This document shows, one piece after another, positions 1-44,838 of a stretch of DNA of 44,838 nucleotides (positions are counted from its first letter, which is position 1; every line of letters starts with the position of its first letter). Under the pieces are notes generated by a model. The model saw nothing but the letters and a program-made list of their open reading frames with translations. It searched no databases and had not been told where the DNA came from. A program made the position numbers and the translations under genes. Origin of the DNA: Thermoplasmata archaeon (GTDB lineage Archaea > Thermoplasmatota > Thermoplasmata > Lutacidiplasmatales > UBA184); NCBI GenBank assembly GCA_021816955.1, contig JAKAWP010000007.1:1-44838 (forward strand). The letters are read 5' to 3'.

Positions 1-2
1 AA

Positions 3-110
3 CGTCGCGTGTGGCACCTGAATCTGCTGAAGGGGACGAGGGAGGATCTGAAGAAGCTCGGCTACGGCGGGCTGTTCCGCGAGGACGCGAGGTCAGGCTC
101 GCCGCTGTAA
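3..110 (+). CDS. C-terminal tail of an unidentified protein (5' end outside window)
   Basis: The frame is open from the window edge and ends at TAA 108-110, giving 35 residues that look like a normal globular C-terminus: mixed charge, aromatic residues and a 'KKLGYGGLF' segment. I do not recognise the family. It sits 16 bases before the end of the decayed IS66-type transposase on the opposite strand, so it may be a host gene interrupted or bordered by that element. The call rests only on open frame and composition, so confidence is low. Confidence 0.35.
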   Translation, partial: RRVWHLNLLKGTREDLKKLGYGGLFREDARSGSPL

Positions 111-126
111 CAGGTGGCGATAGTCG

Positions 127-1052
127 CTATCCAGGTCGTGAGATTCTATTACGCTCGGCCTCCCGATTCGAGCGACTGCCTCCACTTACCTTCCGCGCGA
201 TCACCATTGGACGGAGCGCGCGTTCGTCGCGGTTGTTTGTCGCCTCGACCTGCGGGTCAGCCACGAACCGAAACATCCACCCCCGGGCATTCCGTTCCAG
301 CAGGTGCCGCACGAACCGATACGACCCGAGCCGCTCCTCGAGGCTCCGCTCCAGTCGCGCGGCCTTCTCCATCGATCTCATCCCGCGACTTGCCTCGATT
401 CGGGGTAGATCGCCTGTAGGAGGGGCGGGACCCCCGCTCCCTCCGCCCCCAAGAACTCCGCCAGCTCCCTTGCGTCCCGCAGGAGGTGCGCCCAGCCGTC
501 CGGTTGCGGCCGCTTCGTCTTCCGCGCCAGGGTCGCGAACGCCGAGTGTCGGTCGTTAACATCCGTCCCGACAGCCTGCTCCCCCACCAGCCCGAGCGGC
601 CCCTCGTGCCCGTTCGACGTCGTCACCGGATAGATCGCTTCCGGCCGCGTCGTCACGGTCCAGCGGCGGCGGTTCTCCCCCTGCCGCCGCCACGACGGCG
701 AATCCAGGTGACGGGTCGGCGCGTGACGCCTCGCGACGACCAGTTCCACGTAGAGCGATCCGAACGCCTCCGTCAACTGCTCGAGCGTGTGGGTTCTCTC
801 CCCCTCGCTCACCCGCAGCCCTCGCCGGCGTACGGCGGTGGGGGTAGCCACCCCACCCGTTTCCGGGAAACGCCCGGACCGTGTCCCGCGTAGGCGATAG
901 ATTTCCCGACATCCGACCTGCCGTTGTAGTCCGTTTCGCTGGTCGAACTGATATCCATCTTCATGATGGTTCGGCGCGCGCGCGAGAGACTGCGAGGCGG
1001 CCGAAGCCGGAATCGAGGGAAGGGTTGCGTCATGGAGGGGCGCACCGGGCAA
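127..1052 (-). pseudogene. Decayed IS66-family DDE transposase
   Basis: Two minus-strand reading frames that meet at 378-381 together resemble the C-terminal half of an IS66 transposase. The upstream frame (1052 to 378) carries 'SWRRQGEN', 'GHEGPLGL', 'VNDRHSAFATL' and 'WAHLLRDARELAEF', matching the IS66 region around the second catalytic Asp and the conserved W-A-H-L-x-R-D helix. The next frame (381 to 127) carries 'VEATNNRDERALRP' and 'RKVSGGSRS', the usual IS66 segment around the catalytic Glu. The gene is therefore frameshifted near 380, lacks a recognisable N-terminal half and has a degraded end. IS66 elements normally need accessory tnpA/tnpB genes; none is seen here. It is an inactive relic marking the left side of the glycan gene region. 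Confidence 0.6.
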
Positions 1053-1144
1053 CGGGCCGGGACAAGACGGGATTGCATGGCCCCGACCGGGTTAATCGGT
1101 GGGCCTGATTGGTGGCCTTCGTCGGGCGGCAGGGAATCGTGACG

Positions 1145-2371
1145 ATGGAGGCTTTGGCCAACACCGGCACGTACCGCCTTCGGATCGCCATCGTGAGCGT
1201 CGTCATGGTACGAACGAAGTCAGGACCTCGTCTGCCGGGTGGCGAAGGAGGAGGGCTCCTCCATTTTGCTCGGTTGGCCGAGGAGTGGGTCAAACAGGGT
1301 CACGATGTGGCCGTTTATACCAATCTGCCGGGAGCCTTTGAAGGGAAGTGCACGGTAGTCTACCCGCTCGAAGTCCCAAACGAGCGCCCCGGCAAGGCCG
1401 GGTCCATCACCCACGCGCTGAGGACGATGCTGACGGGTCTGCGCACTAGACCGCGGGGATTGGAACGTGCCTCAGAGACCGAGGGAGATGGTTGGAAATC
1501 GATCGTGATAACCGCTTCTCCAAATCCCCCCGACTTGTTGATCGGGCGCTCTCTGGCGCGTGCCTCGGGATCACCGCTGGTCGTGGCATTTCACCACATC
1601 ACACCCCCTCCATGGTGGTTTCCATTCCGACGGGGAGGTCTGATCCGGTGTACCGGGGCGTGGGTCCTTGGGCAGGTCGGACTGGCCGTGACGAAGGTCG
1701 GGGGTCACACCCCCTCGATCGACCGACTGAGAATCCTGCAGGAATCGGGGTGGAGATTTGCTGGGCCCGTACTGACCGATGATGAGTTTCTAGACCCGGC
1801 CTCCTTAGGACGCAATCCGCCTAATCCCAACCGAACTGTCGAGGTCTGCCATATCAGTCGGCTTTCTCCGATGAAGGGGATTTTCGACGTTCTCGCCGTC
1901 TGGGATAGGGTTCACAAGTCCCTGCCGACTGCCAAGCTGCTTATCGGCGGCGACTTCGAGTCCGAGTCGGTCGAGCGCAAGGTCGACAGAATCTTGAGCC
2001 AGAAGGGCTTGAGAAGATCGGTCACGCTCTTGGGTCCTCTTTCGCAGTCGGCCAAGACCGAGGTGCTCGAGTCGTCCCGCCTATTCCTTTTCCCAAGCTA
2101 TGAGGAAGGCTGGTCGCGTTCCGTCATGGAAGCGGCTTCTCATGGTTGTGTCCCTGTCGTCTATGACCTGCCCGCGTACGACTATTTGGGTACGGACTTG
2201 CCCCGGGTGCCCCCGGGGAACACATCGGAGATGTCCTCCGTCGTCGAGTCTCTTCTCCGCGACCCGATCCGGCTGCGCAGATTGGCGCTCACCCTCCAGC
2301 CGATTCCCGCACGCTACGCTGCGTCCACCATCTCCCGATTTCAAGCGGCGTTCTTATCACGGCTCCGTTGA
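1145..2371 (+). CDS. Family 4 glycosyltransferase (GT-B fold)
   Basis: This is a probable cytoplasmic retaining glycosyltransferase that moves a sugar from a nucleotide donor to a lipid-linked or protein-linked glycan. The N-terminal half has the usual start 'RIAIVS' followed by a Gly-rich loop ('PGGEGGGLLHFARLAEEW'). The C-terminal half has the donor-site signature 'PSYEEGWSRSVMEAASHG', the E-x7-E motif of GT4 enzymes. I place the start at ATG 1145 because the Rossmann strand begins soon after it. A TTAAT element at 1090-1094 predicts transcription starting near 1118, after the possible GTG at 1109. The product would be 408 residues, normal for GT4. Its neighbours are a methyltransferase, a flippase and more glycosyltransferases, so it probably helps build a surface glycan. 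Donor and acceptor cannot be told from sequence. Confidence 0.85.
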   Translation: MEALANTGTYRLRIAIVSVVMVRTKSGPRLPGGEGGGLLHFARLAEEWVKQGHDVAVYTNLPGAFEGKCTVVYPLEVPNERPGKAGSITHALRTMLTGLRTRPRGLERASETEGDGWKSIVITASPNPPDLLIGRSLARASGSPLVVAFHHITPPPWWFPFRRGGLIRCTGAWVLGQVGLAVTKVGGHTPSIDRLRILQESGWRFAGPVLTDDEFLDPASLGRNPPNPNRTVEVCHISRLSPMKGIFDVLAVWDRVHKSLPTAKLLIGGDFESESVERKVDRILSQKGLRRSVTLLGPLSQSAKTEVLESSRLFLFPSYEEGWSRSVMEAASHGCVPVVYDLPAYDYLGTDLPRVPPGNTSEMSSVVESLLRDPIRLRRLALTLQPIPARYAASTISRFQAAFLSRLR

Positions 2372-2817
2372 ATGAAACGGGCCGACGTTCCCGTCATCCC
2401 CAGGCGTGATGCGCCGCCGGAATCTCCCCTCGGTTCACGCCAACCGCCAGTAGCCGACCCGGCTCAAACCTCCTACAGGGGATCCCCTCGGTCGAGGCGG
2501 GATCCGACAGGTTAGAATGACACCACAGGTGCCAAGTTCCGGGAGAAATTCAACTGGGACGAGGAAGATGCCCGGTCCTGACGGGAGGGATGCACTGTGA
2601 AGGAAGAGCTCCCCGGCGGTCGACGCTCCGAGGCAGACCACAACAGACCACAAAGCTGAACGCCTACGTCCCTTCGAGGACAGGGTCCGTCTTCCACTGG
2701 AGCGGAGGGGTCAGGCTCAAGTCGAGGCGTTCTACGGGTTTTGCGATGAGAAGGCAAGCCTGCCTGCCCACTGCGGGCGATCGATCGAAGAGCGGGGACC
2801 GAGGGTCGGCCCACACC
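2372..2817. other. 446-base stretch without a recognised gene
   Basis: This stretch lies between the GT4 gene and the methyltransferase. The frame of the methyltransferase stays open upstream to 2590, but that extension is Arg/Ser/Pro-rich and unlike a protein domain, so I treat it as non-coding. I see no clear TATA element, tRNA or repeat. Confidence 0.5.
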
Positions 2818-3531
2818 ATGAAAACTCGAAGTGCCGCGTGTTGGGCGAGAACGCTTCTCGGGGAGGTTATCGATCTCCTCCGGCGGCCCTCTCCCCGCCG
2901 GCTCCAACGATGGAAGGCGCTGATTCTGCTCGGCCTCTCCTTCGGGAAATTGGCGTCCTTACGACTGTTTGTCGAAGCGCCGGTACACGCCCGTACCAGA
3001 CTTGAGTTCCTCGAGAGCGCGGTGAGGGCGGCGTCGCTGCCCGGACTCTGGCTCGAGTTTGGCGTGGCTCGAGGCGACTCAATCAACTTCATTGCGGCCC
3101 AGATCGACCCGCTGGCAATCCACGGTTTCGACTCCTTTTTCGGACTGCCGGAGGACTGGAACCGGCTGTTTCGAAAAGGCGCTTTCTCGCTGCAAGGGGC
3201 GCTTCCCGCGGTCCGCCAGAACGTCACCCTGCACGTGGGACTCTTTCAAGAGAGCCTACCCGCCTTCCTTCTTCGAACGCCCGGCATCGTGGCGTTCGCC
3301 CATATCGATTCCGACCTGTATTCCTCGGCATCTTTTGTACTCGACCGGCTGAGCGATCGCTTGAGTCGGGGGACCGTTCTGGCCTTTGACGAGTTCATCA
3401 CACCCTCCCCCATGAAGAATGAGGCGCACGCGTTCTCCGAGTTCCTCCACCGAACGGGATGGAAGTACGAAGGGGTCGCCACGCACGTCGGTGAGATGGG
3501 AGATCTGAAGGTAGCGGTTCGCATCCGATGA
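2818..3531 (+). CDS. TylF/macrocin-type SAM-dependent O-methyltransferase
   Basis: The product is a class I methyltransferase of the TylF (Methyltransf_24-like) group, which methylates hydroxyls on sugars. Seen in sequence: the SAM-binding strand and loop 'LWLEFGVARGDSINFIA', the second strand 'IHGFDSFFGLPEDW' typical of TylF relatives, the metal-site type segment 'FAHIDSDLYSS', and 'VLAFDEF' before the end. Start ATG 2818 gives 237 residues and a hydrophobic N-terminal helix (about residues 30-50); upstream residues are low complexity. It is co-oriented with the GT4 gene 446 bases upstream and probably decorates the glycan assembled by this cluster. The exact substrate is unknown. Confidence 0.8.
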   Translation: MKTRSAACWARTLLGEVIDLLRRPSPRRLQRWKALILLGLSFGKLASLRLFVEAPVHARTRLEFLESAVRAASLPGLWLEFGVARGDSINFIAAQIDPLAIHGFDSFFGLPEDWNRLFRKGAFSLQGALPAVRQNVTLHVGLFQESLPAFLLRTPGIVAFAHIDSDLYSSASFVLDRLSDRLSRGTVLAFDEFITPSPMKNEAHAFSEFLHRTGWKYEGVATHVGEMGDLKVAVRIR

Positions 3532-3811
3532 CTCTCGGGTCTTGCCGACCTGCACCCCAATGAGAAGAGGACACCGTACTCCAGACGAGGCGGAACCCGG
3601 AAGCGCGGCGTCGCCTTTCGTCTCCATCGAGACGCCGCGCATCCCCTTTCGCAGCCCCGAGCGGAAGGATACGTAGCATCGCACAATCGCGTTCGCAGAC
3701 ACGGTTTGCATCGGTCCGGCGTTCGACCGATCCGATGTCGGGCGATCAGTTCATCGGACCGGGAACGCAGCTGCCTCTCGCTTGTCCCCCCCCTTCGCTG
3801 TCGTTCCTCGC

Positions 3812-5371
3812 TCACGGCGTCAGCCACCGGAGCAGCGGGCCGACCACGTACTTCCAGCGCGGAGCGGAAATCAGGATCGTATCCACCATTTCCGTCGTGA
3901 CGCCCCGGGTCCACCGAAGGAGGACCAGAAAGAGGGCGAGGCCGACGGCTACCCCCGCAACGGCACCCAACGGCCCGGCTCCCGGCACCGCAAGGATCAC
4001 GCCGATCGTGGCGGCCATGGCGACCGACGCCGTCCAGATGGAGAGGAGGGGCCGCCACGCGATCCGAATCAGCCCGGTCCCTCGCAGCCCGAAGTAGAGC
4101 ACGACCAGCGGCACCCATGCCATCGCGGAGTTTCCGATCGCGGCCCCGGTGAAGCTGAAACGCGGGATGAGGACAACCGACAGGGCGATGTTGCTCAAGA
4201 GGGCCAGCGCCGAGGCGTACATCACGAGCGGGGTGCGCCGGATGCCGAAGGCCAGGCTCCCGAGCACGGTGTACGGGATCGCGGCGGCGGTGGCGAGGAG
4301 GAGGATCCTCAGCGGCTCGCTCGCCGAGACGTAGGCGGGCCCGACGAACAGCCCGAGCGCGACCGGCGCCACGGCGCTCAGCAGGAGGGCGGCCGGCACG
4401 TAGACGAGCACCACCAGGGCGATGGAGACCCCGACCACGGAGCGGATCCCCTCCGCATCGTCGCGCCCGAAGAGCGCCGAGAGGCGGGGAACCAGGACGG
4501 TGCCGAACGGGTTGACCAAGTAGGCGGCCGCGCTGGCGGCGAGAATGGCATAGGTGTAGATGCCCACCGCACTGAGGTCTACGAACGCCGCGAGGATGAG
4601 CCGGTCCACGTAGAACGCTCCCGTCCCGAGCAGGCCGGCCACGTAGGCGGGAAGCGAATAGCGGAAGAGTTCCGGGAACATGCGGCCGATACCGGTCGGT
4701 GGTCGGCCGCGGGCCGGCGAGCGCTCGAGGGACGCCGTCTGTCGAAGCACCACCCCGAGGCAGAGGCTCGCGCTGACCGCCATCCCGAGGCTCCACCCGA
4801 CGACGACCGTCACGGGAGTTCCTGGAAACGCCCGGAGAAGGCCGACCGTCCCTCCGTACATCACGATGGTTTGCGCCATGGTGATCGCCGAGAGCGCCAT
4901 GAACCGCTGCAGGCCGGCGAGCAGCGACTGCAGCACGCCGACGGCCATCGATAGGCCGGCGAAGATGGCGAGGAGGTCGAGCAGGGCGGCATAGCTGGCC
5001 GTGTGGAAGAAGAGGCGGCTCCATTCCGCGGCGAACCCGACGAGCAGGACGATCGCGGCCCCGGCCAGCAGGAGCGCAACGCCGAGCGCGAGCCGGGCGA
5101 GCCGGCGCGCCCGGATCGCATCTCCCTTGCCACGATAGTAGGCGAGATAATGCTGGAAGCCGTTTCCGAGCCCCAACGAGGTGAATCCGACGACCACGGT
5201 GGCGATGGCGGCCAGGAGGGAGATCGTTCCAACCTCCGCCGACGAAGCGGTCCGGGCGAGATACAGGTAGAAGAGGCCGCCTCCGAGGGCGAGCGCGACG
5301 GTGCCGGCGTAGATCCAAGGGACGCTCCCGCTCGGAGTGGCAGCGGGATCGGTGGAGAGGGGGTTAGACAA
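3812..5371 (-). CDS. Wzx-type oligosaccharide flippase (MOP superfamily)
   Basis: This is a 519-residue polytopic membrane protein with about 12-14 hydrophobic segments, of the polysaccharide biosynthesis/flippase family. Members move lipid-linked oligosaccharides across the cytoplasmic membrane. Typical features are the first helix pair ('LGGGLFYLYLARTASSAEVG'), the 'LGLGNGFQHYLAYYRGKG' loop, and 'YAILAASAAAYLVNPFGTVLVPRLS' in the middle. It starts with TTG at 5371-5369. That start is supported by a strong Shine-Dalgarno sequence, AAGGAGGA, six bases upstream (5385-5378), and no better start lies in frame. It is convergent with the methyltransferase and surrounded by glycosyltransferases, which fits a Wzx-like export step for a surface or S-layer glycan. 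Substrate is not predictable. Confidence 0.85.
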   Translation of the reverse strand: MSNPLSTDPAATPSGSVPWIYAGTVALALGGGLFYLYLARTASSAEVGTISLLAAIATVVVGFTSLGLGNGFQHYLAYYRGKGDAIRARRLARLALGVALLLAGAAIVLLVGFAAEWSRLFFHTASYAALLDLLAIFAGLSMAVGVLQSLLAGLQRFMALSAITMAQTIVMYGGTVGLLRAFPGTPVTVVVGWSLGMAVSASLCLGVVLRQTASLERSPARGRPPTGIGRMFPELFRYSLPAYVAGLLGTGAFYVDRLILAAFVDLSAVGIYTYAILAASAAAYLVNPFGTVLVPRLSALFGRDDAEGIRSVVGVSIALVVLVYVPAALLLSAVAPVALGLFVGPAYVSASEPLRILLLATAAAIPYTVLGSLAFGIRRTPLVMYASALALLSNIALSVVLIPRFSFTGAAIGNSAMAWVPLVVLYFGLRGTGLIRIAWRPLLSIWTASVAMAATIGVILAVPGAGPLGAVAGVAVGLALFLVLLRWTRGVTTEMVDTILISAPRWKYVVGPLLRWLTP

Positions 5372-5377
5372 CTCGCT

Positions 5378-5385
5378 TCCTCCTT
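5378..5385 (-). promoter_or_regulatory. Shine-Dalgarno site that decides a TTG start
   Basis: On the minus strand the sequence AAGGAGGA lies six bases before TTG 5371. It justifies using the rare TTG codon as the start of the flippase gene, so the transcript is leadered here, unlike the leaderless genes elsewhere in the window. Confidence 0.6.
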
Positions 5386-5880
5386 CGAGCCGAAGCCGGT
5401 CCGGGCTGAGCCAAGTGGGGCGGCTTCGGGCCCCCTAGGCTCCTGCGACCTGAATGCCGCCTGCACCGTTCGCTCGGGAGAAGGGTTGTTCCCCGTTCAG
5501 GCTCGGGCGCGAAGCGGGGCGTCCCGCGCAGCCGAGGACAGCCGGAGGCGTCGTTTCGAGCGGCGACTTCGCCATGGCGTTGATACGGGCGATTGCCCTG
5601 AGTATTAATCTACTGGGCAGTCGGTAGCTCGTTCGATGCGGGAGGCGTCGCCGCGACGGCACGGCACCTTTGCGACTTCCCGGCGTGGCCCGGTCACGAG
5701 CGAGGCATCGCGGCCCTCCTCTCGGTTGCCCCGCGTTCGAATCGGGCGGAGGCGTCGGAGCGGCCTGTCGGGCCGGAGGCGCGCCCTCATTCGCCTCGCA
5801 CCCCGGGAGGGGCCGACCGGGTCTCGCGGCCCGGGGCGCGATGGTTTTCCTCCCTGCCGCGGAATGAACCGGGCGGAGGG
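5386..5880. promoter_or_regulatory. Intergenic region between divergent flippase and glycosyltransferase genes
   Basis: About 500 bases separate the divergent starts. The only clearly AT-rich spot is GTATTAATC at 5602-5610, which could act as a TATA element for either direction, though it is far from both start codons. An Arg-rich open frame at 5636-5884 overlaps the next start by ATGA but has no protein-like character. No RNA gene or repeat is seen. Confidence 0.35.
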
Positions 5881-8238
5881 ATGAGAGCGCCCGACCCCGC
5901 CCCGACGGCGCCCCGCCGCCCTCCGTCCGCCGAAGCCTGGATCGTCCACTACGGGGACCGGGCGATCCTCGAGCGCTGTCTCTCCTCGTTCGAGGCGGAG
6001 GGGGCGCGCGACGGCCTGAGCGGGATCACCGTCTGGGCGAACGAAAGCTCGCCCGACTTGCGCCGGTCGATCGCGCACGACCACCCCGGGGTGAGGGTGC
6101 TCGGGAGCGCCGAGAACCTGGGATACGCCCGGGCCGCCAACGAGGCGCTCACGCGAAGCGACGCCGATTTCCTCGTGCTCCTGAACAACGACGTCGTTGT
6201 GACTCCCGGATGGTTGCCGCCGATGCTCGCCCTCGCCGAAGGCGATCCGTCGGTCGCCCTCGTGCAGCCGAAGCTCCTCTCCTCGCGTGATCCGGAGCTC
6301 TTTGACGCGGCCGGCGCCGCGGGGGGGTTTCTCGACCGGTTCGGCTTTCCTTGCTGCCGGGGCCGGATCCTCGAGACGCGGGAAGCCGACCTCGGCCAGT
6401 ACGACGATTCTCGGGAGGTCTTCTGGGCGTCGGGCGCGGCGCTCCTGATGCGGAGATCGGCGGTCCGGGACGCGGGCGGGTTCGACGAACTCTTCTTCAT
6501 GTGCCACGAAGAAACGGATCTCGCCTGGCGCCTCCACGCCCGCGGCTACCGAAGCGTGGCCTGCGGCGAGTCGAAGGTCTTCCACGAAGGCTCGGCCACC
6601 TTCTCGAGCCGCCGGGAGTTGCGACGGCTTCAGCGGTACCTCCGGCACCGCAACAGCCTGCTCCTGGTGCTCAAGAACTGCGAGGCACCCGAGCTCTTGG
6701 TCCGAGCGCTTCCACGCCTGATGCTCGAAGTGGCGAGCTGGCCCTACTTCTTCGTGCGCGACCACGGCGAGCTGCGCGCCTCGATCGAAGGATTGGCCTG
6801 GATCGCGACCCATCCCCGTTCGATCCTCCGCGTGCGAAGAACGGCCCGGGCCCTGCGGACGCGCCCGCGCCGAGAGTACGCGCACCTCTTCGTTCCGGCG
6901 GTCGTGCCGATCGCCTACTTCCTGCAGGGCCGACGACGGTTTTCCGACCTCGCGGAGCAGGGGCCGAGAGCCACTCGGGCCCCTTCCGCGGTCCGTCCCG
7001 CCGCCCGGCCGACGCCCTCGGATCCCTCCCAAGGAACTCGGGCAGGGCCGAACGATACGTGGCGGTCACACAGTACCCGACGAGGGGCCGGGTTCGCTCC
7101 CTTGCTCGGAGGAGCGGCAACGGGGTGGTCGCCCCCTCCGGCTGGCCGAAACGACGAGGCTTTACCGGACCACCCGTCCCGAGCGCGGAACCCCAACCGC
7201 CGGCCTCCCGACCCGGTCGGCAACGGCGTGGCATGCGTCCTACGACCCGTCCTTGCAGGGGGCGCAACGGCTAAACAAGGGCGCCGGGATGGCTCGCCGG
7301 GTGAGCCGTTCCGCTGGCCTCCGATGTCCCTTCTCAATGGAAATGGGGCTTTCCGCCAGGTCCCCGCCGGGGAACGGGGCGACCGTTCGGCGGATACGAA
7401 CGAACTCCCCGGGCTCTCCATCGTGATCCCCACGTTCAACGAGGCGGCGTCGCTGCGACCGCTCCTGCCCCGGCTGTCTGAGGTGGTCCAGCAATGTTCC
7501 CCGCTGGTGGCGGAGCTGATCTTTGTCGATGACGGGAGCCAAGATGGGACCCGCCAACTGATCCGACAGTACGCGGAGGAATTGACGACCGTGCCGGTTC
7601 GATTGCTGGCGCGAAGCCGTCCTTTCGGCTCGGCAAATGCCGAATTGTACGGCTGCCAACAGGCCCGAGCGCGCTGGGTGGCTAAGCTCGACGGAGACGG
7701 TCAGCATGCCCCGGCCCTGATCCCGCGGCTCCTCGAAACCATAGACGAGGAGGTCGACATCGTCGTGGCGTCTCGGTACTGCGAGGGAGGGGGAAACCAC
7801 TGGCCGGCGGTTCGCGGAGTGATCAGCCGGTCGGCTCGATTCTTGGCCGGTCTAATCCTCCCCCCGGCGCGACGGCTGTCGGATCCGATCTCCGGATTCT
7901 TCCTTGTGCGTCGATCATTAACTTTGGGGCTCGACCCGGCGCTTGCCCGCTACAAGCTCCTGCTGTACCTCCTTGCGGCGAATCCCCGGGCACGCGTGCG
8001 CGAGGTCCCCCACCAGATGCTGAACCGGACCGGGGGAAGGTCCAAGATCGCTGGGTCGGATCTGATGTTTGTCCCGCGGTTCTTGGCCGAGCTTCTGTCG
8101 TATGGTCGAGTGTACCACGCGCACGGTCGCCTTCGGGACGCGCCCACCGGAACATCGCACGCGAAAATGCAAGAGACGAACCCCGCCCCGCACGGCACGT
8201 CCCCCCACCGCTCGCAGCCCTCGACCCTCGAACGATAA
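5881..8238 (+). CDS. Tandem double family 2 glycosyltransferase, fused or read through
   Basis: One 785-residue open frame carries two GT-A domains. Residues about 17-360 look like a rhamnosyltransferase-type GT2: 'ENLGYARAANEA', 'LLNNDVVVTPGW' (DxD-like metal site) and 'EETDLAWRLHARGYR'. Residues about 495-745 look like a polyprenol-phosphate mannose/glucose synthase: 'LSIVIPTFNEA', 'ELIFVDDGSQDGT', 'AKLDGDGQHAP' and 'SDPISGFFLVRR'. The roughly 120 residues between them are Pro/Arg/Gly-rich with no domain character and look like translated spacer. A possible separate start for the second enzyme is ATG 7324. So this is either a genuine fusion, or two genes whose spacer happens to lack a stop in this GC-rich DNA. 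The first would extend a glycan, and the second would make the lipid-phosphate sugar donor. Confidence 0.75.
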   Translation: MRAPDPAPTAPRRPPSAEAWIVHYGDRAILERCLSSFEAEGARDGLSGITVWANESSPDLRRSIAHDHPGVRVLGSAENLGYARAANEALTRSDADFLVLLNNDVVVTPGWLPPMLALAEGDPSVALVQPKLLSSRDPELFDAAGAAGGFLDRFGFPCCRGRILETREADLGQYDDSREVFWASGAALLMRRSAVRDAGGFDELFFMCHEETDLAWRLHARGYRSVACGESKVFHEGSATFSSRRELRRLQRYLRHRNSLLLVLKNCEAPELLVRALPRLMLEVASWPYFFVRDHGELRASIEGLAWIATHPRSILRVRRTARALRTRPRREYAHLFVPAVVPIAYFLQGRRRFSDLAEQGPRATRAPSAVRPAARPTPSDPSQGTRAGPNDTWRSHSTRRGAGFAPLLGGAATGWSPPPAGRNDEALPDHPSRARNPNRRPPDPVGNGVACVLRPVLAGGATAKQGRRDGSPGEPFRWPPMSLLNGNGAFRQVPAGERGDRSADTNELPGLSIVIPTFNEAASLRPLLPRLSEVVQQCSPLVAELIFVDDGSQDGTRQLIRQYAEELTTVPVRLLARSRPFGSANAELYGCQQARARWVAKLDGDGQHAPALIPRLLETIDEEVDIVVASRYCEGGGNHWPAVRGVISRSARFLAGLILPPARRLSDPISGFFLVRRSLTLGLDPALARYKLLLYLLAANPRARVREVPHQMLNRTGGRSKIAGSDLMFVPRFLAELLSYGRVYHAHGRLRDAPTGTSHAKMQETNPAPHGTSPHRSQPSTLER

Positions 8239-8273
8239 TACCGCGCACGACTCCGGAGCCACCGTACCGCGCG

Positions 8274-9443
8274 TTACCGACGAACGGTGGCCTCGTGGAA
8301 GGCCCCGTAGAAATCGGAGAATACGTTGTCCCACGTGTAGTCGATGAATCGGTTGCGAGCTGCCTCCGCAAGACGCTCGAACCGGCGCGTGTCCGCCGCG
8401 AGATCGACCAACGCTTGGCGGAGGGCTCCAAGATCCCCGCTTGGGACCAGGACCCCGGTTTGACCGTTCCCCACGGAATCGCGTATCCCGGCAACGTCGT
8501 ACCCCACGACCGCGCAGCCAAACGTCTGTGGCTCCACGGCGCTCAGCCCCCAGCCTTCCTTCTCGGAAGTGACCAGCGCCACCTTCGCCCGACGATAGAA
8601 GCCACGCTTGATCGGCTCGGGAACGCGGTCCGTGAAGACCGTGCGACCGGCGATTCCCAGCCGGGCGGCTTCCTCGAGGAGGCGTCCTCGGTACGTCGCG
8701 TTCTCGAATGGCCCAATCACGGCCAGCCTCCAGTCGGTGGGAAGCCCGGCGAAGGCGGCAAGGCCGTGCTCGACTCTCTTCCACGGACGCAGGGGCCCGG
8801 TGATGACGGCCAAATTCTCCTTGACGTTCCCGCCGAGTTCGGCCTTGGTGGGTAAGTCCACCCCTGACCGAACCACCCGGATCGACCGGAAGCCAAGAGT
8901 GCGGAGTTCCGCCTCGGTCGAGCGGCTGTTCGTGATGACCGGCCGATCCCGATACAGTCGAGGCGAGATTCTGTTCTGCACGAATTCGAGCAAGAGGCCG
9001 AGCCCCCCCACTTTTCGAACGAAGGTCTCTCTCGGTATGACATGATGAACCATCGAAAGGGTGGGTTGATGAGTCAAGAGCGGGGTGAAGTACGGAATGC
9101 CGCTGATCGACTCGAAGATTACGGCGTCCCGATACCTGCCCACCACTCGGGCCATCGCGTGCAGAAACGTGGTGGGTTCGGACCCGGCCCGAACGATCTT
9201 CACGCCGTCCAGATCCTCTTGGATCGGCGCGCCGGGAAACCGTGCCGAGAGCCACGTCACCCGGTAACCGGCAGCGACCAATCGTCGCGCCATCTCGAAG
9301 CAGTATCGTGGGGCCCCGCCTGATTTGGGATTCTGAGGGTCGTCGTAACAGAGGACGAGCACGTGCGTGGCGTCCGGAACACTCCGCGTGCGACCCGGCC
9401 GCCCTGCTTGGGACGGCGATCGCCGCTGCTCCTCGCGGTACAT
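8274..9443 (-). CDS. Family 4 glycosyltransferase (GT-B fold)
   Basis: This is a 389-residue retaining glycosyltransferase. The domain starts at 'HVLVLCYDDPQNPKSGGAPR', a common GT4 N-terminus with the Gly-rich acceptor loop. The linker strand is 'VITGPLRPWKRVEHGL', followed by 'LAVIGPFENATY', and the C-terminal donor site is 'SEKEGWGLSAVEPQTFGC', the E-x7-E motif. The first 26 residues are charged and may be a non-conserved extension. It is convergent with the double GT2 gene, with 35 bases between stops. It belongs to the same surface-glycan cluster, probably adding a hexose to the growing chain. ATG 9443 is the only reasonable start. Confidence 0.85.
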   Translation of the reverse strand: MYREEQRRSPSQAGRPGRTRSVPDATHVLVLCYDDPQNPKSGGAPRYCFEMARRLVAAGYRVTWLSARFPGAPIQEDLDGVKIVRAGSEPTTFLHAMARVVGRYRDAVIFESISGIPYFTPLLTHQPTLSMVHHVIPRETFVRKVGGLGLLLEFVQNRISPRLYRDRPVITNSRSTEAELRTLGFRSIRVVRSGVDLPTKAELGGNVKENLAVITGPLRPWKRVEHGLAAFAGLPTDWRLAVIGPFENATYRGRLLEEAARLGIAGRTVFTDRVPEPIKRGFYRRAKVALVTSEKEGWGLSAVEPQTFGCAVVGYDVAGIRDSVGNGQTGVLVPSGDLGALRQALVDLAADTRRFERLAEAARNRFIDYTWDNVFSDFYGAFHEATVRR

Positions 9444-9772
9444 TTCAGCACCCTCTGCGCTTCGATTGGGTGGTCCGCGTCACCCCGCCTTTGCGTTCGC
9501 TAAACGCTGGATCGCATTTCGCGAAAATATTGACCGCCCTTGCGAGTGCATGTTTCCGGTGAGGTACGGCGGGCCTCGAAAGTGAAGGAACCGGCCGCGC
9601 TCCAGCACCCGGTCCAAGATCGCCTCTGCCAGATCCGGGGCGTGCAGCACGCGTCCCCACTCCTCCACCAATCGATTCCCCTGAACACCATCGGTCGCCG
9701 ATGAAGGTGGCGCTCGTGACGGGCATGACATGGTGAAGGTAGCCCGTCCCTATCGGGACTGGGGGCGACCCG
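9444..9772. other. Non-coding left flank of the IS110 remnant
   Basis: These 329 bases precede the IS110-type transposase. They contain an AT-rich patch GCGAAAATATTG (9521-9532) and, just before the start codon, a hairpin at 9743-9762 (arms GTCCC and GGGAC around TATC, extended by two further pairs across a mismatch). In IS110-group elements the region upstream of the recombinase can encode a structured bridge RNA, so this stretch is the place where one would be expected. I cannot define element ends; IS110 elements lack clear inverted repeats. Confidence 0.4.
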
Positions 9773-10787
9773 ATGCACCTGGGAGTGGTCATCCCCACGG
9801 CGTTCGGTCAGACCACCGTCATGGACGAGAGCGGGCCGATCGTCGAGCGGGCGAAGGTGCCGACCGACCGTGAGCACCGGAGCGAGTTCTTCCGGCGTCA
9901 CTCGGGAAGTCGGGCGGTCATCGAGTCGAACCCGGTCTGGGAGTTTGTCTATGACGAACTGCGCTCCCTCGGGATCGATACCATCTTGGCGAACCCGCTT
10001 CAGGTCCGAGCCATCGCGAAGAGCAAGACGAAGACCGATCGGGTGGACTCGGCCACGCTGGCCCACCTGCTTCGGGCCAACCTGATCCCGGAGGCCTGGG
10101 CCGGGCCGAAAGCGACTCGGGACCTCCGAAAGGACGTTCGGGCCCGCCCGGGGTTACGCCGCCTCTCCCCCTCGTTGAAGCACCCGGTCTACGCCGAGTA
10201 CATCCGCACCGGCGTGCCGTACGCCGAAGGGTCGCTCGGGAGTAAGAAGGGACGGGAGCGAGCGGTTGAGTGCCTCGGCACGGATCCCCGAGTTTCGACC
10301 CGACGGGAACGGTTCGGCGCGATCGAGGAGAAGATCCAAGAGTTCCATCGCAAGCTCCGGCTCCCCAAGTTCGAGGAGAACCGGAAGGCCCAGCTCCTCG
10401 CCCCCATCCCCGGTGTCGGGTTCTATACGGCCCTCACAGTGGTCGCCTTCGTCGGCGACGCGGATCGATTCCCCGACCGCAGCACCCTCGTCTCCTCGCT
10501 GGCCTCGCGCCATCCATCCACCGATCGGCCCGCGTCACTCGCCTCGGTCCGATCCCCAAGGCCGGACCGCACCAGCTGCGTTGGGCGCGCGTCACGGCCC
10601 GGCTCGGGAGACCGGCCCGCGCTGGAACCGCTACCGTTGACGGGTTTGTCGACGAGGAAAGCACGTGGCGATGACCGCCGCGGCCGCGAAGCTCCTGCGC
10701 GTGATGTACTGGAAGCTCAAGGTGAACCAAACGTATCGGCCCCAAGGGAGGGAACCTCGAGGGTACACTGAGGGCGAACCTCGGTGA
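9773..10787 (+). pseudogene. Inactivated IS110-family transposase
   Basis: The frame from ATG 9773 matches IS110 recombinases: an RNase H-like DEDD domain ('VIESNPVWEFVYDEL', 'SKTKTDRVDSATLAHLLRA') followed by a Transposase_20 domain ('LLAPIPGVGFYTALTVVAFVGD'). Near 10497 the reading frame must shift to recover 'GLAPSIHRSARVTRLGPIPKAG', and it must shift again near 10660 to recover 'AMTAAAAKLLRVMYWKLKV' and the stop at 10785-10787. The first catalytic Asp also appears lost: the start reads 'LGVVIPTAFGQTTV' where family members have a G-x-D-x-H-K type motif. Two frameshifts plus the missing Asp mean it cannot encode active recombinase. It marks the boundary between the glycan region and the housekeeping block. 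Confidence 0.8.
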
Positions 10788-11108
10788 CGTGGGTGAGGCG
10801 ACCTCCCTGGGCATAGGGCGTAGAGAGCCATCGTGGGGGACGAACCCCGGATCAGGTGGTTGCCCGCCGATCGGTCGTGACCTTTCGAGGAACCATATGC
10901 GATTTCGAACTGGGCTACCTTCACCGAGGGGGACCCAGCCCGGAGTAGACAGGAGGGGTCGAGCGAGGGGACTCCCGAGGCATCGGGCCCCGTCCTCCGT
11001 GCGCCGGCGTTGCCCGGTTGCCAAGGCACCGCTTCCCGCCGGGGTGCGCGTGGGGGAGATCGACGACGCGCTCGACCGGCGGCGGGCCGGCGCGCGCCGA
11101 CCGGCGCG
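10788..11108. other. 321-base intergenic stretch
   Basis: The stretch lies between the IS110 remnant and a small minus-strand gene. It probably includes the right flank of the element. No inverted repeat, RNA gene or convincing coding frame is visible. Confidence 0.4.
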
Positions 11109-11489
11109 TCAGCCGAGCCAATTCCAGAAATCGTCTCTCCAGAAGTCGACCGCTTCGTGCAGGTGGCGGAGCGCGACCGGCCGGAGGCCGTCTCGTTGCG
11201 CGGCTTCGAACCGGTCGCGCAGCTCGTCGACCGTTGACCGGGAGAGAGCCGAGAGCACGCGCTCCACGTGGCGTCGGAACCCGAGGTCGAGCGGGCGGTC
11301 CGGATGGCTCAGCAGCAGGCGGAAGTGATGGTCCGTGGCGCCGTCGACGCGGACGACCTGCCATCGCAGCGTTTCGCCGCGTTCCCGGCCGACCTCGAAG
11401 GCCGCCAGGTTGCCGAGGGCGAGGCCGACGAAATTCTCGTCGGAGAGCCCGGGAGCCAGATGAAGCCCGATCTCGAGGCCGCGGTGCAC
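11109..11489 (-). CDS. Small conserved-looking protein of unknown function
   Basis: A 126-residue frame begins at GTG 11489, 49 bases after the GNAT stop on the same strand. It reads like a real soluble protein: 'HRGLEIGLHLAPGLSDENF', a beta-rich middle ('ETLRWQVVRVDGATDHHFR') and an amphipathic helical end with many aromatics ('HEAVDFWRDDFWNWLG'). I do not recognise the family. The frame remains open upstream into the GNAT stop, so the start could be earlier. Close spacing suggests co-transcription with the acetyltransferase. Confidence 0.5.
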   Translation of the reverse strand: MHRGLEIGLHLAPGLSDENFVGLALGNLAAFEVGRERGETLRWQVVRVDGATDHHFRLLLSHPDRPLDLGFRRHVERVLSALSRSTVDELRDRFEAAQRDGLRPVALRHLHEAVDFWRDDFWNWLG

Positions 11490-11538
11490 GCCATGGAAAG
11501 GCCCGGCGGAGAGAAGAGGTGATCGGCGGAGGCCCCGG

Positions 11539-12078
11539 TCACGGCAGGAGGAGTTCGAAGTAGCGGACGTCCTCGCGGTACAGCCGGCGGTGGAGGAGGC
11601 CCGCCGGCTGGAAGCCGAGGCCGGTGAGCAGCTTCGCGGCCGCCTCGAACTTGGCGAGCGGGTCGACCCAGATCGACGACGCGCCGTTGTGCTTCGCCCA
11701 CTCGATGCCGGTCGTCACGAGGGCTCGGCCGATCCCTTGCCGGCGCGCCTCGGGATCGACCGCGAGGCTGACAATATGGCAGCTGCCGTGCGCCATCTCA
11801 AGGCCGACCACGCCGACCGTTCTTCCGTCGCGGCGCGCGGCGAAGTACGTGACGCCCTCCATCTCGCTGGTGAACTCGAGCGGCGTCGGCTCGAGCGTCT
11901 TCAACAGTTCGGGCGGCAGCTCCGATCGGTGGGGATCCCACACGCGCTTGTAGAGCGCGCAGACGGACGGGATGTCGTGATGCGCGATCCGCTCGACGGC
12001 GAGAAGTCCGGTCCCCGGGGCCCCTTCGCGTTCCGCCGGGCGATGGTTCCCGCGTTCGGGTGTTGACTCTGTTCCCAC
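11539..12078 (-). CDS. GNAT family N-acetyltransferase
   Basis: The product transfers an acetyl group from acetyl-CoA to an amine, probably on a protein N-terminus or small molecule. The core fold is visible: 'YFAARRDGRTVGVVGLEM' (strands 2-4), 'HIVSLAVDPEARRQGIGRAL' with the R/Q-x-x-G-x-G CoA pyrophosphate loop, and 'GFQPAGLLHRRLYREDVRYFE' at the end, similar to RimI-like enzymes. GTG 12078 is the longest start; the first 25 residues are charged and may not belong to the domain. It is co-oriented with the unknown gene downstream. Substrate is not predictable. Confidence 0.8.
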   Translation of the reverse strand: MGTESTPERGNHRPAEREGAPGTGLLAVERIAHHDIPSVCALYKRVWDPHRSELPPELLKTLEPTPLEFTSEMEGVTYFAARRDGRTVGVVGLEMAHGSCHIVSLAVDPEARRQGIGRALVTTGIEWAKHNGASSIWVDPLAKFEAAAKLLTGLGFQPAGLLHRRLYREDVRYFELLLP

Positions 12079-12146
12079 GCTCGTGGCTCCCCTGAACGCG
12101 CGGAAGCGGCGAGCGCGTTCGGGCTCTTGAACCTTACCCCGACCGG

Positions 12147-12797
12147 TTACCGCACCCGGCCCGGGAGCGCGGCCCGACGCGGCGCGGGGCGGAGGCGATA
12201 CTCCATCCGACGCGCGACCTGGCGCGCCAGCGGCCGGCCGCCCAACCGCTCTACCAGGTGGAACGCGAGGTCGATGCCCGCCGAGATCCCGGCCGAGGTG
12301 AGCACCGACCCTTCATCGATCCAGCGGGCCCGGCGCACCGTGATCGTCCGATACCGGCGGAGTTCGGCGAGCGCGCGGGTGTGGGTCGTCGCCACCCGGC
12401 CCTCCAGAAGGCCCGCTTCGGCGAGGAGGAACGCCCCGGTGCAGACCGAGGCGAGGCGGGTCCCCCGGTCGTGCAGACGGCGCAGCCGCCGGAGGAGGCG
12501 GGCGTCGTGCATCGCTAGGCGGCGCCCCGGGCCGCCGGGGATCAGCACCAGATCGGGCGAGGGAAGGCGATAGAAGCTCGGCAGCCCGGCCCATCGGAGG
12601 CCGAACCGCGCCCGCACCGTGGATCGGCCGACGGTGACCGCCCGCACCTGAATCGCCTCGGGGCGGAGGAGCTGCGCCTGAGAGAGCACTTCGTACGGAC
12701 CAACCACGTCGAGTTCCTCGACCCCGTCAAACAGAAGGAGGAAGACCCGCGCGGGGCGACGCCTCGGTCGCGGACGGACGAGCCGGGGTGCCGCCAT
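12147..12797 (-). CDS. DJ-1/PfpI-type class I glutamine amidotransferase-like protein
   Basis: This 216-residue protein belongs to the DJ-1/PfpI superfamily, closest in appearance to the isonitrile-hydratase/GlxA-N-terminal group. The N-terminal strand is 'RVFLLLFDGVEELDVVGPYEV', containing the conserved Glu36. The nucleophile elbow 'LASVCTGAFLLAEAG' contains Cys119, and the His-containing region is 'ATTHTRALAELRR'. The end 'TSAGISAGIDLAFHLVERLGG' is typical. It has no C-terminal AraC DNA-binding domain, so an enzyme or stress role is more likely than regulation. Start ATG 12797 lies 14 bases after the asnS stop (12812), so it is the third gene of the TFS-asnS operon. The frame stays open upstream, but only as antisense-free overlap with asnS. 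The reaction is unknown. Confidence 0.8.
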   Translation of the reverse strand: MAAPRLVRPRPRRRPARVFLLLFDGVEELDVVGPYEVLSQAQLLRPEAIQVRAVTVGRSTVRARFGLRWAGLPSFYRLPSPDLVLIPGGPGRRLAMHDARLLRRLRRLHDRGTRLASVCTGAFLLAEAGLLEGRVATTHTRALAELRRYRTITVRRARWIDEGSVLTSAGISAGIDLAFHLVERLGGRPLARQVARRMEYRLRPAPRRAALPGRVR

Positions 12798-12811
12798 CGT
12801 CGGACCCACCG

Positions 12812-14116
12812 CTACGGCGTGTGCCGGCTCGGCGTGCGGGGGAACGGCGTCGTGTCGCGGATGTGCTCCCGACGCGCGAACCAGCGGAGCAGGCGCTCGA
12901 TCCCGAGCCCGAAGCCGGCGTGGGGCACGCTGCCGTGCCGCCGAAGGTCGAGGTACCACTCGTACGAAGCGAGGTCGTTGCCGGTCTCCTGGATCCGCCG
13001 GGTGAGGCGGCCGAGATCGGTCTCGCGGCACGACCCCCCGACAACCTCCCCGAACCCCTCCCCCGCGAGGAGATCGACCGCCTCGACGGTCCGCGGGTCG
13101 CCCGGTGTCTCGAGCATGTAGAACGCCTTGAGCTCGCGCGGGTAGCGCGTGACGAACAGCGGCGACATCGACTCCACGGTGAGCGCGCGCTCCTCGACCG
13201 CGCCGAGGTCGGAACCCCAGTCGACGGCAAAGCCGCTTTTCTTGAGGCGTTCGATCGCGTCGGCGTAGCTCAGCCGGGGGAACGGCGCCCGGATCGCCTC
13301 CAGCTCCGCGGGCGGCCGACCGAGCGCTTCGAGCTCGCGCGGGCGGCGCGCCGCGAGCCCGTGGGCGAGGTGCTCCACCATCCGCTCGATGAACCGGATC
13401 AGCTCGTCGAGGTCGCACCAGGCGAGCTCGACTTCGAGGTGCAGGTACTCCGTGAGGTGGCGCGGGGTGCGGGACTTCTCCGCCCGGAACGACGGCGTGA
13501 GCGAATAGACCCGCTCGTGCGGCGCGAGGAGCGCTTCGAGGTAGAGCTGCGCCGTCTGCGAGAGATACCCCGGCCGGCCGAAGTAGTCGAGCTGGAACGC
13601 CTCGGCGCCCCCCTCGGCCGGGTTCCCGGTGAGCACGGGCGGGGTCATCTCGACGACGTCCTCCTGGTCGAGGAACTCCCGCGCGAGGCGCAACAGCTCC
13701 GCCTTCAACCGGAACGTGTCGACGAGCTCGCGGGAACGGATCGCAAGGTGGCGCTTGTCGAGACGGAACTCCTCGGTCTGCTCCGCGAAGATCGGGAACG
13801 GCTCGCCCGAATCGACCACGTCGATCCGGTCGGCCCGGATCTCCCGACCTTCAGGGGCCCTCGGGTCCCGGACGACCGTCCCTTCGACCACGACGCTGCC
13901 CTCGATCTGGACGTGCTCGACCGCCCGGAACGCCTCCTCGCCGAGCGCGTCCTTGCGCGCGGTCACCTGGATCGACCCGGACCGGTCCCGCAGCCGGAGA
14001 AAGACGATCCCGCCGGAGGAGCGCGAGCGGAGCACCCAGCCCCGGACGCGCACCCGCTCGCCGAATCGTTCGCCGACGAGGACGCCACCGATCGGCTCCG
14101 GAGCGAGAGGGCTCAT
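12812..14116 (-). CDS. asnS: Asparagine--tRNA ligase (class IIb aminoacyl-tRNA synthetase)
   Basis: This 434-residue class IIb synthetase attaches Asn to tRNA-Asn. It has an N-terminal OB-fold anticodon-binding domain (about residues 10-100: 'RVRVRGWVLRSRSSGGIVFL'), motif 2 'FRAEKSRTPRHLTEY', and motif 3 'GFGLGIERLLRW'. The ending 'IRDTTPFPRTPSR' is the AsnRS form; archaeal AspRS usually ends in a different Pro/Arg motif. The motif 2 'EKS...T' pattern also favours Asn over Asp. Start ATG 14116 overlaps the TFS stop in an ATGA quadruplet, so translation is probably coupled. The frame extends upstream to 14407 but only as a shadow of TFS. An aspartyl or non-discriminating enzyme is the main alternative. 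Confidence 0.88.
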   Translation of the reverse strand: MSPLAPEPIGGVLVGERFGERVRVRGWVLRSRSSGGIVFLRLRDRSGSIQVTARKDALGEEAFRAVEHVQIEGSVVVEGTVVRDPRAPEGREIRADRIDVVDSGEPFPIFAEQTEEFRLDKRHLAIRSRELVDTFRLKAELLRLAREFLDQEDVVEMTPPVLTGNPAEGGAEAFQLDYFGRPGYLSQTAQLYLEALLAPHERVYSLTPSFRAEKSRTPRHLTEYLHLEVELAWCDLDELIRFIERMVEHLAHGLAARRPRELEALGRPPAELEAIRAPFPRLSYADAIERLKKSGFAVDWGSDLGAVEERALTVESMSPLFVTRYPRELKAFYMLETPGDPRTVEAVDLLAGEGFGEVVGGSCRETDLGRLTRRIQETGNDLASYEWYLDLRRHGSVPHAGFGLGIERLLRWFARREHIRDTTPFPRTPSRHTP

Positions 14117-14421
14117 TGGTACTCGCGCCACTTGTGCCCGCACTTCGTGCACTCGAAGATGCGCGTCTCGGGCTCGTCGGCGCCGCGGGTCTGGCGCAGG
14201 ACCCAGTACGCTTCCCCGTTCCCGCACTTCGGACACGTCTCGGCGGCCGTCGGCAGCGTGGAGCTCTTCCCGTCCACGACGGCGACCTCCCGCTGGGCGG
14301 GGTCCGACCGGCCGATCTCGCGGGCCGCCCCGAGGGGCACGGTGGCGCCGCACGCCGAGCACCGCCAGCGGCGGGCCGCGGTGTCCGGACGCATCAGGCG
14401 TTTGCACTTCGGGCAGAACAT
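14113..14421 (-). CDS. tfs: Transcription factor S (TFIIS/RpoM-like)
   Basis: A 102-residue archaeal transcript-cleavage factor that rescues backtracked RNA polymerase. The N-terminal zinc ribbon has 'MFCPKCKRLM' and 'WRCSACGA'. The C-terminal zinc ribbon has 'CPKCGNGEAYWVLRQTRGADEPET' split around the catalytic Asp-Glu pair in 'RGADEPE', then 'CTKCGHKWREY'. The acidic DE hairpin is intact, so cleavage activity is expected. It is the first gene of a tight operon with asnS (ATGA overlap). A TATA-like CAAATAC lies 28 bases upstream of the ATG, predicting a leaderless mRNA. Confidence 0.95.
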   Translation of the reverse strand: MFCPKCKRLMRPDTAARRWRCSACGATVPLGAAREIGRSDPAQREVAVVDGKSSTLPTAAETCPKCGNGEAYWVLRQTRGADEPETRIFECTKCGHKWREYQ

Positions 14422-14445
14422 CGGTGCCGAACGAGCGGTCGCCGT

Positions 14446-14452
14446 GTATTTG
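14446..14452 (-). promoter_or_regulatory. TATA element of the TFS-asnS operon
   Basis: CAAATAC on the minus strand is centred 28 bases before the first base of the TFS start codon. Archaeal TATA boxes sit about 26 bases before the transcription start, so the mRNA should begin at or very near the ATG. Confidence 0.55.
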
Positions 14453-14499
14453 AGGCTTGACGGGGCGAACCGCCCGACCGTCCGCCGCGGTCGGCCGGT

Positions 14500-15903
14500 C
14501 TAGGGGACCTGATCCGGTCGGGCCGCGCTCGACGGAGGCGCGTCGGGCGGCGCCACGCTGAGCGGCAGCGGCGACGGCTTCGCGCCGGGGGCGCGCAGCC
14601 GGCGCAGATGCTCGGTCCGGCGGTCGAGGTCCGGCTTCGTGCCGATGTCCGGTCGGACGTAATAGTCACCGTGCACGTGCGCCAGCGCCGCATCGACCCG
14701 GGCGCTCGCGGTGTGGATCGCGCTCGCCTCGCCGACGAGGGCGACGCCCCGGCTCGTGCCGAGCCGGACGCGACCCGGCCCGGCCGCGTCGACCGCGGCG
14801 TAATAGACGTGGACGCCCTCCGCCTCGATCGCCGGCTCGTCGACGGTGAGGACGCCGCCGGGGGTCGGCTTGCTCCCGTAGCCCGGCGGCACGAGGTACT
14901 TCACGACCGTGGCGCGGAGGCGGAATTCCACGAGGTTCGGGTCGACCCGGCCGGTCGCGACACCGGCGAGGAGTTCGTCGAAATCTCCCTCCTCGTACAG
15001 CGTGAGGACGTTCATCGCCTCCGGGTCGCCGAAGCGGGCGTTGTACTCGAGCAGCTTCGGGCCGTCGCGCGTGAGCATGAAGCCGCCGTACAGCACGCCC
15101 CGGTAGTCGAGCCCCTCCGCCCGGAGCGCCGCGTGGGTCTCGTTCAGGATCGCGACCGCGGCGTCCCGGTCCGCGGCCGGGAGGAACGGCAATAGATGAT
15201 CGCGCTGCGAGTACGACCCCATCCCGCCGGTGTTGCCGCCCCGGTCGCCTTCGAGCGCGCGCTTGTAGTCTTGCACCGCCGGCATCGGGTAGACGCCGCT
15301 GTCGGTGACGAACGCCATCAGGCTGAACTCCTCGCCGTCGAGGCGCTCCTCGAGCACCGCCCGGTCGCCCTGGACGAGGAGGCTCTTCGCGTACGCCGCG
15401 CCGTCCCGCGGGTCCGAAAAGTCGAGCCCTTGGACCCGGACGCCCTTGCCCCCCGTGAGGCCGCTCGGCTTCACGACGAACGGGACGGACAACTGCGCGA
15501 CCGCGGCATCGACCTCCTCGATCGTGGCCGGGGCGACGTAGCGGACCTGCCCAGCGACCCGGTGGCGGGCGAGGAACTCCCGGCAGAACTGCTTCGACGT
15601 TTCGAGGCGCGCGGCGGCCCGGGACGGGCCGACCGTCGGGATCTCCGCGGCCCGAAGGGCGTCGGAGACCCCGCTCGCGAGCGGCGCCTCGGGACCGATA
15701 ACGGCCAAGTCGACCGCGTGCTGCCGCGCCACGCCCACGACCGCCTCGGGGTCGGTCGGGTCGACACGGTGGGCGGCCGCCGCAAGTCGGTCGAGTCCGG
15801 GATTCGCGTTCATCGAGGCGACGATCACGGTCGCCTCCGACCGGGCGAGCGCTTGGGCCAAGGCATGCTCCCGGGCCCCGCCGCCGACCACGAGTGCCTT
15901 CAT
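14500..15903 (-). CDS. purD: Phosphoribosylamine--glycine ligase (GAR synthetase)
   Basis: Second step of de novo purine synthesis: 5-phosphoribosylamine + glycine + ATP gives GAR. All domains of this ATP-grasp enzyme are present: N domain 'MKALVVGGGAREHALA', 'AVIGPEAPLASG', ATP-grasp 'FVVKPSGLTGGKGV', 'VLEERLDGEEFSLMAF', 'GNTGGMGSYS', metal-binding 'LEYNARFGDPE', and the C-terminal rudiment-fold domain. At 467 residues it is somewhat longer than the usual 420-440, mostly through a Pro-rich tail of about 25 residues after 'LRAPGAKPSP'. A GGCTATACC element about 38 bases upstream (15945-15937) is a likely TATA box. No other pur gene is in the window. Confidence 0.95.
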   Translation of the reverse strand: MKALVVGGGAREHALAQALARSEATVIVASMNANPGLDRLAAAAHRVDPTDPEAVVGVARQHAVDLAVIGPEAPLASGVSDALRAAEIPTVGPSRAAARLETSKQFCREFLARHRVAGQVRYVAPATIEEVDAAVAQLSVPFVVKPSGLTGGKGVRVQGLDFSDPRDGAAYAKSLLVQGDRAVLEERLDGEEFSLMAFVTDSGVYPMPAVQDYKRALEGDRGGNTGGMGSYSQRDHLLPFLPAADRDAAVAILNETHAALRAEGLDYRGVLYGGFMLTRDGPKLLEYNARFGDPEAMNVLTLYEEGDFDELLAGVATGRVDPNLVEFRLRATVVKYLVPPGYGSKPTPGGVLTVDEPAIEAEGVHVYYAAVDAAGPGRVRLGTSRGVALVGEASAIHTASARVDAALAHVHGDYYVRPDIGTKPDLDRRTEHLRRLRAPGAKPSPLPLSVAPPDAPPSSAARPDQVP

Positions 15904-16213
15904 GAGCGACGCGCCGGGAAGGGCGAACGGCCGAGAGGTATAGCCGTGTCGGGACCGGGCCGTTCGGAATCGTGGGGAGCGGGCGGAGGCGGTTCGAGGC
16001 GCCGCCGGACGATCCGAAGTCGGGGGAACCCCCGACGAGCCAGCGGTCGACCGGTGGAGGACGAGGCGAAACCGCGGGTCCCGTCGGCTCGGAGACCGGG
16101 AGGCGAACGCGCGCGAGGCGGCGAGCCGCTCCCGGGCCGGAGGCGGGCCGGGGGGGCCGACGCGTCCGCCACGCTTATGAACCGAGCTTCGGTGCGCACC
16201 GTCCGGTCGACCG
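15904..16213. promoter_or_regulatory. Divergent promoter region of purD and rpoL
   Basis: The 310 bases hold two separate TATA-like elements: GGCTATACC at 15937-15945 facing purD, and CTTATGA at 16174-16180 facing rpoL. Each is about 37-38 bases before its start codon, leaving leaders of roughly 10-12 bases. The GC-rich middle shows no gene or RNA. Confidence 0.45.
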
Positions 16214-16501
16214 ATGGACGTCCGTACCGTAGAGAAGGGACACGACGTGCTCCGGCTCGAGCTGCCGAAGGGCGAGGAGACGCTGTTGATCCCGCTCGTC
16301 GAGGCGCTCCAGAAGGAGGAGCGGGTCGTGGAAGCCCGCTACTTCCTCGGGCACCCGTACCTCGACCGACCGACGCTCCTCCTGCGGACCAAGGGCGAAA
16401 AGCCCCAGCAGGTACTCAAGCGGGTCCTCAAGGACCTGGCCGACCTCTACGGCGACCTCTTGACCGACTTCGACAAGAAGGCGGACAAGATCCCGTCGTA
16501 G
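16214..16501 (+). CDS. rpoL: DNA-directed RNA polymerase subunit L (Rpo11)
   Basis: This 95-residue protein is the archaeal Rpo11/RpoL subunit, which pairs with Rpo3 (RpoD) to form the alpha-like assembly platform of RNA polymerase. Family features are 'EETLLIPLVEALQKEERV', 'YFLGHPYLDRPTLLLRTKG' with the conserved H-P-x-x-x-x-P-T segment, and a C-terminal amphipathic helix ('VLKRVLKDLADLYGDLL'). Length is normal. kptA follows after 22 bases in the same direction, so the two are probably co-transcribed from the CTTATGA element at 16174-16180. Confidence 0.9.
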   Translation: MDVRTVEKGHDVLRLELPKGEETLLIPLVEALQKEERVVEARYFLGHPYLDRPTLLLRTKGEKPQQVLKRVLKDLADLYGDLLTDFDKKADKIPS

Positions 16502-16523
16502 GAACGGTGGTATCGGAGCCCCC

Positions 16524-17195
16524 ATGCTGAAGGAGTGCGGCCAGCATGGCTACTTTCGCGCCGACGTCTGCCCGAACTGCGGCGCCATGGGCAAAGTGCT
16601 GCTCAGCGACCGGGAGCTCGACCACCTCGGCCGGATCTTGACCGGGACGCTCCGCCACTTCCCCGACCGCTACGGCGTGGCGATGGACGCTCACGGCTGG
16701 GTCGACCTCAACGACCTCGCCCGGGCGATCGCGACCCGGCAGCGAGGGTATCCGTGGTTGCGCCCCCACCACCTCGCCGCCATCGCGGAAACGGACGGCA
16801 AGGGCCGCTACGAACTGCGCGACGACCGGATCCGCGCCACCTACGGCCACACGCTCGAGGTCGACCTCGACCTCCCGACGGACCGGATCCCCGAGACGTT
16901 GTACTACCCCGTCACCGCCGAGGAGGCCGAGCTCGTCCTGGAGACCGGGCTGAAACCGTCCGACCGCAAGAAGGTCCACCTTTCGAAGACCCCGGAGGAC
17001 GCCCGAGCCGCGGGCAGCGTCCGACGGCCGAATCCGGTGATCCTCGAGATCGACGCGAAGCGCGCGCAGGCGGCCGGCCACGTCATCCTCCGGGCCGGCC
17101 GGACGGTCTTCCTCATCGATGCCGTTCCCGCGGAGTTCCTCCGCCGATTCGATTCGGGCCCGGCCCCGTCGGCCCCCGGCTCCTCTGCGGAGTGA
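16524..17195 (+). CDS. kptA: RNA 2'-phosphotransferase (Tpt1/KptA) with N-terminal zinc ribbon
   Basis: KptA removes an internal 2'-phosphate from RNA by transfer to NAD+, forming ADP-ribose 1'',2''-cyclic phosphate. The first 20 residues form a zinc-ribbon-like knuckle ('CGQHGYFRADVCPNCG') seen in archaeal versions. The RNA lobe follows ('LTGTLRHFPDRYGVAMDAHGW'), then 'IRATYGHTLEVDL' and 'LYYPVTAEEAELVLETGL' from the NAD lobe, and 'ILRAGRTVFLIDAVP' near the end. The conserved Arg and His of the R-H...R active site appear present. Its downstream position to rpoL is an unusual pairing of transcription and RNA repair/processing. The physiological substrate in archaea is uncertain; 2'-phosphate at ligated tRNA junctions is the usual suggestion. 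Confidence 0.9.
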   Translation: MLKECGQHGYFRADVCPNCGAMGKVLLSDRELDHLGRILTGTLRHFPDRYGVAMDAHGWVDLNDLARAIATRQRGYPWLRPHHLAAIAETDGKGRYELRDDRIRATYGHTLEVDLDLPTDRIPETLYYPVTAEEAELVLETGLKPSDRKKVHLSKTPEDARAAGSVRRPNPVILEIDAKRAQAAGHVILRAGRTVFLIDAVPAEFLRRFDSGPAPSAPGSSAE

Positions 17196-17237
17196 CCGGA
17201 CGACGCGCCGTCGGCCCGAGAGACGGGCGCGCGCGGG

Positions 17238-17840
17238 TCAATCGAAGACGACGTTCGTGTTGTACGACGTGGCGACGTACGCCGTGACCACGAGCGACGT
17301 GCCCGCGGGGTACGGCGTGGAGAAGACGAAGAAGTAATCGTCGGTGTAGAGCGGGCTGAAGATGATCCGGCCCGAGGGGGCGGGAGCGATGGCGTACTGG
17401 TGGGCCGGGTCGCCGCCGTTCAAGAACGCCACGTACTCGCTCGAGTTGTAGACCGTCAATTCGAGCAGCAAGCCGGGCGGATTCATCACCGTGAAGTTGC
17501 CGAGGATGTAGTCTTCCCCGTCGATCTCCCCGCTCAGGACGGTGTAGTTGCCCGCTGGGATTCGCATCGTCCCCGATGTCGTGAGCGGGTCGGGCACGTT
17601 CGGCGGTCCGGCGAGCACCGTCGTGAGGAGCGTGTAGGTCAGCAACAGCGCCCCGACGACGACGACCAGGACGCGGCCGAAGTGCAGCGCCCGCACCCGG
17701 CGGCGCACCGACCGGCTCACGGTCGTCGCCGCCCCCGCGCGGATCGGGCCGTCGGCGCCGCAGATCGGGCAGGTAGCACTCTGGGGCGGAACGGCAACCC
17801 CGCAGAAGCGGCAGTTCCCCCAGCGTCCGTCCGCGACCAT
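17238..17840 (-). CDS. Zinc-ribbon, single-pass membrane protein with external beta domain
   Basis: A 200-residue protein with an N-terminal cytoplasmic zinc ribbon ('CRFCGVAVPPQSATCPICG'), a basic stretch, one transmembrane helix (about residues 54-75, 'RVLVVVVGALLLTYTLLTTV'), and a beta-rich external domain of about 120 residues with several N-x-S/T sites ('NYTVLS', 'NFTVMN', 'NSSEY'). Such zinc-ribbon/TM proteins are common in Thermoplasmatota but I know of no assigned function. Its start ATG 17840 is isolated from neighbours. It could be an envelope sensor or structural protein; that is inference. Confidence 0.7.
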   Translation of the reverse strand: MVADGRWGNCRFCGVAVPPQSATCPICGADGPIRAGAATTVSRSVRRRVRALHFGRVLVVVVGALLLTYTLLTTVLAGPPNVPDPLTTSGTMRIPAGNYTVLSGEIDGEDYILGNFTVMNPPGLLLELTVYNSSEYVAFLNGGDPAHQYAIAPAPSGRIIFSPLYTDDYFFVFSTPYPAGTSLVVTAYVATSYNTNVVFD

Positions 17841-17966
17841 CAGCGCCTAGGGGGAAGGGGGGACTTTTCCCGTTTCGTACGAACTATCGCCTCCCCGCGC
17901 CCCGCCGGACCCGGGGCGGACGATGCCGGGGGAGGCGCTCCTCCCGAGCCGAAAGCAGGACCGGGG

Positions 17967-19451
17967 TCAGCCCGAGCGCTTCTTCGACCCGCCGAGGTGG
18001 ATCGTGACGTTCTTGATCCGGGTGTACGATTCGACGACGAAGCGGCCCTGTTCGACCCCGAGGCCGCTCTCCTTCACGCCGCCGAACGGGGTCTGCGGGA
18101 ACGTGATCGGCGCCTCGTTCACGGCGACCATGCCGGCCTCGAGCCGCCGAGCGACCCCGTGGGCCGTCGCCAGATCCCGGGTCCAGACCGAGGCGAACAG
18201 CCCGTAGCGGGTGTCGTTCGCCCGACGGACCGCTTCGTCGGGATCGGTGAACTCGAAGACGGCGAGGACAGGGCCGAAGATCTCCTCCCGTACCGCCTTC
18301 GACTCCGGCGGCGGGTCGACGACGACGGTCGGCAGGAGATAGTTCCCCGGGGCGAGGGCCGGCGCCGTGGGGCGGGTGCCGCCGACCATCACCTTCCCTC
18401 CGTCCGCGCGGGCCGCCTCGACGTAGCCGAGGACGGTCGCCAGATGCTCGCGCGTGACGAGCGGGCCCATCTCCGTGCCCTCGTCGACGCCCGGCCCGAG
18501 CCGCAGGGCCCGGGCGAGCGCCGCGACCTTCTCGAGCAGCGGCTCGCGCACGGAGGAATGGACGAAGAGACGGCTCGCCGCCCAGCACATCTGGCCGGCG
18601 TTGCCGAAGATGCCGTACACGATCCCCCGGGCCGCCCGCTCGAGGTCGGCGTCGGGAAAGACGATCGCGGGGCTCTTCCCGCCGAGCTCGAGCGTCATCG
18701 GGATCGACCGACGACCGGCGATCTCGGCGATCCGGGCGCCGACCGGACCGCTACCGGTGAACGAGACCGAGCGGCACCGAGGGTCGGCCACCAGCGCCTC
18801 CCCGACGGTTCGCCCGTCCCCGGGAACGACGTTCAGGACCCCGGCGTGGAGCCCGGCCTTCTGGCTGAGCCGGGCGAGGGCGATCGCCGTGAGCGGGGTC
18901 CACGTCGCCGGCTTCAGCACGACCGTGTTCCCCGCCGCCAAGGCCGGGGCGACGGAGCGCATCGCGAGCAGGAGCGGATAGTTCCACGGGGCAATGTGGA
19001 CCGTCACGCCGAGCGGCTCACGCACGGTGTAGTCGAACCGCGGCCCCGGCACCGGGATCGTCGCCCCTTCGATCTTGTCGGCGAGGCCGCTCACGTACTC
19101 GAGCGTGCGGACCACGTAGCCGATGTCGACGCGCGCTTCGCGGATCGGCTTGCCCATGTTGAGCGTCTCGAGCCGGGCGAACGCCTCCGCGTTCGCCGCG
19201 AGCTCGCGGGCCAGCGCCCGGAGCGCCCGGGCCCGCTGCGTCCCGTCGTCGTCCGCCCAGCCGGCGTTGTGGAACGCGCGCTCCGCGACCTCCATCGCGT
19301 GCCGAGCGTCCTCGGCGGTCGCCCGGGCCACGCGCGCGATCGGGGTGTTGGTCGCCGGATCGAGCACCTCGGTCTCCCGGTCGGCGCCGACGAACTGTTC
19401 CTCGCCGTCGAGGAACAAGCCGAAACGGGCGAGCGAAGATGTCGCGGCCAT
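17967..19451 (-). CDS. NAD(P)-dependent aldehyde dehydrogenase
   Basis: This is an ALDH-superfamily enzyme that oxidises an aldehyde to the acid. It has the NAD-binding 'APWNYPLLLAMRSVAPALAAGN' and 'FTGSGPVGARIAEIA', the general base Glu255 in 'TLELGGKSPAIV', and the nucleophile Cys289 in 'FGNAGQMCWAASR'. C-terminal motifs are 'EEIFGPVLAVFEF' and 'PFGGVKESGLG'. With ATG 19451 the protein has 494 residues, normal for betaine- or phenylacetaldehyde-type ALDHs; the frame stays open to 19478 but those nine extra residues are basic and atypical. It starts 27 bases after the stop of a membrane glycosyltransferase, so the two form an operon. Substrate cannot be assigned; a lipid aldehyde is possible given the partner. 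Confidence 0.9.
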   Translation of the reverse strand: MAATSSLARFGLFLDGEEQFVGADRETEVLDPATNTPIARVARATAEDARHAMEVAERAFHNAGWADDDGTQRARALRALARELAANAEAFARLETLNMGKPIREARVDIGYVVRTLEYVSGLADKIEGATIPVPGPRFDYTVREPLGVTVHIAPWNYPLLLAMRSVAPALAAGNTVVLKPATWTPLTAIALARLSQKAGLHAGVLNVVPGDGRTVGEALVADPRCRSVSFTGSGPVGARIAEIAGRRSIPMTLELGGKSPAIVFPDADLERAARGIVYGIFGNAGQMCWAASRLFVHSSVREPLLEKVAALARALRLGPGVDEGTEMGPLVTREHLATVLGYVEAARADGGKVMVGGTRPTAPALAPGNYLLPTVVVDPPPESKAVREEIFGPVLAVFEFTDPDEAVRRANDTRYGLFASVWTRDLATAHGVARRLEAGMVAVNEAPITFPQTPFGGVKESGLGVEQGRFVVESYTRIKNVTIHLGGSKKRSG

Positions 19452-19478
19452 CGACCGGCGTCGACACCGGCCGTCCAC

Positions 19479-20657
19479 TTAGCGGTTGGGGCGCCCGCCG
19501 ACGGGGGAGAGGTCGTCGACCGTCATCCGATACCAGCGCCCCTTCCACGCGACCGGCGCGCCGCGCATTCCCCGAACGAGCGACGTCGCGACGAGCGCGA
19601 GGTAGAAGCCGACCGCGATCGGCCAGAGCAGCCCCCATCGCGCCCCGGCGCCGAGCTCCCGCGCGAAGCCGACCATCTTGCCGAACAACGCGACGTAGAG
19701 GAACGCGCCGACGGCGATCCACAGCGGGGTGCCCGTGACGACGCCGAGCGGGAGGAGGCCGAGCGGAAGGAGATAGAAGCCGATGAGCGCCGCGAGAAAC
19801 CCGACCTGGCGCGCCGCCGAGAACGTGAAGCCGTGGACGTTCTTGAGGAGCCCCTCGAACATCTCCGCCCGATCCCGGTAGAGCCGGGTCGTCGCCAGCG
19901 TCGGGGCGTAGGCGATCCGCAGCCGCTTTCCGGCGGCCCGGAAGCGTCGGGCGATCGCCACATCTTCCAAGACGAAGGCGCGGACGGCGGCGTGACCGCC
20001 GACCGCTTCGTACGCGGCCCGACGGACGAGCAGGTACTGGCCGTTCGCCATTGCGGCCCGGCTCCGATCGCGATTGACGCGCGGCGTCCGGAAGTACGTC
20101 AGGATCAGCTGGGTCATGAGGGGGAGGACGAGCTTCTCCCACGGCCCGACCATCTCGACCCTCGGGGCGATCGTGACGAGATCGGCCCGCTCCTGTTCCG
20201 CCCAGTCGACGGTCGTCCGGACGGCCGCCGGATGGAGGCGAACGTCGGCGTCGACGAACAAAATCCACGGGCCCCGGGTCGCCTCGGCCCCGAGGTGGCA
20301 GCCGAAGTTCTTCCCGACCCAGCCCGGGGGAAGCGGCGGTTCCGCGATCCGCCGCACCCGGGGGGCGCGGGCGTCGATGATCGACGGGGTCGTATCGGTC
20401 GACCGTCCGTCGGCGACCACGATCTCCAGGTTCGGATAATCCTGGGCGACCAAGCTGTCGAGCGCGGCCGGTAGGTCGATCTCCTCGTTGCGCGCCGCCA
20501 CGACGACGCTGACCAGCGGAGCGTTCGGGTCCCTCGCCTGAGGCGGCGCGGGCGCCAACGGCGGCACCTGGTAGGCGAAGACGATCGCGATCCCGTGGTA
20601 GACGAGGACGACGAGCGCCGCGACGACGACGAGCGCGACGGCCCACAGCGGGATCAT
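19479..20657 (-). CDS. Membrane family 2 glycosyltransferase (CrtQ/HpnB-like)
   Basis: A 392-residue processive-looking GT2 with one N-terminal membrane helix (residues 5-30), a GT-A domain ('LVSVVVAARNEEIDLPAAL', 'GKNFGCHLGA', 'WILFVDADVRLHP' with the metal-binding D-x-D, 'LEDVAIARRFRAAGKR'), then four C-terminal membrane helices (about 285-375). The order matches CrtQ-type carotenoid glycosyltransferases and HpnB-like hopanoid enzymes, which act on lipid acceptors. It leads an operon with an aldehyde dehydrogenase. The symmetric TATA element at 20679-20686 lies about 26 bases before its ATG, so the mRNA should be leaderless. The acceptor is inferred to be a membrane lipid, not shown. Confidence 0.82.
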   Translation of the reverse strand: MIPLWAVALVVVAALVVLVYHGIAIVFAYQVPPLAPAPPQARDPNAPLVSVVVAARNEEIDLPAALDSLVAQDYPNLEIVVADGRSTDTTPSIIDARAPRVRRIAEPPLPPGWVGKNFGCHLGAEATRGPWILFVDADVRLHPAAVRTTVDWAEQERADLVTIAPRVEMVGPWEKLVLPLMTQLILTYFRTPRVNRDRSRAAMANGQYLLVRRAAYEAVGGHAAVRAFVLEDVAIARRFRAAGKRLRIAYAPTLATTRLYRDRAEMFEGLLKNVHGFTFSAARQVGFLAALIGFYLLPLGLLPLGVVTGTPLWIAVGAFLYVALFGKMVGFARELGAGARWGLLWPIAVGFYLALVATSLVRGMRGAPVAWKGRWYRMTVDDLSPVGGRPNR

Positions 20658-20678
20658 CGGCGCTTCGTAATCCGAGCC

Positions 20679-20686
20679 TTATAAAG
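20679..20686. promoter_or_regulatory. Symmetric TATA box shared by divergent genes
   Basis: The sequence CCTTATAAAGG reads almost the same on both strands. Its centre is about 25 bases from the minus-strand ATG 20657 (leaderless glycosyltransferase-ALDH operon) and about 40 bases from the plus-strand GTG 20723 (hef). In the hef direction this predicts a 15-base leader that just accommodates a Shine-Dalgarno site. No second TATA-like element is seen in the 65-base gap. Confidence 0.55.
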
Positions 20687-20710
20687 GAGTGGCCGTCCGT
20701 ACGCGGACGA

Positions 20711-20717
20711 GGAGGAT
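20711..20717 (+). promoter_or_regulatory. Shine-Dalgarno site of hef
   Basis: GGAGGAT lies five bases before GTG 20723. It selects this GTG as start of the helicase gene and fits exactly inside the short leader predicted from the TATA box at 20679-20686. Confidence 0.6.
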
Positions 20718-20722
20718 CGCGC

Positions 20723-22351
20723 GTGCCGACCGTCGAACACCCGCGGATCGCGCCGGGGGCGCTCGAGGAGCGGGCGTACCAGGCCGAGATCGCCCGGATC
20801 GCCGCCGACCGCAACACGTTGGTGGTGCTGCCGACCGGCCTCGGGAAGACGGCGATCGGCCTGCGGGTCGCCGCCGAATGGCTCCGACGAACGCCGACCC
20901 GTTCGATCCTCTGGCTGGCGCCGACTCGGCCGCTCGTCCTGCAGACCGCGGAAGCCGTCCGCCGAACCCTGCTCGCGCCGCCGCCGATCGGGCTGACGGG
21001 AGCGGTCGCCCCGGAGCGCCGGCGGGCGCTGTTGGCCCCGCCGCAGGTCGTGGTCGCCACCCCGCAGGTCATCGCCCACGACCTCGCGGCGGGCAACATC
21101 GACCTCGCGGCGTTCTCGCTGCTGGTCTTCGACGAAGCGCACCGGGCGACCGGCGATTACCCGTATGTGGCGATCGGCCGCTCGAACGCCGCCGGACCCC
21201 GGCGGCGGGTCCTTGCGATGACGGCGTCGCCGGGGGACCGGATCGAGCGGATCCGCGAACTGTGGGCCAACCTCGGCCTCGAGCATTTCGAGTACCGGAC
21301 CGACCGCTCGCCGGACGTGCGGCCGTACATCCACGGCTTTGATCTGGAGCCCGTGGTGGTGAAGGTTCCGGTCGAAGTCCAGCGGCTCGGCATCCTGCTA
21401 CGAACTGCGATCGCCCGGCCCGTCAACCGGTTGCGCGAGCTCGGACTTCTCGACCGCGAGGAAGGAAGCCGTCGGGCCCTCCTCGAAGTCGGCGAGAAGC
21501 TGCGGCGCGCGAGCGCCGCCGCCCGGTCCCGGGGCGAACGCGGCGACGCCCGCCTCTGGTCGGCCGTCACGGCCCAGGCCGTCGCCATGAAGGGCCTCCA
21601 CGCCCTCGAGCTGGCCGAAACGCAAGGCGTCGGGGCGTTGCGGGAGTTCTTCCGACGCCAGGCCGAGCTCGCCTCGGGCCGCCCTAGCCCGTCGCTGCGG
21701 GCGTTCCTGAACGACCCGGACGTCCAAGCGGTGCGACAGACGCTCGAGGCGCTCGAGCTCGAGCACCCGAAGATCGAGGCGGCCGTGCGCGTCGTGCGCG
21801 AGACGCTCGAGCGCACGCCGACCGCGCGGGCGATCGTCTTCAGCCAGTACCGCGACACCGTCGACCGGCTCGTCGAGGAGTTCGGCCGCCAAGCGCCGGG
21901 CGTCGTGCGGGCCGCCCGGTTCGTCGGCCAGACGTCCCGCAGCTCGCACGATCCGGGCCTCTCGCAAAAGGAGCAGGCGGCGCTCCTCGACCGGTTCCGG
22001 TCGGGCGAGATCAACTGCCTCGTGGCGACGTCGGTCGCCGAGGAGGGACTCGACATTCCGTCGACCGACCTCGTCGTCTTCTACGAGCCGATCCCCGACG
22101 TCGTCCGGACGATCCAGCGTCGGGGCCGGACCGGTCGCGCACGGACCGGCCGGGTCGTCGTCCTGGTCGCGGAGAACACCCGGGACTCCGGACTCCAGCG
22201 GGGCGCCTCCGCCCGCGAGCGCCGGATGCACGCGATGCTCGAAGCGGTCGCGGCCGAGGCCCGCCAGGGCGGCGTGCGACCCGCTCCGCCCCGGCCGCCG
22301 GTCCAGACAGTCCTCACCGAGTTCGCGGCCGGTTCGACCGACCCCCCCTAG
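20723..22351 (+). CDS. hef: Hef-type SF2 helicase (FANCM/Mph1-like) without nuclease domain
   Basis: The product is a DEAH superfamily 2 helicase of the Hef/FANCM type, which remodels stalled replication forks. Walker A 'PTGLGKT' is at residues 37-43 and DEAH at 137-140 ('VFDEAHRATGDYPY'). 'MTASPG' is motif III, and a helical insert of about 150 residues follows. The second RecA domain has 'AIVFSQYRDTVDRL', 'VATSVAEEGLDIP' and 'QRRGRTGR'. At 542 residues it lacks the C-terminal XPF-type nuclease and HhH domains of euryarchaeal Hef. The C-terminus 'QTVLTEFA' (from Gln528) matches a PCNA-interacting (PIP) motif, suggesting docking on the sliding clamp. It shares a TATA box with the divergent glycosyltransferase, and its end overlaps the convergent dut gene by four bases. 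Confidence 0.9.
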   Translation: MPTVEHPRIAPGALEERAYQAEIARIAADRNTLVVLPTGLGKTAIGLRVAAEWLRRTPTRSILWLAPTRPLVLQTAEAVRRTLLAPPPIGLTGAVAPERRRALLAPPQVVVATPQVIAHDLAAGNIDLAAFSLLVFDEAHRATGDYPYVAIGRSNAAGPRRRVLAMTASPGDRIERIRELWANLGLEHFEYRTDRSPDVRPYIHGFDLEPVVVKVPVEVQRLGILLRTAIARPVNRLRELGLLDREEGSRRALLEVGEKLRRASAAARSRGERGDARLWSAVTAQAVAMKGLHALELAETQGVGALREFFRRQAELASGRPSPSLRAFLNDPDVQAVRQTLEALELEHPKIEAAVRVVRETLERTPTARAIVFSQYRDTVDRLVEEFGRQAPGVVRAARFVGQTSRSSHDPGLSQKEQAALLDRFRSGEINCLVATSVAEEGLDIPSTDLVVFYEPIPDVVRTIQRRGRTGRARTGRVVVLVAENTRDSGLQRGASARERRMHAMLEAVAAEARQGGVRPAPPRPPVQTVLTEFAAGSTDPP

Positions 22352-22794
22352 CGGCCGGTGCTCCCGAACCCTCCACGGCGGGATCGCATCGGGCGAACCC
22401 GGCCGCGGCGGACGGACGTCCCGAGGTCGGCGACGAGGTGGATCTGCGCGATTCGGTCCCCCGCCCGGATCCGGTACCATCCCGAAAACAGGTAAGTGAG
22501 CGGAACGCGCACTTCGCCCGCGTAGTCTCGATCGATCGTGCCGGGCGCGTTCACCATCAGCACCCCCCGGCTCGCGAGGCCGCTGCGGGGCCGAACTTCG
22601 AGGAAGGTGCCGGGCGGCGCCCGCATGCGAAGGCCCGTGCGAACGAGTTCGACCTTGCCCCGCCGCAGCTCGACGTCCTCGATCGCCGCGACATCGAGGC
22701 ACGCCGAGCCCCTGGTCGCCCTCGCCGGAAGCTTGGGAACGCGCGCGGGATCGACCGGCTCCACGATCACCGCCGTTCGCCGCCGCCCGACCAC
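22348..22794 (-). CDS. dut: dUTP diphosphatase, trimeric dUTPase family
   Basis: Hydrolyses dUTP to dUMP and PPi, keeping uracil out of DNA and feeding dTMP synthesis. The five motifs are visible: motif 1 'GSACLDVAA', motif 2 'PRSGLASRG', motif 3 'NAPGTIDRDYAGEV' with the catalytic Asp, motif 4 'GDRIAQIHL', and the C-terminal P-loop-like motif 5 'RRGGFGSTGR'. The 148-residue length is normal. Start is GTG 22794. A TGTAAAG element on the minus strand (22822-22816), overlapping the stop codon of the upstream regulator, sits about 25 bases before the start and may give dut its own leaderless promoter. Confidence 0.92.
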   Translation of the reverse strand: MVGRRRTAVIVEPVDPARVPKLPARATRGSACLDVAAIEDVELRRGKVELVRTGLRMRAPPGTFLEVRPRSGLASRGVLMVNAPGTIDRDYAGEVRVPLTYLFSGWYRIRAGDRIAQIHLVADLGTSVRRGRVRPMRSRRGGFGSTGR

Positions 22795-22818
22795 GGCGGC
22801 GCGAGCGGCCCGGGGGCT

Positions 22819-23550
22819 TTACACTTGCCGCGCCGGCTCGGCGGGCCGGGCGTCGGGCGGGCGATCCGACGCGCGGGCGAGGTACGCCAGCGCGAGCCGG
22901 CCTTCGGCCCGGCGCAATATCTTGCCGACGGCCGGGGGCGATCGCCCCAGATGGCGCGCGAGCCGCGTGAGCGTGATCCGCCGGGGAATCGCGTAGTAGC
23001 CGAGCGTGACGGCTCGCGTCAGCACGTCGGCTTGCAGCCGCGTGAGGTCGGCCCGGTCGGGTTCGGCGAGGTACGGCCGCCGGGAGGAGCGGACGACCCG
23101 GTAGGCGAGCCCGACCCGGTCGAGCCACTTCACGACCCGTCGGAGCGACCGTTCGCCGCCGAGGAACGTCGCGAGGACGGTGGTAGCGGTGAGCCGGAAC
23201 GGCGCGGTCGGAGAGATCTCTCCGCCCGCGAGCTCGAGGACTTCCTTGAGCGCGGGGGGATTGCGCTGCCGCACGAGGACGACCAGCTCCCGGGTCTTCG
23301 GGCGACGCTCGACGACCTCGACGCTTTCGAGCCCGTAGCGGCGGCGGAGCCGCCGGGTGTCCCGACCGAGGTCGTCGGAGGCGGGGAGCGGTCCGTGGCG
23401 GCGCAGGCGCAGCAGCTGCACCCGGCGGTCGCGCTCGAGGCGGACCGTCTCGAGGAGCTCGACCTCCTCGTAGCGGTCGAAGACGCCCCGGGGAACGAGG
23501 CCGAGCTGTTCGAGCTCCGGGGTGCGGAACTCGATCGAGATCGTCTGCAC
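22819..23550 (-). CDS. Bat-type helix-turn-helix regulator (HTH-10)
   Basis: A 243-residue archaeal transcription regulator. The C-terminal 55 residues form the HTH-10 domain: 'LTRLQADVLTRAVTLGYYAIPR' split around the first helix, then 'TLTRLARHLGRSPPAVGKILRRAE' for the recognition part. The N-terminal about 170 residues form a putative sensor of the kind seen in Bat-like proteins, with a beta-rich start ('VFDRYEEVELLETV'). The only reasonable start is GTG 23550. It is followed by dut after 24 bases and is divergent from ubiD, so it may regulate itself, dut or the ubiD-ubiA operon. Ligand is unknown. Confidence 0.75.
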   Translation of the reverse strand: MQTISIEFRTPELEQLGLVPRGVFDRYEEVELLETVRLERDRRVQLLRLRRHGPLPASDDLGRDTRRLRRRYGLESVEVVERRPKTRELVVLVRQRNPPALKEVLELAGGEISPTAPFRLTATTVLATFLGGERSLRRVVKWLDRVGLAYRVVRSSRRPYLAEPDRADLTRLQADVLTRAVTLGYYAIPRRITLTRLARHLGRSPPAVGKILRRAEGRLALAYLARASDRPPDARPAEPARQV

Positions 23551-23599
23551 GGCCGCCCGAGGAGAGGTTCCGCTATGAACCCTTGGGGGTGTTCGTCGG

Positions 23600-23607
23600 T
23601 TAAATAC
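23600..23607 (+). promoter_or_regulatory. TATA element of the ubiD-ubiA operon
   Basis: TTAAATAC is centred about 26 bases before GTG 23629. It lies downstream of an in-frame ATG at 23576, which is thereby ruled out as the start. The mRNA is predicted to be leaderless with a GTG start. On the other strand the same element could serve the divergent regulator with a leader of about 27 bases. Confidence 0.55.
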
Positions 23608-23628
23608 GCGGCGCCGCTCGGGCCGTCC

Positions 23629-25110
23629 GTGACGTTCGGTTCGCTCGGCGAGTTCCTCGCCGCGCTCGAAGCGAAAGGCGACCTCGTCCACATCCGGACG
23701 CCGGTGAGCCGGGATCTCGAGATCGCGGAACTCACCCAGCGCGCCGTCCGAGCGGACGGCCCGGCGCTCTACTTCGACCAAGTGCCGGGCACCGACATCC
23801 CGGTGGTGACCAATCTCCTCGGCTCGCCGCGCCGGATCGCCCTCGCCTTCGGCGCCGAATCGATCGAAGAAACGGCCGACCGGATCGCGCGGCTCGTCCG
23901 CCTGCGACCGCCCGCGGGCGTCCTCGGCGCCGTCCGGGACCTCGCCGGCACCCTCGAGATGCTCGGGACCCTCCGCAGCCTCGCCCCGAAGCGGGTCAGT
24001 CGGGCGCCGTGCCAGGAAGTGGTCGACGACCGCGTCGACCTGGATCGCCTCCCGATCCTGCGCTGCTGGCCGGGCGATGGCGGACGGACCGTGACGTTCC
24101 CGGTCGTCATCACGCGCGATCCCGACACCGGGGAGGCCCACACCGGCATCTATCGGCTCCAGCAGTACGGCCCCGACACGCTCGGCTTCCACGCGCAGCT
24201 CCACCGGGTCGGCCGCCGCAACTACGAACGGTGGGCCGCCCGCGGCGAGCGGATGCCCGTGGCGGTCGCCCTCGGGATCGACCCGGCCACGATCTTCGCC
24301 GGCCTCGCCCCGGTGCCGGAAGGCGTGTCGAACTTTGTCTTCGCCGGGTTTTTACGGTCCGCCCCCCTCGAACTCGTCCGGGCGACGAGCGTCGACCTCG
24401 ACGTCCCGGCCCAAGCGGAGATCGTGCTCGAAGGGTACGTCGACCCGACGGAGCGCCATATCGAGGGGCCGTTCGGCGACCATACCGGCTACTACTCGCT
24501 GCCGGAAGAGTTCCCGGTCTTCCACGTCGAGCGGATCACGCACCGGGAGCGGCCGGTCTACCTCGGGACGGTCACGGGAAGGCCGCCGACCGAGGATTCG
24601 GTGCTCGGAAAGGCGGTCGAGCGGGTCTTCCTGCCGGTCGTACGGCTCGTGCTCCCCGAGATCGTCGACATGAACCTGCCCGAGGAAGGGCTGTTCATCA
24701 ACGTCGGGATCGTCTCGATCCGCAAGTCCTACCCCGACCACCCGCGCAAGGTCATGCACGCGCTCTGGGGGCTCGGGCAGCTGATGTTCGTCCGCTACCT
24801 GATCGTCGTCGACGCGGACGTGAACGTCCACGATCTCTCGGAGGTGCTCTACCGCGTCGGCCTGCAGGCCGACCCCGATCGGGATCTCGAGCTCGTCCAC
24901 GGGCCGGTCGATCAGCTGTCGATCTCGAATCCCGAGCCGAACCGGGGAGCGAAGATCGGGATCGACGCGACCAAGAAGGGTCGGGACGACGGGTTCCCCC
25001 GTCCCTGGCCCGAGGAGATCCGGTCGGACCCGGCCGCCCGGGCCGCCATCGACCGACTGATCGCCGCCGACGCGACACTCGCCCGGTGGTTCGCGCCTCG
25101 GCCCCCGTGA
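23629..25110 (+). CDS. UbiD family prenylated-FMN decarboxylase
   Basis: This is a 493-residue UbiD-type decarboxylase that removes a carboxyl from an aromatic or polyprenylated aromatic acid using prenylated FMN. It has the usual N-terminus ('FGSLGEFLAALEAKGDLV'), the 'IYRLQQYGPDTLGFHAQLHR' cofactor region, 'GIDPATIFAG', the metal/prFMN segment 'EGPFGDHTGYYSLPE' with conserved Glu residues, and 'KSYPDHPRKVMHALWG'. The frame stays open far upstream but the TATA element fixes GTG 23629. Its stop overlaps the GTG of the following UbiA gene (GTGA), so the pair is co-translated. UbiD with UbiA points to quinone synthesis, most likely menaquinone in a thermoplasmatal archaeon. No ubiX/prFMN synthase is in the window. 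Confidence 0.92.
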   Translation: MTFGSLGEFLAALEAKGDLVHIRTPVSRDLEIAELTQRAVRADGPALYFDQVPGTDIPVVTNLLGSPRRIALAFGAESIEETADRIARLVRLRPPAGVLGAVRDLAGTLEMLGTLRSLAPKRVSRAPCQEVVDDRVDLDRLPILRCWPGDGGRTVTFPVVITRDPDTGEAHTGIYRLQQYGPDTLGFHAQLHRVGRRNYERWAARGERMPVAVALGIDPATIFAGLAPVPEGVSNFVFAGFLRSAPLELVRATSVDLDVPAQAEIVLEGYVDPTERHIEGPFGDHTGYYSLPEEFPVFHVERITHRERPVYLGTVTGRPPTEDSVLGKAVERVFLPVVRLVLPEIVDMNLPEEGLFINVGIVSIRKSYPDHPRKVMHALWGLGQLMFVRYLIVVDADVNVHDLSEVLYRVGLQADPDRDLELVHGPVDQLSISNPEPNRGAKIGIDATKKGRDDGFPRPWPEEIRSDPAARAAIDRLIAADATLARWFAPRPP

Positions 25111-25979
25111 GCGACCCCCCCGCTTTCCGGCGGTCGCCCGCGCGGGAGATCGGACGGTTCCTCGAGATCCAGAACCTCGGGCTCAACCTACCGTTCGCCG
25201 TCGCGTTCCTCTTCCTCGCCGCCCACGGGCTCCCCGCGCCGCTGACCACCCTCGATATCGTCGTGGCGTTCGTCGCCGCCCGCAACGCCGGCCACAGCTT
25301 CAACCGCTACGTCGACCGGCGCGACGATGCCGCCAATCCCCGGACCCGGGATCGGGCGATTCCGGCGGGCCGCCTATCGCCCCGCTTCGCGCTCGCCTTC
25401 GCGGCGGCGAACGCGGCGGTCTTCGTCGTCGCGGCGTACCTGCTCAACCCGCTCGCCTTCGCGCTGTCGTTCGTGGCCCTCGTGCTCCTCTTCGGCTACA
25501 GCTATACGAAGCGCCTCACCCCGGGGACGACCGCCTTTCTCGGGCTCGTCGAGGCGATCACGCCCCCCGCGGTCTACATCGGGGTGACCGGCGCGTTGCC
25601 GGTGGTCGCGTTGGTCGCCGGCGGGGCGCTGTTGCTCTGGGGGACCGCGTTTGAGACGATCCACAGTCTCGGCGATCTCGACAGCGACCGCGCGCTCGGC
25701 CTCCGTTCGCTGCCGCGGTCGCTCGGCGTCGAGCGCTCGGTTCGACTGGTCGCCGTCCTCCATGCGGCCGCCCTGGCGACGTTCGCGGCGTTCGGCATCT
25801 TTGTCGGGCTGCGCGCCCCGTACTTCGCCGCACTCGGCGCGATGGCGATCGTCGCGCTCGTCACCGATCGCGCCCTCGCACGGGCCCCGACCGAGGCGCG
25901 AGTACCGTTCGAGCGGCACTTTCTGCTGAGCGCGCTCTACCTGGCGGGAGTCGTCGCCGCGCTGTTCGTGATCCGCTGA
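25107..25979 (+). CDS. UbiA family prenyltransferase
   Basis: A 290-residue integral membrane prenyltransferase with about eight helices that attaches a polyprenyl chain to an aromatic ring. The first Asp-rich motif is 'NAGHSFNRYVDRRDDAANPRT', broken here after 'DD', with the family pattern N-x3-D-x-x-D-D. The second is 'IHSLGDLDSDRALGLRS' with the D-x3-D pattern. Start GTG 25107 overlaps the ubiD stop by four bases. It should act just before or beside UbiD in quinone assembly. Alternatives such as geranylgeranylglyceryl phosphate synthase relatives or heme O synthase are less likely because of the UbiD partner. Confidence 0.88.
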   Translation: MSDPPAFRRSPAREIGRFLEIQNLGLNLPFAVAFLFLAAHGLPAPLTTLDIVVAFVAARNAGHSFNRYVDRRDDAANPRTRDRAIPAGRLSPRFALAFAAANAAVFVVAAYLLNPLAFALSFVALVLLFGYSYTKRLTPGTTAFLGLVEAITPPAVYIGVTGALPVVALVAGGALLLWGTAFETIHSLGDLDSDRALGLRSLPRSLGVERSVRLVAVLHAAALATFAAFGIFVGLRAPYFAALGAMAIVALVTDRALARAPTEARVPFERHFLLSALYLAGVVAALFVIR

Positions 25980-26005
25980 TCCGGTCGCTCCGGGTCGGGC
26001 CAAAC

Positions 26006-26013
26006 CGCTATCT
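26006..26013 (+). promoter_or_regulatory. Weak TATA-like element before small unknown gene
   Basis: CGCTATCT is centred about 27 bases before ATG 26037, the spacing expected for a leaderless archaeal transcript. The match is weak and supports, but does not prove, that the small frame at 26037 is a gene. Confidence 0.3.
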
Positions 26014-26036
26014 TCGACGCCGCGCATCGCGCCGGC

Positions 26037-26390
26037 ATGCCCCAAGTGATGATCGGCCTCTCGACACGCGATTACCGCACGACCAGCGAGGTCTGGCGAA
26101 TGGCCAAACGCCACGTGAACCCGGCGGTCCGTCGACGGATCGGATGGCGCGGGCGCTCGAGCTTTTTGCGCGAGCTGATGCTGTACGGATTCGAGAAGGC
26201 GAGCGACGACCCCCAGGCGTTCCTCGCCGAAGTTCGGGAAACGCACGACCCGCTCTTCGGCCGCCGAGGACGGGGCGAGGCCGGAGCCGACCGACGGGAA
26301 GCGCTGCTCGCGAAGTGGGAAGCGTTCTTCCCTCGCCCGTCGGCCGGCCGGGGCCGACGCCGCGCGCCGCCGACCGAGCCCGCGCCGTAG
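26037..26390 (+). CDS. Small basic protein of unknown function
   Basis: A 117-residue frame starting with ATG 26037. The first 75 residues look folded: a short strand ('QVMIGLSTRDYRTT') followed by helices ('SEVWRMAKRHV', 'SSFLRELMLYGFEKASDD'), a pattern reminiscent of ribbon-helix-helix DNA-binding proteins. The C-terminal 40 residues are Arg/Pro-rich and probably disordered. It precedes arcS by 33 bases in the same direction. The family is not recognised; a DNA- or RNA-binding role is inferred from charge only. Confidence 0.5.
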   Translation: MPQVMIGLSTRDYRTTSEVWRMAKRHVNPAVRRRIGWRGRSSFLRELMLYGFEKASDDPQAFLAEVRETHDPLFGRRGRGEAGADRREALLAKWEAFFPRPSAGRGRRRAPPTEPAP

Positions 26391-26423
26391 CGCGCGGCCG
26401 TCGCCGCGGGAGCGTCGAGGCCG

Positions 26424-28310
26424 ATGGTCCGCGAAGCACGAACGATCGGAAACGGCCTTGCGATCGCCGGCACGGCCACGATCGGCCGCCTCTCGCTTTC
26501 CACCCCGATGCTCGCGGAGGCGGTCACCGCGGGGGACGGTCCGACGCCGGCCGACGGCGGCCGGATGATCGTCCGCGCTCTCGAATCGGCGTCGATCGCC
26601 GCCCGACGGCTCGCCCTCGAGCAGGACGGCACGACGGTCGAACTCACGTTTCCCGTGCTGCGGCCGCAGATCACGGGCGCCGAGTCTGCGCTGGTCGAGG
26701 TCGCGGCCGGGGTCGGGTACGCCCACGGCCCGCTCAACACCGAAGCGCTCTCCCGGCTCGCCGAGCGCCCGATGGAGCTCATCGTCCTCGGCAACGCCCG
26801 AGCCCTTTGGGAGTCCGGTCGGCCGTTCCTCCAAGCGGTCGGCGAGATCCGCCGGGCGGCCGGACCCGAGCCGTTGCTCTGGACGCCGCGGGTCGCGCTT
26901 CCGCACCGGCTCCCTTGGCTCGCCTACCTCGGAGTCGACCTGATGGACACGACCGAAGGACGAGGGCTCGCCTCGGAGGGCCGCTACCTCGATGCGGCCC
27001 TCGGGGTGCTCGACGGCCGGCCGGTCGGCGGAGAATGCCGATGCCCCGGCTGCGCGGAGGAAGCGACGCCCGCGGCCCTCGATCGGCACGCCGTCTACGA
27101 GTACCGGACCGCGCTCCGCGAGACCCAGCGCGCCATCGCCGCCGATCGGCTCCGGGAGCTCGTCGAGGCCCGGCTTCCGAGCGAGCCCGCGCTCGGGGAG
27201 GCGCTGCGGCACGCCGACCGTGACCTCGCCGATCTCCTGGACGAGACGGCGCCGGTCGTCGCGCGCGAGGCACACTCGTACGTGGTCGCGGAGGCCCACC
27301 GCCGACCGGAGATGCGCCGATTCCGCCGGCGGCTACGGGAACGGTACCGGCCCCCGGCCTCGAAGCGGGTCCTTGTCCTCGTCCCGTGCAGCCGGACGAA
27401 GCCGTATCGGCTCTCCCCGAGCCACCGGCGGTTCCGACGGGCCGTTCAGGGTCTCGACGGAATCGAGCGGCTGCACTTCGTCTCGGTGAGCTCGCCGATC
27501 GGCGTGGTGCCCGCCGAGCTCGAAGACGTCCCTCCCGCCCGGCATTACGATATTCCGGTCACCGGCGAGTGGACCCGGGAGGAACAGGAGTACGTGCTCG
27601 ACGGCCTCGACCACCTCCTGAGGCACGGGGCGTACTCGGCGATCGTCGTCCACCTCGACCCCCGGGAGTACGGTTTCCTCGTTCCGCTCTTCGCCCCGCC
27701 CCGAACGGCGACGTGGACGGCGACGGACGGCCACGAAGGTTCGGACGCGTCGCTCGATGAGTTGCGGCGAGCGGCCGCTCAGGCGCTCGCGGCCGCGTCC
27801 GCCGAACCGATCGCGCCTCTCGCCGTCGTGAAAGAAGAGCTCCGGGAGGTCGCGGCGATCCAGTTCGGCCGGGACGCCGCCGAACGGCTCTTCGCCGGCC
27901 CGCTCCGACTCGCGGGACGGCCGTGGTTCCAGCGGTTGGTCGAACCCGGCCAGGGGGAGATCGCGACGTGGCGGGAAGAGCGCGGGCTGTTTCACTTGAC
28001 GGTGCGGGGCGCGGAACGTCTCGGGCGCCCTGCGCCGCTCGAAGTGGAGGTCGGCGCCGACGTGCCGCTGACGGGAGATCTGTTCGTTCCCGGCGTGCGA
28101 CGGGCCGATCCGGCGATCCGGATCGGCGACGCCGTCGTGCTCGTGCGCGGCGACGAGCTGCTCGGAGTCGGCGAAGCAGCCCTACCGGGTCGCTGGATGA
28201 CCCGACTGCGCCGCGGGCTCGCCGTTCGGGTCCGGCACCGACGCCGCGCACCGTCCGATACGGCCATGACCGACGGCGCCTCCGTGCTTCGTGACGGGCC
28301 GGTCGTCTAG
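26424..28310 (+). CDS. arcS: Archaeosine synthase alpha subunit (ArcS/TgtA2)
   Basis: ArcS acts on preQ0 placed at position 15 of archaeal tRNAs, on the way to archaeosine. This 628-residue protein shows the family order. A degenerate TGT-like barrel (about 1-270) carries a zinc knuckle, 'CRCPGCAEEA'. A central ArcS domain carries 'LVLVPCSRTKPYRLSPSHRR' and 'YDIPVTGEW'. A C-terminal PUA domain follows ('LFVPGVRRADPAIRIGDAV'). The TGT catalytic Asp region is not evident, as expected for ArcS rather than TgtA. Its stop codon TAG 28308-28310 lies inside tRNA-Val, overlapping it by 15 bases. The partner RaSEA and tgtA are not in the window. Confidence 0.9.
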   Translation: MVREARTIGNGLAIAGTATIGRLSLSTPMLAEAVTAGDGPTPADGGRMIVRALESASIAARRLALEQDGTTVELTFPVLRPQITGAESALVEVAAGVGYAHGPLNTEALSRLAERPMELIVLGNARALWESGRPFLQAVGEIRRAAGPEPLLWTPRVALPHRLPWLAYLGVDLMDTTEGRGLASEGRYLDAALGVLDGRPVGGECRCPGCAEEATPAALDRHAVYEYRTALRETQRAIAADRLRELVEARLPSEPALGEALRHADRDLADLLDETAPVVAREAHSYVVAEAHRRPEMRRFRRRLRERYRPPASKRVLVLVPCSRTKPYRLSPSHRRFRRAVQGLDGIERLHFVSVSSPIGVVPAELEDVPPARHYDIPVTGEWTREEQEYVLDGLDHLLRHGAYSAIVVHLDPREYGFLVPLFAPPRTATWTATDGHEGSDASLDELRRAAAQALAAASAEPIAPLAVVKEELREVAAIQFGRDAAERLFAGPLRLAGRPWFQRLVEPGQGEIATWREERGLFHLTVRGAERLGRPAPLEVEVGADVPLTGDLFVPGVRRADPAIRIGDAVVLVRGDELLGVGEAALPGRWMTRLRRGLAVRVRHRRRAPSDTAMTDGASVLRDGPVV

Positions 28311-28368
28311 CGGTTAGGACATCGCGCTTACAACGCGGGAATCGGCGGTTCGAATCCGCCCCGGCCCA
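28296..28368 (+). tRNA. tRNA-Val (anticodon TAC)
   Basis: A complete 73-base cloverleaf without intron. The acceptor stem GGGCCGG (28296-28302) pairs with CCGGCCC (28361-28367); discriminator A is 28368 and CCA is not encoded. The D arm is GTCT/GGAC with loop AGCGGTTA. The anticodon arm is TCGCG/CGCGG (one T-G pair) with loop CTTACAA, giving anticodon TAC at 28329-28331. The variable loop is GAATC and the T arm GGCGG/CCGCC with loop TTCGAAT. The first 15 bases overlap the end of arcS. A tyrosine-recombinase fragment starts 40 bases downstream, so this tRNA was probably an integration site. Confidence 0.97.
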
Positions 28369-28407
28369 TTCCAGTAAAGGTGTTAGACCACTACATCGCC
28401 CATTTCG

Positions 28408-28724
28408 ATGCCTCCGCGGCGCACACCCGGCCGACCCCGCCTCGCCATATTGGAAGACAAGGACCTCGCGCGATGGTACACGAACGTCGCCCGGGGCTCT
28501 CCGATCACCGCCGACGTCTATGACCGACGGCTCGCCGCCGTCTGCGAACAGGTCGCCGTTGAGCCCTCCGCCTTACCGGAGCCCACGGAACGAGAGCTCC
28601 GCGACCTCCGGCTCGACGTCATCACCGCCGAGGAAAGGAGGAAACGCCCGGAGTCGTACATCCAAGCTCGGTCAAGGCGGTCAAGTCCTGTCGGGTCCTG
28701 CGTAAGGCGATTGACCAACGGTGA
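28408..28724 (+). pseudogene. N-terminal fragment of an archaeal tyrosine recombinase (integrase)
   Basis: From ATG 28408 the frame resembles the N-terminal core-binding domain of archaeal XerC/integrase proteins: 'LEDKDLARWYTNVARGSPIT', 'DVYDRRLAAVCEQ', 'TERELRDLRLDVI'. After 'ESYIQ' (about 28665) a one-base shift is needed to continue as 'SVKAVKSCRVLRKAIDQR', which then ends at TGA 28722-28724. The catalytic domain (R...H-x-x-R...Y) is missing altogether. The 40-base distance from a tRNA 3' end is the classic position for an integrase of an element inserted in that tRNA. Family assignment is by pattern memory and the fragment is short. Confidence 0.6.
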
Positions 28725-29295
28725 GGGAAACCGGCGAGAGACGAGGGCGACGCATCCAAAGATCCGGTCGAACTCAGGAGAGCAGAGGTTCTGCTGTCAA
28801 GCGGGCCCGGGTGCAACCCGAGCGCGGATGAACGACGGTGCTCTCCTCGTCTGGGTTCCCGACCGAGGATCGACAAGCACTGGGGTGGCCGTCGGCCAGG
28901 CGCGAGCCTCCGTTGCTTCCAGGGGAGGGATCGGGGCCCAACATCGCAGGATCGCGGCAGACGGTAGAGGTGGCCGGGGTTCCTGGGGGCTTGGGAACGG
29001 ACGAGCGCTGTCGGCACGCGCAACCTCGGCAGACGAACCTGTCCGATTCGACCTCGCCGGCAGGTTCCCCGCCGGGAGGGCCGGACCGACGTTGCGATCC
29101 GGTCTCGGCCGTCAATCGGTGGGCGGGGTCCAATCCCTCCCGACCGACCTTCGTGCATGCGGTACGCGGCCGGAGGGAGGCCCGTACCCGAGAGAATGCG
29201 TCCAATCGAAATCGGATGAACTCGCCTCGTCGGGAGACGGTAGAAGCGCTGTCGGGAGCTCAAAAATATATCACCATCTCGTGCTCGGGTTCCCC
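28725..29295. other. 571-base region upstream of the sedolisin
   Basis: No protein-like frame is visible; the sedolisin frame stays open through it, but the translation is compositionally unlike a domain and is interrupted in sense by the promoter at 29262-29271. It may be decayed mobile-element DNA. No tRNA 3'-end repeat (attachment-site copy) was found in it by eye. Confidence 0.45.
29262..29271 (+). promoter_or_regulatory. TATA box of the sedolisin gene
   Basis: AAAAATATAT is the most AT-rich stretch in the neighbourhood and is centred about 29 bases before ATG 29296. It fixes that ATG as the start of a leaderless or nearly leaderless mRNA and excludes the longer upstream frame. Confidence 0.65.
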
Positions 29296-32200
29296 ATGGC
29301 CCTCACGAGGCGACGCGGGGCTAGGTTGTGGGACGAGAGAAAAGGACACGCGCACCACGCCGTCGTGGTGGGCGTTTTGGGCCTTGCGCTATTGTTGGTT
29401 CTCCCGGCGGGGTCGTGGATCTCCTCTCCGGCGAGTGGGGGCGGGCTGACGCCCCCCGCCGGCGGGCCGGTCTCCTCTTCGTTGTCCCTTTCGATGCTTC
29501 GGTCCGCGCCGCTTGCGCCGGTGGACCTCCAAGCGGCCCATCCATGGACGGTGCCGGTTCGGGTCGGTCCGGCGCCGAGCGCCCCTCTCCTGGTCGATCT
29601 CAGCTTCCCCCCGGCCAACGAGACCCGATTGCTTTCGTTCCTCACGTCGCTGGTCACACCCTCCTCCCCGGCGTACCACCACTACCTCACGCAAACAGAG
29701 TTTGACGCGGAGTTCGGAGGCCCGACGGCGGCGTACACCGCCGCCGAGGCGTACGTCCAGTCATTCGGAGCGACGATCGTTCAGACGATGAGCGATCGCC
29801 TGCTGCTTCCGATCGAAGGTTCTCCCGCAGTCTTGGGGAAGATCTTTCACACCTCGTTCGCGGAGTATCGTGCGGGGCCGAGGACGTATGTCGCTCCCAC
29901 GTCGGTCCCGGAACTTCCGGCACCCCTGGCCGGTTCGATTTCGGGCGTGATCGGCCTGAGCACCTACGGTTCTCTTTCTCTCGCGCCCCTCGTATCGAAG
30001 ACGGCGGTCCTGCCCCGCTCGGCGGTACCGCTGTCCGCGCCGACGAGCGGGCCGGCGCCCGGGTTTTTGCCCCCTCCCACACGCAACGGTACCCAGTACG
30101 AGTACGCGCCCGACTACCAAGTCGCATACAACGAATACAATCTGCTTCGTCAATACGGATATCCGACCAACGTAACGATTGGTGTGGTGCTCTGGGCGGG
30201 AACGAACGCGAGTGGCCAGCCGGTGGCGCCGTACAACCCCTCGGACGTCTATGCGTACTACAACGAGACCCTCCCACCGTATGAACTCCGCCCGGTGTTC
30301 CGACCTCTGCCGCTGCTCGGCGCTCCCCGGCCCGGGCCCAGCGCGCAATGGGACAACACGTCAGCGGCGATAGAGATGACTCTTGATCTTGAGATGGCCG
30401 GGAGCACGGCGCCGGGCGCTCAGATCGTTCCCGTCTACGCTCCTCGCCGGTTCCAAACGGTCGCCGGATCGTTCTATGCCATTTCGGTCCTCCTGAACCC
30501 GAACAGCTCTCAGCCGTACCTGCGCCACCTGGCAGTCGTCACGAATTCTTTCGTCACAACGGACGTCAATTACACGGCATACTACTATGCCGCTCAGGAG
30601 GCCCAAGCCCGCGGCATATCGATCCTTGCCGCCAGTGGGGATGATGGATCGAGCAACGCGAGCCCCAAGCGCGTACCCAACAACTTGGATCTTGTTGGAG
30701 CACCGGCCTCCGCCGCGTGGAACACCTTCGGAACGGTCGCGGTCGGGGGTTCGGTCGATACCCTCTCCAACGATACCACGTCGCCTCTCTATCTCCATCT
30801 CGTGAACCAGACGGTGTGGTTCCAGAACACCTCGGCCGGCCCCTATGGAAGTAGCGGGGGAGTCTCGCACGTCTTTCCGGAACCGATCTGGCAGAAGCAG
30901 AGCCTGGCCAATGGGGTCATCCAATCCACGGGCGAATCGGGACGGGGTGTACCGGATATCTCGGGCTTGGCCAACAACACGCCTATCACCATCACACATT
31001 TTGGGTACTTCTACAAGGCGACCAATGCGAGCGTGCCCGGGGGGAAAATCGTGCCGGAAGCCGGGACAAGTATTGCTTCGCCCCTCCTGGCCGGTGTCTT
31101 CGCGACGATCGACTCGGTACTGACTCGGTTGGGCCAAGGATGGATCGGGTTTCCGGATCCGGTCCTCTATCGCCTCGGGACGGCCCAGTATGCCGCTCCT
31201 CCCTTCGTCCGCGCCGGGCCGTCGCTTCGAGGGTACAACACCTTGGGTTACGGCCCGTCGCAGCTCCCGAACTTGGTGTTCCTCGACGTGAAGTACGGAG
31301 CGAACGCGCTGTACCCGGCCCTCCCCGGCTATGACCTGGTGACGGGTTGGGGCGCGGTCGACGCGTACAACTTGACCGAATATCTCGGGTTATCGTCCCC
31401 GCTGGGTAATTGGGGGACCCTGGGTGGGATTCGGGCGAACGTGACGCTGGCCGGGCTTAATGCGACGACCTCCGCGTTGTCCCCGGGTTCGACCATCCGC
31501 TTCAATGCCAGCGTCGAATTGACGGGGGTGCTGGCGTCCGCGTTGGGGACGCCGTTGTACGACGTGAAGAACCTGGTCCGCTTCTACGCGGAGGGGACGA
31601 GCTGGTTCGCGAACGAGAGCGGTTGGGCGGTGTATCCGTCGCCGCTCACCTACCTGGGCTCCGATCTTCTCTCCACATACAACTTCACCGGCGAGACGAT
31701 TCCGGTCACGTTCCCATTTGCCGTCAGCCTTTCCACGACGCTTGTCCCAGCGAACGGGACCACCCCGGCCGGGCTCGTCTTCCGGTTCGACAACCAGTCC
31801 GTGACGCTACCGGTCCCTGGGGCCTCGTATTTCATTGGGAGCGGGAATTGGACCTATTGGTGGGGAGGAAGCCAAGTCCCAGCCCCGACCTCTCTTGCGC
31901 CGGAATTCACCCTGACCGCAGGCACGGTCGGCGGGACCGCGTTCTTCGGTCCCCCGACGGCCGGTCGTGTCTCTCTGGCGGTCCAGCCGAGCGGATCGAC
32001 GCAGTACCTTCCGGCGAATGTATCGGTGATCAGCGCGACGAGCCCTGCCCAGGAGTCCGCGGTCAACCTTTCTTGGACAGCTCTCCCCGGGGGCAACGCC
32101 ACATTCGGTTATGCCGCGGGTGGCAGCGACCAAGGGGTTCAGTTCACGGAGCCAACGGGCGTCTACCCGCTTCGGATCCAGCTGTTCCAGCATCCGGCGT

Positions 32201-33135
32201 ACCTGCGCTGGACCGCTGACGTCGTGAGCGTGAAACCGAATCTGGTCGAAACCACCACGGGGAGTGACATCGTCTTCCTCTTGCCGAACGGTACCTATCT
32301 CCTCTCGTTTTCGAACGCCGGCGAAGAGGGCACTGTCGTCGCGGGACCTTTAGGGAAGTACCTACAGGCGACCATCGACGGCGTCGGGGTGTCGTACATC
32401 GTTACTTTCGTGGGCCCTACGGCCGCGGTTGCGTTCGACGAGAGCGGCTTGCCCGCGAACCTGACGTGGGGCATCCGTTTCACGACGAGTTTGCCCTCCC
32501 TAAACTACACGCAAACCTTGAACAAGACCTTGCGGACAACGGGAGGCCCGGCCACCCTTCAATTCCCGCTCTTTATCCCCACGATGCCCGCCTTCCTGCC
32601 TATCCTCTACACGTATCGAATCTCGGACATTCCCGGCTGGCACCAGACCGGAGTGCCGTACGAAGGGCGGCTCGCTGTGCCGCTGAACTCGAGTCTCATC
32701 ACCGTGTCGTTGATGTACCATCCCGTCACCTACGCCATCACATTTAGGGAATCGGGTCTTCCGACGGGAACGATTTGGCTGGCCGCGATCGGGGGCGGCG
32801 GCCCGGCCGCTTCCGGCACCTCGTCGACGCTCGTCCTGGCGGAGGGAAACGGCTCGTACGGGTTTGTCGTCGGGTCCTCCGGAGGGTACGCGGCCGAGCC
32901 CGGGGCGGGAAGCATCACGGTACAGGGAGCCAACGTGACGGTTCTGATCGCCTTCTCGGCGCCCCCCTCTCCCACGGCGTCGTCCGGGTTCCTCGGCCTG
33001 CCGGGAAACAGCGGGTACGTGGTCTTGGGCGGGGCGATGGTGGTGGTCGCCGTGGCGGCCGTCGCGCTGCTCCGTCGGCGTCCACGGACGCCCCGCGCCG
33101 GGACCGGGGACGGAGTTTCCCCGATGAACCGCTAG
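29296..33135 (+). CDS. Giant secreted, membrane-anchored sedolisin (S53 peptidase)
   Basis: This 1279-residue serine-carboxyl peptidase should digest proteins outside the cell at acid pH. It has a signal/anchor helix (about 21-40), then a pro-kumamolisin propeptide (about 75-225, with 'PAYHHYLTQTEFDAEFG'). The S53 catalytic domain carries Glu360 and Asp364 in 'IEMTLDLEM', oxyanion Asp449 in 'AASGDDG', and Ser592 in 'AGTSIASPL'. 'VTGWGAVDAYN' leads to the calcium-site region. About 500 residues of beta-rich, N-x-S/T-rich domains follow. Two copies of the 'ESGLP' repeat appear near residues 1045 and 1150. A C-terminal helix (about 1240-1262) ends in 'RRRPR', anchoring the protein with the enzyme outside. 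All catalytic residues are intact. The gene is flanked by an integrase relic and a transposase. Confidence 0.92.
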   Translation: MALTRRRGARLWDERKGHAHHAVVVGVLGLALLLVLPAGSWISSPASGGGLTPPAGGPVSSSLSLSMLRSAPLAPVDLQAAHPWTVPVRVGPAPSAPLLVDLSFPPANETRLLSFLTSLVTPSSPAYHHYLTQTEFDAEFGGPTAAYTAAEAYVQSFGATIVQTMSDRLLLPIEGSPAVLGKIFHTSFAEYRAGPRTYVAPTSVPELPAPLAGSISGVIGLSTYGSLSLAPLVSKTAVLPRSAVPLSAPTSGPAPGFLPPPTRNGTQYEYAPDYQVAYNEYNLLRQYGYPTNVTIGVVLWAGTNASGQPVAPYNPSDVYAYYNETLPPYELRPVFRPLPLLGAPRPGPSAQWDNTSAAIEMTLDLEMAGSTAPGAQIVPVYAPRRFQTVAGSFYAISVLLNPNSSQPYLRHLAVVTNSFVTTDVNYTAYYYAAQEAQARGISILAASGDDGSSNASPKRVPNNLDLVGAPASAAWNTFGTVAVGGSVDTLSNDTTSPLYLHLVNQTVWFQNTSAGPYGSSGGVSHVFPEPIWQKQSLANGVIQSTGESGRGVPDISGLANNTPITITHFGYFYKATNASVPGGKIVPEAGTSIASPLLAGVFATIDSVLTRLGQGWIGFPDPVLYRLGTAQYAAPPFVRAGPSLRGYNTLGYGPSQLPNLVFLDVKYGANALYPALPGYDLVTGWGAVDAYNLTEYLGLSSPLGNWGTLGGIRANVTLAGLNATTSALSPGSTIRFNASVELTGVLASALGTPLYDVKNLVRFYAEGTSWFANESGWAVYPSPLTYLGSDLLSTYNFTGETIPVTFPFAVSLSTTLVPANGTTPAGLVFRFDNQSVTLPVPGASYFIGSGNWTYWWGGSQVPAPTSLAPEFTLTAGTVGGTAFFGPPTAGRVSLAVQPSGSTQYLPANVSVISATSPAQESAVNLSWTALPGGNATFGYAAGGSDQGVQFTEPTGVYPLRIQLFQHPAYLRWTADVVSVKPNLVETTTGSDIVFLLPNGTYLLSFSNAGEEGTVVAGPLGKYLQATIDGVGVSYIVTFVGPTAAVAFDESGLPANLTWGIRFTTSLPSLNYTQTLNKTLRTTGGPATLQFPLFIPTMPAFLPILYTYRISDIPGWHQTGVPYEGRLAVPLNSSLITVSLMYHPVTYAITFRESGLPTGTIWLAAIGGGGPAASGTSSTLVLAEGNGSYGFVVGSSGGYAAEPGAGSITVQGANVTVLIAFSAPPSPTASSGFLGLPGNSGYVVLGGAMVVVAVAAVALLRRRPRTPRAGTGDGVSPMNR

Positions 33136-33146
33136 TAACCGCTAGT
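33127..33146 (+). repeat. 10-base tandem duplication over the sedolisin stop codon
   Basis: AACCGCTAGT occurs twice in direct succession (33127-33136 and 33137-33146). The first copy contains the stop TAG. This looks like a small replication slip or target-site-like duplication; no element lies between the copies. Confidence 0.6.
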
Positions 33147-33554
33147 GCGGGAGGGCGGGGACTTTTCCTCGGCTCCAAGCCCGTGGGCTTCCCCTTCCTC
33201 CCTGCCCTTGAACGCCACAAGGTCCGCGGGGGCCCCTCTCTCGTTCGGGCGATCGCCCGGACCGTCGACCGCGCCGATCCCCTCGAGGTTGGCCCACCGT
33301 TCGCCGACGTTGCCCATCTGCGTCGAAGCGGATGCGCCGCTCCGTTCCTCCCCCTGCGAAGGTGTCGACGTTCCACGAACCCCGGTCCTCAGCGGGCGAC
33401 CAGCGACGCCCTCGGCCCGTCGAACGGGCGGACGTCGATTCCAGTGCTTGGCAACCGGCCGCCTGACGTGACTTGCTGAGTTCTCGGGGGGTGCGGCATA
33501 CTCCCTTCCGATGGAGATTCCTGTTGAAGAGGGAAGCACCGCGGACGACTCGGT
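33147..33554. other. 408-base stretch between sedolisin and transposase
   Basis: Probably contains the 3' untranslated region of the sedolisin and the left end of the transposase-bearing element. I see no convincing inverted repeat, RNA gene or coding frame. Confidence 0.4.
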
Positions 33555-34829
33555 GTGTACCCCAGACGCCGCGGCGGCGGTCTTGCGACCGCAGCGAAGG
33601 GAGCTCGTCACCGAAAGAAATACTCGCCGCCTCGTCGGACCCGCTGGAAACCGCGAGTCCTCTCGGACCGACAGGTCCGCTCGGCCGCCCTCTTCTGGCT
33701 CCTCCCGCTCCTGAAGAGTGCCCTCTGTCGAACCTTCCGCCCACCCACGGTGCGCGACACGGCCGACCTACTGCTGAGGGCCGCCGTCCTCCGCGCCTCC
33801 GTCCATCGAGCCCGGGCCCAGAGTCGACGGGGACACTCCGACCGCACCGCCCGATGGCTCTTCGCTCACCTCAGTCTCGGGCGGACCCAACGGGCCCTGA
33901 CCTTCATGCTCCGCCGCCCGATCCGTGGCCGCGTCCCGAAGGACCCGGTCGATGTCGCCATCGACTTCCACGACCGACCGTACTACGGCCCGCCTCAGGA
34001 TGCGCGTCGGCGCCAAGTGGTGAAGACGAAGGAGGAGCGGGGCACCCACCGGGCCCACCGCTTCGCTTCCCTCTCGATCCTCCTGCCTCGCTTCCGTCTC
34101 ATCGCCTCGCTGCGGTTCCACCCGAGGAACGGCGGCACCCTCACCGCCGTTCGTGCCGCCCTCCACGACTTCCAGATGGCAGGCGGGAAGCTCCGCGCCG
34201 TCTTCCTCGACCGGGGGTTCTACAACTATGTCGTCCTCTCGTGGTTGAAGGCTCCGGGGATCACCGCGGTCGTCCCCCTCCGCCTCGGCTCCCGCCAGCG
34301 CAAGAAGTGGGAGCGCGGGAAGCGCTCCTACTCGACCACCCACACGCTGAAGGGCCCCCGCCGAGGAGATCCTCCTCTGGAAGTGACGATCCATGTTGTC
34401 GTCCGCTACCAGATGGGTCGGAAGTGGGACCGCCACGGCAGTCAGTACCTGATCTACGCCGTGCTCGGCGACAGGTCGCTGAAGGAGGTGGCCGACCGCT
34501 ATCGGGGGCGCTTCGGCATCGAGTCTAGCTACAGAATTCTCGGCCAGGCAATGGCCCGCACGTCAAGCCGCTCCCCGGCGCTGCGCCTCCTCCAGGTCGG
34601 GGTGGGAATGCTCCTCCAGAACGAATGGGTCATCCTCAAGCTGCTCTACGCGAGCGAAGGTCGGCAGGGTCCGGTCGGGTTCCGCATCCGCGAGGAACTC
34701 CTCCGCTTCGAGGATCTCCTCCAGATGCTGCTGCGGGCCGTCGGGTATCGCCTCGGGAACGTCTGCGCGGTGGAGAATCGACGGAGACTACCGACTCGCC
34801 TTCGTCGGCAGGGACTTACGTTGCTCTGA
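33555..34829 (+). CDS. ISH3/IS4-like DDE transposase
   Basis: A 424-residue transposase resembling archaeal ISH3-type DDE enzymes. The first catalytic Asp is in 'VDVAIDFHDRPYYG', the second in 'KLRAVFLDRGFYNYVVLSWL', and the Glu lies in 'YRGRFGIESSYRILGQA', the Y-R-x-R-F/W-x-I-E signature of IS4-like enzymes. The three acidic residues seem intact. The GTG start at 33555 is preceded by an Arg-rich stretch, so the true start may be somewhat later. Terminal inverted repeats were not found. The stop (34827-34829) is only 12 bases before the next gene, which leaves little room for a right terminal repeat outside coding sequence. It may be active or a recently fixed single gene. Confidence 0.8.
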   Translation: MYPRRRGGGLATAAKGARHRKKYSPPRRTRWKPRVLSDRQVRSAALFWLLPLLKSALCRTFRPPTVRDTADLLLRAAVLRASVHRARAQSRRGHSDRTARWLFAHLSLGRTQRALTFMLRRPIRGRVPKDPVDVAIDFHDRPYYGPPQDARRRQVVKTKEERGTHRAHRFASLSILLPRFRLIASLRFHPRNGGTLTAVRAALHDFQMAGGKLRAVFLDRGFYNYVVLSWLKAPGITAVVPLRLGSRQRKKWERGKRSYSTTHTLKGPRRGDPPLEVTIHVVVRYQMGRKWDRHGSQYLIYAVLGDRSLKEVADRYRGRFGIESSYRILGQAMARTSSRSPALRLLQVGVGMLLQNEWVILKLLYASEGRQGPVGFRIREELLRFEDLLQMLLRAVGYRLGNVCAVENRRRLPTRLRRQGLTLL

Positions 34830-34830
34830 C

Positions 34831-34836
34831 GGAGGT
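34831..34836 (+). promoter_or_regulatory. Shine-Dalgarno site that decides a TTG start
   Basis: GGAGGT sits five bases before TTG 34842 and directly after the transposase stop codon. It supports translation of the Panacea-domain gene from TTG and suggests expression from a transcript reading through the transposase. Confidence 0.55.
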
Positions 34837-34841
34837 GGTCA

Positions 34842-35360
34842 TTGCCAAGTACTGGAATCGCTCTCGCGCATCCGCATGGACTTCCGCAAGTCCGGCTTCT
34901 CAAGCTGCTTTGGCTCGCCGAACTCAAGTACTACGAGCGGACCGGAAGGAGGCTGACGCGGGCAAAGTGGTGGCGGTGGAACTACGGCCCTTACAGCAAG
35001 GACGCGATCAATACCGTGAAGCGGGACACGAAGACCTTCCGGGTCGAGCGGCAGCAGGATGAGAGCTGGCAAACTGGCCGTGTCATTCATGCGAATCCCC
35101 GGGCGGTGAAGGGGCCCTCCGACCGCGAGGGGCTTCGGGCCATCGACGACGTCCTGGCGACGTACGGAGAGTACACGAACGAGGAGCTGGTTCAGGAAGT
35201 CTACGCCGACCCGTTCTTCGAGGCGACGCCGTTCAGCGCCGACTTCGACTTTGCGAAGCTGACCGACTACCGTCGAACTCTGCCGGAGTCCGAAGAACGA
35301 CGGCTGCTCGAACTCCCGACCAAACCCGTAGCCACCCTCGCCGAGCTGTTCGCTCCCTAG
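34842..35360 (+). CDS. Panacea-domain (SocA/DUF4065) antitoxin
   Basis: A 172-residue protein with the Panacea fold used by many antitoxins to neutralise unrelated toxins. The signature part is near the start: 'LLKLLWLAELKYYERTGRRL' followed by 'AKWWRWNYGPYSKDAINTV', matching the helix and W-x-Y-G-P-x-S motif of the SocA/DUF4065 family. A second helical part 'IDDVLATYGEYTNEELVQEV' lies near residues 100-120. The start is TTG with a strong Shine-Dalgarno site. The stop is nine bases before the ATG of a RelE/ParE-like toxin gene, the usual operon order. The antitoxin role is inferred from family and partner. Confidence 0.75.
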   Translation: MPSTGIALAHPHGLPQVRLLKLLWLAELKYYERTGRRLTRAKWWRWNYGPYSKDAINTVKRDTKTFRVERQQDESWQTGRVIHANPRAVKGPSDREGLRAIDDVLATYGEYTNEELVQEVYADPFFEATPFSADFDFAKLTDYRRTLPESEERRLLELPTKPVATLAELFAP

Positions 35361-35369
35361 CGGATCCGG

Positions 35370-35680
35370 ATGGCCGACCGGACTCCCGCCGCGGCGTGGC
35401 GCCTGGAGAGGACCGATGAGTTCGAGGAGGAACTCAAGCGGGCCTGCGGAAAGGACGGCGCCCTACGATCGCGAGTCGCGAAGAAGATACGGAAAATCCT
35501 CGAGGACCCTGAACATATTGGCGAGTGGAGGAGAGGAGCGTTGAAGGGATTGAAGTCGGAGTACGTGAACCCGTTCGTCATCCCTTTCAGCTACGAGCTG
35601 ACAATAGACAACCCCCCGGGGTCGTCTACCTGCGAGGGTTCTGGCACCACAACGACCGCCGTTACGATCCGAGCCGATGA
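35370..35680 (+). pseudogene. RelE/ParE-like toxin with a single-base frameshift
   Basis: The first 77 residues match the RelE/ParE/YafQ fold: 'WRLERTDEFEEELKRACGK', 'SRVAKKIRKILEDPEHIGEW', 'ALKGLKSEYVNPFVIPFSYEL'. The frame is lost at a run of six C (35612-35617). Adding one C would restore 'PPGVVYLRGFWHHNDRRYD', ending at TGA 35678-35680, exactly the beta-strand end of such toxins (total about 103 residues). As sequenced, the frame instead runs to 35711 with an unrelated tail. This is either a real inactivating deletion or a homopolymer error. The gene follows the Panacea antitoxin by nine bases. Members of this fold cleave ribosome-bound mRNA or inhibit gyrase; which applies is unknown. 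Confidence 0.65.
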
Positions 35681-36258
35681 GGCGGGGACTATTCGGGCCC
35701 CGCGGATGTAGAACCATAAGCGTTCGACTCCCTTCCGACCCGTTCTGATACCGGCCGTGCTTGGCCCGTCCGTCCTAAACCTTCGTAGGGGGGGACGGGT
35801 GGGGCGATCCCAGGGTTACCGTCCGCCCACGGGCGAGAGGCGGGCAGAGACCGAGTCGAAGGAAGGGCCGCCGTCACCGTTGCTAGTCCGGAGCTGGGGA
35901 ACGACCGGCGCGACGTTCCCCCAAGGGCTCGACCCGTCGTCAATGGGCTCGCGACCGTTGGCCGATCCTCGCGCCAGGAACTCCGGATGCGATTCGAAGG
36001 GCCACCAACGGCGTCCCTTCGGTCCCTCACGCGCTTTGGTCAAATCGAGTAACTGTCAGCGTGCTTCGCACGCGAGAGGGGAACCGCCGAGTGGGGCGAC
36101 GGAACCGTCGTGACGAAGGAGAGGGACGGTCGATGACGTCGGTCGGAAGACCCCGCCGAACAACCCGCTCGCGGGAGTGTGTATTTTAAGGGCCCAACCC
36201 CATGTCGACCGCGAAGGTCACCCTCTCGAGGCGAAGGGTCCGAGAGAAGGAACGATCG
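35681..36258. other. Intergenic region with two hairpins and a promoter
   Basis: No gene is recognised here. There are two short perfect inverted repeats: GCGTGC-TTC-GCACGC at 36059-36073 and CGACGG-AA-CCGTCG at 36097-36110. A TATA box at 36182-36189 belongs to the MoaD-like gene. The first hairpin lies far from any stop codon, so a terminator role is doubtful. Confidence 0.45.
36182..36189 (+). promoter_or_regulatory. TATA box of the MoaD-like/propeller operon
   Basis: TATTTTAA is centred at about 36185, predicting transcription start near 36211. That is after the first in-frame ATG (36202), so translation should start at ATG 36259, which has AGAAGGA as a Shine-Dalgarno site a few bases upstream. 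Confidence 0.55.
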
Positions 36259-36528
36259 ATGCTGAAGGTCCGCCTCGACAGCTGGCTGAGCGAGTTTGGT
36301 CCCCGAGGCCAAGAACGGGTGGAGGCTCGTAGCATCGAGCAACTGATCGAAGCGCTCGAGCGGAAGTACCCCCGCCTCCGTTTCAAGCTCCGCGACGAGA
36401 CGGGCAACCTCCGACGTTTCGTCCGCGTTTTCGTCGACGGAGAGGACGTAAGCGGAAGGGCCGGGGTAGCGACCCCTTTGACGGGCTCCGAGACCATCGA
36501 TATCCTCCATTCGATCGCGGGCGGCTAG
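36259..36528 (+). CDS. MoaD/ThiS-like ubiquitin-fold protein ending in Gly-Gly
   Basis: An 89-residue beta-grasp protein of the MoaD/ThiS family. It has 'ARSIEQLIEALERKYPRL', then 'RRFVRVFVDGEDV', 'TPLTGSETIDILHSIAGG', ending in the diagnostic Gly-Gly that is adenylated and thiocarboxylated or conjugated. ATG 36259 is preferred over 36202 because of the position of the TATA box. It is followed 33 bases later by a beta-propeller protein in the same direction, not by moaE, moeB or thiG, so a role in molybdopterin or thiazole synthesis is not supported by context. A sulfur-carrier or small-protein-modifier role is possible. Confidence 0.82.
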   Translation: MLKVRLDSWLSEFGPRGQERVEARSIEQLIEALERKYPRLRFKLRDETGNLRRFVRVFVDGEDVSGRAGVATPLTGSETIDILHSIAGG

Positions 36529-36561
36529 TCCCGGCCGGTGGGGAAGGGGAGCAGGGGGAAC

Positions 36562-37692
36562 ATGACGAAGAAGGGAGTGGTCCGGGTGCTGCTCGGGACG
36601 AGAAAAGGAACGTACGTCGTCACCGGCGACCTGGCCCGACGTCGCTGGAAGGTCGGTCCGCCGGCTCACGTGGGAAGCGACGTCTACCACGTCGTCGCGG
36701 ATCCGCGACGGCCGGGAGACCTCTATGCGGCCGTGAACGACAACTTTTGGGGCCCGATGGTACAGCGCTCGGACGACTGGGGCCGGACCTGGCGGGAAGT
36801 GGCGACCCCCCTTACCCCGCTCAAGAAGCAGCGGAACCCGACCTTCGATGCCGATCATCCGACCGCGTCGGTCCCTCGTCCGCTCAACAACCTCTGGCAC
36901 ATCGAACCGGGACGAGCCGAAGAATCGGAGACGCTCTATCTCGGGGCCGATCCGCACTATCTGTTCCGCACGCCGGACCGAGGGGCGACCTGGGAGCCGG
37001 TGGAGGCGATCAACCACCACCCGGACCGAAAGAACTGGGCGCCCGGTGCCGGAGGTCACTGCCTCCACACGATCCTGCTGGACCCGCGGGACGCCAACCG
37101 CCTCTACGTCGGCCTGTCGGCCGTGGGCACGTTCCGCTCGGACGACGGAGGCCGATCATGGACCCCCAAGAACCGAGGGGTCCGGACACCGTTCCTCCCG
37201 GAGAAGTACCCGGAAACCGGCCAGTGCGTGCACCACGTCGCGATGGACTCGGCCGATCCCGACACATTCTACCGCCAGGACCACGGCGGGATGTACGTCT
37301 CCCACGACCGCATGGATCATTGGACCCGGATCGGAAGGCCGCTCGGCGACGACTTCGGCTTCGGGGTCGCCTCCCCTACCTCCGCCCCGGGGCTCGCCTA
37401 CTTCGTTCGGCTGGACGGACGGGCGCGGGTGACGGGCGAAGGGTACCTTCAAGTCTGGGAGTGGAACGGCCGTCGGCGGCGGTGGCGAGGGCTCCTCAGG
37501 CCGAACGATTTCCCGGGCCACTTCGGGGTACAGCGAGAAGGGATCGCGACCGACACCTTGACCCCGCACGGGGTGTACGTCGGTACGACGACGGGCCAGT
37601 TATTCGTGAGCGCGAACGGCGGCACGACGTGGAGCCAGGTCCCGTTCCAATTCCCGGGGATCCACTCCGTGAGCGTCGCAGCTCCGACGTAA
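36562..37692 (+). CDS. Asp-box (BNR/sortilin-like) beta-propeller protein
   Basis: A 376-residue cytoplasmic protein (no signal peptide) predicted to form a beta-propeller. Five Asp-box motifs (S-x-D-x-G-x-T-W type) are visible: 'RSDDWGRTW', 'RTPDRGATW', 'RSDDGGRSW', a degenerate 'VSHDRMDHW', and 'VSANGGTTW'. Each is preceded by strands such as 'LYLGADPHYLF' and 'LYVGLSAVGTF'. It resembles exo-sialidase/sortilin-like proteins, but catalytic sialidase residues are not evident. I choose ATG 36562 because a purine-rich GGGGGA precedes it; the GTG at 36538 adds eight Gly/Lys-rich residues. It is co-transcribed with the MoaD-like gene, an arrangement I recall from other genomes but cannot verify here. 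Function unknown; a binding scaffold is likely. Confidence 0.8.
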   Translation: MTKKGVVRVLLGTRKGTYVVTGDLARRRWKVGPPAHVGSDVYHVVADPRRPGDLYAAVNDNFWGPMVQRSDDWGRTWREVATPLTPLKKQRNPTFDADHPTASVPRPLNNLWHIEPGRAEESETLYLGADPHYLFRTPDRGATWEPVEAINHHPDRKNWAPGAGGHCLHTILLDPRDANRLYVGLSAVGTFRSDDGGRSWTPKNRGVRTPFLPEKYPETGQCVHHVAMDSADPDTFYRQDHGGMYVSHDRMDHWTRIGRPLGDDFGFGVASPTSAPGLAYFVRLDGRARVTGEGYLQVWEWNGRRRRWRGLLRPNDFPGHFGVQREGIATDTLTPHGVYVGTTTGQLFVSANGGTTWSQVPFQFPGIHSVSVAAPT

Positions 37693-38148
37693 GAACCTGA
37701 CGGCAGCCCTCGCCTCGGTTTGACGCGGCGACCCGAGAGTTCCTTTTGTTCGGATCGAGCCGTCCGAATCCGAAAGTAGTTCGTCGAATCGGTCGACCCG
37801 CGGACACCGACCTTCCTAGGCCGGCCCCCGGGCGAATCGGGCCGGCGCGAACGGCGGCCGAGCCGCTTCCCTTCGTCGTTCGCGGGACGGTAAGACCCCC
37901 TCCCCCCGTCGTGAGCGCTCGATCGAACGGACCTGGCCGCGATCGAACGCGGGAAACAGCCGCGGGTGCGCCGATCGAGACGCCGCCCCGACGACCTTCG
38001 CGGCCTTGAGCGTGTTCCCCGTCGCCCTCTACCATCGGAGTCGGGCGCCGGACGAAGGCTCTTCGGTCCGGCGGGTCAGACGCCTTGCCGCAGATACTAG
38101 CTTTCCTCCAAAACACTAAGCGCGAACGCACCTAGCGGTCCGACGAAC
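37693..38148. other. 456-base intergenic stretch
   Basis: GC-rich and without a convincing frame. The AT-richer end (CCAAAACACTAAG at 38108-38120) is about 35 bases before the next ATG and may be the promoter of the hydrolase gene. No RNA gene or repeat is seen. Confidence 0.4.
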
Positions 38149-38973
38149 ATGCGGCAGTCGACGCTTTCACTCCGAGGGTTGAATCGAGAACTCGAAGCGT
38201 TCCTCGTCGAGCCGGAGCGGGGCAGCGGACGCGGGCCTGCTATCGTCGTCATCCACGAGATCTTCGGCCTCGACGATCATATCCGGGATGTCGCGACGCG
38301 CATCGGCCGCGAAGGGTACACGGTGCTGGCGCCGAACCTATTCTCCGGTCCGATCGCGAAGCTCCTGACGCCCGCCAACGTCGCGCTCGCGATGGCCGCG
38401 CTCCGCGACGCGCCCCCCGATCTACGGGCGCATCCCGAGCGGTTCCGAGCGTTCGCCGCCTCTCAGCCGGCCGAGCGACGACCCGTGCTCGAGGCGTTCG
38501 CCCAAGTGACGAGCCCGGACCAGCAGGACCGGTTCGCGGAAGAGTTGAAGTTGTGCCGAGAACACCTCGGCCGGCTCGATTTGGTCGACCCGAGCCGCAT
38601 CGGCGCCGTCGGGTTCTGCTTCGGGGGCGCGATGGTCGGCCGCTGGGCCACGATCGACCCGGGGCTGGCGGCCGGGGTCATCTTCTACGGTCAGGCCCCG
38701 CCGTTCGAACGGATTCCGGCGATCCGGGCCCGCCTCCTCGGCTTGTACGGCGGGGAGGACCCCGGCATCACGAACGGCGTGCCCGCCTTCGCGCAGGCGC
38801 TACGGGCGGCCGGAAAGTCGTTCGACTATCACGTCTATCCGGGCGCTCGGCACGCCTTCTTCAACGATGCCCGACCCAACTATCACCCTGACAGCGCCCG
38901 CGATGCGTGGCGCCGCGTCCTCGAATTTCTGGCGGCGGCCCTGAAGGACGCGCCGCCCCCCTCGGTCGCCTGA
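38149..38973 (+). CDS. Dienelactone hydrolase family protein
   Basis: A 274-residue alpha/beta hydrolase of the carboxymethylenebutenolidase family. The strand-turn 'AIVVIHEIFGLDDHIRDVA' is typical. The nucleophile elbow 'GAVGFCFGGAM' gives Cys157, and the other triad residues are Asp204 in 'YGGEDPGI' and His235 in 'PGARHAFFND'. The Cys nucleophile is the family form. There is a helical insert of about 60 residues between strand 4 and the elbow ('ALRDAPPDLRAHPERFRAF'). It stands alone, convergent with the arsenic genes, so no pathway is indicated. It may hydrolyse lactones or thioesters in aromatic breakdown or detoxification. Confidence 0.88.
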   Translation: MRQSTLSLRGLNRELEAFLVEPERGSGRGPAIVVIHEIFGLDDHIRDVATRIGREGYTVLAPNLFSGPIAKLLTPANVALAMAALRDAPPDLRAHPERFRAFAASQPAERRPVLEAFAQVTSPDQQDRFAEELKLCREHLGRLDLVDPSRIGAVGFCFGGAMVGRWATIDPGLAAGVIFYGQAPPFERIPAIRARLLGLYGGEDPGITNGVPAFAQALRAAGKSFDYHVYPGARHAFFNDARPNYHPDSARDAWRRVLEFLAAALKDAPPPSVA

Positions 38974-39091
38974 TTGCGCTCGATCGCCGCGAGGAAGCGG
39001 CCGCTCGAACGGCGCATCGCCGCGCCCTCGGGTCCCTCCCACTCGAGGAGGCGTCGATGCGGGTGCCTCATTCGGGGCCCCGGAGCGGCCG

Positions 39092-40276
39092 CTACCGCGC
39101 TCGGTCTCCGCCAATCTCCGCCGTTGGGCGGGGCAACGGTTCTTCGGGAGAGACGCGGGATGCCCGAAGGCGATCCGGCTCTTCCCCGGGCGCCCGGGGG
39201 GCCGAATGCGATCCCAGGTAACGGGCAATGGTCACCAATCCGAGAAGGACCGGGACCTCCACGAGCGGTCCGACCGTCGCGGCGAGGGCGACGGTCGAGG
39301 TGATGCCGAACACCGCGACCGCGACGGTGATCGCGAGTTCGAAGTTGTTGCTGGCCGCGGTGAGCGACAGCGCAGCGTTTTCTGGGTACTCCGCCCGAGC
39401 CCAGCGGCCGAGGCCGAAGCTCAGGAAGAACATCACGACGAAGTACGCGACCAGCGGAACAGCGACCAGCACGACCTCCACGGGCGACGCGAGGATCGCG
39501 GAACTCTGGAACGCAAACAGCAGGACGATCGTGTAGAGGAGGGCGCCGAGCGACACGGGCGCGAGCGCCGGTCCGATCCGCCCATCGAGGTCGGCGAGCC
39601 GTCCGGCCGTTCGATGCGCCCACCGGGTCAAAACCCCGGCGGCGAACGGCAGCCCGAGGAATACCACTACGCTGTACGCGACGAGCGCCGGTGACACCGG
39701 GACCGGGAGGGCGGGCGCGCCGGCCGCCGGCAGAAATATCGTCACGAACGTGTAGACGTAGATCCCGTAGAACGCGACCTGGAAGAGGCTGTTGAACGCC
39801 ACCAATCCGGCCGCGTACTCTCGGCTGCCGCCCGCGAGTTCGTTCCAGACGAGGACCATCGCAATGCATCGGGCGCTTCCGATGAGCACGAGGCCGACGA
39901 GGAGCTCGGGATACCCGCGGAGCAGCAGGAGCCCGAGTCCGAGCATGACGAACGGGCCGACCCCCCAGTTGAGGAGGAGGGAGAGGGCGAGGAGCCGGGT
40001 GTTCCGGAAGACCCGCGGAAGCTCATCGTAACGAACCCGTACCAGCGGAGGGTACATCATCAACACCAAGCCCGCTCCGATCGCGGCGGGGACGGGAGTG
40101 CCCGGCAGATCCCAACCTCCGATGGCTCCGACAATCGAGGCGGGTGCCAGACGCCCGAACGCCAGTCCGCCGACCATCGCCGCGGCGATCCAGAGGGGGA
40201 GGAATCGGTCCCCGGCGGCGAGGGTTCTTCGGGTCGGGCACGGATCGTTCTCCGAGCCTTCGGGACCGTCCGTCAC
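39092..40276 (-). CDS. acr3: Arsenite efflux permease, ACR3 family
   Basis: A 394-residue membrane protein with about ten helices that exports arsenite. The family signature 'GSARCIAMVLVWNELAGG' contains the conserved Cys of the transport path. 'YPPLVRVRYDELP' and 'LTAASNNFELAITVAVA' are also typical. The last 35 residues are hydrophilic. The start is GTG 40276, overlapping the arsC stop by four bases, so the pump and the reductase are translated together. It exports the arsenite made by ArsC. No arsA ATPase or arsM is in the window. Confidence 0.92.
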   Translation of the reverse strand: MTDGPEGSENDPCPTRRTLAAGDRFLPLWIAAAMVGGLAFGRLAPASIVGAIGGWDLPGTPVPAAIGAGLVLMMYPPLVRVRYDELPRVFRNTRLLALSLLLNWGVGPFVMLGLGLLLLRGYPELLVGLVLIGSARCIAMVLVWNELAGGSREYAAGLVAFNSLFQVAFYGIYVYTFVTIFLPAAGAPALPVPVSPALVAYSVVVFLGLPFAAGVLTRWAHRTAGRLADLDGRIGPALAPVSLGALLYTIVLLFAFQSSAILASPVEVVLVAVPLVAYFVVMFFLSFGLGRWARAEYPENAALSLTAASNNFELAITVAVAVFGITSTVALAATVGPLVEVPVLLGLVTIARYLGSHSAPRAPGEEPDRLRASRVSPEEPLPRPTAEIGGDRAR

Positions 40277-40749
40277 CTTCGTGGTCCGTCGTCCGTTCCC
40301 GGCCGTTCGCCGGAGAGCTCGCCGACGAGGCGGACGACCCGCCGACGGATCTCGTCACGAACTTCGCGGAATCCGGCGTCCGTCAATGGCGCCGGATCCG
40401 GCAATCCCCAATCGATCGTCTTCTCCCGGCGAAGGAAGCGCGGACAGCTCGCGTCGTCCAAGCAGCCCATGGTGATGATCAGGTCGGCCCGCTCGACGAG
40501 CGACGGCGTGAGAAGCTGCGGAGGATGGGGTGGGAGGCGGTAGCCGATCTCCTCGAGAACCGGTCCGGTGCGCGGATTCGGCTGGGCCGCGGGCTGGGTG
40601 CCAGCGCTCTCCGCCCTCCAGCCGGGGGGCGCCTCATGATTGAAGATCGCCTCGGCGATGAGGGAGCGGGCCGAGTTCTGGACACAAACGAACAGGACGA
40701 CTCCGGAAGCCCCGACCTTCTTTGCCGGGCGGAGGGAAGCCGACGTCAT
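40273..40749 (-). CDS. arsC: Arsenate reductase, low-molecular-weight phosphatase type
   Basis: A 158-residue ArsC of the thioredoxin-coupled type that reduces arsenate to arsenite. The P-loop 'VCVQNSARSLIAEA' gives nucleophile Cys22 and Arg28. The redox pair is Cys96 and Cys102 in 'TMGCLDDASCP', and the general acid is Asp118 in 'DWGLPDP'. With both extra cysteines present it is a reductase, not a plain tyrosine phosphatase. Start ATG 40749 gives a short 15-residue extension before the first strand. It is the first gene of the arsC-acr3 operon and divergent from an HxlR-type regulator. Confidence 0.92.
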   Translation of the reverse strand: MTSASLRPAKKVGASGVVLFVCVQNSARSLIAEAIFNHEAPPGWRAESAGTQPAAQPNPRTGPVLEEIGYRLPPHPPQLLTPSLVERADLIITMGCLDDASCPRFLRREKTIDWGLPDPAPLTDAGFREVRDEIRRRVVRLVGELSGERPGTDDGPRR

Positions 40750-40836
40750 CCGTGCCCCCTTCGTACGCCCTTCCGAGCGGAATCGACTCGGCGGATCGCC
40801 GGACGATCCTTGGGAGGTCGGTCCTCGACGCACGCA

Positions 40837-40857
40837 AGGAGGAGGTGACCTCCTCCT
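40837..40857. promoter_or_regulatory. 21-base perfect palindrome, candidate operator
   Basis: AGGAGGAGGT and ACCTCCTCCT form perfect 10-base arms around a single G. It lies 88 bases before the arsC start and 240 bases before the divergent HxlR-type gene, in otherwise non-coding DNA. The symmetry is right for a dimeric repressor. The one-base spacer makes it a poor RNA hairpin, so a DNA site is more likely. Confidence 0.5.
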
Positions 40858-40878
40858 CCGTCCGGGGCGTCCCGGAAC

Positions 40879-40893
40879 GGTTGGGTACCAACC
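40879..40893. repeat. 15-base inverted repeat in the ars intergenic region
   Basis: GGTTGG and CCAACC flank GTA. This second, shorter symmetric site lies 21 bases from the 21-base palindrome (40837-40857). It could be an additional regulator site or chance. Confidence 0.3.
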
Positions 40894-41063
40894 CTCTCCT
40901 CCATTCCGCGCGCCAATCGTCCCTGCCGATGGTCGGCCGCCTGCTGGAAACGGACCGCCCTGGTTTTGGAATGCGTCGGCCCACCCCGGGCCGCCCGGTC
41001 CCGATCGTGCGTCGAGAGCTGAGTCGTCATGCCCCGGCCGACCGATCGCTCCAACGATTGAAC

Positions 41064-41072
41064 TGATATGAA
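41064..41072 (+). promoter_or_regulatory. TATA-like element of the HxlR-type gene
   Basis: TGATATGAA is centred about 30 bases before ATG 41098, giving a nearly leaderless transcript. Confidence 0.4.
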
Positions 41073-41097
41073 CCCCGACTCTCTCGCTACGTAGGAA

Positions 41098-41436
41098 ATG
41101 GGGCCCTCGGAAACCCTCGAGTGTCCGTGCCCGCCCGCCGGAGCGATCGACATTGCCGGCAAGAAGTGGGCGGTCTGCGTCGTCACCTTGCTTGGACGAC
41201 ATGGTCGGCTTCGGTTCTCCGAGCTCCAACGCGGGTTGCCGAACGTCACCCCCGGCACCCTCGTCGCCACGCTCCGGGAACTCGAACTCCACCGGTGGAT
41301 CTCCCCGGAGGTCGTGGACTCCGACCGGCGCGGGCGGAGGTATCGGCTGACCGCGGAGGGAAGCCAACTCTACCAGTCGTTGCTGCCGTTGGCCCGTTCG
41401 CTTCGACGACCGGACGCCGAACTCCGCGCGCTCTGA
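41098..41436 (+). CDS. HxlR family winged-helix regulator
   Basis: A 112-residue DNA-binding protein. The HxlR pattern is clear: 'CPCPPAGAIDIAGKKWAV' (conserved Cys-Pro and G-K-W), 'GRLRFSELQRGLPNVTPGTL' as helix-turn-helix, 'LRELELHRWIS', and the wing 'DRRGRRYRLTAEG'. The Cys pair near the N-terminus (Cys9, Cys11) could sense thiol-reactive compounds or metalloids. It is divergent from arsC-acr3 across 348 bases that contain a perfect palindrome, so it is a candidate arsenic regulator in place of the usual ArsR. That role is inference from position. Confidence 0.85.
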   Translation: MGPSETLECPCPPAGAIDIAGKKWAVCVVTLLGRHGRLRFSELQRGLPNVTPGTLVATLRELELHRWISPEVVDSDRRGRRYRLTAEGSQLYQSLLPLARSLRRPDAELRAL

Positions 41437-41549
41437 CCCGGGCTTCTCGTCCGACCCCTTCCTCCCCAGCCACTGCTCGGGGGGGGGTCCTGGTTCCCGT
41501 TTCTCAGGCCCCAGCGCCTCGGCAGCGCTTCGCACCGACCGTCTCCCCC

Positions 41550-42119
41550 TCACAACCGGGAGACCGCCCCTCGGTGCCGGCGATAATGCCGGGCGACGCG
41601 CACTCGGTTTCCGCACCCGGTCGGAGAGCACCAACGCTGCGACGGGCGGACCGAGAAGAGGTAGTGGCCGCACCCCGGAGCCCCGCACCGCCGCAGACGA
41701 GAGCGGGCCGGTCCGCCGAGCAGGGTCACCGCCGTGCGGGCGAGATCGCTCCAGATAACCGCCGTCGGTGCCCGCGCCGGCGTCACGGCCAACGACCAGC
41801 CCCCGCGGTCCGTGTAGCGCAGGGTCGGGATCTTCGGTCGACGCCGGGCGAGCGCGTTGATCGATCGAAGGTCGGTGGGGTTCGGCGCGCGGTGGTCGAC
41901 GGCCGCTTGGAAGAGCCGGTCGAACAGACCGCGAAGGCGTCGGGCCGACCGTGCGACCTTCGGGCTCACTCTCCCCGCTCGCGTCCGCGGAACGAATCGG
42001 AGGGCGGGCGGGATCCGCCCGCGAGCCGCGAGGCCGTCGCCCGCTCGGCAGGCGGGGCACGGCGAGGTGTTGACGAAGTCGATCAACGTTCGGATCCGAC
42101 CGTCAGAATCTAATGGCAT
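41550..42119 (-). CDS. CGNR zinc-finger (ABATE domain) protein, putative regulator
   Basis: A 189-residue protein with the N-terminal ABATE-like region ('GRIRTLIDFVNT') and the C-terminal CGNR zinc finger ('CGAPGCGHYLF', 'RWCSPTGCGNRVRVARHYRR'). The CGNR motif and four cysteines are intact. Such proteins are presumed stress-response transcription regulators. ATG 42119 starts the conserved part; residues upstream in the same frame are antisense to the promoter. The TATATA at 42147-42152 is about 30 bases before the start. It is divergent from a copper-ATPase operon and shares its TATA box, so it probably controls copper efflux. That is inferred. Confidence 0.8.
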   Translation of the reverse strand: MPLDSDGRIRTLIDFVNTSPCPACRAGDGLAARGRIPPALRFVPRTRAGRVSPKVARSARRLRGLFDRLFQAAVDHRAPNPTDLRSINALARRRPKIPTLRYTDRGGWSLAVTPARAPTAVIWSDLARTAVTLLGGPARSRLRRCGAPGCGHYLFSVRPSQRWCSPTGCGNRVRVARHYRRHRGAVSRL

Positions 42120-42146
42120 ACTGTCAGTTGTGCCATTAGCCTCCGT

Positions 42147-42152
42147 TATATA
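42147..42152. promoter_or_regulatory. Symmetric TATA box shared by CGNR and YHS-copA genes
   Basis: TATATA, inside CGTTATATAGAC, is the only AT-rich element in the 57-base gap. Its centre is about 27 bases before ATG 42177 (plus) and about 30 before ATG 42119 (minus). Both mRNAs would be leaderless or nearly so, and only one direction could be served at a time. Confidence 0.6.
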
Positions 42153-42176
42153 GACTCTCGGCGTCCACCGGCCGAC

Positions 42177-42323
42177 ATGACGAAGGAGCGAGACCCGATC
42201 TGCGGGATGTCGGTGGAATCGACGACGGCGAAGTGGCACGTGCGCGAGGCCGACCGGACGGTCTACTTCTGTTCGGAAGGGTGCCTCCGCGCGTACTCCC
42301 AGCGGGCGGCTCCCTCCCGGTAG
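42177..42323 (+). CDS. 48-residue YHS-domain metal-binding protein
   Basis: A short gene beginning with a leaderless ATG. It has 'DPICGMSV' and 'VYFCSEGCLRAY', the Cys pattern of YHS/TRASH domains, which bind Cu or other soft metals through three cysteines. The same motif is repeated at the start of the copper ATPase downstream ('DPVCGMYV', 'YLFCSTACRRTF'), 29 bases away. It is likely a stand-alone metal carrier or sensor for the pump, arisen by duplication of the ATPase N-terminus or its source. It would be missed by annotators with a length cut-off. Confidence 0.72.
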   Translation: MTKERDPICGMSVESTTAKWHVREADRTVYFCSEGCLRAYSQRAAPSR

Positions 42324-42352
42324 GCGGCGGTCCGCCGGCCCCGCCCCGTGCC

Positions 42353-44458
42353 ATGGCGACCGATCCCGTGTGCGGCATGTACGTGGCGGAAGGCCCAGAG
42401 GCGCTTCGCCTCGTCCGGGGCACCCGTACGTATCTGTTCTGCTCGACGGCCTGCCGACGAACGTTCGACAACCCGGAACAGGAACGCCGGTCGCTCGGCC
42501 GTCGGCTCGCCTTCGGCCTTCCTGCGACCGCGATAGTCGCCGGCCTCACTTACGGCGTATCCGCTGTCTGGGCGACGGGGATCGTGGCGCTCCTCGCGAC
42601 CGTCGCCCAAGTGTACTTGGGAGCGCCGTTTTACCGCGGGCTCGTCGACGCGCTACGGCACCGAAGAGCCAACATGGACGTCTTGATCGCGGTCGGCACC
42701 ACGGCCGCGTACGCCTACAGCGTGAGCGTCCTCGCGCTGCCGGGCCGCCTACCGCCGGCTTTGTACTTTGACGCATCGACGGCGATCCTCACGTTGATCT
42801 TGGTTGGCAACTACTTGGAGCAGCTCACGCGGACGCACGCCACGGACGCCCTCCGCGCACTGCGAGAGTGGGCCCCGCCGACCGCGCACCGGATCGACGG
42901 CGATCGCACATCGGAGGTGCCGCTCGCCGAGGTGCGGCCGGGGGATCGACTTCTCGTCCCGCCCGGGGAGCGGATACCGGCGGACGGGATCGTCCGCCAG
43001 GGCCGCTCGACCGCCGAAGAGGCGCTCGTGACCGGGGAGAGCCGACCGATCCCGAAAGGCCCGGGAGACCGAGTGCTCGCCGGCAGCGTGAACGGGGAAG
43101 GCGCGCTCGAGATCGAGGCGACCGCGGTCGGGGAAGCGACGTTCCTCGCGCACATCGGCGAGCTCGTCAGCGAGAGCGAACTCAGCCGGATCCCCCTGCA
43201 GGATCGGGCCGACCGGATCGCGGCCGGCTTCGTTCCGTTTGTCCTCACGTTGGCGGTCGTCGCGAGCCTCGGCTGGCTCGCCTTCGGCCGCGCGGCGTTC
43301 CCGATCGCCGTTCTGGTCTTCGTCAGCGTGACGATCATCGCATGTCCGTGCGCCTTCGGCATGGCGACGCCGGCCGCGCTCGTGACCGGCGTCGGACGAG
43401 CCGCGCGGCAAGGGATCCTCTTCCGGGGTCGGGATGCGATCGAACGCGCCGCTCGGGTCGATACCGTGCTGCTCGACAAGACGGGCACGCTTACCGCGGG
43501 CCATGCCCGCCTCGCCGACGTCCTCGTCGAACCCGGACACACCCGGGCCGAAGTGCTCGGGCTCGCGGCCGGTCTCGAGCGGACGTCGACGCATCCGCTC
43601 GCCGACGCGGTCGTGTCGGCCGCCCGGGCCGAATCGATCGCCCCGGTCGAGCTCGCCGAGGTCACCGCGCGACCGGGACTGGGCCTCGAAGGGCGCCTCG
43701 GCTCCGAGATCGTCCGGCTCGTCCGCACCTCCTCCGGCCGAGCCGCGAGCACTCCCGGGGGGTCGATGTCGGCTCGGATCGACCGATGGCTTGCCGAGGG
43801 GGCGACCGTGAGCGTGCTTGAGCGCGGCGACGCGAGAATCGGCGTCCTGGTCTTCCTCGACCCGGTGGCACCCACGGCCCGCGCCGCAGTGGCCGCCTTC
43901 GCCGCGGACGGGCTCGAAGTGACGATGGTGACCGGCGATACGAAGGGCGCGGCGCTCCGGGTCGCCCGGGAGGTCGGCATCGCCTCGGTTCGCTCCGACG
44001 CGACGCCCGACGAGAAGCTCGCCGCGATCCGGGAGCTCCAAGGGAGAGGGCGGACGGTAGCGTTCGTCGGCGACGGCCTCAACGACGCCCCGGCGCTCGC
44101 CGCCGCCGACGTCGGGATCGCGATCGGCACGGGGACGGACGTCGCGAAAGAGGCGGGCCACATCGTGCTCCTCTCTTCGAACCTCGTCGATGCGGCGCTC
44201 GCCCTGCGCATCGCTCGGCGGACGGTCGCCAAAGTTCGGCAGAACCTCCTCTGGGCGCTCGGTTACAACGCGGTCCTCCTCCCGATCGCGGCCGGCCTGC
44301 TCGTCCCGCTCTGGGGGTTCTCGGTCTACGCGGTGCTTCCGATCCTGGGGGCGTTCGCGATGGCGATCAGCTCGACGCTCGTTCTCGTGAACTCGCTTTC
44401 CCTCCGCTGGATCCGCGTGGAGCACCGGAGCCGCTCGAGCGTCCCGTCGGTCGGCTGA
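42353..44458 (+). CDS. copA: Cu+-exporting P1B-type ATPase with N-terminal YHS domain
   Basis: A 701-residue heavy-metal P-type ATPase that pumps Cu+ out of the cell. It starts with a YHS domain (residues 1-40, 'DPVCGMYV') in place of the usual CxxC domain. Transport site 'CPC' is at 331-333 in 'IIACPCAFGMATPAAL'. Phosphorylation Asp375 lies in 'DKTGTLTAG'. The phosphatase motif is 'TGES', the nucleotide site 'THPLAD', and the hinge is 'GDGLNDAPAL'. The last helices have 'YNAVLLPIAAG' and 'AMAISSTLVLVNS', the Y-N and M-x-x-S-S residues of Cu+ pumps. ATG 42353 is preferred since upstream residues are a shadow of the YHS gene. Its end overlaps the convergent mobA-like gene by about 90 bases. 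Confidence 0.93.
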   Translation: MATDPVCGMYVAEGPEALRLVRGTRTYLFCSTACRRTFDNPEQERRSLGRRLAFGLPATAIVAGLTYGVSAVWATGIVALLATVAQVYLGAPFYRGLVDALRHRRANMDVLIAVGTTAAYAYSVSVLALPGRLPPALYFDASTAILTLILVGNYLEQLTRTHATDALRALREWAPPTAHRIDGDRTSEVPLAEVRPGDRLLVPPGERIPADGIVRQGRSTAEEALVTGESRPIPKGPGDRVLAGSVNGEGALEIEATAVGEATFLAHIGELVSESELSRIPLQDRADRIAAGFVPFVLTLAVVASLGWLAFGRAAFPIAVLVFVSVTIIACPCAFGMATPAALVTGVGRAARQGILFRGRDAIERAARVDTVLLDKTGTLTAGHARLADVLVEPGHTRAEVLGLAAGLERTSTHPLADAVVSAARAESIAPVELAEVTARPGLGLEGRLGSEIVRLVRTSSGRAASTPGGSMSARIDRWLAEGATVSVLERGDARIGVLVFLDPVAPTARAAVAAFAADGLEVTMVTGDTKGAALRVAREVGIASVRSDATPDEKLAAIRELQGRGRTVAFVGDGLNDAPALAAADVGIAIGTGTDVAKEAGHIVLLSSNLVDAALALRIARRTVAKVRQNLLWALGYNAVLLPIAAGLLVPLWGFSVYAVLPILGAFAMAISSTLVLVNSLSLRWIRVEHRSRSSVPSVG

Positions 44459-44838
44459 GCGGGCGTCCGCTCGGCCGGAGGGCCGGGGAGGTTTCCCGCC
44501 GTTCGACCCAGCGAACGACCGCCTCGTACGCCGCCCGACGGTCGACGTCCGCAAACGTCCACGGATCGAACGACTCCGCCGGGACGGTCTGCGCCCGGCC
44601 GTCGGCGACCAACGTTTCGACCAGGCGGTGGAGCGAGCCGTGGCGCTCGAGGTGGCGCTTCACCTCCGCGAGCGGCACCGAGTACGCGGCGTGGAGGACT
44701 TCGAACGTCCCCCGGGACCATCGCGGAACGACCGATCGCCCGTCGAACAGGTCGGCGAGGCGGCGGAGCGCGGCGGGGTCGATCGTCGGCATGTCGCCTC
44801 CGACCAACACAAGCGGCCCGGGCCGTCGTTCTAGGATC
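44367..44838 (-). CDS. MobA-like nucleotidyltransferase, partial (5' end outside window)
   Basis: The frame enters from the right edge and reads 'GPLVLVGGDMPTIDPAALRR', the metal-binding G-G-D-M-P motif of MobA/MocA-type nucleotidyltransferases, which attach GMP or CMP to molybdenum cofactor. 'RGTFEVLHAAYSVP' and 'FADVDRRAAYEAV' are typical of the C-terminal half. The catalytic N-terminal loop (G-G-x-S-x-R) is beyond the window. The last 40 residues are Arg/Ser/Gly-rich and lie antisense to the end of copA, so the true stop may be an ordinary one in an extended tail. Function is probable but the partial sequence cannot separate MobA from relatives. Confidence 0.7.
   Translation of the reverse strand, partial: ILERRPGPLVLVGGDMPTIDPAALRRLADLFDGRSVVPRWSRGTFEVLHAAYSVPLAEVKRHLERHGSLHRLVETLVADGRAQTVPAESFDPWTFADVDRRAAYEAVVRWVERRETSPALRPSGRPLSRPTGRSSGSGAPRGSSGGKASSRERASS

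Follow-up and report, generated by a model that had tools for sequence, protein, structure and literature searches.

What does a MoaD-like protein with a diagnostic Gly-Gly end do when the gene beside its own encodes a beta-propeller? The question is raised by two genes in a 44,838-nucleotide stretch of DNA (the window) from a Thermoplasmata archaeon (GCA_021816955.1, contig JAKAWP010000007.1), one of many pairs masked in public annotation by the labels 'exo-alpha-sialidase' and, beside it, 'MoaD/ThiS family protein'. A first-pass annotation had suggested that the two proteins deliver sulfur, or else that one is a modifier and the other its scaffold or substrate; the evidence assembled here leans towards sulfur delivery as the predicted function.

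The two genes and their products

The first gene (reading frame 36259-36525, stop codon TAG 36526-36528) encodes a protein that scores 32.7 bits against Pfam ThiS, above the curated cut-off of 22.5, and matches PDB entries 1v8c, 3dwg and 4n6e by sequence. Its end, ...DILHSIAGG, bears out the Gly-Gly terminus on which the original identification was based. The second gene lies 33 bp past this stop, in the same frame, and its product matches PDB 3b7f over the whole length (phmmer, 9.9e-58); the structure predicted by AlphaFold2 (pLDDT 84, pTM 0.87) likewise retrieves 3b7f as its top Foldseek match (3.9e-34). This homologue, the BNR-repeat propeller Reut_B4987 of Cupriavidus necator JMP134, also has seven blades; it differs in being a bacterial protein, and its function is listed as 'Not known' (PMC2716378). 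Four canonical Asp-boxes (S70, T137, S193 and S350) and a degenerate one (S247) were recognised on reading the propeller sequence, making the five that had been claimed a fair count, and inspection by eye agreed with the earlier reading in that no signal peptide or other secretion signal was evident. Purifying selection acts on both genes, with dN/dS at about 0.12-0.31.

Table 1. Coordinates of the pair and of its putative expression signals within the window.
Feature	Position	Strand	Basis or remark
TATA-like element TATTTTAA	36182..36189	+	upstream of the MoaD/propeller pair; by sequence reading
SD-like AAGGA of the MoaD-like gene	36247..36251	+	7 nt before ATG 36259; by sequence reading
MoaD/ThiS-like ubiquitin-fold protein, 89 aa, C-terminal AGG	36259..36528	+	Pfam ThiS PF02597; PDB sequence matches
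SD-like AGGGGGA of the propeller gene	36553..36559	+	by sequence reading
7-bladed Asp-box beta-propeller, 376 aa	36562..37692	+	phmmer, AlphaFold2, Foldseek

The TATA-like element would place the transcription start near 36210, past an upstream ATG at 36202. Its position, the SD-like AAGGA and the beginning of homology at 36259 together indicate that this is the right start of the MoaD-like gene, so that the shift of the start proposed in the first-pass annotation is backed by homology as well as by the promoter-like element. A similar sequence, TATTTTA, also lies upstream of the MoaD-like gene in one relative (locus L024). For the propeller, ATG 36562 is backed by relatives beginning M(A/T)KKG and by its own SD-like sequence; relatives give no support for an alternative GTG start at 36538.

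Conservation of the pair

A propeller was counted as paired when a MoaD-like gene lay at most 300 bp away on the same strand. Among 141 distinct full-length propellers, a set that is not random because the strongest matches were inspected first, 117 (83%) have a directly adjacent MoaD-like gene, comprising 44/45 from Thermoplasmatota, 63/82 from Chloroflexota, 8/11 from Pseudomonadota and 2/3 from Actinomycetota. The proposal of a pair hung on adjacency being conserved across genomes, and it is. Genomes carry three to six ThiS-family genes, and by our own estimate the chance that one of these adjoins any given gene is far below 1%; chance adjacency is ruled out by the count above, and that the two genes are functionally linked is near certain. 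Three of the 24 unpaired propellers are tandem copies next to a paired copy; in these Chloroflexota loci (L153, L203 and L204) the tandem propellers share one MoaD-like gene.

Across the first 116 propellers the MoaD-like gene lies upstream in 52 and downstream in 43, with gaps from -27 (an overlap) to 146 bp. It precedes the propeller in Thermoplasmata's phylum, Thermoplasmatota, and in Pseudomonadota, and mostly follows it in Chloroflexota; the occurrence of both orders indicates that the link between the genes survived, or was rebuilt after, rearrangement. The propeller homologue of Cupriavidus metallidurans is paired. At a Paraburkholderia phymatum locus (L189) the two genes look to have decayed together, the propeller being spread over three frames and the MoaD-like gene truncated.

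Propeller matches occur in 38/295 Thermoplasmatota genomes and in 33/61 near relatives of the source genome, 31 of these 33 belonging to the same genus; a scan of genome contigs returned close relatives only, namely Thermoplasmata archaeon MAGs. In a sample of 301 Chloroflexota genomes, 243 gave some match to the propeller profile. Many of these hits are weak and belong to other propellers; strong full-length ones are listed for over 100 genomes. Haloarchaeal 'glycosyl hydrolases' were set aside as members of the pair, their matches being partial and with no adjacent MoaD annotated. A tree of the MoaD-like proteins, built on too few alignment columns, does not group the paired partners into one resolved clade, and the relatedness of the species confounds a mirror-tree correlation of r = 0.88.

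The Gly-Gly tail

The motif [ASTQ]GG is present in 116/117 partners: 102 end exactly in GG and 14 carry an extension beyond it. The exception, from Nonomuraea (L038:7069-7377, downstream of its propeller), ends in ...LPALA. The first 95 partners share a mean pairwise identity of 34%, and apart from the two glycines only P38 and R52 are fully conserved; retention of the tail against this divergence argues that it works. At one locus (L064:584-1453, minus strand) the propeller-adjacent MoaD-like domain continues in one frame into DUF1989 (Pfam, 172 bits), making its Gly-Gly internal.

This near-universal retention bears on the idea that the MoaD-like protein has a structural role, as a subunit whose glycines are an inherited relic. 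The Nonomuraea partner and the internal Gly-Gly of the DUF1989 fusion are what such a subunit might look like; nevertheless, keeping the motif at so low an identity makes this explanation improbable.

The conserved face of the propeller

Loops were assigned from the AlphaFold2 strands, with DA and BC loops forming the top face and AB and CD loops the bottom. Residues at least 95% conserved among 116 members include W112, W159, H169, S186, H224, H241, F267 and R325 on the top face, and on the bottom are mostly those of the Asp-boxes. From the topology, the top-face residues would cluster in space. H169, H224 and H241, invariant or nearly so, occupy equivalent top-face positions of neighbouring blades. 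Solo propellers, which have no adjacent MoaD-like gene, retain the same pocket residues; the pocket may therefore have another use, or the carrier may be encoded at an unlinked site.

No active site of the sialidase type is conserved among these residues. The propeller lacks the features expected of GH33 enzymes (arginine triad, catalytic Asp, Tyr/Glu): only R325 is invariant among the arginines, and no acid on the top face is invariant, conservation being confined to two Asp-box acids, D139 and D195, and to D331, which lies on the bottom. The sialidase annotation is accordingly not supported. That the propeller is nonetheless this or another glycosidase, and its pairing incidental, would accord with the exo-alpha-sialidase or sialidase label carried in P. 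aeruginosa, Mitsuaria and others, and with GH74 and GH33 folds being its structural neighbours, but with no evident secretion signal and an adjacency far above chance we consider it very improbable.

The three histidines could instead bind a metal, although this is a guess, and the propeller could act on the carrier C-terminus, trimming extensions or hydrolysing a thiocarboxylate or conjugates. Besides the histidines, the residues past Gly-Gly in a minority of partners and the DUF1989 fusion are consistent with processing of this kind. Most partners, however, have GG as their last two residues and leave nothing to trim, and JAMM proteases encoded elsewhere in the genome could do the job, so that we judge such a role unlikely.

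When both proteins were modelled as one chain, with the TAG codon read as Q purely as a modelling device, pTM was 0.72 vs 0.87 for the propeller alone; tail and linker were disordered, confidence in the tail was low, and no confident docking resulted.

Genome context

The source genome (82 contigs totalling 1.42 Mb; completeness 93.5%) contains three ThiS-family members: the window protein, a MoaD directly adjoining MoaE on contig C45, away from the window's contig, and part of a single-chain Ubl-E1-rhodanese fusion on contig C22, next to a JAMM protease gene. The fusion, with a ThiF match of 290.8 bits, is the only clear E1-like enzyme, the second ThiF match being a fragment of 35 positions below cut-off. 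An activating enzyme thus exists in trans, and it could act on the window MoaD-like protein.

Among the window genes tested, the pair has no molybdopterin (Moco) or thiamine gene as a neighbour, as the first-pass annotation had stated, and at no inspected locus does a moa gene adjoin it. When 54 loci, each 7 kb or longer, were clustered on gene calls that are rough in GC-rich DNA, no third conserved neighbour emerged, only the propeller and MoaD clusters being numerous. The pair is thus not explained by a moaE or E1-like partner in a larger syntenic block, both being on other contigs. Membership of the ThiS/MoaD family would allow the window protein to be a spare MoaD for molybdopterin synthase; unlike MoaD proper, the small subunit of that enzyme, it is not encoded near MoaE, and with another MoaD in that position and no moa neighbour at any inspected locus, this role is hardly credible.

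The remainder of the window holds, at 34842-35711, a gene resembling SocA/Panacea antitoxins and, after it, a weak ParE/YafQ-like gene, with a DDE transposase (33555-34829) adjacent; at 39092-40740 (minus strand) an ACR3 arsenite transporter adjoining a low-molecular-weight phosphatase/arsenate-reductase-like gene; and at 42233-44458 a P-type ATPase with a YHS domain. PADLOC gave no match, and a role in anti-phage defence was set aside.

Sulfur carrier or modifier

Conserved adjacency in two domains of life and in both gene orders, retention of Gly-Gly, the conserved surface predicted to form the top face and the E1-like enzyme encoded in trans together suggest, tentatively, that the MoaD-like protein is a ubiquitin-like sulfur carrier and the propeller its acceptor, the top pocket receiving the tail. 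The E1-like enzyme would adenylate the MoaD-like protein, and the rhodanese fused to that enzyme would supply the sulfur that turns its C-terminus into a thiocarboxylate; the flexible AGG tail would then enter the top-face pocket of the propeller (W112, W159, H169, H224, Q239, H241, F267, R325), which would bind a putative small acceptor and take up the sulfur, as happens between MoaE, ThiG or CysM and their carriers. The joint decay in P. phymatum and the peptide-tail binding of Asp-box propellers of the same fold were also counted in favour; counted against were the intact pocket of solo propellers, the ALA end in Nonomuraea, the extensions beyond Gly-Gly, the one-chain model, and the lack of any sulfur-metabolism gene conserved beside the pair in the 54-locus clustering.

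CysM is the acceptor for the CysO carrier. The CysO-CysM-Mec system of Mycobacterium offers a close parallel, since the solved structures nearest to the MoaD-like protein include CysO (3dwg) and a Gly-Gly carrier is likewise encoded next to its acceptor; here, however, the partner is a propeller rather than a PLP cysteine synthase, and the pair has no protease gene. MoaD-MoaE and ThiS-ThiG supply the proposed analogy of a carrier tail entering an acceptor enzyme, although neither MoaE nor ThiG is the partner here. Ycf48/HCF136, sortilin and DAIP, extracytoplasmic or thylakoid proteins with, to our knowledge, no Ubl partner, are propellers of the same Asp-box type with weak sequence similarity. 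Judging by the titles of structure entries, such propellers bind peptides or tails (Ycf48 with a D1 peptide, sortilin with neurotensin, DAIP with a thermolysin fragment).

Alternatively, the MoaD-like protein may be conjugated to lysines in the manner of SAMP or Urm1, with the propeller as substrate, adaptor or scaffold bringing targets to the E1. The top NCBIfam matches, SAMP1 and archaeal MoaD, point this way, as do the E1-like enzyme and JAMM proteases of the genome, the frequent role of propellers as interaction platforms and the presence of Lys at position 15 in 102/116. With the Haloferax system the MoaD-like protein shares the C-terminal GG and an E1-like enzyme in trans, and it differs in being considered throughout together with a propeller. 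The NCBIfam matches are below cut-off, however (41 bits where the SAMP1 equivalog NF041918 demands 60), no E2-, E3-like or JAMM gene is conserved beside the pair, and a propeller that served as an adaptor would have no need for a central top pocket with invariant His, Arg and Trp; we regard conjugation as a serious but rather unlikely alternative to sulfur delivery.

Neither a survey of Ubl neighbourhoods in prokaryotes from 2006 (PMC1779556) nor one of Ubl proteins in archaea from 2010 (PMC2948915) mentions propeller, BNR or glycosyl hydrolase partners in its main text, and among the open-access papers searched we found none linking MoaD with BNR proteins or reporting the pair. Occurring as it does in archaea and in no fewer than three phyla of bacteria, the pair points to a cell machine of two parts for which the literature so searched gave no description. 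Ubiquitin-fold sulfur carriers have a short list of known acceptors, to which a different conserved partner, spanning four phyla and two domains, is set alongside here. More speculatively, and with considerable doubt on our part, the pair may constitute a hitherto undescribed Ubl-dependent enzyme system of archaea and bacteria. In it the propeller, perhaps through a metal site of three His, would accept thiocarboxylates in a new way and make some sulfur compound.
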